A DNA stretch of 43,825 nucleotides from Promethearchaeota archaeon (GTDB taxonomy: Archaea; Asgardarchaeota; Lokiarchaeia; Sigyniarchaeales; Promethearchaeaceae), in the NCBI GenBank assembly GCA_018238965.1, contig JABCSI010000004.1, forward strand, positions 1 to 43,825, in the 5' to 3' direction. The translations under genes and the position numbers were made by a program. This document shows positions 1 through 43,825 of this stretch, in pieces. The notes beneath the pieces are model-generated. The model saw only the letters and a list, made by a program, of their open reading frames with translations. It ran no database searches and had not been told where the DNA came from. Within the stretch, counting starts at the first letter, position 1. The number at the start of each line of letters is the position of its first letter.

Positions 1-1203
1 CTCCAGTTGCAGGTTGTAGAACCGCCGCGCGTTGAGTGTCGATCGTGTCGCCTCCCCCCACAGGGACAGTTCGCTGGCGTAATCGGCGTTGCGCGCCGCC
101 GTCACCCCCATCAGCGCCACAACGGTCCCGGCCAGCGCGATTCGGCGCCCGGTGGCCAGACGAGTGCCCAGCAGAGCCAACAGAAACAGCGGCGCCACCA
201 GGGGCAGATACATGCGGTGCTCGACGAGCAGGTCGCGCAGGGCAGTTTTCACGCCCTCCGAGGTTTCGATGCGCTGGGCCTTGATGCGATCGAGGAGTTC
301 CGACATCCGAATCACGATCTTGAAGTTCAGCTGGTTGATTATCGCAGTGCGGGTTATATTGTTCACGTCAAAGAAGCCCAGCACTTCAAACTTGGAGGAC
401 AGATAACCCTTGAGGTTGATGGAGTTCTTTTCGCACTCGATTTCTAACCAATCATCTAAACTTAGATCCCGACGCACGAAGATGATTTCCCAGTCGATGT
501 CGATTGCCTTGAGGAAACTGAGCAGCTCATCGTTGATCGATTCGGCCTTGATGATGGTGTAGAGTTGGAGCCCAGTGTAGCGCATGTTCTTCTGCATATA
601 GAGGCCCCGCTGCTGGAGTGAGCTCATTAGCTTAAACTCAATACTGGAAATGCCGATGCCCGGCTCACGAATTTTGGCTTCCAACAGGATGATATTTCCC
701 CGTTCGTGGTCGAAAATGCGGTCGCAGATTCCGATCACACTGTCATTTGCGGAGATAAAATCGAGTAAACCACCCATGGTGGGCTCCACGTCAAGAGAAT
801 ACAAATCCGACTCGTCTATCGTTACATAATCGTTTTCCCCGGAACCAACTGCGATTTTAACCGAGACTAAGGAGATCTCTTTATTCTCCCCGAAGGTGGT
901 CTGCACAGCGAAGTTTAAAGGCTCGATTTCCTTCTCAATGATCTTGATATCGGCAAGCATGGATTCAAAGGGGTCGGGATTTTTCAGAAATTGATTTATC
1001 ACCGGGGCTTCACTCGGAAAAACACTCAGATCGTATTCTGCTAAGTCTCTTTTGATGATTAGATACAGCCCGCCATCTCTTTTATAATAGCTTAGGCTCG
1101 TATTTTTATCGAGAGATGCGTGAAATTTGACGGAATCCTTCTTTGCGGCTCGTTTATTGATCCTCTTCTTCCAAAACTTAGGATTCTCTGATCGGTTGCT
1201 CAT
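1..1203 (-). CDS. Unknown archaeal protein with a GC-rich bacterial-like C-terminal segment (partial, probably chimeric)
   Basis: An open frame starts at an ATG whose first base is 1203 and runs leftward through the window edge without a stop (401 codons visible). Residues 1 to about 300 are a soluble-looking mixed alpha/beta protein that I do not recognise. From about residue 305 the character changes: the DNA goes from about 45% to about 66% G+C, and the protein becomes LVEHRMYLPLVAPLF, a hydrophobic stretch, then ARNADYASELSLWGEA and NARRFYNLQLE. That order (EHRMYLP, membrane helices, RN.DY.SE.SLW, NAR..YNL) is the pattern just before the TPR repeats of bacterial TPR membrane proteins. An assembly join is more likely than a real fusion. 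The start codon is divergent from SepSecS, with TATA-like AAATATAAAG at 1234-1243 on this strand. Confidence applies to the N-terminal gene; the fusion itself is doubtful. Confidence 0.55.
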   Translation of the reverse strand, partial: MSNRSENPKFWKKRINKRAAKKDSVKFHASLDKNTSLSYYKRDGGLYLIIKRDLAEYDLSVFPSEAPVINQFLKNPDPFESMLADIKIIEKEIEPLNFAVQTTFGENKEISLVSVKIAVGSGENDYVTIDESDLYSLDVEPTMGGLLDFISANDSVIGICDRIFDHERGNIILLEAKIREPGIGISSIEFKLMSSLQQRGLYMQKNMRYTGLQLYTIIKAESINDELLSFLKAIDIDWEIIFVRRDLSLDDWLEIECEKNSINLKGYLSSKFEVLGFFDVNNITRTAIINQLNFKIVIRMSELLDRIKAQRIETSEGVKTALRDLLVEHRMYLPLVAPLFLLALLGTRLATGRRIALAGTVVALMGVTAARNADYASELSLWGEATRSTLNARRFYNLQLE

Positions 1204-1229
1204 AGTTCTTATATAAATAAAGTCAGATC

Positions 1230-1306
1230 AGCTTTATATTTTTGCTGAATAGTTTACAAAGGCAAAACCTAGTTTAGCTTTATATTTTTTGTTGGATAGT
1301 CTACAA
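1230..1306 (+). promoter_or_regulatory. Duplicated TATA-box promoter element before SepSecS
   Basis: Two imperfect direct copies of about 30 bases lie at 1230-1259 and 1276-1306, about 46 bases apart. Each contains AGCTTTATATTTTT followed by GATAGT/GAATAGT and TACAA. The second copy places the TATA core at about 1279-1286, some 23 bases upstream of the SepSecS ATG at 1306. The archaeal distance of about 25 bases from TATA to transcription start then puts the transcript start at or next to the start codon, so a leaderless mRNA is likely. Read on the other strand, the first copy gives a TATA element about 35 bases upstream of the divergent leftward gene, so the pair may serve both directions. 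That functional reading is inference. Confidence 0.55.
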
Positions 1307-2721
1307 TGGCGTTAAAAAAAATGTGGGATAAAAACTTTTTTAAGAAATTCGCTCATCTCGGGGTTCCTGACCACATGCTAAGTCGGTCAAGCATAGGATT
1401 TCAGGCACATTGGAAATTCATCACCAACATTTTAGATCAACGTTCTCTTCCCGAAGATCCGTGGGACGAACCCAAAATTAAGCAACTACTGACATTGTTA
1501 AATTACCTCGATTCGGATAAAGACCCAGGATCAATTCGCATTGGAGAGAGAGAGGGAAGAATTGCCACCCCATATTTGGGTGATTTATGCGCCAATTTCT
1601 GCCACGGTGTAGGGAGAAGTGGTAATTTAACAGCGGCACAACCTAAAGCCGCTGGCGCCTCCTTGATGCAAAATTTAACCAACAAACTGGTTCTTTCCCT
1701 GATTACCTCGGTGGGGATTCCAAATCTTAAAGGCGCATTGACTGTTCCAATGGGAACCGGGATGAGCATTGCCTTGGCTCTTCGGGGATGCTTAAATCAT
1801 TTTGGCGTGGATATTCATAGGCATCCGGATATTTTAATGACTCAGGTTGATCATAACTCCCCCCACAAGGGCATTGAGTTCATAGGCGGGCAAATCCAAA
1901 CTATTCCGGGCAAATTCGGAAGGAATCATTATGCCGAGGAGGGTGTCTTTGTAGATATCGAGGATCTACAGCAGGTTTACGAGTCCCGTCGAAATTCGGT
2001 CTCGGCGATCGTTTCAAATTCGGCATTTTTTGCTCCAAGGGTGCCCGATAATCTGAAACAGATAGCAAAATTTGCCCAAGAGCACAATCTCATCCATATA
2101 ATTAACAATGCCTATGGAATTCAATCAAAGAAGATATCCACGCTTATACGAAAGGCGATCGATGCCGGTAGGGTTGATGCCATCATCCAAAGCACGGATA
2201 AATGCTTCATGACGCCCGTGGGTGGTGCTGTTATTACTTCACCAAGGGAGGAGATCATTACTTCCATAAGTCAAGCATATGCAGGGAGAGCCTCAGCTTC
2301 CCCCGTTGTACAGTTATTGGTTTCACTCCTAAGCATGGGAAAATCTGGTTATCGAAAAAGAATGGAAGAACAACTAAAAAATCGGCTTCTTCTTGACCAA
2401 CAAATGCTTTCCTTGGCAAATTCCCATCACGAACGATTAATTACTTGTAATAATCCCGTTTCCTGCGCCATGACCCTTTCTCAATTAAATTCAGATCAAA
2501 TTACAAAATTGGGGGGTTTTCTCTATAATATGCGGGTTACTGGACCACGGGTGGTGAATATTCATCAATCTGAATTTGGAACATGCACAACAAAAGATCA
2601 AATGATGGATGCAGCCATTGATTCCTATATTGTGATGAATGCAGCGATTGGGGTCGATCCTATTCATATATCTGAAGCTATTATTCGCTTAGATAAGGCA
2701 TTTTCTCAATTGGACGAATGA
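1306..2721 (+). CDS. sepsecS: O-phosphoseryl-tRNA(Sec):selenocysteinyl-tRNA synthase
   Basis: SepSecS is a PLP enzyme that converts phosphoseryl-tRNA(Sec) to selenocysteinyl-tRNA(Sec) using selenophosphate, the last step of the archaeal/eukaryotic selenocysteine pathway. The 471-residue product shows the family's phosphate-binding region GVGRSGNLTAAQPKAAG at 101-117 and the PLP-lysine motif QSTDKCFMTPVGGA, with the Schiff-base lysine at K299. The human enzyme has DKNFMVPVGG there, so the Asn-Phe has become Cys-Phe. IINNAYG at 266-271 is also typical. Length is slightly above archaeal and below human family members. The start is the ATG directly at the expected TSS of the upstream TATA repeat, with no SD site, which fits a leaderless transcript. 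Its partners (PSTK, SelD, EFSec, tRNA-Sec) are not in this window. Family assignment is firm. Confidence 0.95.
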   Translation: MALKKMWDKNFFKKFAHLGVPDHMLSRSSIGFQAHWKFITNILDQRSLPEDPWDEPKIKQLLTLLNYLDSDKDPGSIRIGEREGRIATPYLGDLCANFCHGVGRSGNLTAAQPKAAGASLMQNLTNKLVLSLITSVGIPNLKGALTVPMGTGMSIALALRGCLNHFGVDIHRHPDILMTQVDHNSPHKGIEFIGGQIQTIPGKFGRNHYAEEGVFVDIEDLQQVYESRRNSVSAIVSNSAFFAPRVPDNLKQIAKFAQEHNLIHIINNAYGIQSKKISTLIRKAIDAGRVDAIIQSTDKCFMTPVGGAVITSPREEIITSISQAYAGRASASPVVQLLVSLLSMGKSGYRKRMEEQLKNRLLLDQQMLSLANSHHERLITCNNPVSCAMTLSQLNSDQITKLGGFLYNMRVTGPRVVNIHQSEFGTCTTKDQMMDAAIDSYIVMNAAIGVDPIHISEAIIRLDKAFSQLDE

Positions 2722-2889
2722 TACTTAGAAACTTAGAAAATCTTAAAATTTCTCCACAGATTAGGCCAAGTATGATTATTCACGCTACAGATTAATATGG
2801 CATCGCTATCCATCAGAAGCACCCATAAGGTGAATGATGGTTTCTATGGAAATTTTTTATTAGATATATGCTGGTGCTAAATAATTAGA

Positions 2890-3408
2890 ATGAGTCAAAG
2901 AACCCACATGTCGGCTGAGTTAGAGGAGAGAAATCTTCCACCGGCCCAATTAATATTTACCAAGCGATTGAGTTTGCTAGTTTTTTTCCAAATCGCTACT
3001 TCAATTACACTTTGTACAATTTATTTTTTCAATTCCAAGATCCAATATTTAGTGGGAGGTCTCGCAGCCCTGTTTTATGTTATAATCAGGTTCAGTATAA
3101 ATCCCTACTGGAGGTTAGAATTTTCTGAAAATGGTATTCGGTTATCCAACCCTCTATTTTTTCGAAAGCGGGACAAATTTTATCCTAAAAATAATATAAA
3201 AGAAATAGTTCTCCAGAATACTTCATTTAGTTCAATGGATGCCGTTCTTCATGAAGTTGTCTTCCGTCTTTCTTCAAATTGTATGGAATCTGAAAGATTT
3301 CCCTTAAGTTGTTATATGCCTATCTGGGATATACAAGTTTTGAAAGCACGAAAGAAAATTGCACTTTTTTGCCAAACCTACTATGGAATTTCAGCGCAAC
3401 TAACCTAG
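2890..3408 (+). CDS. Membrane protein with two N-terminal helices and a PH-like domain
   Basis: The product has 172 residues. Hydrophobic helices lie at about residues 27-46 (LSLLVFFQIATSITLCTIYFF) and 51-70, closely spaced as a hairpin. They are followed by a beta-rich cytoplasmic segment starting NPYWRLEFSENGIRLSNPLFFRKRDKFYPKNNI, which has the rhythm of bacterial PH-like domains (DUF304/bPH type): a strand, a turn, then the 'fy.k.nI.eI' strand. The end contains several scattered cysteines. A second in-frame ATG at residue 7 is an equally good start. It lies 168 bases after SepSecS on the same strand, too far to assume one operon. Function is unknown; the PH-like reading is an inference from pattern only. 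Confidence 0.7.
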   Translation: MSQRTHMSAELEERNLPPAQLIFTKRLSLLVFFQIATSITLCTIYFFNSKIQYLVGGLAALFYVIIRFSINPYWRLEFSENGIRLSNPLFFRKRDKFYPKNNIKEIVLQNTSFSSMDAVLHEVVFRLSSNCMESERFPLSCYMPIWDIQVLKARKKIALFCQTYYGISAQLT

Positions 3409-3519
3409 ATCTAATTTGGAATTGCCCCCTTGTACAAAATTTTTTATTTGTCAAGAACAAATACTTGTATAATTACCGCGCTAATTGGAGATATCAAATT
3501 GGGTCTATTACAAGAATTC

Positions 3520-4206
3520 ATGAAAATTAATAAGGTTTGGCCATCAAAGTCTTTAAAAGTGCCCTATTCTCCCCTTTCTAAATTGGAAATGTTTGAATTG
3601 GGATATTTTTCGGCTTCCGATGTGCCCTTTCGGTGCTTTTCAATTAAGTTAAACCCCGGGAACGATCATTTGAAAGATGTTGCTCTATTATTCAACAGCG
3701 CTGCGAAACAATTCATAAGTATTTTGAATCATGAAGAAGGGTTGGTAATCACTCTTTTTGAGAGCAGTGAGACTAATTTAGAATCTCATATGAATCAAAT
3801 AGGAACTGATCTTACCAAATATATAACCCAACTTTCGGAAAAATCTGTAGAATTGCGTGATCAAATAACCAAATGTATTTTAGTTGAGAGAAAGCTTGAT
3901 GAAGCAATGCATTTAGCCCTATCAAATGAAGTGAGCCGTCGTGTGTATTTTGCAATTGGAGAATGCCGTGAACGAGCTGCTCTAATCCCTGTGTTTCAGA
4001 ATTCAAAGGGAGCGGATTTAGTTCAATTGGCCCTACATAAGTGGATGGATACTGCCTTAAATTTCCCCCAAGATCAAACCTTTCCCTCTGAAAAAACAAA
4101 AGGTCTTGTTATCAATTTTCTGCAAATTAAAAAATGGCTTAAGGATCTAATTGGTAATCAGCTCGCCGGGATTTCAACCTTGAAGAAAACCCATACTGTT
4201 GAGTAA
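3520..4206 (+). CDS. Hypothetical soluble protein
   Basis: I do not recognise this protein. The open frame extends upstream to a TTG at 3430, but the added 30 residues look like translated intergenic sequence, so I chose the first ATG at 3520, giving 228 residues (MKINKVWPSK...). There is no signal peptide or membrane helix. The middle (VALLFNSAAKQFISILNHEEGLVITLFESS) alternates helix and strand. The second half is helical, with several amphipathic segments (TKYITQLSEKSVELRDQITKCILVERKLDEAMHLAL) that could form a helical bundle. It follows the PH-like membrane protein by 111 bases and precedes the NOG1 GTPase by 130 bases, all on one strand. It is probably a lineage-specific protein. Confidence 0.6.
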   Translation: MKINKVWPSKSLKVPYSPLSKLEMFELGYFSASDVPFRCFSIKLNPGNDHLKDVALLFNSAAKQFISILNHEEGLVITLFESSETNLESHMNQIGTDLTKYITQLSEKSVELRDQITKCILVERKLDEAMHLALSNEVSRRVYFAIGECRERAALIPVFQNSKGADLVQLALHKWMDTALNFPQDQTFPSEKTKGLVINFLQIKKWLKDLIGNQLAGISTLKKTHTVE

Positions 4207-4336
4207 TTCAAATATTGAATACATTGAATGTATGTGTTAGAAATTTTTTAACTCAATTTCCTTGGAATCAAATTCCCTTGATTTTTTAAGTCGAAAAGTC
4301 TTTTTTAAATGAAGCATTCTTTTTCATGATCACATT

Positions 4337-5377
4337 ATGAAAAGTCCTTTCGAGAATTTTTATCGCGTTTGGAATGCTCAGGAAATGCTGGATTTTGCTT
4401 TTTCCAAAGCCTCTTCAAAAACACCCTCCCTTCCCAAAACACTCCCAAATATTGAAAAAGTTAAACGAAAAGAAATTAAACGGATGGAGAATTCGGTAAA
4501 TGTTCTTATTGAGAAAATTTCGAAAGTGATTAAATCTGTACCCAATTTAGATGAACTCCCCCCCTTTTATAGAAAATTGAGCCATTTATTAGTCGATAAT
4601 GATGAACTCCGAAAAGCATTGGGGAGATTGAACGGAATTATTCCTGTTCTTACCCGATTGTTTAGAGATTATCGACGGAAAGTTGGTCAAGAAATTAATT
4701 CCAGACAAGCAGGAATGAAGCGGACAGAATTTTTTGGACGGTGTTCCTCTGTGGTGAGACAAGTAAATTCAACCTTTGTGTTTTTGGACGAATGTCGGGT
4801 TAAATTGCAACAAGTACCACCTGTAAAATTGGATGTTCCCAGCGTTGTGGTCGCAGGTTATCCCAATGTTGGAAAATCAACCCTTGTAGGGCAATTATCC
4901 TCAGCTAAACCAATGGTTTCAGAATATCCCTTTACCACCAAGCAGATATTCATAGGAAGTTATCAGGGTAGTTTAGGATCTACATTCTTCCAAGTAATTG
5001 ACACTCCAGGAATTTTGGATCGACCCATGCGCTCTCGTAATTTTATCGAGAAACAAGCAATTCTGGCACTGACTACTATTGCAACACTCATACTTTTCAT
5101 GTTTGATCCCACTGCGTCCTCTGGATATGACGTAGAAAGTCAAATAAATTTATACAAAGAGGTTCGGGAGGATTTTGCTGATGATTTTGAAATTCCGGTA
5201 AAAATTGTAGTGAATAAGATCGATTTTGCTACCGAGGAAGAAATCGCAGATCTGCTAACGAAAGTCCAACTCACAAAAGAGGATGTTATTCTCATCAATG
5301 CCAAAGATGGAATAAACGTTGAAGCCGTGGTGGACGATTTACAAACCTATTTCAAAGAAAGAAATTACTTCCGATAA
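4337..5377 (+). CDS. nog1: NOG1-family GTPase (Obg/TRAFAC class)
   Basis: NOG1 (Nog1p/GTPBP4) GTPases act in large ribosomal subunit maturation in eukaryotes, and archaea carry a shorter homologue. The 346-residue protein has the NOG1 layout: an N-terminal helical domain (about 1-165) with basic helices, then the G domain with G1 GYPNVGKST at 174-182, the switch I region SEYPFTTKQI around 195-204, G3 DTPG at 222-225 followed by ILDRP, and G4 NKID at 293-296. The sequence VAGYPNVGKSTLVGQLSSAKP and the YPFTTK motif are characteristic. The long C-terminal part of eukaryotic NOG1 is missing, as usual for archaea. No SD site is obvious. The likely role is 50S assembly in the cytoplasm. Confidence 0.92.
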   Translation: MKSPFENFYRVWNAQEMLDFAFSKASSKTPSLPKTLPNIEKVKRKEIKRMENSVNVLIEKISKVIKSVPNLDELPPFYRKLSHLLVDNDELRKALGRLNGIIPVLTRLFRDYRRKVGQEINSRQAGMKRTEFFGRCSSVVRQVNSTFVFLDECRVKLQQVPPVKLDVPSVVVAGYPNVGKSTLVGQLSSAKPMVSEYPFTTKQIFIGSYQGSLGSTFFQVIDTPGILDRPMRSRNFIEKQAILALTTIATLILFMFDPTASSGYDVESQINLYKEVREDFADDFEIPVKIVVNKIDFATEEEIADLLTKVQLTKEDVILINAKDGINVEAVVDDLQTYFKERNYFR

Positions 5378-5455
5378 TTTTCATTTCTCATTTTTCTTCG
5401 ATCTTCTTTCGATTTCCCTCAATCATTTACCTTTTATCATTTCCAATACATTAAA

Positions 5456-7354
5456 TTACATTTTTTTGAAGGAAGAAAACTTAAACCCGAATTCAAAACT
5501 ATCTCCATAGTTGTGGAATTCGACTTGATAGGGTAGAGTTTTGATGATGTGGATCATAGGGCCATTAGATCCGAGAACTTCTCCCATAAATCCAGCCACT
5601 CCTTTTTCTTGGGCAATTTCAATCAATCTATTGACCATGTAGCGTGTCAATCCTTGACTTCTCCATTCTTCATGCACTGTAAATGCGATCTCTGCCAGGT
5701 TCGTATTTCGATCCAAGAAATAACTCCCAGCTGCAATCATCTCTTGATCTTCCTCATCTCCTCGGATACCCACTAATACAAAGGTTGATTCATAATCTAC
5801 TACTACCTTTGGTTGGGTTTCTTTATGTGGAAATGTTTTTCTGGGTGCAAAAAACCGAAGAACTCTATCGTCATCGCTTAGGTTATAGTAAAGATCTTGC
5901 ATGAGACGTTCATCTGTCGGTTTTATAGGACGGAAAAACACACGTCCCATGGATTTGGTTTTATACCAACTTTCAAATTTTTCTGGATATATTATAACCA
6001 CTCCATCTTGTGTGGTAGGAAGTAGTTGGTCTTCGTATAGATAGTGCATCTCGATCGCCTTTTGGAGTAATTCTTGGCGAAATTTTGGATGTGCGATTCC
6101 AATCATTTGAAGAACACGGTTCCGAATCGATTTTCCGTGAAGAAAAGCTACTCCGTATTCCGTAATGACATAATGCACATCTCCCCGCGGGATGACGACT
6201 CCCGCTCCAGGTGCTAAGGTGGCGACAATACGGGATATTGTTCCATCTTTTGTCGTACTGGGAAGGCAAATTATTGGTTTTCCTCCCTTCGATAGAGCGG
6301 CTCCCCGCGTAAAGTCTGCTTGTCCTCCGATTCCACTATAAAAATTGAAACCTACACTATCTGAATTTACCTGCCCGGTGAAAGATACAGATAGGGCGGC
6401 GTTGATGGATACTTGTTTATTATTTTTCGATATATTAAAGATATTATTGATAAATTCTGTAGAACGAAACTCAATGAAGGGATTTTCATGCACAAAATCA
6501 TAGAGACGGCGCGATCCCATCACAAAAGAGGTCATAACATGAGGATATTGATTTTTGGAGCAATTAACCACATCGGAATCTATCAGATCAATTGCCGAAT
6601 CGGATAGAACTTCGCTATAAATTGCCAAATTGGTTTTATCCTTCAAATATTTTAAGGCAGCATTAGGAATAGCGCCAATCCCAAATTGGATTGTGGATCC
6701 ATTTTCAATAATTCGGGCAATATATTGGCCAATTCTATCTGATCGCTCATCAATTGGAGGGTACTCGAATTCAATAAGGGGAGCATCATGATAGACAAAA
6801 TTATGGATTTTTTTCATGTGGATAAAAGAGTCTCCCATAGTTCGCGGCATTTGTGGATTAATTTGAACAATTACTTTTTTAGCCACTTCACAAATGGTGC
6901 GGTTAATATCCACATTAATCCCAAGGGAACAAAATCCAAATTTATCGGGTAAACTCACTTGAATTAAAGCAACATCAACATGAATACGCCCCTCCTTGAA
7001 TAAACGGGGGATGTCACTTAAGGAAATTGGGATATAATCGGCCTTTCCTTCATTTACTGCCTCTCGAATACTAGGTCCGATGAAAAGAGCATGATGACGG
7101 AACAGACTGGGGTTTTTTTCATCAAAAAAATCATTATCCGAAAGCGTAAGGAAGTGGATGATTTCACAATCGGTGTATCGCCATCGTTTTGTAACCAATT
7201 GTTTTGTTAAGACTTGTGGTTCACTGCAGCCAGATCCGATGAAGATGCGCGATCCGGGCTTTATTATTTTCGAAAGTGCGATAGGTTCAATTTCCTTGGA
7301 GCTATTTTTTTCATACCAGATTCCCAAATTGTTAAGTTTCAGATTTGAATCCAT
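5456..7354 (-). CDS. Acetyl-CoA hydrolase/CoA-transferase fused to a GNAT acetyltransferase domain
   Basis: Residues 1 to about 465 form an acetyl-CoA hydrolase/4-hydroxybutyrate CoA-transferase-type domain. Motifs are FGIGAIPNAAL at 224-234, the likely catalytic glutamate E248 in AIYSEVLSDSAIDL, YSGIGGQADFTRGA at 339-352, and APGAGVVIPRGDVHYVITEYGVA at 381-403. From about 471 to 632 follows a GNAT domain: RPIKPTDERLMQDLYYNLS, then AEIAFTVHEEWRSQGLTRYMV, the acetyl-CoA-binding R..G segment, and a C-terminal strand region. The first domain would move CoA between small acyl acids. The GNAT half could acetylate a protein or small molecule, or sense acyl-CoA. Similar two-domain proteins occur in bacteria, so transfer is possible. 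The gene is divergent from the aminotransferase gene at 7537 and convergent with nog1. Domain assignment is firm; substrates are unknown. Confidence 0.9.
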   Translation of the reverse strand: MDSNLKLNNLGIWYEKNSSKEIEPIALSKIIKPGSRIFIGSGCSEPQVLTKQLVTKRWRYTDCEIIHFLTLSDNDFFDEKNPSLFRHHALFIGPSIREAVNEGKADYIPISLSDIPRLFKEGRIHVDVALIQVSLPDKFGFCSLGINVDINRTICEVAKKVIVQINPQMPRTMGDSFIHMKKIHNFVYHDAPLIEFEYPPIDERSDRIGQYIARIIENGSTIQFGIGAIPNAALKYLKDKTNLAIYSEVLSDSAIDLIDSDVVNCSKNQYPHVMTSFVMGSRRLYDFVHENPFIEFRSTEFINNIFNISKNNKQVSINAALSVSFTGQVNSDSVGFNFYSGIGGQADFTRGAALSKGGKPIICLPSTTKDGTISRIVATLAPGAGVVIPRGDVHYVITEYGVAFLHGKSIRNRVLQMIGIAHPKFRQELLQKAIEMHYLYEDQLLPTTQDGVVIIYPEKFESWYKTKSMGRVFFRPIKPTDERLMQDLYYNLSDDDRVLRFFAPRKTFPHKETQPKVVVDYESTFVLVGIRGDEEDQEMIAAGSYFLDRNTNLAEIAFTVHEEWRSQGLTRYMVNRLIEIAQEKGVAGFMGEVLGSNGPMIHIIKTLPYQVEFHNYGDSFEFGFKFSSFKKM

Positions 7355-7472
7355 CGATTTATCCCCAAAGTAGTATTCTCCATTTGAGCATAAGAGCCTT
7401 ATGATTTTGTATTCTGAAGAAGGTGAATTTTCGAGTAATTTCCCACATTTAACCCCAAAGAAAAGTGCAAGG

Positions 7473-7482
7473 TTTTAATAAA
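7473..7482 (+). promoter_or_regulatory. Probable TATA box of the aminotransferase/serA operon
   Basis: TTTTAATAAA lies about 60 bases before the chosen ATG at 7537, in the 180-base divergent gap. With a start site about 25 bases downstream it would give a leader of roughly 30 bases, enough to include the GAGG at 7524-7527. The call rests on consensus and spacing only. Confidence 0.4.
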
Positions 7483-7536
7483 AAAGTATGTTCCTTCACC
7501 ATGATCACTAACTATTAAAGAGTGAGGATGATAATT

Positions 7537-8640
7537 ATGAATAAACATTTTAATGATGATGGTCTTGACTATCGCTTATTTACTCCTGGTCCTGTAGAGG
7601 TGCCTGATTGGGTCCTACGTGAAATGGGAATGCCTAACGATACTCATCGTTCGATTGCTTACCGTGAAATGCATGCTGCAATTCGCAAAAATATGCAAAA
7701 AATACTCCATACCAAGAATGATATTTTACTATTTACCAACTCGGGAAGTGGTATAATGGAGGCTTGTGTTCGGAATCTGTTATCTGAAGAAGATACTGGA
7801 TTATTCTTTTCGTGTGGAGCCTTTGGGGATCGCTGGATTAAGATTGCCGAAATGAATGGCAAAAAATTCGATGCGGTGAAGGTGGAGTATGGAGAAGCCA
7901 TCACCCTGGAAATGGTGAAGGCCAAGTTGGCTGAGAAGAAGTATCCAGTGGTGTTTATTACCTTTAATGAGACATCTACAGGTGTTTTGAATCCAATAGA
8001 TATAATTGGTCCCATTGTAAAAGAATACGGAGCAATTTTGTGCGTTGATTGCGTATCAGGGATGGCGGGTACCTTGTTGAAAGTGGATGATTGGGGTATC
8101 GATGTTGCCGTGGCTTCTGTTCAAAAATGCTTTGGCATTCCTCCTGGATTATCTCTCTGTTCGATTTCCCAACGGGCTTTGGATAAAGCCAAAACCGTAA
8201 AGAATCGTGGATTTTATTTAGATTTCTTAACAATTCACAAGAAAGGCTTGAAGGATGAGCATCCGATCACACCAAGTATTCCCCAAATTCGTGCGTTGAT
8301 GAAAGTATCTGCCAAAATCGTTGAAATAACTCCTGAAAAATTTGCAGCACAACATACGGAACGAACGGATCTAATTCGAAATTGGGCAATTTCCCATGGA
8401 TTTGAAATATTTAGTCCAGAGGGATATCACAGTCAGACGGTTGTTGCTATTAAGAACAACTTAAATATAGATGCTGCAAAATTTGTTTCAGAACTCTTTG
8501 ACCGGGGCTATAAAATCGTTAATGGTTATGGCTCCCTTAAGGGTAAAAACTTCAGGATGGCTCCGATGGGATGGGTTACAGCGGAAGATACCGAAAAAAT
8601 GTTGAAAGTAGCTTCAGAAGTGCTTGAAGCCATTAAATAG
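7537..8640 (+). CDS. Class V PLP-dependent aminotransferase (alanine-glyoxylate/serine-pyruvate type)
   Basis: This is a fold-type I aminotransferase of the AGXT/serine-pyruvate class. It shows LFTPGPVEVPDWVL near the N-terminus, FTNSGSGIMEACVRNL for cofactor phosphate binding, CVDCVSGMAG with the ring-binding aspartate, and the PLP lysine at K197 in ASVQKCFGIPPGLS. GYGSLKGKNFRMAPMG near the C-terminus matches the substrate-binding region. The frame opens with GTG at 7522 and ATG at 7528, but I chose the ATG at 7537 because GAGG at 7524-7527 is then correctly spaced, giving 367 residues. The serA gene follows after 33 bases, so the enzyme probably provides the transamination step of serine synthesis (3-phosphohydroxypyruvate to phosphoserine) or a serine/glyoxylate reaction. 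The exact substrate cannot be read from sequence. Confidence 0.9.
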   Translation: MNKHFNDDGLDYRLFTPGPVEVPDWVLREMGMPNDTHRSIAYREMHAAIRKNMQKILHTKNDILLFTNSGSGIMEACVRNLLSEEDTGLFFSCGAFGDRWIKIAEMNGKKFDAVKVEYGEAITLEMVKAKLAEKKYPVVFITFNETSTGVLNPIDIIGPIVKEYGAILCVDCVSGMAGTLLKVDDWGIDVAVASVQKCFGIPPGLSLCSISQRALDKAKTVKNRGFYLDFLTIHKKGLKDEHPITPSIPQIRALMKVSAKIVEITPEKFAAQHTERTDLIRNWAISHGFEIFSPEGYHSQTVVAIKNNLNIDAAKFVSELFDRGYKIVNGYGSLKGKNFRMAPMGWVTAEDTEKMLKVASEVLEAIK

Positions 8641-8663
8641 ATTATCACACTGAGAAAAAAACT

Positions 8664-8668
8664 GGTGA
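8664..8668 (+). promoter_or_regulatory. Shine-Dalgarno site of serA
   Basis: GGTGA is complementary to the archaeal 16S 3' end and lies five bases before the ATG at 8674. It selects that ATG over the in-frame GTG at 8665, which overlaps the site itself. Confidence 0.7.
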
Positions 8669-8673
8669 AAATA

Positions 8674-9657
8674 ATGGATAAATATAAATGTTTAATCGCG
8701 GATAGTTGTTCCAATGAAGGCTTAAAGGCTTTTGCAAAATATCCGAATATTGAAGTTGTTTTGAATACTAAACATACTGTCGAAGAGTTAATCCAACTTA
8801 TCCCTGAATATCATGCTATGATCGTGCGAAGCGCAACGAAGGTCACCCGAGAAGTAGTTCAAGCTGCTAAAAATTTGAAGGTGATTGCTCGTGCGGGGGC
8901 CGGGTACAATAATATCGATGTCGACGCATGCAATGAGAAGGGAATTGCAGTTCTAATTACACCAACAGGAAATACAAATGCTGTGGTTGAATTAACCATG
9001 GGGTTGATGCTTTCTTTTGCCCGTAATATTCCAATGGCCAATGCTTCAATGAAAGACGGTCGATGGGACAAAAAGAAATTGGCAGGGACCGAGATTAAGG
9101 GTAAAACCTTAGGTACTTTGGGAATTGGTCGAATTGGAGCAGGTGTAGCGGAACGATGCAAGGTATTTGGCATGCGCACCATCGCCTACGATAAATATGT
9201 TTCCCAAGAACGGTTGAATGAACTCGGTTTAGAATATGTGGAACTCTATGATGATCTGGATAAATTCCTCGCCGATGTTGATTATTTATCGCTTCATATT
9301 CCCGCCACTCCCGAAACTACCGGAATGTTGAACAAAGAGAAATTTGAAATTATGAAAAAATCTGCCGTTCTTATAAATTGTGCTCGGGGAGAAGTTGTGA
9401 ATGAACAAGATCTTTATGATGCTTTGGTAAATGGGGATATTGCTGGGGCGTGCATTGATGTTTATTCTGCAGAACCCGCTAAAAAGGATGCAATTCCCTT
9501 TATTGCTTTGGATAATGTTGTGTGCACCCCCCACTTAGGTGCATCTACCAATGAAGCCCAAGTCAATGTGGCCCAAATGGCTGCCGATCAAATTGGACAA
9601 TTACTGGATGAAGGCAAATATATCGATTGCGTGAATAAAAAAGCCCTAAACAAATAA
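8674..9657 (+). CDS. serA: D-3-phosphoglycerate dehydrogenase (short form)
   Basis: This NAD-dependent 2-hydroxyacid dehydrogenase catalyses the first step of the phosphorylated serine pathway. The 327-residue product has RAGAGYNNIDVDACNEKGIAV in the substrate domain, the Rossmann motif LGTLGIGRIG (G150-G155) preceded by LAGTEIKGKTLG, and the catalytic triad: R238 in NCARGEVVNEQDL, E267 in DVYSAEP, and H287 in CTPHLGAST. It ends soon after the final Rossmann helix, so it lacks the ACT regulatory domain of bacterial SerA and is probably not feedback-inhibited by serine through that domain. It is in one operon with the class V aminotransferase. Related hydroxyacid dehydrogenases cannot be fully excluded, but the neighbour and motifs favour SerA. 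Confidence 0.88.
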   Translation: MDKYKCLIADSCSNEGLKAFAKYPNIEVVLNTKHTVEELIQLIPEYHAMIVRSATKVTREVVQAAKNLKVIARAGAGYNNIDVDACNEKGIAVLITPTGNTNAVVELTMGLMLSFARNIPMANASMKDGRWDKKKLAGTEIKGKTLGTLGIGRIGAGVAERCKVFGMRTIAYDKYVSQERLNELGLEYVELYDDLDKFLADVDYLSLHIPATPETTGMLNKEKFEIMKKSAVLINCARGEVVNEQDLYDALVNGDIAGACIDVYSAEPAKKDAIPFIALDNVVCTPHLGASTNEAQVNVAQMAADQIGQLLDEGKYIDCVNKKALNK

Positions 9658-9678
9658 TGCAGATTTACCAATTATTAA

Positions 9679-9686
9679 TTTTTTTT
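9679..9686 (+). terminator. T-run terminator after serA
   Basis: Eight consecutive T residues follow the serA stop codon after about 20 bases, in the short convergent gap with the membrane protein gene. Archaeal termination commonly uses such T tracts without a hairpin. Confidence 0.4.
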
Positions 9687-10386
9687 AATCCTTCTCTTTT
9701 ATATTAATTGGAATTTGGGTGAGTCCTAGCCCTTCAAAGATCATTGTAATCAAAGTGATATAAACGATTATTTTCTGACCCACTACTTGAATAAGACGAC
9801 CAGATTCAGTTCCTGTGTTCGGGCCAAAAAATAGTAGATATAGATATATGGTCAAAATGAGAATGTACACAACGAAGTAATAAGTTAAGCGTCTAGGGAA
9901 CCTGTTTTTCTCTGATGAAAATCCAATCACATAACAAATTGCCATCGGTAATGATAAAGGAAATGCGATGTACACAAACCACATGTGCGCGGATAAACGC
10001 AAATCCCAAGGTGTGAACGCTATCCCAACATAGGCAATGGAAGCAATAATGCCGATGAGACTTCCAATGCTAAACCAAATTCTGGATATTATTTTTGTCG
10101 GAGCGAATATTGGCATATAAACATAATAGGGAATTAAAGAAAGTCCGACGATCGTTAAGCCTACTCCAAATAGGGTAGATGCGGTTGCATTCGATACCCC
10201 TGCAAAGGAAACCCATAAACCTAAATCGCTGAAAAAATTGTAAAGGAAACTATATCCTTCCATCTCGGGATCTAATCCATTACCTCCGGAGTATAGTAAC
10301 ATAGCGAGGGTAGAAAATACAAAAAATAAAATTGGGCCAAGAACACTGCTTAAAATAACCCACTTACGAACTTTCACTCCTTCCAC
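9685..10386 (-). CDS. Six- or seven-helix membrane protein, DUF998-like
   Basis: The 233-residue product is almost entirely membrane-embedded. It has an N-terminal helix (VILSSVLGPILFFVFSTLAML), then an external loop ending in YNFFSDLGLW, and further helices. The SDLG after the first loop, the long TPWDLRLSAHMWFVYIAFPLSLPM segment and the overall size resemble the DUF998 family (compare the protein at 35598-36536). The frame starts with GTG at 10386; another GTG lies three codons further in, and no ATG precedes the first helix. It ends KEKD on the cytoplasmic side. The gene is convergent with serA and divergent from the transglutaminase gene. Function is unknown. Confidence 0.7.
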   Translation of the reverse strand: MEGVKVRKWVILSSVLGPILFFVFSTLAMLLYSGGNGLDPEMEGYSFLYNFFSDLGLWVSFAGVSNATASTLFGVGLTIVGLSLIPYYVYMPIFAPTKIISRIWFSIGSLIGIIASIAYVGIAFTPWDLRLSAHMWFVYIAFPLSLPMAICYVIGFSSEKNRFPRRLTYYFVVYILILTIYLYLLFFGPNTGTESGRLIQVVGQKIIVYITLITMIFEGLGLTQIPINIKEKD

Positions 10387-10520
10387 AGTGATTCAGAATT
10401 AAGGAAGCTTTATGTAACTATCCTTTACATTTTCCAGTAATTATTAACCATCCGAATTTTTTAAAGATCGGGGATCAATATAATATCTATAAGATTAATC
10501 AACTTCCACCATGGTTTCCT

Positions 10521-11921
10521 ATGTCTACAAATCCCCAAAACACAAATATCCAAAAACCACCCCAAGAAATTTCGGAAACGGTGTTAGTTATAGATAGCAC
10601 CGATGTTATGGTTAAATACTATGTGGCAGGTCGATGGATAGAATCTACTCTCTTTACGGGGTTTTCCTATCGTACGGGATTAAAAATTGATGGAGTTTTT
10701 GGGTTTCAAAAGGGAAAGGTTCCCATTAAAGCCATAATATCAGAGGATGGGCATCAAATTGAAGTAATTTTTACCGATCCATTTCGCAAGGGTGAAAATT
10801 ATGCCTACGAACTTCAGATGTTAATCAATCCTTCGGATTTTATTCAAACCTTGGGTAATTTGAAAATCATCGAATGGCCTAAGGAAAATCTCTCTAAAAT
10901 TGTATTCCTTAAAAACGCCGGTAAGATTTTTTTTAGTTCTGCCCTTGCCCAAATTGAACTAAACAAAAAGGAAATTACACGGGCGATTGTCCCCGGATCC
11001 TTTGCCAGATCGATTACATCTCATTCTCGAAAATCCTCGGCGATTCGAATCGAATGGGGGTATCCCTCTCTTTATCAAATTCTATTTACCTATACAATAA
11101 AAAATACGGGGGATAAAACCGCCCGCAACATTCATCTAAATGCCTACCATCCCCCAACAACAAAATTTCAACAGGTATCCCCTTCCGAATCATCCCAATA
11201 TTCCTATCAACATGATGAAGATGAAAACCAAATTTTGGATCTTACCATTGATGTGCTTCCTCCTGGCAAAACCATAAAAATTCCGGTCAGTCTTCAAATA
11301 AGAAAGACGGGAAATATTGGAGCGGGTGTATCCTTGCCCAATTTTGGATCTTGGCAAGGTTTTCGTGAAATAACTGCGCCTAACTCCACAGGAGAAGCTA
11401 TGATCCAATCTTCCCGCTATTGGCCATTGCAACATCCCGATGTCCTTGATCTGGTGAAAGCGTTGAAAAAAAATGCCATCAACGCCTCCCAATATATTAA
11501 ACTGGCATTTGAATTTGTCAATCAAAGGGTAACCTATAAAATGAATGGAATTCGGGAAGATGCCGCCACTGTTTTGAAGTCCAGAGAGGGGGATTGCTCC
11601 GAAATGTCGGATTTATTTGTCACGATTTTGCGGGCCGGAGGTATTCCTGCTAAAATAGTCCATGGCTGGGTGGTGGATTTGAAGTCGCACGAATTGGGTC
11701 CCCATGCGTGGTGTGAATTTTTTTCGCCAAAAGTTGGAATGAGGGAATGTGATCCTACGTGGGGATATTTAACAGGCGTTTCGTGTCAACATATCACACG
11801 GCAGCGAGAAGGATTAGTAAACGACCAACATACCTTTTCTTGGTCGTATCAAGGAGAAACGTCCATAAAAATCGAAGAAGATGTTCAATTTAGTTTAATT
11901 TCCAACCGAAATTCTCCCTAA
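10521..11921 (+). CDS. Transglutaminase-like protein (papain-fold Cys-His-Asp)
   Basis: The C-terminal 150 residues form a transglutaminase-like catalytic domain. AATVLKSREGDCSEMSDLFVTILRAGGIPAKIVHGW carries the nucleophile C359, GPHAWCEFF gives H395, and CDPTWGYL gives D411. In prokaryotes such domains are mostly proteases, amidases or peptide-processing enzymes rather than cross-linkers. Residues 20-300 are beta-rich, and TYTIKNTGDKTARNIHLNAYHPP looks like an immunoglobulin-like (DUF11/CARDB type) module around 188-262. There is no signal peptide or anchor, so the protein appears cytoplasmic, although its architecture resembles exported homologues. A TATA-like AATATAATAT at about 10478-10487 gives a short leader. 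It stands alone between oppositely oriented genes. Substrate is unknown. Confidence 0.85.
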   Translation: MSTNPQNTNIQKPPQEISETVLVIDSTDVMVKYYVAGRWIESTLFTGFSYRTGLKIDGVFGFQKGKVPIKAIISEDGHQIEVIFTDPFRKGENYAYELQMLINPSDFIQTLGNLKIIEWPKENLSKIVFLKNAGKIFFSSALAQIELNKKEITRAIVPGSFARSITSHSRKSSAIRIEWGYPSLYQILFTYTIKNTGDKTARNIHLNAYHPPTTKFQQVSPSESSQYSYQHDEDENQILDLTIDVLPPGKTIKIPVSLQIRKTGNIGAGVSLPNFGSWQGFREITAPNSTGEAMIQSSRYWPLQHPDVLDLVKALKKNAINASQYIKLAFEFVNQRVTYKMNGIREDAATVLKSREGDCSEMSDLFVTILRAGGIPAKIVHGWVVDLKSHELGPHAWCEFFSPKVGMRECDPTWGYLTGVSCQHITRQREGLVNDQHTFSWSYQGETSIKIEEDVQFSLISNRNSP

Positions 11922-12059
11922 TGTATCCTTATTAAAATGATTCTCAAATGGTATCTTCCTTTCTAACCAAAATCCAAACGAATACATTTATTTTTGCAAG
12001 GATCTTATGGGAAAATATATTGGAATTTTCAAATTTTGTAATTTTGGACGAAGATCGCC

Positions 12060-14201
12060 ATGTCTAACACTGTGAAAGAATTAGAATCCATGTTTCACCC
12101 GAATTCGGTAGCAATAATTGGAGCAAGTAGTTCTCCCGGCAAAATCGGCAACACTGTTCTCGTGAATATGGCCCAAAGTGGATATAAAGGTAAAATTTAT
12201 CCAATAAATCCTAAGGTTGATAACATTCTAGGGCATCAAGCTTACCCTACCGTTCTGGATGTTCCAGAACCCATAGATCTGGGTGTATTATGTATTCCCA
12301 GTAAATTTTGCGTTCCCGTTGTGGAAGAGTGTGGAAAGAAGGGTGTTAAATCGCTTGTTATTATTTCTGCTGGCTTTAAAGAAGTCGGAGGGGAAGGAAT
12401 TGCCCGGGAAAATAAAATCAAAGAAATTTCTCGCCAATATAATATGCGAATCCTAGGTCCTAATTGTTTGGGGATCATCACGGAAGCTAATTTCTCCTTT
12501 TCCTCTTTATCTCCCAAAAAGGGACATATCGGTATGCTTTCACAGTCAGGGGCCATGATGACGGGTCTATTGGATTGGGCGGTTGAACAAGATATCGGAT
12601 TTTCAAGTTTTATCTCATTAGGGAATAAATGCGATGCCGACGAGGTTGATTTCATTGAATATTTGGCCCAAGATGAAGAAACCAAGGTAATTGCTGCCTA
12701 CATTGAATCGGTGCAGGACGGAGATAAATTTTTCCGAATTGTCTCAGAAGCTACAAAACGCAAGCCCGTAATACTCTTGAAATCTGGAAGGAGTGCTGCA
12801 GGAGCAAAAGCGGCATCTTCCCACACTGGCGCCCTTGCAGGAAGTGATATTGCATTTGATCTCGCCTTTAAGAAAGCTGGTGTCATTCGGGCAGACACTA
12901 TTTCAGAATTATTTAATTATTGTATGACCTTTTTAATTGCCCCGATTCCCCAAGGTGATAAATTTGCCATCATCACGAATGCAGGTGGACCGGGAATTGT
13001 CTGTACCGATGCTATGGAGGCTGTGGGCTTAGGAATCGCCCGATTTGCCGAAGATACCATCACAAAGCTCAAAAAAGTACTCCCTGCCGAATCGAATTTC
13101 TACAATCCAGTGGATATCATAGGTGATGCTCCGCCTGAACGGTATGAAAATGCCTGTGATGTTTTACTACAGACTCCAGAATCCGAAGTGGCTGGAGGAA
13201 TTGTTATACTCACTCCCCAAGCCCAAACTAAACCGATGGAAGTTGCCCAGAAAATCACCGCCTTGCATCAAAAATATCCGAATAAATCATTGGTTGCCAG
13301 TTTCATCGGTGGAGTTAGTGTCTCGGAAGCTGCCAAAGAATTAACCCATGGGGGTGTTCCCACTTATGATTTTCCCGAGGAAGCGGTGAAAGTTCTGAAG
13401 GGACTGGAAATATATCGGGGGATCAAGGAAGCACCCTTGATAACTGATAAAGAAATCCCACATTTTGAAGTGATGGCCGAAAGAGTTCAAGAGATATTTC
13501 AATCAGTTCGGGAAGATGGAAGAGCTGTATTGCTGAGTTATGAAACTTCCGAAGTCTTCGATATTTATGGGATCAAAAACCCCAAATCTCGCCTGGCTCA
13601 AACTGCCCGCGATGCAGCTGTAATTGCCTCCGAAATCGGTTTTCCCGTCGTGATGAAAATCGTCTCCCCCCAGATTCTCCACAAATGGGATTGTGGAGGT
13701 GTTATTCTTAATATTACCTCGGTGCAAGAAGCGAAAGATGCCTTTATCCAAATTATGTCCAACGCCAAATCGAAGGGTCCATTGAATGCGGATTTGCGCG
13801 GCGTTGAGGTTCAAGACATGATTCTCCGGGACAATAAGAAAAAAGTGAACGAAATTATCATTGGAATAAATCGAGATCCGCAATGGGGCCCAATGATAAT
13901 GGTCGGAAGCGGAGGGATTTACGCAAATTATGTTAAGGATGTCAAGTTTGACCTCGTTTATCAATATGATCGCAGCGATGCAATCAACCAGCTTCAACAA
14001 ACCAACATTTCCAAGATTTTGGAGGGAGTTCGAGGGGAACCAAGAAGCGATATTGACGGAATTATCGAAATCTTACTTCGGCTATCTCAACTTGTAAGAG
14101 ATTTTCCGGAAATTGTCGAATTGGATATTAATCCATGCTTGGTTTTTGAGGCAGAGGCAGGATATAGTGCCGTGGATATAAAAATTACCATTAAACATTG
14201 A
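12060..14201 (+). CDS. acd: ADP-forming acetyl/acyl-CoA synthetase, fused alpha-beta
   Basis: This enzyme makes ATP from acyl-CoA, ADP and phosphate, the main substrate-level ATP step of peptide- or sugar-fermenting archaea, and can run in reverse. The 713-residue chain fuses both subunits. Residues 1 to about 460 are the alpha part: FHPNSVAIIGASSSPGKIG (CoA-binding Rossmann), ILGPNCLGII, GMLSQSGAMM, and H255 in SHTGALAGSD, the active-site histidine that becomes phosphorylated. Residues about 470-713 are the beta part, an ATP-grasp domain (SEIGFPVVMKIVSPQILHKWDCGGV and later IVELDINPCLV). The start ATG is unambiguous. The gene lies 53 bases before a pair of BioD/DRTGG proteins, a typical archaeal neighbour. 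Acyl specificity cannot be read from the sequence. Confidence 0.93.
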   Translation: MSNTVKELESMFHPNSVAIIGASSSPGKIGNTVLVNMAQSGYKGKIYPINPKVDNILGHQAYPTVLDVPEPIDLGVLCIPSKFCVPVVEECGKKGVKSLVIISAGFKEVGGEGIARENKIKEISRQYNMRILGPNCLGIITEANFSFSSLSPKKGHIGMLSQSGAMMTGLLDWAVEQDIGFSSFISLGNKCDADEVDFIEYLAQDEETKVIAAYIESVQDGDKFFRIVSEATKRKPVILLKSGRSAAGAKAASSHTGALAGSDIAFDLAFKKAGVIRADTISELFNYCMTFLIAPIPQGDKFAIITNAGGPGIVCTDAMEAVGLGIARFAEDTITKLKKVLPAESNFYNPVDIIGDAPPERYENACDVLLQTPESEVAGGIVILTPQAQTKPMEVAQKITALHQKYPNKSLVASFIGGVSVSEAAKELTHGGVPTYDFPEEAVKVLKGLEIYRGIKEAPLITDKEIPHFEVMAERVQEIFQSVREDGRAVLLSYETSEVFDIYGIKNPKSRLAQTARDAAVIASEIGFPVVMKIVSPQILHKWDCGGVILNITSVQEAKDAFIQIMSNAKSKGPLNADLRGVEVQDMILRDNKKKVNEIIIGINRDPQWGPMIMVGSGGIYANYVKDVKFDLVYQYDRSDAINQLQQTNISKILEGVRGEPRSDIDGIIEILLRLSQLVRDFPEIVELDINPCLVFEAEAGYSAVDIKITIKH

Positions 14202-14242
14202 AAGTGTTATGGATTTATGAATACTCAATAAATTTTTTAATT

Positions 14243-14248
14243 AGGTGA
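14243..14248 (+). promoter_or_regulatory. Shine-Dalgarno site of the first DRTGG gene
   Basis: AGGTGA lies six bases before the ATG at 14255 and within the 53-base gap after the acyl-CoA synthetase. It indicates translation from a leadered, operon-internal position. Confidence 0.65.
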
Positions 14249-14254
14249 AAAAAT

Positions 14255-15316
14255 ATGACTAAAACAATAATGTTGACTTCCACCAAATCGGGGGCAGGAA
14301 AAAGTGTCGTTGCTATTGGTTTATTTCTCAAATTGAAGGAAATGGGTAAAGATATGGGGTATTTTAAGCCCATAGGAGATTCAATGTCACAGCAAGAAAA
14401 AAGTCGGACCGATAAAGACGTGTCTGTTATATCATCTGTTGTTGCCCGAAAGTTTTCTAAAGAAGAAATTTGTCCTTATTTTCTGAATCCAGATTATTAT
14501 TTTGATGAAATTTTGCCCGAAGAGGCTGTTGAGATTCAACAAAAAATTTTGGATTCCTATCAAGCAATCTCATCTAAATCGGATTATGTTATAATTGAGG
14601 GAAACCATTCCTATAATCAGTATGCTGCTGTCAATTTGGATGATCTATTCTTTGCCAAAGAACTGGAGGCAGAAATCGTGATTTGTGCCCCGATCAGTGA
14701 TGACGATGATATTAATTCTGTAATTGTAAGTTATGAATATATTCGCTCCCAAAATCTTCCTGTATTGGGTGTGATTCTCAATGCCCGTTCGAAAACTGCT
14801 GAAGTTCGAATCCAGAAATATCACGCCCCATTATTGGAAAAAAGAGGCATTAAAGTGTTAGGATCGCTTAAAAATATCCGAGAATTGGAGAAACCTACCG
14901 TGGCAGAGATTATGGATGCAACGGGTGCACAATTGTATTCAGGTGAATTTATCAAGGTTAAAAACAATCTCATTAACTCTTTTGTAATTGGAGCCATGGG
15001 TGTGGAGCCCGCACTAAAAGTATTTCGTGCCAATATCGACAAATGTGTGATCACTGGTGGAGACAGGACCGATATTGCGTTGGCAGCATTAGATACAAGT
15101 ACTAAACTGATAATTCTTACCGGAAATATGGAACCTGTTAGACGGGTGGTAAGTGTAGCTCAAGAAAAGGGAGTACCCCTTTTAACAACAACCACTGATA
15201 CTTTTACCGTAGTTGAACAGATAAGACTGATTAAAGTTCATATACAACCATCAGAGATCCAAATATGTCGCGATCAAGTCGATAACTTGGAAATCTCTCA
15301 CTTTTTTGAAGATTAG
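14255..15316 (+). CDS. BioD-like P-loop + DRTGG domain protein (phosphotransacetylase N-terminal-like), copy 1
   Basis: Its 353 residues correspond to the N-terminal, non-catalytic half of long bacterial phosphotransacetylases, without the PTA/PTB domain. The first 240 residues are a dethiobiotin-synthetase-like P-loop domain: LTSTKSGAGKSVVAIGL with the GKS at 15-17, YFKPIGDS, DKDVSVISSVVARKFSKEEICPY, and VIIEGNHSY as the Walker B-like strand. Residues about 240-353 are a DRTGG domain, with ITGGDRTDIALAA placing the DRT at 270-272. Stand-alone forms in archaea often sit beside ADP-forming acetyl-CoA synthetase and are thought to regulate or sense acetyl-CoA metabolism. The gene lies 53 bases after that enzyme here. 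A clear paralogue follows after 21 bases. Nucleotide binding is likely; the exact role is not established. Confidence 0.88.
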   Translation: MTKTIMLTSTKSGAGKSVVAIGLFLKLKEMGKDMGYFKPIGDSMSQQEKSRTDKDVSVISSVVARKFSKEEICPYFLNPDYYFDEILPEEAVEIQQKILDSYQAISSKSDYVIIEGNHSYNQYAAVNLDDLFFAKELEAEIVICAPISDDDDINSVIVSYEYIRSQNLPVLGVILNARSKTAEVRIQKYHAPLLEKRGIKVLGSLKNIRELEKPTVAEIMDATGAQLYSGEFIKVKNNLINSFVIGAMGVEPALKVFRANIDKCVITGGDRTDIALAALDTSTKLIILTGNMEPVRRVVSVAQEKGVPLLTTTTDTFTVVEQIRLIKVHIQPSEIQICRDQVDNLEISHFFED

Positions 15317-15337
15317 ATACAAGGGGATACATATCAA

Positions 15338-16402
15338 ATGGGAAATAGAAGCATAATATTAACTTCAACAAAAAAAGGATCTGGGAAATCGGTAATTGCC
15401 ATTGGAACATTTCTAAAATTGAAAGAAAATAATCTTAATCCTGGTTATTTTAAGCCTATAGGTGATTCTTCTACAATTACCCCCAAAAGTCTAACAGACA
15501 AGGACGTTTCTGTGATTTCAGCAATTGTAGCGCGTAAATTTAGTAAGGATCAAATTTGCCCCCACTATCTTAACCCCCATTATTATCTCGATGAATTGCT
15601 CCCCCAAGAATCTTCGGAGGTGATGGAGAAAATCAAAGATGCATACGACCATATCGCCGGTCTAACAGATTTTGTCATTATAGAGGGGAATCATAACTAT
15701 ATGCAATATGCTTCGATTAACCTGGATGATATTCGAATTGCACAAGAAATCAATGCCAAAATAGTTATTTGTGCCCCAATTTTAGATGATAATGATTTTA
15801 ATCTCCTAATTGCCGCTTATAATTATTGCAAACTCAAGGGTGTTGATGTATTAGGTGTAATCATCAGTGCGGTGAAAGAACCAGCCGAACAACGAATCGC
15901 TAAGATATTTAAACCATTGTTGAAATCTATGGGTATTAAAGTGTTGGGCGGATTGAAAAATTCGAAAACATTGGAAAAACCGATATTGGCCGAGGTTTTA
16001 GTTGCTGTGGATGGGAAACTTTTGGTTGGGGATTATATCAAAATCAAGAACAATAAGATTGATGGCTTCATTATAGGCGCAATGAACGCTGATAGGGCCT
16101 TAAGCTATATCCAAACGTCTAAAAATTTATGCATCATTACTGGTGGAGATCGCACTGAAATTGCCTTAAATGCCATGGAAACAAACATTGCGATGATTGT
16201 TTTCACGGGAAATTTACAACCTAAAATTGAAGTCTTAGAAAGGGCGAGAGAAAAGGGTATTCCGATTATATTGGCATCATCTGACACATTTACGATAACT
16301 CAAAGATTGCAAAATATCCACACTGAAATTCAACCCGGTGATATCGAATTGTGTTTGCAACAAGTTGATCAAAATATTGATTGGGAAGAATTTACGAAAT
16401 AG
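15338..16402 (+). CDS. BioD-like P-loop + DRTGG domain protein, copy 2
   Basis: This 354-residue paralogue aligns with the preceding protein over its full length: LTSTKKGSGKSVIAIGTFLKLKE at the P-loop, YFKPIGDSS, LTDKDVSVISAIVARKFSKDQICP, VIIEGNHNYMQYASINLDDI, LGGLKNSKTLEKP, and the DRTGG-domain motif ITGGDRTEIALNA. It has the same domain order and also lacks a phosphotransacetylase domain. The 21-base gap and shared strand point to one transcript with acd and copy 1. The tandem arrangement, with divergence in the SH/SS and dimer-facing segments, suggests a duplicated gene pair that may form a heteromer. That is inference. The SD site is weaker (AAGGGGAT, about 13 bases before the ATG). Confidence 0.88.
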   Translation: MGNRSIILTSTKKGSGKSVIAIGTFLKLKENNLNPGYFKPIGDSSTITPKSLTDKDVSVISAIVARKFSKDQICPHYLNPHYYLDELLPQESSEVMEKIKDAYDHIAGLTDFVIIEGNHNYMQYASINLDDIRIAQEINAKIVICAPILDDNDFNLLIAAYNYCKLKGVDVLGVIISAVKEPAEQRIAKIFKPLLKSMGIKVLGGLKNSKTLEKPILAEVLVAVDGKLLVGDYIKIKNNKIDGFIIGAMNADRALSYIQTSKNLCIITGGDRTEIALNAMETNIAMIVFTGNLQPKIEVLERAREKGIPIILASSDTFTITQRLQNIHTEIQPGDIELCLQQVDQNIDWEEFTK

Positions 16403-16433
16403 AAAGAGATTTTTTCAGAATTTACATACACCT

Positions 16434-16454
16434 CCACTTTTTTTTCCCAAGTGG
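16434..16454 (+). terminator. Possible hairpin/T-tract terminator after the acd operon
   Basis: CCACTT at 16434-16439 pairs with AAGTGG at 16449-16454. The loop begins with a run of T residues. It lies 31 bases after the second DRTGG stop codon and before the coiled-coil gene. The stem is short, so the call is tentative. Confidence 0.3.
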
Positions 16455-16494
16455 GGTACATTTTTAGCAAAAGGTTTTCATTTATTATATATAC

Positions 16495-18741
16495 ATGCCC
16501 GCTGAACACTCATTTTCGGAATCTAACGAGACCCAAATCATTTTAGACGAGATTTCCAAATTATTTCGAGAAACCAACTTCCCTAGTGGAGGAAGCCTCC
16601 AAGAAGAATTAATCAATTTGGAAAAAGGGACCTTATTACGGATTAAATCACTACTAATTACCATCAAAACACTTACAGATCTCCATCACCATCTTCAAAA
16701 TGAAATGAGTCTAGTTTCCGGCAATAGCCAAGATTCCAATAGTATAAATAGTATGATGGACCAATTGGCAGAAAATTTGAAAAAGCTGGAAGAAACTCGT
16801 GTCAAGGAACTATTCACCGATGCTCTTGAGCGGTATCTTTCAAATACTTTCCCCGTTCCCTCGAACCCAACTTTGGATTCCCTAAAATTTTTAACAATAA
16901 AAAATTTACATGAATTTATGGCACCTTTGGATATAGATGCCCATCCTTCCAGTAATTCAGGACAAACGGGTGAATCTGCAGGTGCTATGGCCGAATCTAC
17001 AATGTTACCGAATTCATCGGAATTAAATAATTTTCAATTACTCCTAACCTCTAAAAATGAAAAAATTGATAGTTTAGAGGATGAGGTTCAAACTAAAATA
17101 AGAGAATTAGAAGCGTTAAAAAGCGATTTAACCCGATTCCAAGAATTGGAGGATGAAGTCCACAAGTTAAGAATCCGTAATTCGGAGGTTGAAACTGAAT
17201 TTCAATCCCAAAAAACCGAATATTCCATTTTAACCAATGAAAATAAATTATTCCAATCACGCTTTCACGAAATTTCCGATGATTTGGAAAAGAAAAACAC
17301 TGAAATCGACTCCTTGAAGGTTGAATTGATTGAATTTCACCCCCTGAAAGAAAAATTAGCTGAAATTGAGGAACAAAATACCATCCTCGCTGAAGAGAAA
17401 GAAAAATTGCAGAATAAAATGAATTCCACAGATCAAAAAAATGCATTTCTTGAATCAAATTTGCAGAATTTCAAAGAACAGGCTCTTCAATTACAGCGGG
17501 AAAAGCAAGAATTATCCGGGGCCGGACTACTGAAAGATAATCGAATTCATGAAGTATTGGCGGATCTCCAGGCAAAACAAGATGAATGCGTTCAATTACG
17601 TGAATCCCTGGACAATTCCCAAGGGGATCACGCCCAAGGTACGGTAACTTTTAGTAATCAATTACAGGAAAAAGAATTAGTAATCACGGACTTAAAGCAA
17701 GAGCTTCACGAACTCAATGAAAAGATTCAACATATGGTTTTTCGCGATAAACATAATGCAATAGTTCAAAAATTGGAAGAAAAGGAGCATTTAATTGCCA
17801 AGAAAAACCAAGATTTGCAAGATAAATCGAATGAAATTCAACAAATTAAGGATGACTATAAGATCGAGAAAGAGGATTTCATCTCGAAATTGGAGCAATT
17901 ACAGGAAAAAATAAGTCAACATCAGAATTTAGAAGAACAATTGCGTGAAAAAGAAGATATTATTGAAGATTATCAAAATCAAGAAGAGGAATTCCACGAA
18001 GCACTCCTCGAATCGGTAAAATCTGCTGCGGAAAAAGAAGAATTGAACGAAAAAATAACTGAAATGATCGTTCAGAAGGAAGTCCTATTTGAACGTATCT
18101 CCATTTTAAATAGGGATACAAGTGGTCTTAACGCAATAATCAATCGCCTTAAAAAACAGATTGAAGGATTAGAGTCTCAAGCGAAGGAATCGAAGGTTCT
18201 TACTGCTGATCAAATGAAAGATAGCATTGAAAAAGAAATGCTCCAAAAACAAGTAGATACAATGAATTCTGACCTTCGTGAACAGATTGTGTTGGCGTCC
18301 GAAGCGAATGGCAGATACCAAGTAATTCGGGATCAACTCGACCAACAGAAAAAGGAGCTGAAGGATTTACAGGATTCCTACGATTTGATGAAGCAAGATA
18401 ATTACAACGTGAGTCGAAAATTGCAGGAGCAAAAAGGAGAATATTCCGAGAAATTATCCAGCCTCGAGCATAAATTTAATATTTCTGAGCGAAATGTTGG
18501 TCAATTGGAAACAGAGCTTCTGAAAGCCCAAGATGGCGGGCAATTACAAGGAGAAATCGACCGTCTTAATCAAGATTTGGATGGAAAAATCCTTTCGATG
18601 CAGCGCTTAACAGAATCCCTATCCAAGGCCGAATCCGAAATGGGGCTCGGGAAAAAGGAAATTGGAAGGCTAAACGAAGAAGTTGTCAATCTCAAGCGTC
18701 GCATTAAAGTTCTCAGACGGGACTTATCCCAGCAAATATAG
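16495..18741 (+). CDS. Long coiled-coil protein
   Basis: The 748-residue protein has an N-terminal helical, partly globular region (1 to about 160), a Ser/Gly-rich linker around 150-175 (SSNSGQTGESAGAMAES), and then more than 550 residues of almost unbroken heptad coiled coil rich in E, K, Q and L (IDSLEDEVQTKIRELEALKS ... LKRRIKVLRRDL). There is no Walker A or B motif and no signature sequence, so it is not an SMC or Rad50 ATPase. There is no signal peptide or membrane helix. A C-terminal basic patch (KRRIKVLRR) could bind nucleic acid or lipid. It follows the acd/DRTGG operon by 92 bases. It resembles eukaryote-like cytoskeletal or tethering coiled coils only in general form; low-complexity similarity should not be over-read. 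Confidence 0.8.
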   Translation: MPAEHSFSESNETQIILDEISKLFRETNFPSGGSLQEELINLEKGTLLRIKSLLITIKTLTDLHHHLQNEMSLVSGNSQDSNSINSMMDQLAENLKKLEETRVKELFTDALERYLSNTFPVPSNPTLDSLKFLTIKNLHEFMAPLDIDAHPSSNSGQTGESAGAMAESTMLPNSSELNNFQLLLTSKNEKIDSLEDEVQTKIRELEALKSDLTRFQELEDEVHKLRIRNSEVETEFQSQKTEYSILTNENKLFQSRFHEISDDLEKKNTEIDSLKVELIEFHPLKEKLAEIEEQNTILAEEKEKLQNKMNSTDQKNAFLESNLQNFKEQALQLQREKQELSGAGLLKDNRIHEVLADLQAKQDECVQLRESLDNSQGDHAQGTVTFSNQLQEKELVITDLKQELHELNEKIQHMVFRDKHNAIVQKLEEKEHLIAKKNQDLQDKSNEIQQIKDDYKIEKEDFISKLEQLQEKISQHQNLEEQLREKEDIIEDYQNQEEEFHEALLESVKSAAEKEELNEKITEMIVQKEVLFERISILNRDTSGLNAIINRLKKQIEGLESQAKESKVLTADQMKDSIEKEMLQKQVDTMNSDLREQIVLASEANGRYQVIRDQLDQQKKELKDLQDSYDLMKQDNYNVSRKLQEQKGEYSEKLSSLEHKFNISERNVGQLETELLKAQDGGQLQGEIDRLNQDLDGKILSMQRLTESLSKAESEMGLGKKEIGRLNEEVVNLKRRIKVLRRDLSQQI

Positions 18742-18777
18742 TAGATTTTGATTGTTCAAAGTAGAATTGGGTTCAAT

Positions 18778-20205
18778 TCACTTAAGATTGTAGGCTCTGC
18801 TCTTTTTTCCCGATTTCTTTCGATTTTTGTAGGTTTCGTCAGTAAATTTAAAAATCGCATCTCCGGTGTCGGGGGAAGTAATCTCATCCAATTTCGTGGA
18901 GATTTCTATGGGAGATTGCTGTGTTGCTTGGGATGTCTGGGTTACATCGCTTTTTCCTACTCTAATATCTTGTATTCTCTGCGTGAAATAAGTTTCTCCA
19001 CCCGTTCTGCTTTTGGTACTCATCACAATAACTTCATCCCCAACTCTCAAGGTTCCGTTGGTAAGTTGAATCTTCACCACTTTGGTGGGATAACTGTGGA
19101 TGATGGAACCCATTTTTATGTAGCGATAATGGGAAATATTTGCAGGGCTTCGCAGCTGTGAATCTTGTTCCGAGGCGCGTTGAAAGAAAAACCCTGTAGT
19201 AAAGCCTCGATTATATACCTGTTTTAATCGTGTAATCCACCGTTGTGTTTTGAGTTTCTCCTCAAATTCCCCTGAATAGTAGGCATCTATGGCTTCACGG
19301 TAAACCCTCGTTACAGTTTCGACATAATGGGGATGACGCATCCTTCCCTCAATCTTTAAGCTTTTAATTCCTGCATCAACCAGCTGGGGAATATAGTTAA
19401 TCATACAAAGATCTCTGGAATTTAGAATCCTTAGACCGTCATAGAGGAATTCTGTGCCGGATTCATGTTTGAGTGACCATGTACCACGGCATGGTTGGGT
19501 ACAGACGCCACGATTTGCAGATTTATTAGCTGTGCATGCAATAGTTTGCGAGAGGTAGCATCGACCAGATATTGAGGAGCACATGGCTCCGTGCACGAAG
19601 GTTTCGATTTCCGCTTTGTCCATTTTTGAAGAAATAACTTTAATCTGTTGAAGCGAGCATTCGCGGGCTAGAATTATTCTCTCGGCCCCCAAGGCTTCGT
19701 AAAATTTTGCACTTTCCGAATTCGAAACATTACATTGGGTAGAAATATGAAAAGGAATTCCAATTCTTTTAGCCAGTTGAATTCCGGCGATATCGTGCAC
19801 TATGGCCGCATCAACGTTTGCTTCCTTGGCTGCCGTAATCGTTCTTGCCAATGCAGCCAGTTCATTCTCATAAATTAGGATATTTAACGTTAGATAGACC
19901 TTTCTTGTCCGATGCGTTGGGTTTGTGGGAAAATGGCATGCTTGCACAATTTTTGGGAGAGTTGATAGGGAAAAATTTTCCGATTTCATGCGCATATTGA
20001 ATTCCTCAACGCCGAAGTATACTGCGTCTGCGTATGGGGCAGATGCCTTCACTGCCATCATATTTTTTGCGGGGGCGAGTAATTCAATCTGATTTTGGTT
20101 GTTTTTCTTCCCTTTTCCATTTACCATTCCGTTTTTGTGCATGGTTGCCGCTACCTTTAATTTATCTATTCTATAGAAGTTGTTTTTGCTAAATAACTTC
20201 AACAT
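18778..20205 (-). CDS. U32 family peptidase-like protein (RlhA/TrhP/YegQ type)
   Basis: The U32 signature is clear: IELLAPAKN near residue 42, DAVYFGVEEFNMR, FHISTQCNVSNSESAKFYEALGAERIILARECSLQQI, then EIETFVHGAMCSSISGRCYLSQTIACTANKSANRGVCTQPCR with the cluster of conserved cysteines, and SLKIEGRMRHPHYVETVTRVYREAID. Characterised bacterial members take part in tRNA or rRNA hydroxylation and ubiquinone hydroxylation, and several bind an Fe-S cluster through these cysteines. A collagenase role is historical. The C-terminal 110 residues include a beta-barrel-like domain (VVKIQLTNGTLRVGDEVIVM). The first 26 residues before MVNGKGKK are atypical, and ATGs at 20142 and 20127 are alternative starts. 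It is probably an RNA-modification enzyme here, by family analogy. Confidence 0.88.
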   Translation of the reverse strand: MLKLFSKNNFYRIDKLKVAATMHKNGMVNGKGKKNNQNQIELLAPAKNMMAVKASAPYADAVYFGVEEFNMRMKSENFSLSTLPKIVQACHFPTNPTHRTRKVYLTLNILIYENELAALARTITAAKEANVDAAIVHDIAGIQLAKRIGIPFHISTQCNVSNSESAKFYEALGAERIILARECSLQQIKVISSKMDKAEIETFVHGAMCSSISGRCYLSQTIACTANKSANRGVCTQPCRGTWSLKHESGTEFLYDGLRILNSRDLCMINYIPQLVDAGIKSLKIEGRMRHPHYVETVTRVYREAIDAYYSGEFEEKLKTQRWITRLKQVYNRGFTTGFFFQRASEQDSQLRSPANISHYRYIKMGSIIHSYPTKVVKIQLTNGTLRVGDEVIVMSTKSRTGGETYFTQRIQDIRVGKSDVTQTSQATQQSPIEISTKLDEITSPDTGDAIFKFTDETYKNRKKSGKKSRAYNLK

Positions 20206-20294
20206 TTTTATGTTTTAAAGACAAAAAAATATTCACCGTCAAAAGTTTTCATTAATTTTTAAGAATTTTTGAGCATTAAGAGGGCAGATATCAT

Positions 20295-21332
20295 ATGTTG
20301 GATTGGACTTTTTCATTTGTTCGTAGTTCATTGGAAGAAAAGCCCATTATAGAACACTTATGCTCGTTTCGGGATGGATCGGCTCAGTTTTCTGCTGATG
20401 CACAGCATTTACCTGAAGTAATCCAACAAATGGATGCAATGATTACCCTAATCAACTATATCGCCTATTTCCCCAATAAGAATTTTACGAAAATAAAACT
20501 TAGAACCAGTTCCAATCAATTTGTAATTCATTTCTTGGATAAACGATATTTGAATTCTAACTTTCTAGGTGTATTTTCTGTGAGTGAAAAGGATGAAAAA
20601 GAAACTTTTGAGACTTGGGGCGTTGAGGATATTATGGCGGAGTTCGTTTTTGAGAATTTCCGTGAAATGGTGAAAACTACGGCTGAAACGGGATTTAGTT
20701 TTCAAGATTTTGAGAAGTGGTTGGCTCCCGAAATCAAGGAATTTTATTCTGATTGGAAAATTGCCAAGAAAAAGGTTAGCATTCCCCAAAAACTCGATAT
20801 TGGTGCAGTAGAAGCATCATTGGTCAATACTAATAAGAAGAAGAAATTTGAACAATGGTGGGATATTCAAGTCATTAACGAATACGGATTGCCCCTAACT
20901 GACCTAATCTCGTTTATTGATGAAGAAGCCTTTGTGTTCGATTCAGAATTCGATAAGATTGGCCAAAATCTTGAAAGTATGTCAATCTCCGCTTTAAAAA
21001 TTTTAATTGACACTCAAGGCGGGTGGAACATAAATTACTTGAAGAATCGATTGAAAAACGAAATGGGATATATGTATACTTTTTTTGAGAAGTTTACGGT
21101 CAAGGATATTAAATATCTGATTATTATGAACTCGGCCATCTTCGATTACGAAACCGATAAATGTCTGCAAGCGTTTCGGGGATTTGAATTCAGATTACTC
21201 GAAGATATCGCCAGTAGATTCTGCCATCTTGCATTTTTTTCAGAGCAAGGCCAGCTAGGCTCGGACAACAAAGCTCTGACCCAGAGAATTATAATGAATG
21301 CGGTAAATCGTATAAAAAGAAATCATAAATAA
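20295..21332 (+). CDS. Hypothetical protein, possibly with an N-terminal roadblock-like fold
   Basis: I do not recognise a family with certainty. In the first 105 residues, a strand (FRDGSAQFSA), a long helix (HLPEVIQQMDAMITLINYIAYF) and two strands (KIKLRTSSNQFVIHFLD, FLGVFSV) follow the order seen in roadblock/LC7 domains, which are abundant in Asgard archaea next to small GTPases. Residues 130-345 are helical, with a basic patch (NTNKKKKFEQWW) and a LISFIDEEAFVFDSEFD region. No membrane helix is present. The gene is divergent from the U32 gene and is followed by a repeat-rich spacer before the P-type ATPase. The roadblock suggestion is inference from secondary-structure rhythm only. Confidence 0.65.
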   Translation: MLDWTFSFVRSSLEEKPIIEHLCSFRDGSAQFSADAQHLPEVIQQMDAMITLINYIAYFPNKNFTKIKLRTSSNQFVIHFLDKRYLNSNFLGVFSVSEKDEKETFETWGVEDIMAEFVFENFREMVKTTAETGFSFQDFEKWLAPEIKEFYSDWKIAKKKVSIPQKLDIGAVEASLVNTNKKKKFEQWWDIQVINEYGLPLTDLISFIDEEAFVFDSEFDKIGQNLESMSISALKILIDTQGGWNINYLKNRLKNEMGYMYTFFEKFTVKDIKYLIIMNSAIFDYETDKCLQAFRGFEFRLLEDIASRFCHLAFFSEQGQLGSDNKALTQRIIMNAVNRIKRNHK

Positions 21333-21343
21333 GAAACAAAGAG

Positions 21344-21426
21344 TAATCTGTAATAGGAAATCCGTAATCTATAATCTGTAATAGGTAATCCAAAATCTAT
21401 AATTCGTAAACCATAACCCGTAATAT
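21344..21426 (+). repeat. Degenerate short direct repeats before the P-type ATPase
   Basis: TAATCTGTAATAGGAAATCC at 21344-21363 recurs with one mismatch at 21372-21391, a period of 28 bases. It is followed by decayed pieces such as AATCTATAATTCGTAAACC and CATAACCCGTAATAT. The array fills the intergenic gap between the gene ending at 21332 and the ATPase start at 21453. It has no coding content and no CRISPR-like spacer pattern. Confidence 0.7.
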
Positions 21427-21452
21427 AAACCATCACAAAAGTTGGTCAAACC

Positions 21453-24404
21453 ATGAAAGAAGAAATTGAAGTCACCACCACAACCGAAGAAATTGAAGAC
21501 ACTACATTTATTTGGGCCTATACTAAGCAAGAAATTTATGAGAAATTCGGAACTCATCCCAATATGGGCCTTTCGGGGGATCAAGCCGCTCAAAATTTGG
21601 AGAAATTTGGTTCAAACGAATTAAAACTGAAAAAAGGCTCTTTTGTGAAACAATATATTGCCCCTTTGTTTAACTGGTTGATTATACTCTATCTTATTTC
21701 GGCTGCGATTATGCTCATAGCCAGTATTGTGACTGACACCGATAATATGAGTTTAGTTTATGTCACATTGTTTGCCGTGGTTGCAAATATAGTCGTTGCC
21801 GTTTATCAACAGGCTCGTGCGACGAAAAAACTGGAAGCTCTCCAATCCATGGCTGCACCGAAGACGTGGGTCATTCGCGATGGTCAAATCGAGGAATTAT
21901 TCTCCATAAATATCGTGGTGGGCGATTTGCTCAAACTTGCAACTGGTGATCAGGTGCCCGCCGATGCTCGCATCGTATCTTCCACGGATTTACGGGTGAA
22001 TGAAGCATCCCTTACCGGAGAAAGTGAACTAGTGGCTAAAAATCACGGGCAAGCTTTGGGAAACCGCGATTTGCACCTGCAAAACCAAGAAAATATACTG
22101 TTTTACGGAACTTTTATCGTTACGGGACATTGCATTGCGATAGTTTTTGCGACAGGGGCAGATACTGAAATCGGCAAAATTTCGGTTGGAATGCAGGATA
22201 TTGAAAATGCGGAAATTCCAATTCGGGCGAAAATGGATAATCTTGGGAAGTGGTTCGGCATCTCCATCATTCTTCTCTGGGTTGGCACCCTAATATATCT
22301 GAAAGTGAACACCGGGCAAATAGAATTCGTTCAGAGCCTGAATGCCGCCATGAGTATTATGCCCGTGAATATTCCGGTGTTAGTTACTGTGATTATGCTA
22401 TCTGGAGTCTTGTCCATGGCTGAACACGGGGTTATTGTGCGCAACATTGCGGCAGTGGATAGTTTGGGTCGAGTAAGTGTTATTTGCACTGATAAAACGG
22501 GCACTCTTACGAAAAGCCAGATGAGCGTGCAGTATGTGTGGACCAGGGGCTCAACCTTTAAAATTACAGGCAGTGGTTACAATCCTACGGGGGATGTGAT
22601 CCTGGTGGATATTCCGAATCATCCCCAGAAAGTGGAAAATATTGCCGATTTTCCCCATCTGGAGTTCCTCATTAAATCTGGCTACCTAAATAATAATTCT
22701 ATGCTGATGAAATATCAGTTCGAGGTCGAAAAACGCCGTAGGAAGGAGATCGTGGAAGATTGGAAAATAATTGGCAGCGCAACTGAGGGATCACTCCAAA
22801 CCCTTGCTAAAAAGACTGGAATAACTCACAAAGATGGGGTGGACATCAGGAAGAAGTATTTGGAAGTCATCGAATTTCCCTTTTCCTCCGATATGAAGCG
22901 GATGACCAAGGTGTTCCAAGACAAGGCCACCGGAGAAGTTATTTCCTTTACCAAGGGCGCCAGCGAATATCTCATCACCAATTGTGACTATCTTCTGGGC
23001 AATGATCAGGAGGCATTTGAGTTTAGCATCGATCTCCGGCTGATTATTATGAACATCATCAATGAATACGCCACAAAGGGATATCGCATCTTGAGTTTTG
23101 CCTATAAACCACTGGATTACATCCCCGAGGATCTGGAGTCAAAGCGGGATGAAATGGAGGACGGTTTGGTTTACATCGGATTCGTGGCGATAATTGATCC
23201 TCCCCGTGAGGGCGTGCAAGACGCAATTGATCAGTGCCATGATGCAGGGATTGATGTGGTTATGATCACCGGTGATAGTTTACCTACTGCCAAGGCAATT
23301 TCGAAATCCATCCATATTCTTTCCGATCCTTCTGAAGAGGTAATGGATGGCAATCAAATCCACAAACTGGATGTTGAAGTGCCCTTAGAAAAGGTGAAAG
23401 TCTTTTCCCGTGTTATTCCGAAGAATAAAAAAGACATCGTGGAAAAATATCAGAAAAAAGGAAAAGTTGTCGCAATGACAGGAGATGGGGTCAACGACGC
23501 TCTAGCACTCAATCTATCTGATGTGGGTGTTGCCATGGGGATTTCAGGAACTGATGTGGCGAAGCAAGCCTCAGATATGGTGATCTCAGACGATTCCTTC
23601 ATTTCTATCGTAGAAGGGGTCCGTCGTGGGCGTGGCATCTTCGCAAATATTCGATCCGTGGTCTTTTATTTTATTTGCATCAATATATTCGAAGGATTGG
23701 TGAATCTCATCTTGTCCGTGTATCTGAATCTGCCATATTGGTTCGATCCCGAATTTTTGCAGCTCTTTTTATTAATTTCGGCGACCCTGCATTCCTTGAC
23801 CGGAGTAATACTAACCTTCGATTCAACTTCGGACGAAGTTATGAAGGAAGAACCCCGGGACAGTCAAGAAATCATCTCTCGCACGTTTCTTGTCCTATTA
23901 TTCAGCTACGGGGCATTTTTAATGACCACCATGTTCGGATTATATTTTCTGGTATCTAAGGGAACTTATCCTTTGTTTGACGTGAATATATCCCTAGGTG
24001 CTCTGGATGCGTTTTATCCCTTCACCGATTCCACTTTAGCTTATTGGGAAGGCACTGATAGAACAATCGCAAAAACCCTAACCATGCTTTGCACCACTAT
24101 ATTTATCGCAGAATATGTAATGGCCCTTCAGATTCGCCGTCCGAATAAAAGTCTCTGGCGTTCTTTACATGAGGATATGAATTGGGTGATTTATTTGCTG
24201 GGTATTGGATTATTTGGCTTCCTACTTTCCATAATGTATGTCCCGGGCTGGCAATTGCTCTTTTATGATTTTGGATTTAAGTTCCAGATTATGTTCCTAC
24301 ATATCCTCGATTTGTTGGTGTGCATAGTATTTGCGTTCTTTGGCTGTATATTACCTTTTGAATTTGTGAAATGGATTGCCCGGAAACAAGGCGTCTTTTT
24401 CTAA
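21453..24404 (+). CDS. P-type cation-transporting ATPase with altered ion-site residues
   Basis: A 983-residue integral membrane pump in the P2/P3 style. Domain order: cytoplasmic Cation_ATPase_N segment (about 24-70), M1-M2, actuator domain with TGES at 188-191, M3-M4, P domain with the phosphorylated D347 in CTDKTGTLT, N domain (about 365-560), hinge TGDGVND at 676-682, then M5-M10. By hand alignment with SERCA, M4 reads MPVNIPVLVT where Ca2+ pumps have IPEGLPAVVT, so the M4 glutamate is absent. M5 keeps N and E (INIFEG, E747). M6 reads ISATLHSLTG where SERCA has VNLVTDGLPA, so the N/T/D set is S/L/H (H780). The transported ion therefore cannot be inferred; it resembles P3 proton pumps at M4 only. 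The stop codon overlaps the start of the LRR gene. Confidence 0.92.
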   Translation: MKEEIEVTTTTEEIEDTTFIWAYTKQEIYEKFGTHPNMGLSGDQAAQNLEKFGSNELKLKKGSFVKQYIAPLFNWLIILYLISAAIMLIASIVTDTDNMSLVYVTLFAVVANIVVAVYQQARATKKLEALQSMAAPKTWVIRDGQIEELFSINIVVGDLLKLATGDQVPADARIVSSTDLRVNEASLTGESELVAKNHGQALGNRDLHLQNQENILFYGTFIVTGHCIAIVFATGADTEIGKISVGMQDIENAEIPIRAKMDNLGKWFGISIILLWVGTLIYLKVNTGQIEFVQSLNAAMSIMPVNIPVLVTVIMLSGVLSMAEHGVIVRNIAAVDSLGRVSVICTDKTGTLTKSQMSVQYVWTRGSTFKITGSGYNPTGDVILVDIPNHPQKVENIADFPHLEFLIKSGYLNNNSMLMKYQFEVEKRRRKEIVEDWKIIGSATEGSLQTLAKKTGITHKDGVDIRKKYLEVIEFPFSSDMKRMTKVFQDKATGEVISFTKGASEYLITNCDYLLGNDQEAFEFSIDLRLIIMNIINEYATKGYRILSFAYKPLDYIPEDLESKRDEMEDGLVYIGFVAIIDPPREGVQDAIDQCHDAGIDVVMITGDSLPTAKAISKSIHILSDPSEEVMDGNQIHKLDVEVPLEKVKVFSRVIPKNKKDIVEKYQKKGKVVAMTGDGVNDALALNLSDVGVAMGISGTDVAKQASDMVISDDSFISIVEGVRRGRGIFANIRSVVFYFICINIFEGLVNLILSVYLNLPYWFDPEFLQLFLLISATLHSLTGVILTFDSTSDEVMKEEPRDSQEIISRTFLVLLFSYGAFLMTTMFGLYFLVSKGTYPLFDVNISLGALDAFYPFTDSTLAYWEGTDRTIAKTLTMLCTTIFIAEYVMALQIRRPNKSLWRSLHEDMNWVIYLLGIGLFGFLLSIMYVPGWQLLFYDFGFKFQIMFLHILDLLVCIVFAFFGCILPFEFVKWIARKQGVFF

Positions 24405-27256
24405 TGAATAGAATTACCGGTTTGGAGACCCTAGTTAACCTTAAATCGTTAGATCTCAAAAAAAATCTAATCACCGAGATCACCGGCTTAGAAACCCTAA
24501 ACAACCTTAAATCGTTAGATCTAAGCAACAACAACCTCAACGAAATTACCGGGTTGAAGAACTTAGCAAAACTCGAGTCTTTATCTCTAAACAAAAACCA
24601 AATCACCAAGATTAGCGGTCTGGAATCCCTTAGTAACCTTATACTGCTTTATCTCAATTATAACCTCATCACTGAAATCAGTGGAATGGAAACCTTAACA
24701 GATCTCGATGTGTTTTATATTCAAAATAACCAGCTCATCGAGATCATTGGAATGGAAAAACAAACCAAACTCCGAACACTAAATATTGAAAATAATTACC
24801 TTACCGATATCACGGGTTTAGATTCTTTATGCAATCTTAATGAGATTATTTTAACTGGAAACCCAATTTCATTAGTCGTTTTCGATGCAATTAATTTATG
24901 TTACGGAACTAATTTCGCCCAAAAATGTGTGAATTATAGTCGAAAGCACTTTCGTATAACCCCTATTATTGAAAGATCTGAAATTAATCTTGCCCCAATT
25001 AGCGAAATCCTAGATGAGCGCGTGGATATGGAACAAAATTATGTAACGGTTCATGGGAAAAAATATGTTATGGATGATGGAATGCTTTTTCTAGAAAACA
25101 AAGAAATTACGCAATTCGAAGATATAGTTGGCTTGGAGACTCTGACCAATATTACAGGGTTATTTTTAAGAAGAAATCGTTTGACATCTATTCCCGATTG
25201 GATCTGTCAATTGAAACAGTTGGATTCTTTAGATCTGGGTAGAAACGAAAATCTAGTGATTAGCGATGTCCTGCTGCAATGTAAAAACTTGAAATTCTTA
25301 TTACTCGATGGGACGAAAGTTGAAAATTCATTAGAGGTAATATTTGCACTCATTCCTCAACTTACAGACTTAACACTGACTGAAAATGATAGGGAGGGTT
25401 GTATGCATTTGCATCCAAATGGGGAGATTTCATCTTTGTATTTGGATGGGATCGGTTTGAATGAAGTTCCTGAAATAATAGGCGAGCTAAAAAAACTGGA
25501 GGCTTTATCACTAATCGGGAATAATTTGGAAGATCTTCCTGATTTCTTAGCCAACCTTACCCGATTGAAATATTTGGATGTTCGGGGAAATTCATTTGAG
25601 ACATTTCCTCCCGTAATATTTTCCTTACTACCTTATCTCACAGATTTAGAATGGGACGAAGAGCGTTGGGATAAGATTTGTGATAAAGATGGAAAAAATT
25701 TTTCTTTTAATGGCTTGAACATTAAAGAAATTCCTGACTCGATCGGTCAATTGTATAAGGCAAAAAATATAGACCTAAGTGAAAATTCATTAACAAATCT
25801 CCCCGAAAGTATTGATCAACTTACTTCTCTCAAAGAATTAAATCTCAGCAATAACAATTTTCACAATCTCCCTGAATATATCGGTTTACTCACAAATTTG
25901 CAAAAATTAGATGTTAGCAATAATAATCTCCACTATCTCCCTGACTCGATTGGTCTACTCACAAATTTGCAAGAATTAGATGTTAGCAATAACGATTTAT
26001 CGACCTTACCAGAGACTCTGATAAATTTGAAGAGATTAACTCACTTAACCGTCTATAATAATTCTTTTTATTTCTATCCCAATTGCATCTATTCATTATT
26101 GCAGCAAATTCGCTTTTTTAACTTGCAAGAAGAAGAACCCAGAGATTATGAGGAAGAATATTATTATCGTGAGGAAGAGGAAGAAGATGAATTTGATGAA
26201 TCAATTGACTTTCAACCAGGTGAAATCTTGAGGATTAATCAATATGGAGAAGTCGGAGGATTAAATCTTGCTTATCTTGGTTTAAACTATACTATTAAAT
26301 TTAATCGTGAAGAAAATTTGAGGAAGAATGGAATGGAGGAAATAATTGGATTGAATTTTGCACGATTGAAATTAACCAAAATTCCTGAATTTACTGACGA
26401 TTTATCTAATCTCGCAATTCTAGATCTTAGTAATTCTGATTTGGAACAGATCCCAGAATCTATCGGAAATTTAACAAATTTAAGGGCATTAACTCTTAAA
26501 TTTGCAAAAACTATTAAAAAATTACCTGAATCAATCGGAAAGTTAACTAATTTAGTGTATTTAAATTTAACTGCAATACCCATTACTGCTTTACCTGATT
26601 CAATCGGAAATTTAACCAATTTAGCGTATCTAAATTTAACAGCAACATCTATTACTGCATTACCTGAATCAATCGGAAATTTAACTAAATTAGTTTATTT
26701 AAATCTCTCATCAACTCGCATCAAGTCTTTTCCCGAATCAATGGAAAATTTATCCAATTTAGTTTATTTAAATCTCTCATCAGCTCGGCTCGCTACTTTT
26801 CCCAAATCAGTGATTAAATCAACACACGCTAAATTCGGCAACCTTCATCCTCAAAATTTTCGACAGATGCCAAAAAACATTTCTAAATTCAAAGACTTGA
26901 CTTATCTAAACCTTGGAAACAACAAAATTCAAGCGCTCCCCGATGAATTGGCTCAATTGACAAAACTCTCAGCAGTTTATATTTGGGCTAATGAATTTTC
27001 TCGAGCATGGGTTGATGAATTAAAAAGATCAGGGGGGATTAAAAGGTATTTTTCCTATCCGATATTATGGATCACGAAATGTCGCAAAGATCTCCCATTG
27101 GATGACTGCGATTTGACACATCCTAAATTGTTTCAATACGCATCATACATTTTGGAGGAGACTGAAAACATAACAACTCCATCCGCAGAACGATTGAGAA
27201 ATAAAATTATTGAGATTCTGAACGAATCGAAAAGAAACCTCGGTATTCTCTTATAG
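24404..27256 (+). CDS. Large leucine-rich-repeat protein, translationally coupled to the P-type ATPase
   Basis: The preferred start is the ATG at 24404-24406, whose A is the last base of the ATPase stop codon (TAATG), a coupling arrangement. An in-frame ATG at 24371, inside the ATPase gene, would add 11 residues. The 950-residue protein begins with 22-residue SDS22/internalin-like repeats (ITGLETLNNLKSLDLSNNNLNE). A linker follows around 170-220, then 23-residue repeats of the LPESIGNLTNLxxLxLS type. An acidic stretch at about 585-610 (EEEYYYREEEEEDEFDE) separates two repeat blocks. There is no signal peptide, membrane helix, GTPase or kinase domain, so it is probably cytoplasmic and acts by binding a partner. 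The C-terminal 80 residues are a non-repeat cap. The partner is likely the pump, by context only. Confidence 0.9.
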   Translation: MNRITGLETLVNLKSLDLKKNLITEITGLETLNNLKSLDLSNNNLNEITGLKNLAKLESLSLNKNQITKISGLESLSNLILLYLNYNLITEISGMETLTDLDVFYIQNNQLIEIIGMEKQTKLRTLNIENNYLTDITGLDSLCNLNEIILTGNPISLVVFDAINLCYGTNFAQKCVNYSRKHFRITPIIERSEINLAPISEILDERVDMEQNYVTVHGKKYVMDDGMLFLENKEITQFEDIVGLETLTNITGLFLRRNRLTSIPDWICQLKQLDSLDLGRNENLVISDVLLQCKNLKFLLLDGTKVENSLEVIFALIPQLTDLTLTENDREGCMHLHPNGEISSLYLDGIGLNEVPEIIGELKKLEALSLIGNNLEDLPDFLANLTRLKYLDVRGNSFETFPPVIFSLLPYLTDLEWDEERWDKICDKDGKNFSFNGLNIKEIPDSIGQLYKAKNIDLSENSLTNLPESIDQLTSLKELNLSNNNFHNLPEYIGLLTNLQKLDVSNNNLHYLPDSIGLLTNLQELDVSNNDLSTLPETLINLKRLTHLTVYNNSFYFYPNCIYSLLQQIRFFNLQEEEPRDYEEEYYYREEEEEDEFDESIDFQPGEILRINQYGEVGGLNLAYLGLNYTIKFNREENLRKNGMEEIIGLNFARLKLTKIPEFTDDLSNLAILDLSNSDLEQIPESIGNLTNLRALTLKFAKTIKKLPESIGKLTNLVYLNLTAIPITALPDSIGNLTNLAYLNLTATSITALPESIGNLTKLVYLNLSSTRIKSFPESMENLSNLVYLNLSSARLATFPKSVIKSTHAKFGNLHPQNFRQMPKNISKFKDLTYLNLGNNKIQALPDELAQLTKLSAVYIWANEFSRAWVDELKRSGGIKRYFSYPILWITKCRKDLPLDDCDLTHPKLFQYASYILEETENITTPSAERLRNKIIEILNESKRNLGILL
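26522..26800 (+). repeat. Near-identical 69-base repeats inside the LRR gene
   Basis: Four successive units of 69 bases (23 codons) start with TTACCTGAATCAATCGG or close variants and end in AATTTAACTGC or AATCTCTCATC. The similarity is at the DNA level as well as the protein level, which indicates recent unit duplication. Similar 69-base doublets occur at about 25866-26003, and a 66-base doublet at about 24410-24540. Confidence 0.75.
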
Positions 27257-27723
27257 ATTGATCCGGGAAGGATTTCAGCTAAGTTTTTGGAGATTTTTGG
27301 GCTTTTGATTCATTAGAACGAGTTCTATTTGATTCGGAATGGATTGCAGATTTGGGCCAGATACTTATTAAAATTTTCCCAAAAAATTAATAACATTTTT
27401 AAATTTGGTTAACTACATAATAATAGGAAGCGGAGACTAATATGAGAGAAATTGTCCTTTCTTTCAGCTTTTAACAATTAAACAATCTTTTTTAGAAAAG
27501 TCCGATCGGTTAAAAGTGTCTAAAATGAAACAAGGGGGCGCGTCATCACCTTTCAATATTCCTGATTTTCGCTTTCTGACTTTCTTTCTGTAATTGCATT
27601 CAGGTTCATCTTCAAATTCACAAAGAAAATTTTGTTCCTTATGAAATATTACTACAATGGATGAATGAATTAAATTATCGCTCCGAGAATTTTATTTAAC
27701 CGAGATTCATACTTAATCTTAGC
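27257..27723. other. Intergenic region with no recognised gene
   Basis: This 467-base AT-rich gap lies between the LRR and presenilin-like genes. I see no tRNA, no hairpin of note and no ORF with a credible start. A frame of 35 codons, about 27594-27699 on the + strand, reads like protein (VHLQIHKENFVPYEILLQWMNELNYRSENF) but has no proper start or SD site. It could be the decayed end of a gene. Confidence 0.5.
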
Positions 27724-29118
27724 ATGGCACCCGAAATACCCGAAGATCCTATCGAAGAAATTCCCAATAAACCATCCACAAATTCCTCAGTAATTCGATT
27801 CAAACACGGATTATCACGGCGAGCAGCGGATCTAATTATTGAAGGGATGCACAATGAAATTATCCCTGTTTATCATGCCCAAAATGTCCTACTCGAATTT
27901 CAGCCCCTGTTCAACCAGTATGACGTATTGATGGGATTGGATTTTGGAGAGCCTCTAGATAAGCCGCTGAAAAAGGACTTAACCAATAAATTAGAACGGT
28001 TATCTGCCCAGATCATGGAAAATCTTCAACCCCAACGACAAGACAATCCTCTAAAATCTTCTTCCCAATCTCCTATTAGTTTCACGGAGCTCTTAGGCAC
28101 ATTTCGTATAAAAGTGATTTACATTATCATTCCCATTATGTTTAATATACTGGTTTCTACGTTTTTGGCATATGCAGCAAAAATTTATGCGGAAATAGAT
28201 ATAAATGTTGCCCTCTTTCCCGATGAAGAAACAGGATGGGAGATCTTGCTAAGTGGATTATTTCCTGTGGCTATCTCCGCGGTTTTTATTATAATAATAT
28301 GGTTTCTTATCAAGAAGTTTGGAATGATCGCGTTCAAAATAATAATGGGCATCATCGTCTTCTTCTACAGTTGGTATGGATGTATCTTCTTCATAAGAGT
28401 TTTCTTCAAAATATATGATTCGCGTTTTCCCGTGGAAGAAACAAATATGGCTCTCTTTAATGGATTATTTAACGGTTTATTTTATGGAACGATTATCCTC
28501 TTCTTCTTGCTGATGGTTCTTTTCTTCAAAAATCGTTTGAATATTAAGCAACGCAATGCCATAGTTCTCTTCTATTCAATTTTCATGGGGTCAATCCTTG
28601 GAATTTCGCTCCCGACCTGGACCACCTTTTCCTTTGCTATTTTTCTCTCAATCTGGGATCTTATAACGGTGTTTAAGGGTCCACTGGGTAAGATCGGCCA
28701 GCAAATTAAGGATAATCAAGTTGAAATGCAGGATCGGATTAAATGGATGCTCGACGAGGGGCAAATAGGGGTGGATCAGGTGCAAAACTATACCCAATTT
28801 GTCTCCCTACAAGCGAGTCAAGATGAAGAGGACGTAGAAGATGGGGAAGAGGGGTCAATTGATTTGAAATCCTTGGAAATTGAACTTGGCTCGGGTGATC
28901 TAATCCTATATTCCGCTCTTGTCGCTAATATTTTCGTTAATTACGGGTCATGGTTTTTGGCGGGATTAACCATCCTGGGTGTTTTGGGCGGAGCAGCAAT
29001 GACCTTATATTTATTGATAAAAAGAAAACGAATGTTGCCTGCATTGCCTTTTAGCATGGTCTTTGGTATCGCTTTATTCTTTTTGGGCCGTCTCATCCAA
29101 GTTCTGGTAGCACTTTAA
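27724..29118 (+). CDS. Presenilin-family intramembrane aspartyl protease
   Basis: The 464-residue product has a 125-residue hydrophilic N-terminus and nine predicted helices (about 129-152, 172-196, 199-228, 242-268, 278-299, 300-318, 391-410, 411-432, 440-464), the presenilin topology. All three catalytic motifs are present. SIWDLITVFKGPLGKI at helix 6 has D312 (presenilin YDLVAV...KGPL, here with W for Y). ELGSGDLILYSALVA at helix 7 has D392 (presenilin LGLGDFIFYSVLVG). RMLPALPFSMVFGIALFF carries PAL at 439-441 (presenilin ALPALPISITFG). An acidic 65-residue loop separates helices 6 and 7, where presenilins are cut during maturation. Presenilin is the catalytic subunit of gamma-secretase; archaeal homologues act alone. 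The gene stands by itself. I consider the family assignment strong; substrate and partners are unknown. Confidence 0.9.
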   Translation: MAPEIPEDPIEEIPNKPSTNSSVIRFKHGLSRRAADLIIEGMHNEIIPVYHAQNVLLEFQPLFNQYDVLMGLDFGEPLDKPLKKDLTNKLERLSAQIMENLQPQRQDNPLKSSSQSPISFTELLGTFRIKVIYIIIPIMFNILVSTFLAYAAKIYAEIDINVALFPDEETGWEILLSGLFPVAISAVFIIIIWFLIKKFGMIAFKIIMGIIVFFYSWYGCIFFIRVFFKIYDSRFPVEETNMALFNGLFNGLFYGTIILFFLLMVLFFKNRLNIKQRNAIVLFYSIFMGSILGISLPTWTTFSFAIFLSIWDLITVFKGPLGKIGQQIKDNQVEMQDRIKWMLDEGQIGVDQVQNYTQFVSLQASQDEEDVEDGEEGSIDLKSLEIELGSGDLILYSALVANIFVNYGSWFLAGLTILGVLGGAAMTLYLLIKRKRMLPALPFSMVFGIALFFLGRLIQVLVAL

Positions 29119-29188
29119 GTTTCAGCTTTTATTTTTTCTTTTCTTATCTCGATCTTTGCCTATTTCAATACATATATATTATAGAGAA

Positions 29189-30619
29189 TTATTCCATGGA
29201 TTGAGTGAAGAGTATAAATTCGTTGGGGATCAAATTTTTGTAAAATTTATTCACAGTATAGGGTTTCTTGGGTTTCTTGGATGCTGAATTGGAATTTATC
29301 AAGGCCGAAATATCATAAATGGGGGTTCCGTAATTTAAAAGCGAGTAGATATCTTCAATTATCACTTCATGGACCTTGGACCAATCTTTGTTGTAGATAA
29401 GCAACGCATGGTTGGAACCATCTTGAGTCTCTTTTTTCAACACCAATATATTCGAATTTTGATAAGGATAATGCACAAGATGTCCCTCTTCGCGCATAAC
29501 AGGATAATTTTGCTTGAGACGGTTTATTTGCGCAATGATGGGTGAAATATCAAAATTAATGGGTTCTTGATCGGACGGAGTGGTTTCCACGACGTGCAAT
29601 TTATTACGGGCACCATGTTCGTACCCCATGGGCATTAGGACGCCCTCGGAAAAGAAGGTGGCAAAGAAATATTTAAACACCAGGATGTCTTGGCGATTCC
29701 CCGACTCCAGGGCCAAACGGGGCGTATCGTGGGATTCTGGGAAACCGATCGATGGGGCAAATTCTCCGTATAGTTTATGTTGCTCCACGCACCAGGGGGC
29801 GGTATAGTCCCACCACTTAGCTGAATTGGCAAAATAATCAAATCCGCAACCCTTCAGATTGAGATGCTGCTCGTAACCTGCTCCTAGGGTTTCCGCCCAA
29901 AATAATACATCGGAGTTAACCTCTTTACCAAATTCAATCAAATTTTTCCAGATTTCGCCCTCGACTTGATATGCGGCATCGCATCGGAAGCCATCAACAC
30001 CCAAATCGAGACAAAATTTCATATAATTCTTCAGGAAAGCCATGATTTCGGAAAGATAGGGCGAATCAAATTGTATTTCGGCGAGATCCCCCCAAATTTG
30101 TACGTCATTGGTATTACCGGGATTTTTTGCATAGGGTCGGGCCACATCGTATCGTAACTCGAACCTTTCGGAGGGGTAGCGTTTTTCATCCACCCGAATG
30201 TCCGCTTTAAGAACCGATTCAAATATTTGCACCGGATTCCCCGTTTCAATTTCAAATAACATCCATTTATGGGCATACCATTGGGGGTGGGATTCCACAG
30301 CATCAATCGCTGTATGATTAATGACCAAGTCCAGCATTACCATTAATCCCTGGGCGTGGGCTTCGGTAACGAATTTTCGGAACGAATTCCATGTTTTACC
30401 ATCTTCTTCGTCAACCGCGAAAAGAGGATCAATTTGGAAATAGTCGTGAATAGCGTATAAAGAGCCAGAAAATCCGAATTTATTAAATGGGTTTATATAA
30501 ATCCATGAAAAACCCATAGATTTGACATGTGGAATTAAGTTATTCCAATTGGGAATGGGGCCTGCTAATCTGGGAAAAATATTATAGATGATCGGAGGAC
30601 TGGATTGATTTTGACTCAT
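29189..30619 (-). CDS. GH13 alpha-amylase family glycosidase or transglycosylase
   Basis: A (beta/alpha)8 GH13 enzyme with the four conserved regions: DLVINHTA (region I), VDGFRCDAAY with the nucleophile D214 (II), FWAETLGAG with the acid/base E243 (III), and PESHDTPR with D298 (IV). The start at ATG 30619 (MSQNQSSPP) is preferred to the GTG three codons upstream, giving 476 residues. There is no signal peptide, so the enzyme is cytoplasmic and probably acts on intracellular alpha-glucan or maltodextrin. YEHGARNKLHVVETTPSD after region IV and the C-terminal beta domain resemble amylase-like proteins of uncertain specificity rather than classical secreted amylases. The gene is divergent from the FtsX cluster and convergent with the presenilin-like gene. 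Substrate preference is open. Confidence 0.88.
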   Translation of the reverse strand: MSQNQSSPPIIYNIFPRLAGPIPNWNNLIPHVKSMGFSWIYINPFNKFGFSGSLYAIHDYFQIDPLFAVDEEDGKTWNSFRKFVTEAHAQGLMVMLDLVINHTAIDAVESHPQWYAHKWMLFEIETGNPVQIFESVLKADIRVDEKRYPSERFELRYDVARPYAKNPGNTNDVQIWGDLAEIQFDSPYLSEIMAFLKNYMKFCLDLGVDGFRCDAAYQVEGEIWKNLIEFGKEVNSDVLFWAETLGAGYEQHLNLKGCGFDYFANSAKWWDYTAPWCVEQHKLYGEFAPSIGFPESHDTPRLALESGNRQDILVFKYFFATFFSEGVLMPMGYEHGARNKLHVVETTPSDQEPINFDISPIIAQINRLKQNYPVMREEGHLVHYPYQNSNILVLKKETQDGSNHALLIYNKDWSKVHEVIIEDIYSLLNYGTPIYDISALINSNSASKKPKKPYTVNKFYKNLIPNEFILFTQSME

Positions 30620-30777
30620 TGCGCACACTTTGGTATTGGTTGAACATGATGCAAAATGCGCTTTCGGTTAAAAATACGTTGAAAATTGAGTCATTGTCAT
30701 TGGGTGACCCACAGAGTTAGCATGGCTTGATAACCAATAAAAATAAAGGAGAGGTAACCAAGAGCTAAATAACTCCC

Positions 30778-31965
30778 ATGCGATTCCTAACGTATTTTCT
30801 ATCCATTTTTCGAAAAAATAAGATGCGCTACCTCGCTTGCATACTCGGTTTTGGCGTCGCATTGGGTGCAGTATTTGGAATTTCCGCATATTCTTCCGTA
30901 TTGGATGAAACCGTAAGTAGATTTTATTTTCTGGAAGAAAACTCCTTTATGTTATTGGGAAAAGGTACTAATGTGGTGCAAATTATTCCTTTTGAATCCG
31001 AAATCCCGGAAAATGTCAGCACCGAACTTCTGAAGATACCCGGGATTAGTTACACCCTTCCGGTGATTTTCAAAGACTTTAGCAATGTTACCCAATACAA
31101 ATGGATAAAAAATGTGGTTGTGGGAATCAATTTCGGTAATCTGCAGAATATATACATGAAAGATGTAGGACTCCAGTCTGGAACGTGGGCTCGCGAAGAT
31201 ACACATGAGATCGTGGTGGGTGCTAACCTGGAAATTGAGAAACTGTCACTGGGGCTTCAAATTCCTATCCGGGGCATTAATTTCACGATTACCGGAATTT
31301 TAAATAGCTATAATGTCTTTTTTGATAAATTTCTCTATTTGGATTATGAAATCATGCAAACTGCTTTCAATATGGATGGTCTTTGCTCGGCCATGTATGT
31401 CATTGGGGATCAAGCGTTTTTAGGGAATGAGTCGTATGTAAATAGCATCGAACAACAAATAGAATCCCAATTTCCTACCATAAATCTCATAGATCAAGAG
31501 GAATTGGATGAAGCATCGGGCTATTATTATAATATTTTGGATGCTTTTAACGTGGTCCTTTGGGTGTTTCCTCTCTTTGTAAGCGGATTGTTTATTTTTA
31601 TACTGATGCTCCTCAATGTTAAGGACCAAGAGCAAGAATTTGGCATGTTACGTGCTTTGGGAATGCCCCTCTGGATGATCGGTGTCCTTGTTTTCTTACA
31701 GAGTTTGGTGATCACATTCATCGGTTATCTCATCAGCCTAATTACCGGAAATCTCTATTTCATGTACGGTTATTACATATTTCAGAAGGATGTCGACCAA
31801 AACGATATTTTCGCCTATATGAGGGATATGATGCAGAAAATCCCAATTTCCATTTATATTCAAACCTTAATCATTTCCCTATCTCTTGGAATCGTTATTG
31901 CCGTCTACCCCTCTATCCGAGCCCTTCGTCAATCCATTGTTCAGACTTTCCGCAAAGAAGAATAA
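30778..31965 (+). CDS. FtsX/MacB-type ABC transporter permease 1
   Basis: The 395-residue permease has the FtsX plan: an N-terminal helix (about 17-38, YLACILGFGVALGAVFGISAYSSV), a large extracytoplasmic domain of about 220 residues (IPRGINFTITGIL, LQSGTWAREDTHEIVVGANL), then three helices near 262-285, 305-335 and 358-385 with MLRALGMPLWMIGVLV between them, as in LolC/E and MacB. It ends VYPSIRALRQSIVQTFRKEE, typical of the family. The second permease starts after 44 bases, and an ABC ATPase follows, so these form one export or mechanotransmission ABC system. GGAGAGGT at about 30749-30756 is too far upstream to be an SD site for this ATG. Confidence 0.88.
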   Translation: MRFLTYFLSIFRKNKMRYLACILGFGVALGAVFGISAYSSVLDETVSRFYFLEENSFMLLGKGTNVVQIIPFESEIPENVSTELLKIPGISYTLPVIFKDFSNVTQYKWIKNVVVGINFGNLQNIYMKDVGLQSGTWAREDTHEIVVGANLEIEKLSLGLQIPIRGINFTITGILNSYNVFFDKFLYLDYEIMQTAFNMDGLCSAMYVIGDQAFLGNESYVNSIEQQIESQFPTINLIDQEELDEASGYYYNILDAFNVVLWVFPLFVSGLFIFILMLLNVKDQEQEFGMLRALGMPLWMIGVLVFLQSLVITFIGYLISLITGNLYFMYGYYIFQKDVDQNDIFAYMRDMMQKIPISIYIQTLIISLSLGIVIAVYPSIRALRQSIVQTFRKEE

Positions 31966-32009
31966 AAAGAATAAAAAGAAAAAGAAAATTAGAACAGGAT
32001 ACTTATCCA

Positions 32010-33167
32010 ATGAAACTTATCCAATACATTCGAAATAATCTATCTCAGAAAAAAATCCGCACTCTATTGGTGGTAATCGGAATTTCCATGAGTCTTATTA
32101 GCACAATTGTAATGGCGCTCATGACTGATTACTATTCCGATATTTCCACAGATTTTTTTACACCCTTTGAGGATTATAATCAGGTGTTGGAGCGGGGCAC
32201 AAATTTTATCCAGCTCCTTCCCGTCGGATCGAAGATAGATTTGAATCTTAAGGAAGAATTGGATGATCATTTCGGGGTAGATTCAATTCCCATGATGATT
32301 GTTTCGAATAGTGAGAATCTTCTCTCTCTCCATACTAATTATGTCTTCGGTATTCCCCTGAACCAACAATCCCAATTATTTAAACGAATACAATTGCGGG
32401 AAGGGAGATGGCCCCAGAACTCACAAGAAGTTGTAGTGGGTGATAGCTTACGGAATTCTACAGAAATTATTGTACTTAATCAAACTTTTACTGTCGTTGG
32501 GGTATTAAATACTCAATTTTCTTATTTAGATCGCATCACATTGGTAGATCATGCAAAATTGGAACAATTATCAGGGAAGCATAATCGTACAACGGTCTTA
32601 TTCATTCCCAATGATGTGGAGAATTCTCCTGAATTAATCGAATCATTCGAAGCCCAATTTGAAGCGATAGATATTATGACAACGGAAGATTTTGATGCCT
32701 TGCGAGGAGATATAGGCGGTTTTATGGATAACATGGTCAACGTTCTAAGCTTTTTCACCTCGGCATCAGCAATTGTATTTGTATTTTCGATAGAATTGCT
32801 CAATATCCTTAGTCGAAAAAAGGATTTCGAAATTTTACAAATATTGGGTACCCCTCAAACTTCCATTTTTGCTTTAGTTGTTTTAGAAAGCCTTCTCTTG
32901 CTAGTAATTGGGATATTATTTGGAATTCCCGCTTCATTTCTTATCTACGGGGCATTATACTCGATTTTGATGATCACTGTCAATAGCGAAGCATCATTTT
33001 TTCCAGCAATGGCCAACGGGCTACAACGCATTTCGCACCCCTTTCCCTTTGAAATATATGGTAAATTCATTCTCATAATCGGAATTGCCAATATTTTATT
33101 CGCATTTTTCATTGCTCTCTTGGGGTTGCATAAATTCAACATTTCCCATCTAAAGCAGAAGTATTAG
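32010..33167 (+). CDS. FtsX/MacB-type ABC transporter permease 2
   Basis: The 385-residue partner of the preceding permease has the same layout: N-terminal helix (IRTLLVVIGISMSLISTIVMAL, about 16-37), an extracytoplasmic domain with LREGRWPQNSQEVVVGDSL and LNQTFTVVGVLNTQF (the same small motif seen in permease 1), and three C-terminal helices with EILQILGTPQTSIFALVVLESLLLLVIG. It ends ALLGLHKFNISHLKQKY. The two proteins are diverged paralogues and probably form a heterodimer, as LolC and LolE do. A TATA-less AT-rich gap with AATAAAAAG repeats separates the genes. The substrate is unknown; related systems move lipoproteins, lipids, peptides or drugs, or transmit force. Confidence 0.88.
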   Translation: MKLIQYIRNNLSQKKIRTLLVVIGISMSLISTIVMALMTDYYSDISTDFFTPFEDYNQVLERGTNFIQLLPVGSKIDLNLKEELDDHFGVDSIPMMIVSNSENLLSLHTNYVFGIPLNQQSQLFKRIQLREGRWPQNSQEVVVGDSLRNSTEIIVLNQTFTVVGVLNTQFSYLDRITLVDHAKLEQLSGKHNRTTVLFIPNDVENSPELIESFEAQFEAIDIMTTEDFDALRGDIGGFMDNMVNVLSFFTSASAIVFVFSIELLNILSRKKDFEILQILGTPQTSIFALVVLESLLLLVIGILFGIPASFLIYGALYSILMITVNSEASFFPAMANGLQRISHPFPFEIYGKFILIIGIANILFAFFIALLGLHKFNISHLKQKY

Positions 33168-33213
33168 TATCGGTATAGTATAAGCATCAATATTGGTTTA
33201 GTATAAGTAAAAA

Positions 33214-33255
33214 TAGAAAGTAGAAAGCAGAAAGCAGAAAGCAGAAAGCAGAAAA
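33214..33255 (+). repeat. Tandem heptamer repeat before the ABC ATPase gene
   Basis: Six consecutive 7-base units run TAGAAAG, TAGAAAG, then CAGAAAG three times and CAGAAAA. The array sits in the 124-base gap between permease 2 and the ATPase gene, ending about 25 bases before the SD site GAGGT at 33280-33284. It looks like a slippage-prone microsatellite. Confidence 0.85.
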
Positions 33256-33291
33256 TAATCTTGATCAATTACAATTTACGAGGTATACATC

Positions 33292-34062
33292 ATGAATTCA
33301 ACGGAACATGTAGAAAACCATTCAAAAATAGAAGACTCCCCGGAACCAAAACACGATGGCGCCAGAAATATTAAGAAAAAGTCAGAGAATATAATAACAA
33401 TTTCAGAAATGGAAAAAACCTATCAAACATACTCCGAAACTTTAAATGTGCTCAAGGGTGTCGATTTTACCATTAAGCGGGGGGAAGTGGTCAGTATCAT
33501 GGGGCCCAGTGGATCGGGAAAATCCACACTGCTCAATATCATCGGGCTCCTGGATACTTATGATACGGGAAAGTACTTAATTGCCGATATTGACACCTCA
33601 AACCTAAATCGGCGCCAGAAGCAGCAAATTCGCTTAACAAAAATCGGATTTGTCTTTCAAACATTTAATCTCATTCAAACCTTAACCGTTCGCCAAAATA
33701 TTGAACTTCCCATGAATTTAATGAAAAAAACCCAAGAAGAACAGCATACCAAGGCAGATCAGCTACTTACAGAATTTGGGTTATTGGAAAAGGCTAAAAA
33801 ATTTCCGTATCAACTAAGTATAGGGGAACAGCAACGCGTTGCCATCGCCCGGGCTCTGGTGAATGACCCCGTAATTGTTCTGTGCGATGAGCCGACGGGA
33901 AATTTGGACGAAGCCAATGCCCAGATCATCCTGGATCATCTCCAGAAGTTGAAAAAATTCGAAACTACCATATTAATTGTGTCCCACAACCCTGCCGTCA
34001 AGGCCATCACCGATCACGACTATGTGTTGACCCAGGGCAAGATTCAAAAAGAACTGAAATAA
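33292..34062 (+). CDS. ABC transporter ATPase (LolD/MacB type)
   Basis: The nucleotide-binding subunit of the adjacent FtsX-type permeases. The 256-residue protein has Walker [10 protein letters not shown] at 71-79, the Q-loop region [18 protein letters not shown], the signature [15 protein letters not shown] at 175-189 (variant of LSGGQ), Walker [14 protein letters not shown] at 194-206, and the switch histidine H232 in VSHNP. The family feature of splitting [17 protein letters not shown] is clear. A charged N-terminal extension of about 40 residues is unusual and could contact the permeases. GAGGT at 33280-33284, seven bases before the ATG, supports the start. Energy coupling for the cluster comes from this single ATPase, probably as a homodimer. 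Confidence 0.93.
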
Positions 34063-34164
34063 AGACCGGAGTCACAAATCTACTATAACCAAAACTTTTT
34101 TCCATGCCTTTCTCTAAATTATTCATAACAACCTTCAAGGTATTCTTATCCGAGAACAAAATTT

Positions 34165-35178
34165 ATGACCTTCCAATTCTTTCAACGGAAATCTTCTTTC
34201 CGAATATTGACCATGGTGATACTCATTGGATTATTTGTGCCTATGCCCCAGAGTGCGTATCTTAATTCTCTTTCAACATCATCGATGGATATACTTCCAA
34301 CTAATACAATTCAAGCTCAAAACGATGAACTTTCCTTATCATATTCATTTTCCTATACTATTCAGGAAAATACCACAGAAACAAATAGCTTAACCTTGGA
34401 TTTAGCCATTATGGGTGATGATTTAATGTACGGAAATGGTTCTATTCGTTATCGTCTTTCGGATAATATAGAGAACGAAGATCTCTTGGAAGTTTTAGCC
34501 CTGGTGTTTAACCCAGATCAAGTTGAATATTTTGAAGACCATGATCCTGAGGATTATTTCGAAACTTACTTTTCCTATCGTCGTGAGAATTACCGTAATG
34601 ATCCAACCGATTTCACCGATAATGCTTCCTATACGTTGTTTTGGTTGAATAGCTCCGATCAATCAGCAAATTTCTTGAGGGATTTCCAGCAAATACCCTA
34701 TTTTGCAGTCTCGGATCCCTTCACCTTAACACTTCAAAAAACGCGTCCCGCCGTTGCTTCTCCCAATTGGAGTCCAGAATCGGGAGATCTTGCTAAAAAT
34801 GTCCCAATACTGGAGACTTATTATCTATTTTTGAATTTGGATAGTAATTTGAGAGTAAAACTTTATTATGATCTTACCTGGAGTCTTTTGCTCAGAGCAG
34901 AGTTTGATTACATCAATCCCAAGGATGAATCTTACTTTTATAGCATCCTTCTCACCCTAGATTCTTCCAGTCTTGAACTTGACTACTTAGCGGAAAATTC
35001 CTATTGGGAAGCACGACTCGCCACTATTAAAACATCTATTTTCATCGGTGGAGGGATTCTGGTGATTGGCATTCCCTTGGTAATCTTCATATTGAAGCGA
35101 CGCAAAGAAAAATCACACAGTTCCCCAAAGGATAGTTCCTCCTCCTCGTCATCACCCTCATTGTTAGATAGAATATAA
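34165..35178 (+). CDS. Membrane-anchored exported protein of the FtsX-ABC cluster
   Basis: No known family is recognised. The 337-residue protein has an N-terminal signal or anchor helix (about 12-31, FRILTMVILIGLFVPMPQSA), a 250-residue extracellular domain rich in aromatic and acidic residues (YFEDHDPEDYFETYFSYRRENY) with predicted beta structure, and one C-terminal helix (about 293-313, IFIGGGILVIGIPLVIFILKR). A basic stop-transfer RRKEK and a short Ser-rich tail follow. The topology is type I with a short cytoplasmic tail. It follows the ABC ATPase by 102 bases on the same strand. It may be an accessory or sensor protein of the ABC system; that is inferred from position only. Confidence 0.75.
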   Translation: MTFQFFQRKSSFRILTMVILIGLFVPMPQSAYLNSLSTSSMDILPTNTIQAQNDELSLSYSFSYTIQENTTETNSLTLDLAIMGDDLMYGNGSIRYRLSDNIENEDLLEVLALVFNPDQVEYFEDHDPEDYFETYFSYRRENYRNDPTDFTDNASYTLFWLNSSDQSANFLRDFQQIPYFAVSDPFTLTLQKTRPAVASPNWSPESGDLAKNVPILETYYLFLNLDSNLRVKLYYDLTWSLLLRAEFDYINPKDESYFYSILLTLDSSSLELDYLAENSYWEARLATIKTSIFIGGGILVIGIPLVIFILKRRKEKSHSSPKDSSSSSSSPSLLDRI

Positions 35179-35191
35179 TGGTGTTCATTTT

Positions 35192-35605
35192 ATGGCTACA
35201 GTCCCATTGTGGTTTCGTCGTTTTATCCAATTCAGTGGAATCTTGGAAATATTGGTAGCCTTGGGATTTTTTTTTGTTGAAATGTTCTCTGACACCCTTG
35301 CCACCCTTGGGGTGGATTTATCTTTTCCTTTGTTTTACTTGTTTGCCGCGGTTGAATTTTTGATGTTGGGATTCCTCCTGTGGTATTCGGCCAAGGATCT
35401 CCATCATTATCGGATTATTGTTTATGTCTCCTGTGTTTTTCGATACTTAATGGCGGTTCCAGAATTAGTTACGGCAATTCGATTTCCCCAAATGATGCTT
35501 CCCTTAGTTTTGGGGATGATATACGATTGGGGATCCGCTTCCCTTACATTATTTGGCATGAGGAAGTGGGTGAGCGGTGATCAAAGGGAGGCCGATCATG
35601 ACTAA
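35192..35605 (+). CDS. Small four-helix membrane protein
   Basis: The 137-residue protein has four hydrophobic helices (about 12-30, 44-66, 74-94, 100-124) with short loops, and a charged C-terminus. I do not recognise a family, although the form resembles DoxX/DUF-type small integral proteins. The ATG at 35192 follows the exported protein's stop after 13 bases, with GGTG in the gap as a partial SD site. Its last eight bases, ATGACTAA, overlap the start of the next gene, so the two are translated in a coupled way. The conserved aspartate in helix 4 (YDWGSASL) is notable. Function is unknown. Confidence 0.7.
   Translation: MATVPLWFRRFIQFSGILEILVALGFFFVEMFSDTLATLGVDLSFPLFYLFAAVEFLMLGFLLWYSAKDLHHYRIIVYVSCVFRYLMAVPELVTAIRFPQMMLPLVLGMIYDWGSASLTLFGMRKWVSGDQREADHD
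35585..35590 (+). promoter_or_regulatory. Shine-Dalgarno site that fixes the start of the DUF998-like gene
   Basis: GGGAGG lies seven bases before the ATG at 35598, inside the end of the preceding gene. This selects 35598 over the in-frame GTG at 35577. Confidence 0.7.
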
Positions 35606-36536
35606 AAGATTTGGTTTGTGGTTACAAAAGGTATTTTCAGGGCAGAAATCTAGGGCATTTTATTTCCGATGGTATATGATTAATTGTTTTCTGTTTTTAC
35701 TCGCCACTACGGTCAGTTCGTATCTCTATCCCATACCCTACTCGATTGGTTTAAACCGTATCAGCAATCTGGGGGGTTATGGCAAGAATCCCCAAGGTGC
35801 ATTATTATGGAATATTTTTATGGGAATCTTTGCCGTGGGAAACCTACCCTTGCTGCGATATTTAAATCGAAGTGTTTCCGGGTTAATTTCTGCGTTTCAA
35901 TCAAATATTTCTCCCGTTTCATCTGAATATTTGGAAGGTTCGGATGTTTCGGATGTTTCGGATGTCTCGCATATTTCTCTAAATAAGTTTCATAGTTTCT
36001 CACGTTGGTGGAATTTTCTTGGTTATGCAGGTTTATTTGGCATGGTGGGGGTGGCGATATTTCCCGAAGATTTGGGAATGTGGCATGTAATTCCCGCCTT
36101 AATGGCATTCTTTGGCTTGATCCTTTGGCTAAATTGGCAGGGATACGCTCTATCCTATATTAAAATACTCTCAAAAGCATCTGTTCAACTAAATATACCG
36201 GATGAAGCAGATCAGCAAGATCAATCAAATCGGCAAAATTCCGTAATCTCTCCCCTTTCAGCATCATCCTCCAGCAAGTTGAAATTTCTCCAATTGCAAA
36301 TTCCAGTTCCAACTATTCGGCTTTCCAGAATATTTTTGGCCATTCTGGATATTTCCTTCATCATTGCTCTCTTCTTCTCAATGGTGGATATTCCTTACCA
36401 TGGTAGCTCTCCCGTATTGGCGATTATTCTCGATTTTCCCATATGGGAATGGGCTACTTTTTGTCAAATCTTTCTATCACTGGGCTTTTTTGTCAGAATC
36501 TTTCCCTCTTTGTCCGAATCAAACCCCCGTTCATAG
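35598..36536 (+). CDS. Multi-helix membrane protein, DUF998-like
   Basis: The 312-residue integral protein starts at ATG 35598, chosen from GGGAGG seven bases upstream. After the first helix comes YLYPIPYSIGLNRISNLGGYGKNPQGALLWNIFMGIFAV. The 'N.ISNLGG' after helix 1 and the GMVGVAIFPEDLGMWHVIPALMAFFG segment match the DUF998 pattern, in which a short conserved loop follows the first helix. A Ser/Gln-rich cytoplasmic loop around residues 208-235 (QDQSNRQNSVISPLSASSSS) and another with DVSDVSDVSH near 118 are lineage-specific. Six or seven helices are predicted. The function of the family is unknown. The gene ends the FtsX cluster; a distant paralogue is at 9685-10386. Confidence 0.72.
   Translation: MTKRFGLWLQKVFSGQKSRAFYFRWYMINCFLFLLATTVSSYLYPIPYSIGLNRISNLGGYGKNPQGALLWNIFMGIFAVGNLPLLRYLNRSVSGLISAFQSNISPVSSEYLEGSDVSDVSDVSHISLNKFHSFSRWWNFLGYAGLFGMVGVAIFPEDLGMWHVIPALMAFFGLILWLNWQGYALSYIKILSKASVQLNIPDEADQQDQSNRQNSVISPLSASSSSKLKFLQLQIPVPTIRLSRIFLAILDISFIIALFFSMVDIPYHGSSPVLAIILDFPIWEWATFCQIFLSLGFFVRIFPSLSESNPRS
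35940..35966 (+). repeat. Nonanucleotide repeat inside the DUF998-like gene
   Basis: Three 9-base units, TCGGATGTT twice then TCGGATGTC, encode the DVSDVSDVS segment in a cytoplasmic loop. The repeat keeps the frame, so changes in copy number would only lengthen the loop. Confidence 0.7.
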
Positions 36537-36743
36537 AATTTCTTGTTTTATCACATTTTTTCCTATATTATTATACTTCTCCAAGGTACTTTTCCATGTT
36601 GGGAGTATGTGAAACCTTCACCCTTTTACAGCGGCTTAGGGGGAATGAATAAGGCCTTAATAAGTCTCGTCATTTTGGGGTTAAATTTATCTGTAATATC
36701 GCGTTAATGGAGATAGGGTATACTTTAACCCAGTGAAAAATTT

Positions 36744-37064
36744 ATGTCAAAAGATAGTAAAACCGACAAGCCCAGAGTACGCCGACTTGTCCTTGATATC
36801 CTAAAGCCGTTTGAGCCAGAGATTAACGTAGTCGCCTCAGAATTGATTACTCGCTGTAGAAAATGTAATGACGTTTCAGTTAATATCACCGTTTATGAAG
36901 TGGATAAATTAACCACAACGTGTAAGGTAATCATCGAGGGTGCCCATTTGGATTACGACGAGATTCAAGAGGTTTTAATCTCGATGAATTGTGTGATTCA
37001 TTCGTTGGATCAAGTAGTAGCGGGCTCAAAACTGATCGAGGACATAGATACTCCCCTTGATTAA
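36744..37064 (+). CDS. DUF211 family protein
   Basis: The 106-residue protein matches the archaeal DUF211 pattern: RRLVLDILKPFEP at the start, VSVNITVYEVDKLTTTCKVIIEGAHLDYDEIQEVLISM in the middle, and the family ending IHSLDQVVAGSKLIED. Structures of the family show a ferredoxin-like fold that forms rings, and function is unknown. Here ELITRCRKCNDVSVNI replaces the usual Glu-Gly-Val loop and adds two cysteines close together (CRKC), a possible metal site. The ATG at 36744 is preceded by GTGAAAA, a weak SD site. It is likely a cytoplasmic structural or binding protein. Confidence 0.9.
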   Translation: MSKDSKTDKPRVRRLVLDILKPFEPEINVVASELITRCRKCNDVSVNITVYEVDKLTTTCKVIIEGAHLDYDEIQEVLISMNCVIHSLDQVVAGSKLIEDIDTPLD

Positions 37065-37296
37065 AAATGATTTTTTACTTTTTCATCTCCAATTTTTCCC
37101 ATTCTTCTTTTTATTGTTCTTATATTTTGTATCGAACGAGGTTATGCGAGGATGGAACTTGGTTTTTTACATATTCAAAACCTAATTTCCAAATCCGTTT
37201 TATTAGGAATTAGATGGGTGTACTTTATCAAAAATCAAATATAGGATCCACAAATATGTGGAATTAAGGAATTTATGAATATTCAGGGAGGTTAAT
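37065..37296. other. Intergenic region before the microprotein gene
   Basis: This gap between DUF211 and the microprotein is AT-rich, with T-runs just after the DUF211 stop (GATTTTTTACTTTTTC) that could act as a terminator. A six-codon frame MNIQGG ends at 37295 and overlaps the SD site of the microprotein. I see nothing else in it. Confidence 0.5.
37285..37292 (+). promoter_or_regulatory. Strong Shine-Dalgarno site of the TTG-started microprotein
   Basis: AGGGAGGT ends four bases before the TTG at 37297. It is the best SD match in this region and is the main reason to call the small ORF a gene. Confidence 0.6.
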
Positions 37297-37431
37297 TTGC
37301 CGATCTATTGGAATATTGAACAGACTGGTATACTTTTGGGTGTCATGCCATTGGTTACTCTAATTCTTTTCAATATTTATTATTGGATTGAAAGTAAGAA
37401 GGATATAGCCACCTATCTGCAAAAATTTTAA
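37297..37431 (+). CDS. Single-helix membrane microprotein with a TTG start
   Basis: The 44-residue product starts with TTG (codon 1) and reads PIYWNIEQTGILLGVMPL and onward through one hydrophobic helix (about 11-31, with LVTLILFNIYYW), followed by a charged tail IESKKDIATYLQKF. The start is supported by AGGGAGGT at 37285-37292, four bases upstream. The stop is TAA. No ATG is available in frame upstream of the helix. The gene stands alone between DUF211 and the convergent oxoamine synthase. A one-helix protein with a basic-acidic tail could be a subunit or regulator of a membrane complex; no partner is indicated. This short ORF could still be chance. Confidence 0.5.
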   Translation: MPIYWNIEQTGILLGVMPLVTLILFNIYYWIESKKDIATYLQKF

Positions 37432-37509
37432 GAATTTAGAAATTACGTCAATATGGAAGTTAGAAAAAATTTTTTTGTATGGGTGAAAAGAAGTTAAGAT
37501 GCTAGGAAA

Positions 37510-38781
37510 TTAAGATGTTTTTTTCTTTTTCGGTCGCTTCAGTACTCGACATCTTCGGGCCACATCGGTCATAATAGCTGCTGCTTCTTCGAGATCCTCA
37601 ATGGTGTGGGTCGCCATCAAACTCGTACGTAGCATCGCCTTGGGTGCCGCTGGTGGAGGTACTGGATTCGTATATACTCCTGCTTTTACGAGTTCCTTAT
37701 TATACTTAAACATCTTCATCGTATCACCGATGATGATCGGCACAACTGGGGTCGGAATTACCTGGGGCACCGTAGTGAAGCCTGATTTTTCAACTAATTG
37801 TCGAAAGATGGCTGCATTTTCCAAAACTTGATGTCGTCGATCTCCCTCTCTCTCAAAGAGCTCGAGGGCTTTAATCGCAGCCGCTGCAGAGGCTGGTGGA
37901 ATCGAGGCGCTGTAAATAAGGGCTCTAGCATGATTTGAAAGGTGGTCAATCAAATCTTCATTGCCAGTTACGAAACCACCGATACTTGCGAAGGATTTAG
38001 AGAATGTACCTACAACTAAATCGACCCTATCCATCATTTTGAAATGACCCACACTGCCTTCTCCGTGGTTGCCCAGATAACCAACTCCATGGGCGTCATC
38101 AATAATTACACGGGCATCATAATGATCGGCCAATTCAACAATGCGCGGGATTTGTGCTAGATTACCTTCCATCGAGAAAACTCCATCAGATATAATCCAA
38201 CGGTTTCCTTCCTCTGGGAGATCCTTCAAAATGCGTTCTAAATCTTCCATGTTGTCGTGTTTATAAACCTTAGTATGAGCATAAGAAAGTTTGCAGCCAT
38301 CAATAATACTGGCATGATTTTTCTCATCGGAAACTACCCAGTCTCCCTTTTGGGTGATTCCTGAGATGGTCCCCAAGTTAGCTTGCATTCCAGTAGAATA
38401 ACAGATGGATCCATCTTTGCCCATAAATTTAGCGAGTTTTTCCTCAAGTTCAAGGTGAAGATCCAAAGTTCCGTTAAGATAGCGTGATCCTGTGCACCCT
38501 GTTCCGTATTTATGGATGGCATCAACAGCGGCTTGAATCATTTCTGGATGATCAGCTAAGCCCATGTAGTTATTCGAGCCCAGCATGATAGTTTCTTTGC
38601 CATTTAGGTGCACCCGTGGGCCGATTTTACCGGTGTTTGGGATGAAGTAGGGGTAAAGATCCAATTCTTTCACGAAATTTGCCATTTTCACCCGGGGTGT
38701 TTGGGGAAATGTTTCAAATTTGCCCACACGTGCTGCAATTGCGGCATTGGAGCCAGTTACGGTTGTTTTTGCTTCGGTCAT
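37510..38781 (-). CDS. Alpha-oxoamine synthase, serine palmitoyltransferase-like
   Basis: This PLP enzyme joins an amino acid to an acyl-CoA with loss of CO2. The 423-residue protein has YPYFIPNTGKIGPRVHLNGKETIMLGSNNYMGLADHP, KYGTGCTGSRYLNGTLDLHLELEEKLAKFMGK, SDEKNHASIIDG with H156, IIDDAHGVGYLG with D228 and H231, and the PLP lysine K262 in GTFSKSFASIGG. The segments GSNNY.GL and GTGCTGSR.LNGTLDLH are typical of bacterial serine palmitoyltransferases and differ from glycine C-acetyltransferase (Kbl), which reads SVRFICGTQDSH there. BioF and Kbl cannot be fully excluded. An SPT role would be striking, since archaea are not known for sphingolipids. AAGGAAAGGAT just upstream of the ATG is the SD site. 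An 18-bp palindrome lies about 55 bases upstream. The basic C-terminus (KRPKKKKTS) is unusual. Confidence 0.85.
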   Translation of the reverse strand: MTEAKTTVTGSNAAIAARVGKFETFPQTPRVKMANFVKELDLYPYFIPNTGKIGPRVHLNGKETIMLGSNNYMGLADHPEMIQAAVDAIHKYGTGCTGSRYLNGTLDLHLELEEKLAKFMGKDGSICYSTGMQANLGTISGITQKGDWVVSDEKNHASIIDGCKLSYAHTKVYKHDNMEDLERILKDLPEEGNRWIISDGVFSMEGNLAQIPRIVELADHYDARVIIDDAHGVGYLGNHGEGSVGHFKMMDRVDLVVGTFSKSFASIGGFVTGNEDLIDHLSNHARALIYSASIPPASAAAAIKALELFEREGDRRHQVLENAAIFRQLVEKSGFTTVPQVIPTPVVPIIIGDTMKMFKYNKELVKAGVYTNPVPPPAAPKAMLRTSLMATHTIEDLEEAAAIMTDVARRCRVLKRPKKKKTS

Positions 38782-38835
38782 TGTAATCCTTTCCTTTTAG
38801 GTTCCGATTTTATTTTTAATAGTCGAACAACATAA

Positions 38836-38853
38836 TTTTACTCATGAGTAAAA
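38836..38853. promoter_or_regulatory. Perfect 18-bp palindrome upstream of the oxoamine synthase gene
   Basis: TTTTACTCATGAGTAAAA reads the same on both strands. It lies 55 bases before the start codon at 38781. The leftward TATA-like ATTAAAAATAAA at about 38808-38819 falls between the two, so the palindrome sits just upstream of the promoter. Such a site fits binding by a dimeric helix-turn-helix regulator. The identity of that regulator is unknown. Confidence 0.5.
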
Positions 38854-39262
38854 CACTATACCCTCCAGCATAATCATCTAGAGTAAGAAGTGTTGCCCAA
38901 AATGTTTGATGCAGCGGCATTTCAAGGTGGGGATGTGATAATTGGGTAGACTATCCCACCTCTACATGTTGCCCGTAAAGTTAATTTAGTCAAACATTTA
39001 TTTAATTAATTAATAAGATATATGTAGCATAATATAAATCTTCTCCAGAATAAAGTCCAAAATTGTTCAAAAAAGTAAGATTACATCAAAATTTTTCCCA
39101 TATTTATAAAAATAGATGCGTGCAGATTCAGATTTCTCGAGCAAAAATGTTCAATTTTTATTAATCGACGAGTGACCCGTATTCAAGCAAATCTGCTGAA
39201 TTATTAGCGTAATTGTGATTGTATATCGATTTTATTAAGGACTCTCGGTTTCCGATAATGTG

Positions 39263-39282
39263 AAAAGAAGAAAGAAAAAAAA
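39263..39282 (-). terminator. T-rich terminator after the fused permease gene
   Basis: On the leftward strand the transcript meets a run of eight T residues, then CTTTCTTCTTTT, within 15 to 35 bases after the permease stop codon. This is a typical archaeal T-tract terminator form. Confidence 0.4.
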
Positions 39283-39297
39283 CTCCAGTTTCCACTA

Positions 39298-41328
39298 TTA
39301 ATCTAATGCCAAATCATTTGCAGGGATTTTTGGAGATGTGGTCTCGGAGGAAGAGAGCTGCCCCAAGTAGGAATATCCGCTAGAACCGATGGAAACTATC
39401 CCTATCAATAAAATGTAGCAAGCAAGCATAGGCCATCCGGCAGCCCATGGTGCACTATATATCTTACCTCGAGCGTACTGAATGTCATTTCCCCAGAATA
39501 TCATAGTCGGATCTCCAAAACCCAAAAAGCCAATATTAAATAGTAGAGATTCTGCCAGAATAGATAGGATTAGCGAAAAGGCAAAGATCTGTGGAATGAA
39601 ACTTTTTAATATTCGAGCTTTTAGACGTCTTGAGTTGTATTTTCGGAGATTTTCGCCGATTGCCCGATGTCCGAGCATCATTGAAGTGAGAAAGACGAAT
39701 CCTCCTATCAAGGTGATAATTCTTGTGGTGGTTGGCCCGAGTATAGCAATATATATTATAAATATGGAAATCCCAGGAATTACTAAAAACATCTTCAATA
39801 AGTAATCGACACATCGATCCAAAAATGGCATTTTCCCGATGCAGAGAAATCCCAACAAAAATCCGATGATTCCTAAAATTATGCTAAGGGGAAGAATTAT
39901 TCCAATCGGAATGCGCGTCCCCCACAGTGTCCGTCCTAAGACATCACGACCAAATTTGGCAGTTCCCAGTAGATGATTTTCATCATGTGGAGCCCATCCA
40001 GGTGTTGTTATATCAATTAAATTTAGCTCAATAAAATCAAAGAATATGGGGGCACTTATAGCCATCACAGTGCAGATCAACAATAGAAATACTCCAATTA
40101 AAACTCCAGGGCGCAATAACATCGATTTCCAACTCCACGACACATGGTGCTTTTCGTTTTCACCAATTTTGGAATTTTGTTGCGAAGAACCATTGAATAA
40201 CTTCGGTTCCGAAGGATCAGAAAATACATATTTGTGCGCATCAGCCGAAACGGAGAACCCACCAGCAGAACTCGAAGGGTACTTCCTCTCCATGATAAAT
40301 TGCACAATACTTCCCACAATGTCTACAATAAAGGCGGTTAGTTGGAAGAAGAATAAGTTGCGAATCACCAAGGCGAGTATTAGAAAGAAATCCTGAGAGT
40401 TTATTGCTGCTATTGTCAACATCCCGGAACCGTTTAAGTTGAAAGTGGTTTCGAGAGAAACTGTAATCACAGACATGTAAAGGAAGACCAAGAACGTGCG
40501 GATGTAATTCCGGGAGGGGAAATGTAAATTTTTGGACTTTAACAATATCACAATTCTTCGAATCGAAATCAATAAGACTGCAGTCCATCCTGCAGCCAAA
40601 ACAGATGATGGTAGAATCAAATGGGCGAGAGTATCTGTAAATATATGGAAATCTCCCTTTAAAAGACTATCCAATAATCGAAATCCGGTAATATTCGGAT
40701 CATATGTAATAAACATGGGGCTTTGGTACAAGGTGGCATCAAGGAGGTCCCATTTAATAGCAAAAAAATACTGTAACACCATCCCAAAAGTACTTAATGG
40801 AATAATGAAACACACACCAGCAAATCCGAGAATAATTCGATCTATCCAAGTGCCCTTTTTTTTCCCGCTGAGAATCCCCAGCCCAATGCTTACTGGTAAT
40901 GCCAACAGCAAGGAAAACATCAGAAATTCACTAGTACGAGGTCCTCTTGCTTGAATAATTTCAAATACAGGACTATTTTTTTGCACAACTAATGATGGAC
41001 CCCAATCTCCGGTAAGCATATTGCGGATAAAATACAAAAATTGTACAATTAAAGGTTCGTAATAACCCCATTTCAGTTTCTGACTTTCAATATAAGCTAG
41101 TTTAGAATCCGTAAGATTAGAGTCTCCAAGCATTATTGTCCAGGGATCCGACGGGAGACTTCTCACTATTATAAATGTGAAAATTAGGCCCACAAGCATC
41201 AATCCGATAAAGCCTGCAAACCTTAATAAAAGATTTATTACAAATTTCTTAGATCCTTGGCTTGGATCGGCAAGAGTTAAACCGACATCATTATCAGATG
41301 TCATTAATTTGTCATTTGAGTTTTCCAT
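39298..41328 (-). CDS. Fused DppB-DppC-type peptide ABC transporter permease
   Basis: Two oligopeptide-transporter permeases are joined in one 676-residue chain. The N-terminal half (about 25-345) is DppB-like: an early helix with FIIVRSLPSDPWTIMLGD, MLTGDWGPSLVVQKNSPVFEII, and RTSEFLMFSLLLALPVSIGLG. A 60-residue hydrophilic linker (about 345-405) follows. The C-terminal half is DppC-like: APHDENHLLGTAKFGRDVLGRTLWGTRIPI, then GHRAIGENLRKYNSRRLKARILKSFIPQ, and WGNDIQYARGKIYSAPWAAGWPMLACYILL. The coupling-loop consensus (EAARALG in DppC, ARAKG in DppB) is badly eroded in both halves. No binding protein or ATPase is nearby. The ATG at 41328 is preferred to the one at 41340 because GGTGA at 41334-41338 lies five bases before it. 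Confidence 0.88.
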   Translation of the reverse strand: MENSNDKLMTSDNDVGLTLADPSQGSKKFVINLLLRFAGFIGLMLVGLIFTFIIVRSLPSDPWTIMLGDSNLTDSKLAYIESQKLKWGYYEPLIVQFLYFIRNMLTGDWGPSLVVQKNSPVFEIIQARGPRTSEFLMFSLLLALPVSIGLGILSGKKKGTWIDRIILGFAGVCFIIPLSTFGMVLQYFFAIKWDLLDATLYQSPMFITYDPNITGFRLLDSLLKGDFHIFTDTLAHLILPSSVLAAGWTAVLLISIRRIVILLKSKNLHFPSRNYIRTFLVFLYMSVITVSLETTFNLNGSGMLTIAAINSQDFFLILALVIRNLFFFQLTAFIVDIVGSIVQFIMERKYPSSSAGGFSVSADAHKYVFSDPSEPKLFNGSSQQNSKIGENEKHHVSWSWKSMLLRPGVLIGVFLLLICTVMAISAPIFFDFIELNLIDITTPGWAPHDENHLLGTAKFGRDVLGRTLWGTRIPIGIILPLSIILGIIGFLLGFLCIGKMPFLDRCVDYLLKMFLVIPGISIFIIYIAILGPTTTRIITLIGGFVFLTSMMLGHRAIGENLRKYNSRRLKARILKSFIPQIFAFSLILSILAESLLFNIGFLGFGDPTMIFWGNDIQYARGKIYSAPWAAGWPMLACYILLIGIVSIGSSGYSYLGQLSSSETTSPKIPANDLALD

Positions 41329-41333
41329 AAAGT

Positions 41334-41338
41334 TCACC
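41334..41338 (-). promoter_or_regulatory. Shine-Dalgarno site of the fused permease
   Basis: On the leftward strand GGTGA lies five bases before the ATG at 41328. It overlaps the alternative ATG at 41340 and therefore favours the internal start. Confidence 0.6.
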
Positions 41339-41385
41339 ATTTTGGTAGTTAAAATTTGCTCTTAGACAAAATAAAGCTTCTTGCC

Positions 41386-41411
41386 AAAACTTTTTGCTAA
41401 AACTTTTTGCT
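41386..41411 (+). repeat. Perfect 13-base tandem duplication in a divergent promoter gap
   Basis: AAAACTTTTTGCT occurs twice without a spacer (41386-41398 and 41399-41411). It lies between the divergent permease gene and the membrane-protein gene starting at 41432. Confidence 0.7.
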
Positions 41412-41431
41412 ACTGCTACTTCAACAAAATT

Positions 41432-42235
41432 ATGTCAAATTCCTTTCGACGTGCAAATGTACCATCTCCCGAAGATCATTATATTCAAGGCCAAAATCCC
41501 CCGCCTTTGGATGCACGGTATTCATATTTTCACCGCATGAATCTTGGAACCATTACACTTTCTGGAATCCACACCATAATGATGGCTGTGTTTATTATTC
41601 TGCAACTTCTTCCTACCTTAGCTGCAGAAACGGATCCGACTCGAATTATCATAGGGCGCACCATTCCAATTGGGGTGGGGCTATTGATTACACTTTACGA
41701 CCTGTTCTATGTCTCTGGGAAAATTATGAACAGGGAATTAACCAATTACGGAATAGATTTCATATTTTTTGGCCTGTTGGGTGTGATATTTGGGTATTTT
41801 GTTGGAGTCTACCTAATTTTCAAGGGAATTTTGGTGATGTTCATTGCCTTGACCGATCGCGCCGTATTTGCTTGGCGATTTCAGAAATCTTTTCAGCAAG
41901 TATTGCTGGATTTTGTTAATACCTTTGCATGGAGTCTAGGCTTTATCATTTTATTGTTGACCAATCCCTGGCTTCAGAGTGATGTTGATCCACAAATATT
42001 TTTATATTTCTATTTGGCACTGGGAGTGTTGGTAGTTGACATCTTTCTGTTGCGTTGGTTAGTTAATCAAAATCGGTTTGCACAGATTCCACTTTGGATC
42101 GGAATAACCAAATTGGTTTTTGGGATAATCGCCAGTTTTTACAATTTCGCAGGAATTATGCTGGTTCTCGAAGGATTCGTAATCGTTAACGTGGCGATCT
42201 TTAGGAGACCTATCCAAGAATCCCTTAGCAGATAA
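41432..42235 (+). CDS. Multi-helix membrane protein of unknown function
   Basis: The frame opens at a TTG (41381), but the ATG at 41432 (MSNSFRRANV) avoids translating the 13-base duplication and is preferred, giving 267 residues. After a 35-residue hydrophilic start with PSPEDHYIQGQNPPPLDARY there are seven or eight hydrophobic helices, ending with a short cytoplasmic tail (RRPIQESLSR). Helix 2 carries LYDLFYVSG, and a polar segment ALTDRAVFAWRFQKSFQQ faces the cytoplasm. The second half (LALGVLVVDIFLLRWLV ... WIGITKLVFGIIASFYNFAGIMLVLEGF) may be an internal repeat of the first. No family is recognised. The gene is divergent from the fused permease. Confidence 0.75.
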   Translation: MSNSFRRANVPSPEDHYIQGQNPPPLDARYSYFHRMNLGTITLSGIHTIMMAVFIILQLLPTLAAETDPTRIIIGRTIPIGVGLLITLYDLFYVSGKIMNRELTNYGIDFIFFGLLGVIFGYFVGVYLIFKGILVMFIALTDRAVFAWRFQKSFQQVLLDFVNTFAWSLGFIILLLTNPWLQSDVDPQIFLYFYLALGVLVVDIFLLRWLVNQNRFAQIPLWIGITKLVFGIIASFYNFAGIMLVLEGFVIVNVAIFRRPIQESLSR

Positions 42236-42288
42236 TTACCACAATTTTGATGGAATTTCACTTTTTTTCTTTTCTCTTATAATCTAAT

Positions 42289-43671
42289 CTAATAATCTAT
42301 TTGTGAATTTGTTTCAGCGTGATTCTCTTGGGAGACCACATTGAAAAGGGCTATAAGGGGTAAAGTCCCCACTACATAGATTCCGGTTGTTACCAGAAAA
42401 TTCAAGCGAAAATTATTACCGGATCCAATGAGATATCCCCCGATGACTGCCGAAAAATTCCAAAATAGACCCCAGGCCAAAGCTTCGAGCGAATTCCATT
42501 TTCCCCGCTTTTCCTTAGGAACCACATCCATTAGAATCGATCGACTGAGGGGTTGGGATGCATTCATCAATGATCCCCGTGCAATATATATGATGATAAG
42601 CGGTATAATCGGTGGATAGGTGGTTATCAACCCCAAACATATCGTAGCAAGGGCCTGAACTCCAAATATCATCTGAGGTCTGCCCTTCCTTTTGGAAAAT
42701 TTTTGGGCAAGAAGACCTAGGATCCCGGTGGTCATAAATGTGAGCATATTGATAAATTGAACAAGGATGGGTTGCATCGAGTAAATTTCCATGAAAAAGA
42801 TTGGGAAAAATTTGATGGTCATACCGGCCCCTAAGCCAATAATAATATTGCAACCAACCAAAACATAGGGGATTTGATGCCTTTGGAGTCTAAAACGGGA
42901 TAATTTTAACTTTCTGATGGTGGTTTCTTGGGCAAATTCTTGCTTAATATCTGGTTTAATTTCTTCACTAATTTCTTCCTTATTTTCTGGAGTTTTTGCC
43001 TCTGGGATGTGGGGTTTGGGAATGATCGACTCACTCGACTCCCCCAATGAATATTTATCCTTGAAAAACCACATAACACCCAGCGAAATCAACGAGAATA
43101 ATAAGCCCACAGTCATAACATTTTTTAAAATGCCCACGTCCCACTCGTCTCCCAATATCCAAAATAGTACGATATTGACCAGCGGACCTATCATCATCCC
43201 AATTTGCTCTACAAAGTGGCGGATGGTATAGATCCATGATCGAGTTCCCGAAGGTACTGAATCTGCAAACAAGGCTTCCAAGGCAGGGCGGGTTAAACCT
43301 TGATATAATCCCCAAAATACCAAAGAAATGATAATTTGTGTCAAATCCACTGCGAAAAATAGGATTAAGACGCTTGTGATTCCAATTACCGAAGCAATTC
43401 TTAACATCCAATCCCGGCGAAAGCGATCCGCCATCACTCCCGAGGGAAAAACAACAATTGTTAACATTATTCCAGAAGCTGCTGATGTCCAGCCCAGAAT
43501 TTGATTGGATTGGTTGGAGATAAGATAAATATAACTGGAAAGTACATTTCCCATCCAAATTCCCCTTCCCAAGGATTGTGTTAGCACGAAAATCAATATG
43601 AATTTAACATTTTGATTTAAAGTTCTCCATGATCGGGGGTTGGAGTATTTTATCAATTTTGCTTCTTCCAT
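42289..43671 (-). CDS. MFS transporter
   Basis: A 460-residue member of the major facilitator superfamily with twelve predicted helices in two halves. Motif A in the loop after helix 2 reads GVMADRFRRDWML (family G.LADR.GRR). A similar region after helix 8, QKFSKRKGRPQM, marks the second half. SRSILMDVVPKEKRGKWNSLEALAWG near helix 10-11 is typical of drug/sugar-type members, which often read D.vP...Rg. The central cytoplasmic loop is long and acidic (about 207-265, with IPEAKTPENKEEISEEIKPDIK). The substrate is unknown; proton-coupled efflux is the usual mode. The gene is convergent with the preceding membrane-protein gene, and its promoter region faces the partial gene at the right edge. Confidence 0.9.
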   Translation of the reverse strand: MEEAKLIKYSNPRSWRTLNQNVKFILIFVLTQSLGRGIWMGNVLSSYIYLISNQSNQILGWTSAASGIMLTIVVFPSGVMADRFRRDWMLRIASVIGITSVLILFFAVDLTQIIISLVFWGLYQGLTRPALEALFADSVPSGTRSWIYTIRHFVEQIGMMIGPLVNIVLFWILGDEWDVGILKNVMTVGLLFSLISLGVMWFFKDKYSLGESSESIIPKPHIPEAKTPENKEEISEEIKPDIKQEFAQETTIRKLKLSRFRLQRHQIPYVLVGCNIIIGLGAGMTIKFFPIFFMEIYSMQPILVQFINMLTFMTTGILGLLAQKFSKRKGRPQMIFGVQALATICLGLITTYPPIIPLIIIYIARGSLMNASQPLSRSILMDVVPKEKRGKWNSLEALAWGLFWNFSAVIGGYLIGSGNNFRLNFLVTTGIYVVGTLPLIALFNVVSQENHAETNSQIDY

Positions 43672-43796
43672 TATATGCCTCAGCTAGGTGGAAAAACCCC
43701 GAGTTTGCTTTAAATTTTTGGATTCTCCCCTATAATGCATCCTTAATCAGTACTTTTTTAAGGCAGTTCTTTTTGAAAAAGATAACACATATTGTG

Positions 43797-43803
43797 GGTG
43801 ATC
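43797..43803 (+). promoter_or_regulatory. Shine-Dalgarno site of the gene at the right edge
   Basis: GGTGATC is a seven-base match to the complement of the archaeal 16S 3' end, and lies four bases before the ATG at 43808. Its quality supports the partial gene. Confidence 0.6.
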
Positions 43804-43807
43804 ACGA

Positions 43808-43825
43808 ATGTTTGAAGAAGAACGT
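43808..43825 (+). CDS. First codons of a gene cut by the window edge
   Basis: ATG at 43808 begins MFEEER and runs off the window. The strong SD site GGTGATC at 43797-43803 supports a true start. It diverges from the MFS gene. Nothing can be said of its function. Confidence 0.45.

Follow-up and report, generated by a model that had tools for sequence, protein, structure and literature searches.

A lokiarchaeal presenilin with its own N-terminal domain, an ordinary representative of a family widespread in Asgard archaea

The 43,825-nucleotide stretch of archaeal DNA analysed here (the window) contains an open reading frame with an ATG start (27724-29118, + strand, 464 aa) that represents a gene for a presenilin-like GxGD intramembrane aspartyl protease. 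Its product is a real presenilin, of an ordinary kind within a family that is widespread in Asgards, apart from one addition specific to its lineage. From the homology, motifs, predicted fold, distribution and gene neighbourhood described below, we consider it likely to be a vertically inherited Asgard presenilin which would most probably work as a single subunit; the proposed activity, membrane topology and independence of partners are our reading of those observations. Presenilin is the catalytic protease of gamma-secretase, a complex linked to Alzheimer's disease which cuts the amyloid precursor and Notch and whose origin is not settled. That origin is where the interest of the wider family lies. 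Presenilin homologues in Asgards were published in 2021 for Heimdall, Loki, Odin and MK-D1 (PMC7997004, TC 1.A.54).

Judged by its sequence, the window protein is a member of the presenilin family. A Pfam scan returned PF01080 (Presenilin) as the sole family (71.5 bits, the cut-off being 34.3; E 7.3e-20), and a phmmer search of PDB sequences found only presenilins significant (human PSEN1, E 8e-10), aligning in two stretches which pair D312 with PSEN1 D257 and D392 with PSEN1 D385. The archaeal PSH profiles (NCBIfam NF041679 and PF06550) gave no match, nor did the signal peptide peptidase family (A22B, PF04258) appear in the Pfam scan, and the window protein reads LPALP, not QPALL. When a profile built from 24 Asgard proteins, used for both genome and PDB-sequence searches, was run against the latter, it retrieved PSEN1 (2.8e-39), PSEN2 (2e-34) and methanogen PSH (2e-5), with no match to SPPL2A. 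Foldseek searches with the predicted model placed PSEN1 in the top 13 positions (1e-7), followed by PSH at rank 14 (5e-5) and SPPL2a at 3e-3. The first-pass annotation, made from the letters of the window, had suggested a presenilin rather than a signal peptide peptidase and had named Foldseek as a means of checking this; Pfam, the profile search and Foldseek all concur. However, target-normalised TM-scores were similar for PSEN1 and PSH (about 0.7), so that sequence and local geometry contribute to the preference for PSEN1 no less than overall fold does.

The AlphaFold2 model, computed from 58 aligned Asgard relatives (pLDDT 84.7, pTM 0.76), contains a membrane core (residues 135-463; 28126-29112, + strand as for all features of the gene) whose top Foldseek matches are human PSEN1. 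Its nine predicted helices, the number first proposed from the sequence, span residues 135-155, 171-199, 201-234, 242-268, 274-295, 298-318, 390-407, 410-433 and 442-463. The putative first catalytic aspartate, D312 (28657-28659), falls in the SIWD of helix 6 and is followed by KGPL (residues 318-321; 28675-28686). GSGD (residues 389-392; 28888-28899), aligned with GLGD385 of PSEN1, holds the putative second, D392, and PAL occupies residues 439-441 (29038-29046), where most Asgard relatives have PGL. All of these motifs had been placed correctly from the start, as had those of the human proteins, PSEN1 and PSEN2 indeed reading KGPL and LPALPIS. Residues D312, G319, P320, G389, G391, D392, L441 and P442 were invariant among 58 Asgard homologues. 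Tryptophan precedes the helix-6 aspartate in the window protein (WD, not YD), a residue found at this place in 43 of 104 Asgard proteins, with tyrosine in 47. Short predicted strands before helix 1 (residues 127-130, within LGTFRIK; 28102-28113) and just before GxGD (residues 385-388; 28876-28887) are present in both AlphaFold models, that of the window protein and that of the lokiarchaeal relative G157.

The presence of motifs resembling those of human presenilin, PAL and KGPL, could raise the suspicion that the gene stems from a contaminating eukaryote or was recently acquired from one. The window makes up contig 93 of a 3.85 Mb genome that is 87% complete with 1.4% contamination and falls in the genus of Ca. 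Harpocratesius repetitus. NCBI taxonomy assigns the latter to Promethearchaeales, the lokiarchaeal order, and its complete genome forms one contig of 4,361,485 bases. H. repetitus was the sole match when genome contigs were scanned with the window protein alone, and the two genomes have in common the gene order U32 peptidase, hypothetical protein, calcium-type P-type ATPase, presenilin, amylase-like protein, two FtsX and ABC ATPase. Because this order is kept in a complete 4.36 Mb genome, contamination is very unlikely, and we regard it as ruled out by synteny; the uninterrupted reading frame, the archaeal neighbours and a tree position inside Lokiarchaeales leave a negligible probability for contamination and recent transfer alike. 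The Asgard host suggested by the first reading of the window is supported.

Several neighbouring genes deserve mention in their own right. The calcium-type P-type ATPase (21453-24404, + strand; PMR1/SERCA-like models) lies upstream of presenilin in both genomes of the genus, but not beside it in the g3 relatives examined. Between it and presenilin, the window has an extra gene for a 961-residue leucine-rich-repeat protein with an acidic linker (24371-27256, + strand), absent at the matching place in H. repetitus. An amylase-like (GH13) gene (29189-30628, - strand), with weak matches to glycogen debranching and alpha-amylase domains, faces presenilin tail to tail in the genomes of g1 and g3 and is common to these two genera only. 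A comparison of presenilin neighbourhoods yielded no conserved neighbour, common across Asgard families, that might hint at substrates. Further away, a SepSecS-like gene (O-phosphoseryl-tRNA(Sec) selenium transferase, 1e-104; 1306-2721, + strand) suggests selenocysteine use in this archaeon.

The family to which the window protein belongs is broadly distributed. The 24-protein profile detected a presenilin gene, nearly always in single copy, in 179 of 228 Asgard genomes, while the Pfam Presenilin model matched 166 of the 228 as opposed to 14 of 165 other archaeal genomes, the latter mostly weakly. PF01080 was matched by all 58 of 58 diverse Asgard members. Among viral contigs, 33 pattern matches included no relative. 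One Asgard genome (G042) encodes a strong PSH/SPP-type protein (C15:4934-5767, f15; PF06550, 1e-71) besides its presenilin, and both protease families therefore coexist there.

It had been proposed that the window protein is closer to eukaryotic presenilin than are known archaeal forms. It is indeed nearer than methanogen PSH, but this nearness is common to the whole Asgard family, and the notion of a specially eukaryote-like protein found no support in the comparison with its relatives. Against PSEN1, the window protein scored 31 bits and its g3 relatives 45-54; scores among PGL-bearing proteins from other Asgard groups reached 58 (G177). Likewise, when a PGL-bearing lokiarchaeal relative of the ordinary type was modelled, its model matched PSEN1 structures (2.6e-8, query TM 0.65) as well as or better than that of the window protein. 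Nor are the motifs confined to one lineage. The 104 distinct Asgard proteins comprise 84 with GPI and 18 with GPL, 89 with PGL and 12 with PAL; GPL and PAL occur together in nine, of which five belong to the window clade (genera g1 and g3) and four to a distant group (f21, f23, f24), while close members of the f1 family (G086, G087, G092) have PGL. [KR]GPL is also found in the non-Asgard archaeal family f44, whose short GxGD proteins (L124, L125, L128, L130) carry it with LPGLT and group within the presenilin clan rather than with PSH. This spread, coupled with the higher PSEN1 scores of PGL-bearing relatives, means that KGPL and PAL are not marks of special kinship, and we rejected their combination as a sign of a particular tie to eukaryotes.

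Phylogenetic placement was addressed with two trees, rooted with either PSH and SPP or PSH-like archaeal proteins. Only three eukaryotic presenilin rows entered these trees. The rows for Arabidopsis presenilin and human SPP are provisional sequences; those for PSH and for human PSEN1 and PSEN2 were consistent with retrieved sequences, that of PSEN1 being shortened in the loop. The five PAL-bearing f1 proteins of the window clade were nested, on a long branch, inside Lokiarchaeales (96/91 with the PSH and SPP outgroup, 97/95 with the PSH-like one). Eukaryotic presenilins fell outside the main Asgard clade, without a well-supported position, on trees whose branches are long. PSH-like proteins were split from a clan of Asgard, f44 and eukaryotic proteins (98/92); nesting within methanogen PSH, which the first-pass annotation had named as evidence against its own proposal, was accordingly not seen. 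Grouping beside eukaryotes, which it had named as support, was not recovered either.

The window clade, of the Harpocratesius type with KGPL and PAL, might nonetheless be the specific sister of eukaryotic presenilin, in which case its motifs would go back to their shared ancestor. In favour are KGPL and LPALP, identical to those of PSEN1, and the AU test, which left a grouping of eukaryotes with this clade unrejected (p 0.29, 0.20). The same test did not reject eukaryotes with f21/f23/f24 (p 0.39), an equally allowed and better-fitting arrangement, nor eukaryotes with f15/f16 (p 0.09), Asgards and eukaryotes as one clade (p 0.40) or Asgards alone (p 0.37). We hold a specific sister relationship to be decidedly improbable, given the nesting of the clade among Lokiarchaeales in the best trees, the higher PSEN1 scores reached by other Asgard proteins that have PGL, and the PGL of close family members. 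PAL and PGL require two changes on the trees, one of them, by tree shape, at the base of the window clade, and KGPL and PAL probably came to be combined by convergence within Lokiarchaeales.

The history of the gene within that order is less straightforward. Two presenilin settings exist in f1: G086 and G087 have neighbours in common with f3, while the g1 and g3 gene lies elsewhere, with the amylase-like gene. The PGL type thus occupies an f3-like locus (L138, L139) and the PAL type another (L140, L141, L032 and the window). Given the long branch and a locus different from that of other f1 members, strict orthology of the window clade is not certain. A paralogue, or a transfer within the order, may have replaced the ancestral lokiarchaeal presenilin, as the differing neighbourhoods and the splitting of f1 in the trees would suggest. 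However, f1 monophyly was not rejected (AU p 0.18), which allows both such a replacement and relocation with fast evolution, and each genome has one copy; replacement is a possibility we take seriously, although we lean towards the same gene having moved and evolved rapidly. Either way, a history of paralogy or transfer is compatible with the function of a lone protease proposed below.

The one addition that sets the window protein apart is its N-terminus, where 134 residues precede helix 1. The 125 residues originally estimated were somewhat short, but a long N-terminus is present, and residues 22-101 (27787-28026) are predicted to form a folded, genus-specific beta-alpha-beta-beta-alpha domain (AlphaFold2, pLDDT 82-94). 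It was found in two of the 79 genomes of the order, namely the two of the genus, and is 32% identical between them as opposed to 71% for the tree core columns. For this domain, Foldseek matched ferredoxin-like, Pcc1 and KH-like structures only, none of them significantly. We regard it as a probable regulatory or binding module peculiar to the lineage, which would probably serve in recruitment or regulation on the cytosolic side.

A second proposal concerned the loop between helices 6 and 7 (residues 322-384; 28687-28875), described as acidic and lying where presenilins self-cleave. Acidic it is, but the hydrophobic self-cleavage segment is absent, its best 11-residue mean hydropathy being -0.12 against +1.63 in PSEN1. 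The suggestion is therefore weakened, and self-cleavage of the PSEN1 kind is unlikely. The partners of gamma-secretase are similarly elusive: neither APH-1 nor PEN-2 matched above cut-off in 228 Asgard genomes, in searches that had no positive control and from which diverged relatives may escape given the Pfam models used, and several matches below cut-off were short or had in-frame stops. The nicastrin small-lobe model (PF18266) was silent in 224 genomes and equally in all controls. The window protein might still form the centre of a gamma-secretase-like assembly in Asgards whose other subunits escape recognition: it is near PSEN1 in sequence and predicted fold, and the partners of a single-copy protein could be encoded elsewhere. 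Set against this are the lack of APH-1 and PEN-2 matches above cut-off, the silence of the nicastrin search, albeit one lacking a positive control, and neighbourhoods with no gene common across families; we consider such a complex unlikely. With no APH-1 or PEN-2 match and no self-cleavage segment, a lone enzyme resembling PSH is the best guess.

In presenilin and PSH, a transmembrane helix is cut by water activated between two aspartates. The D312/D392 pair, its GxGD and PAL context and a predicted fold as in these enzymes imply the same for the window protein. We propose that one type of subunit would most likely suffice, acting alone or in a homo-oligomer, and that D312 of helix 6 and D392 of helix 7 would activate water to cut the transmembrane helix of a substrate. 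This helix would unwind against the strand before helix 7, and the PAL loop would shape the active site. In gamma-secretase, the strand before helix 7 forms a hybrid sheet with a substrate strand (PMC7248309). In the window protein, the predicted strand before helix 1 may lie on the pre-helix-7 strand as a structural or stand-in partner. A different role, in which the protein chiefly serves as a calcium leak channel that offsets the calcium-type P-type ATPase just upstream, might be envisaged from the occurrence of this PMR1/SERCA-like gene in both genomes of the genus, and work cited in PMC7997004 claims channel activity for presenilin-like GxGD proteases. Yet the catalytic aspartates are invariant, the adjacency of the ATPase is limited to this genus and, in the window, the leucine-rich-repeat gene intervenes; we see only a slim chance for such a channel and retain the protease as the preferred reading.

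The structural prokaryotic model of presenilin in use is a methanogen enzyme without PAL and KGPL. The Asgard family offers a better model of the ancestor, as it is far nearer presenilin in sequence, compact and probably partner-free, and it could be used to ask directly whether presenilin functioned by itself before it acquired APH-1, PEN-2 and nicastrin. To this, the window protein adds a natural contrast of PAL and PGL among close relatives, as well as a lineage-specific soluble domain. The family is proposed to be phylum-wide in Asgards and to constitute, together with the presenilin of eukaryotes and a small group of other archaea, a [KR]GP[LI] clan apart from methanogen-type PSH. We tentatively suggest, as a scenario falling somewhat short of an even chance, that eukaryotic presenilin came from an Asgard presenilin of this clan that was already a lone protease, that gamma-secretase arose by adding partners and a self-cleaving loop, and that the genus described here made a second, independent addition of a control domain, at the N-terminus.

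Among known systems, eukaryotic presenilin (PSEN1/PSEN2, MEROPS A22A, PF01080), the catalytic subunit of gamma-secretase, is the best PDB match of the window protein by sequence and by Foldseek, and has in common with it nine helices, two aspartates, GxGD, KGPL and LPALP. The window protein departs from PSEN1 in having WD for YD (W being common in Asgards) and GSGD for GLGD, and from eukaryotic presenilin in lacking the hydrophobic self-cleavage segment and in possessing an N-terminal domain of its own, while Asgard genomes have no recognisable APH-1 or PEN-2. The SPP/SPPL proteases (A22B; SPPL2a, 9k92) share the fold and catalytic aspartates but read QPALL where the window protein reads LPALP, and gave no PDB profile match. 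The methanogen PSH (MCMJR1, 4hyg; NF041679/PF06550) has the same GxGD protease fold and, purified on its own, is active as a single protein and works without endoproteolysis (PMC2947513). It differs in lacking KGPL, as the first-pass annotation had noted and its sequence confirms, and an exact PAL, its discoverers having reported no obvious PAL but PPL (PMC2947513), as well as in its far weaker profile match (2e-5 versus 2.8e-39) and its separation in the trees. The Asgard homologues of PMC7997004, whose typical members read [KR]GPI and PGL and are without the N-terminal domain, belong to the same family as the window protein.
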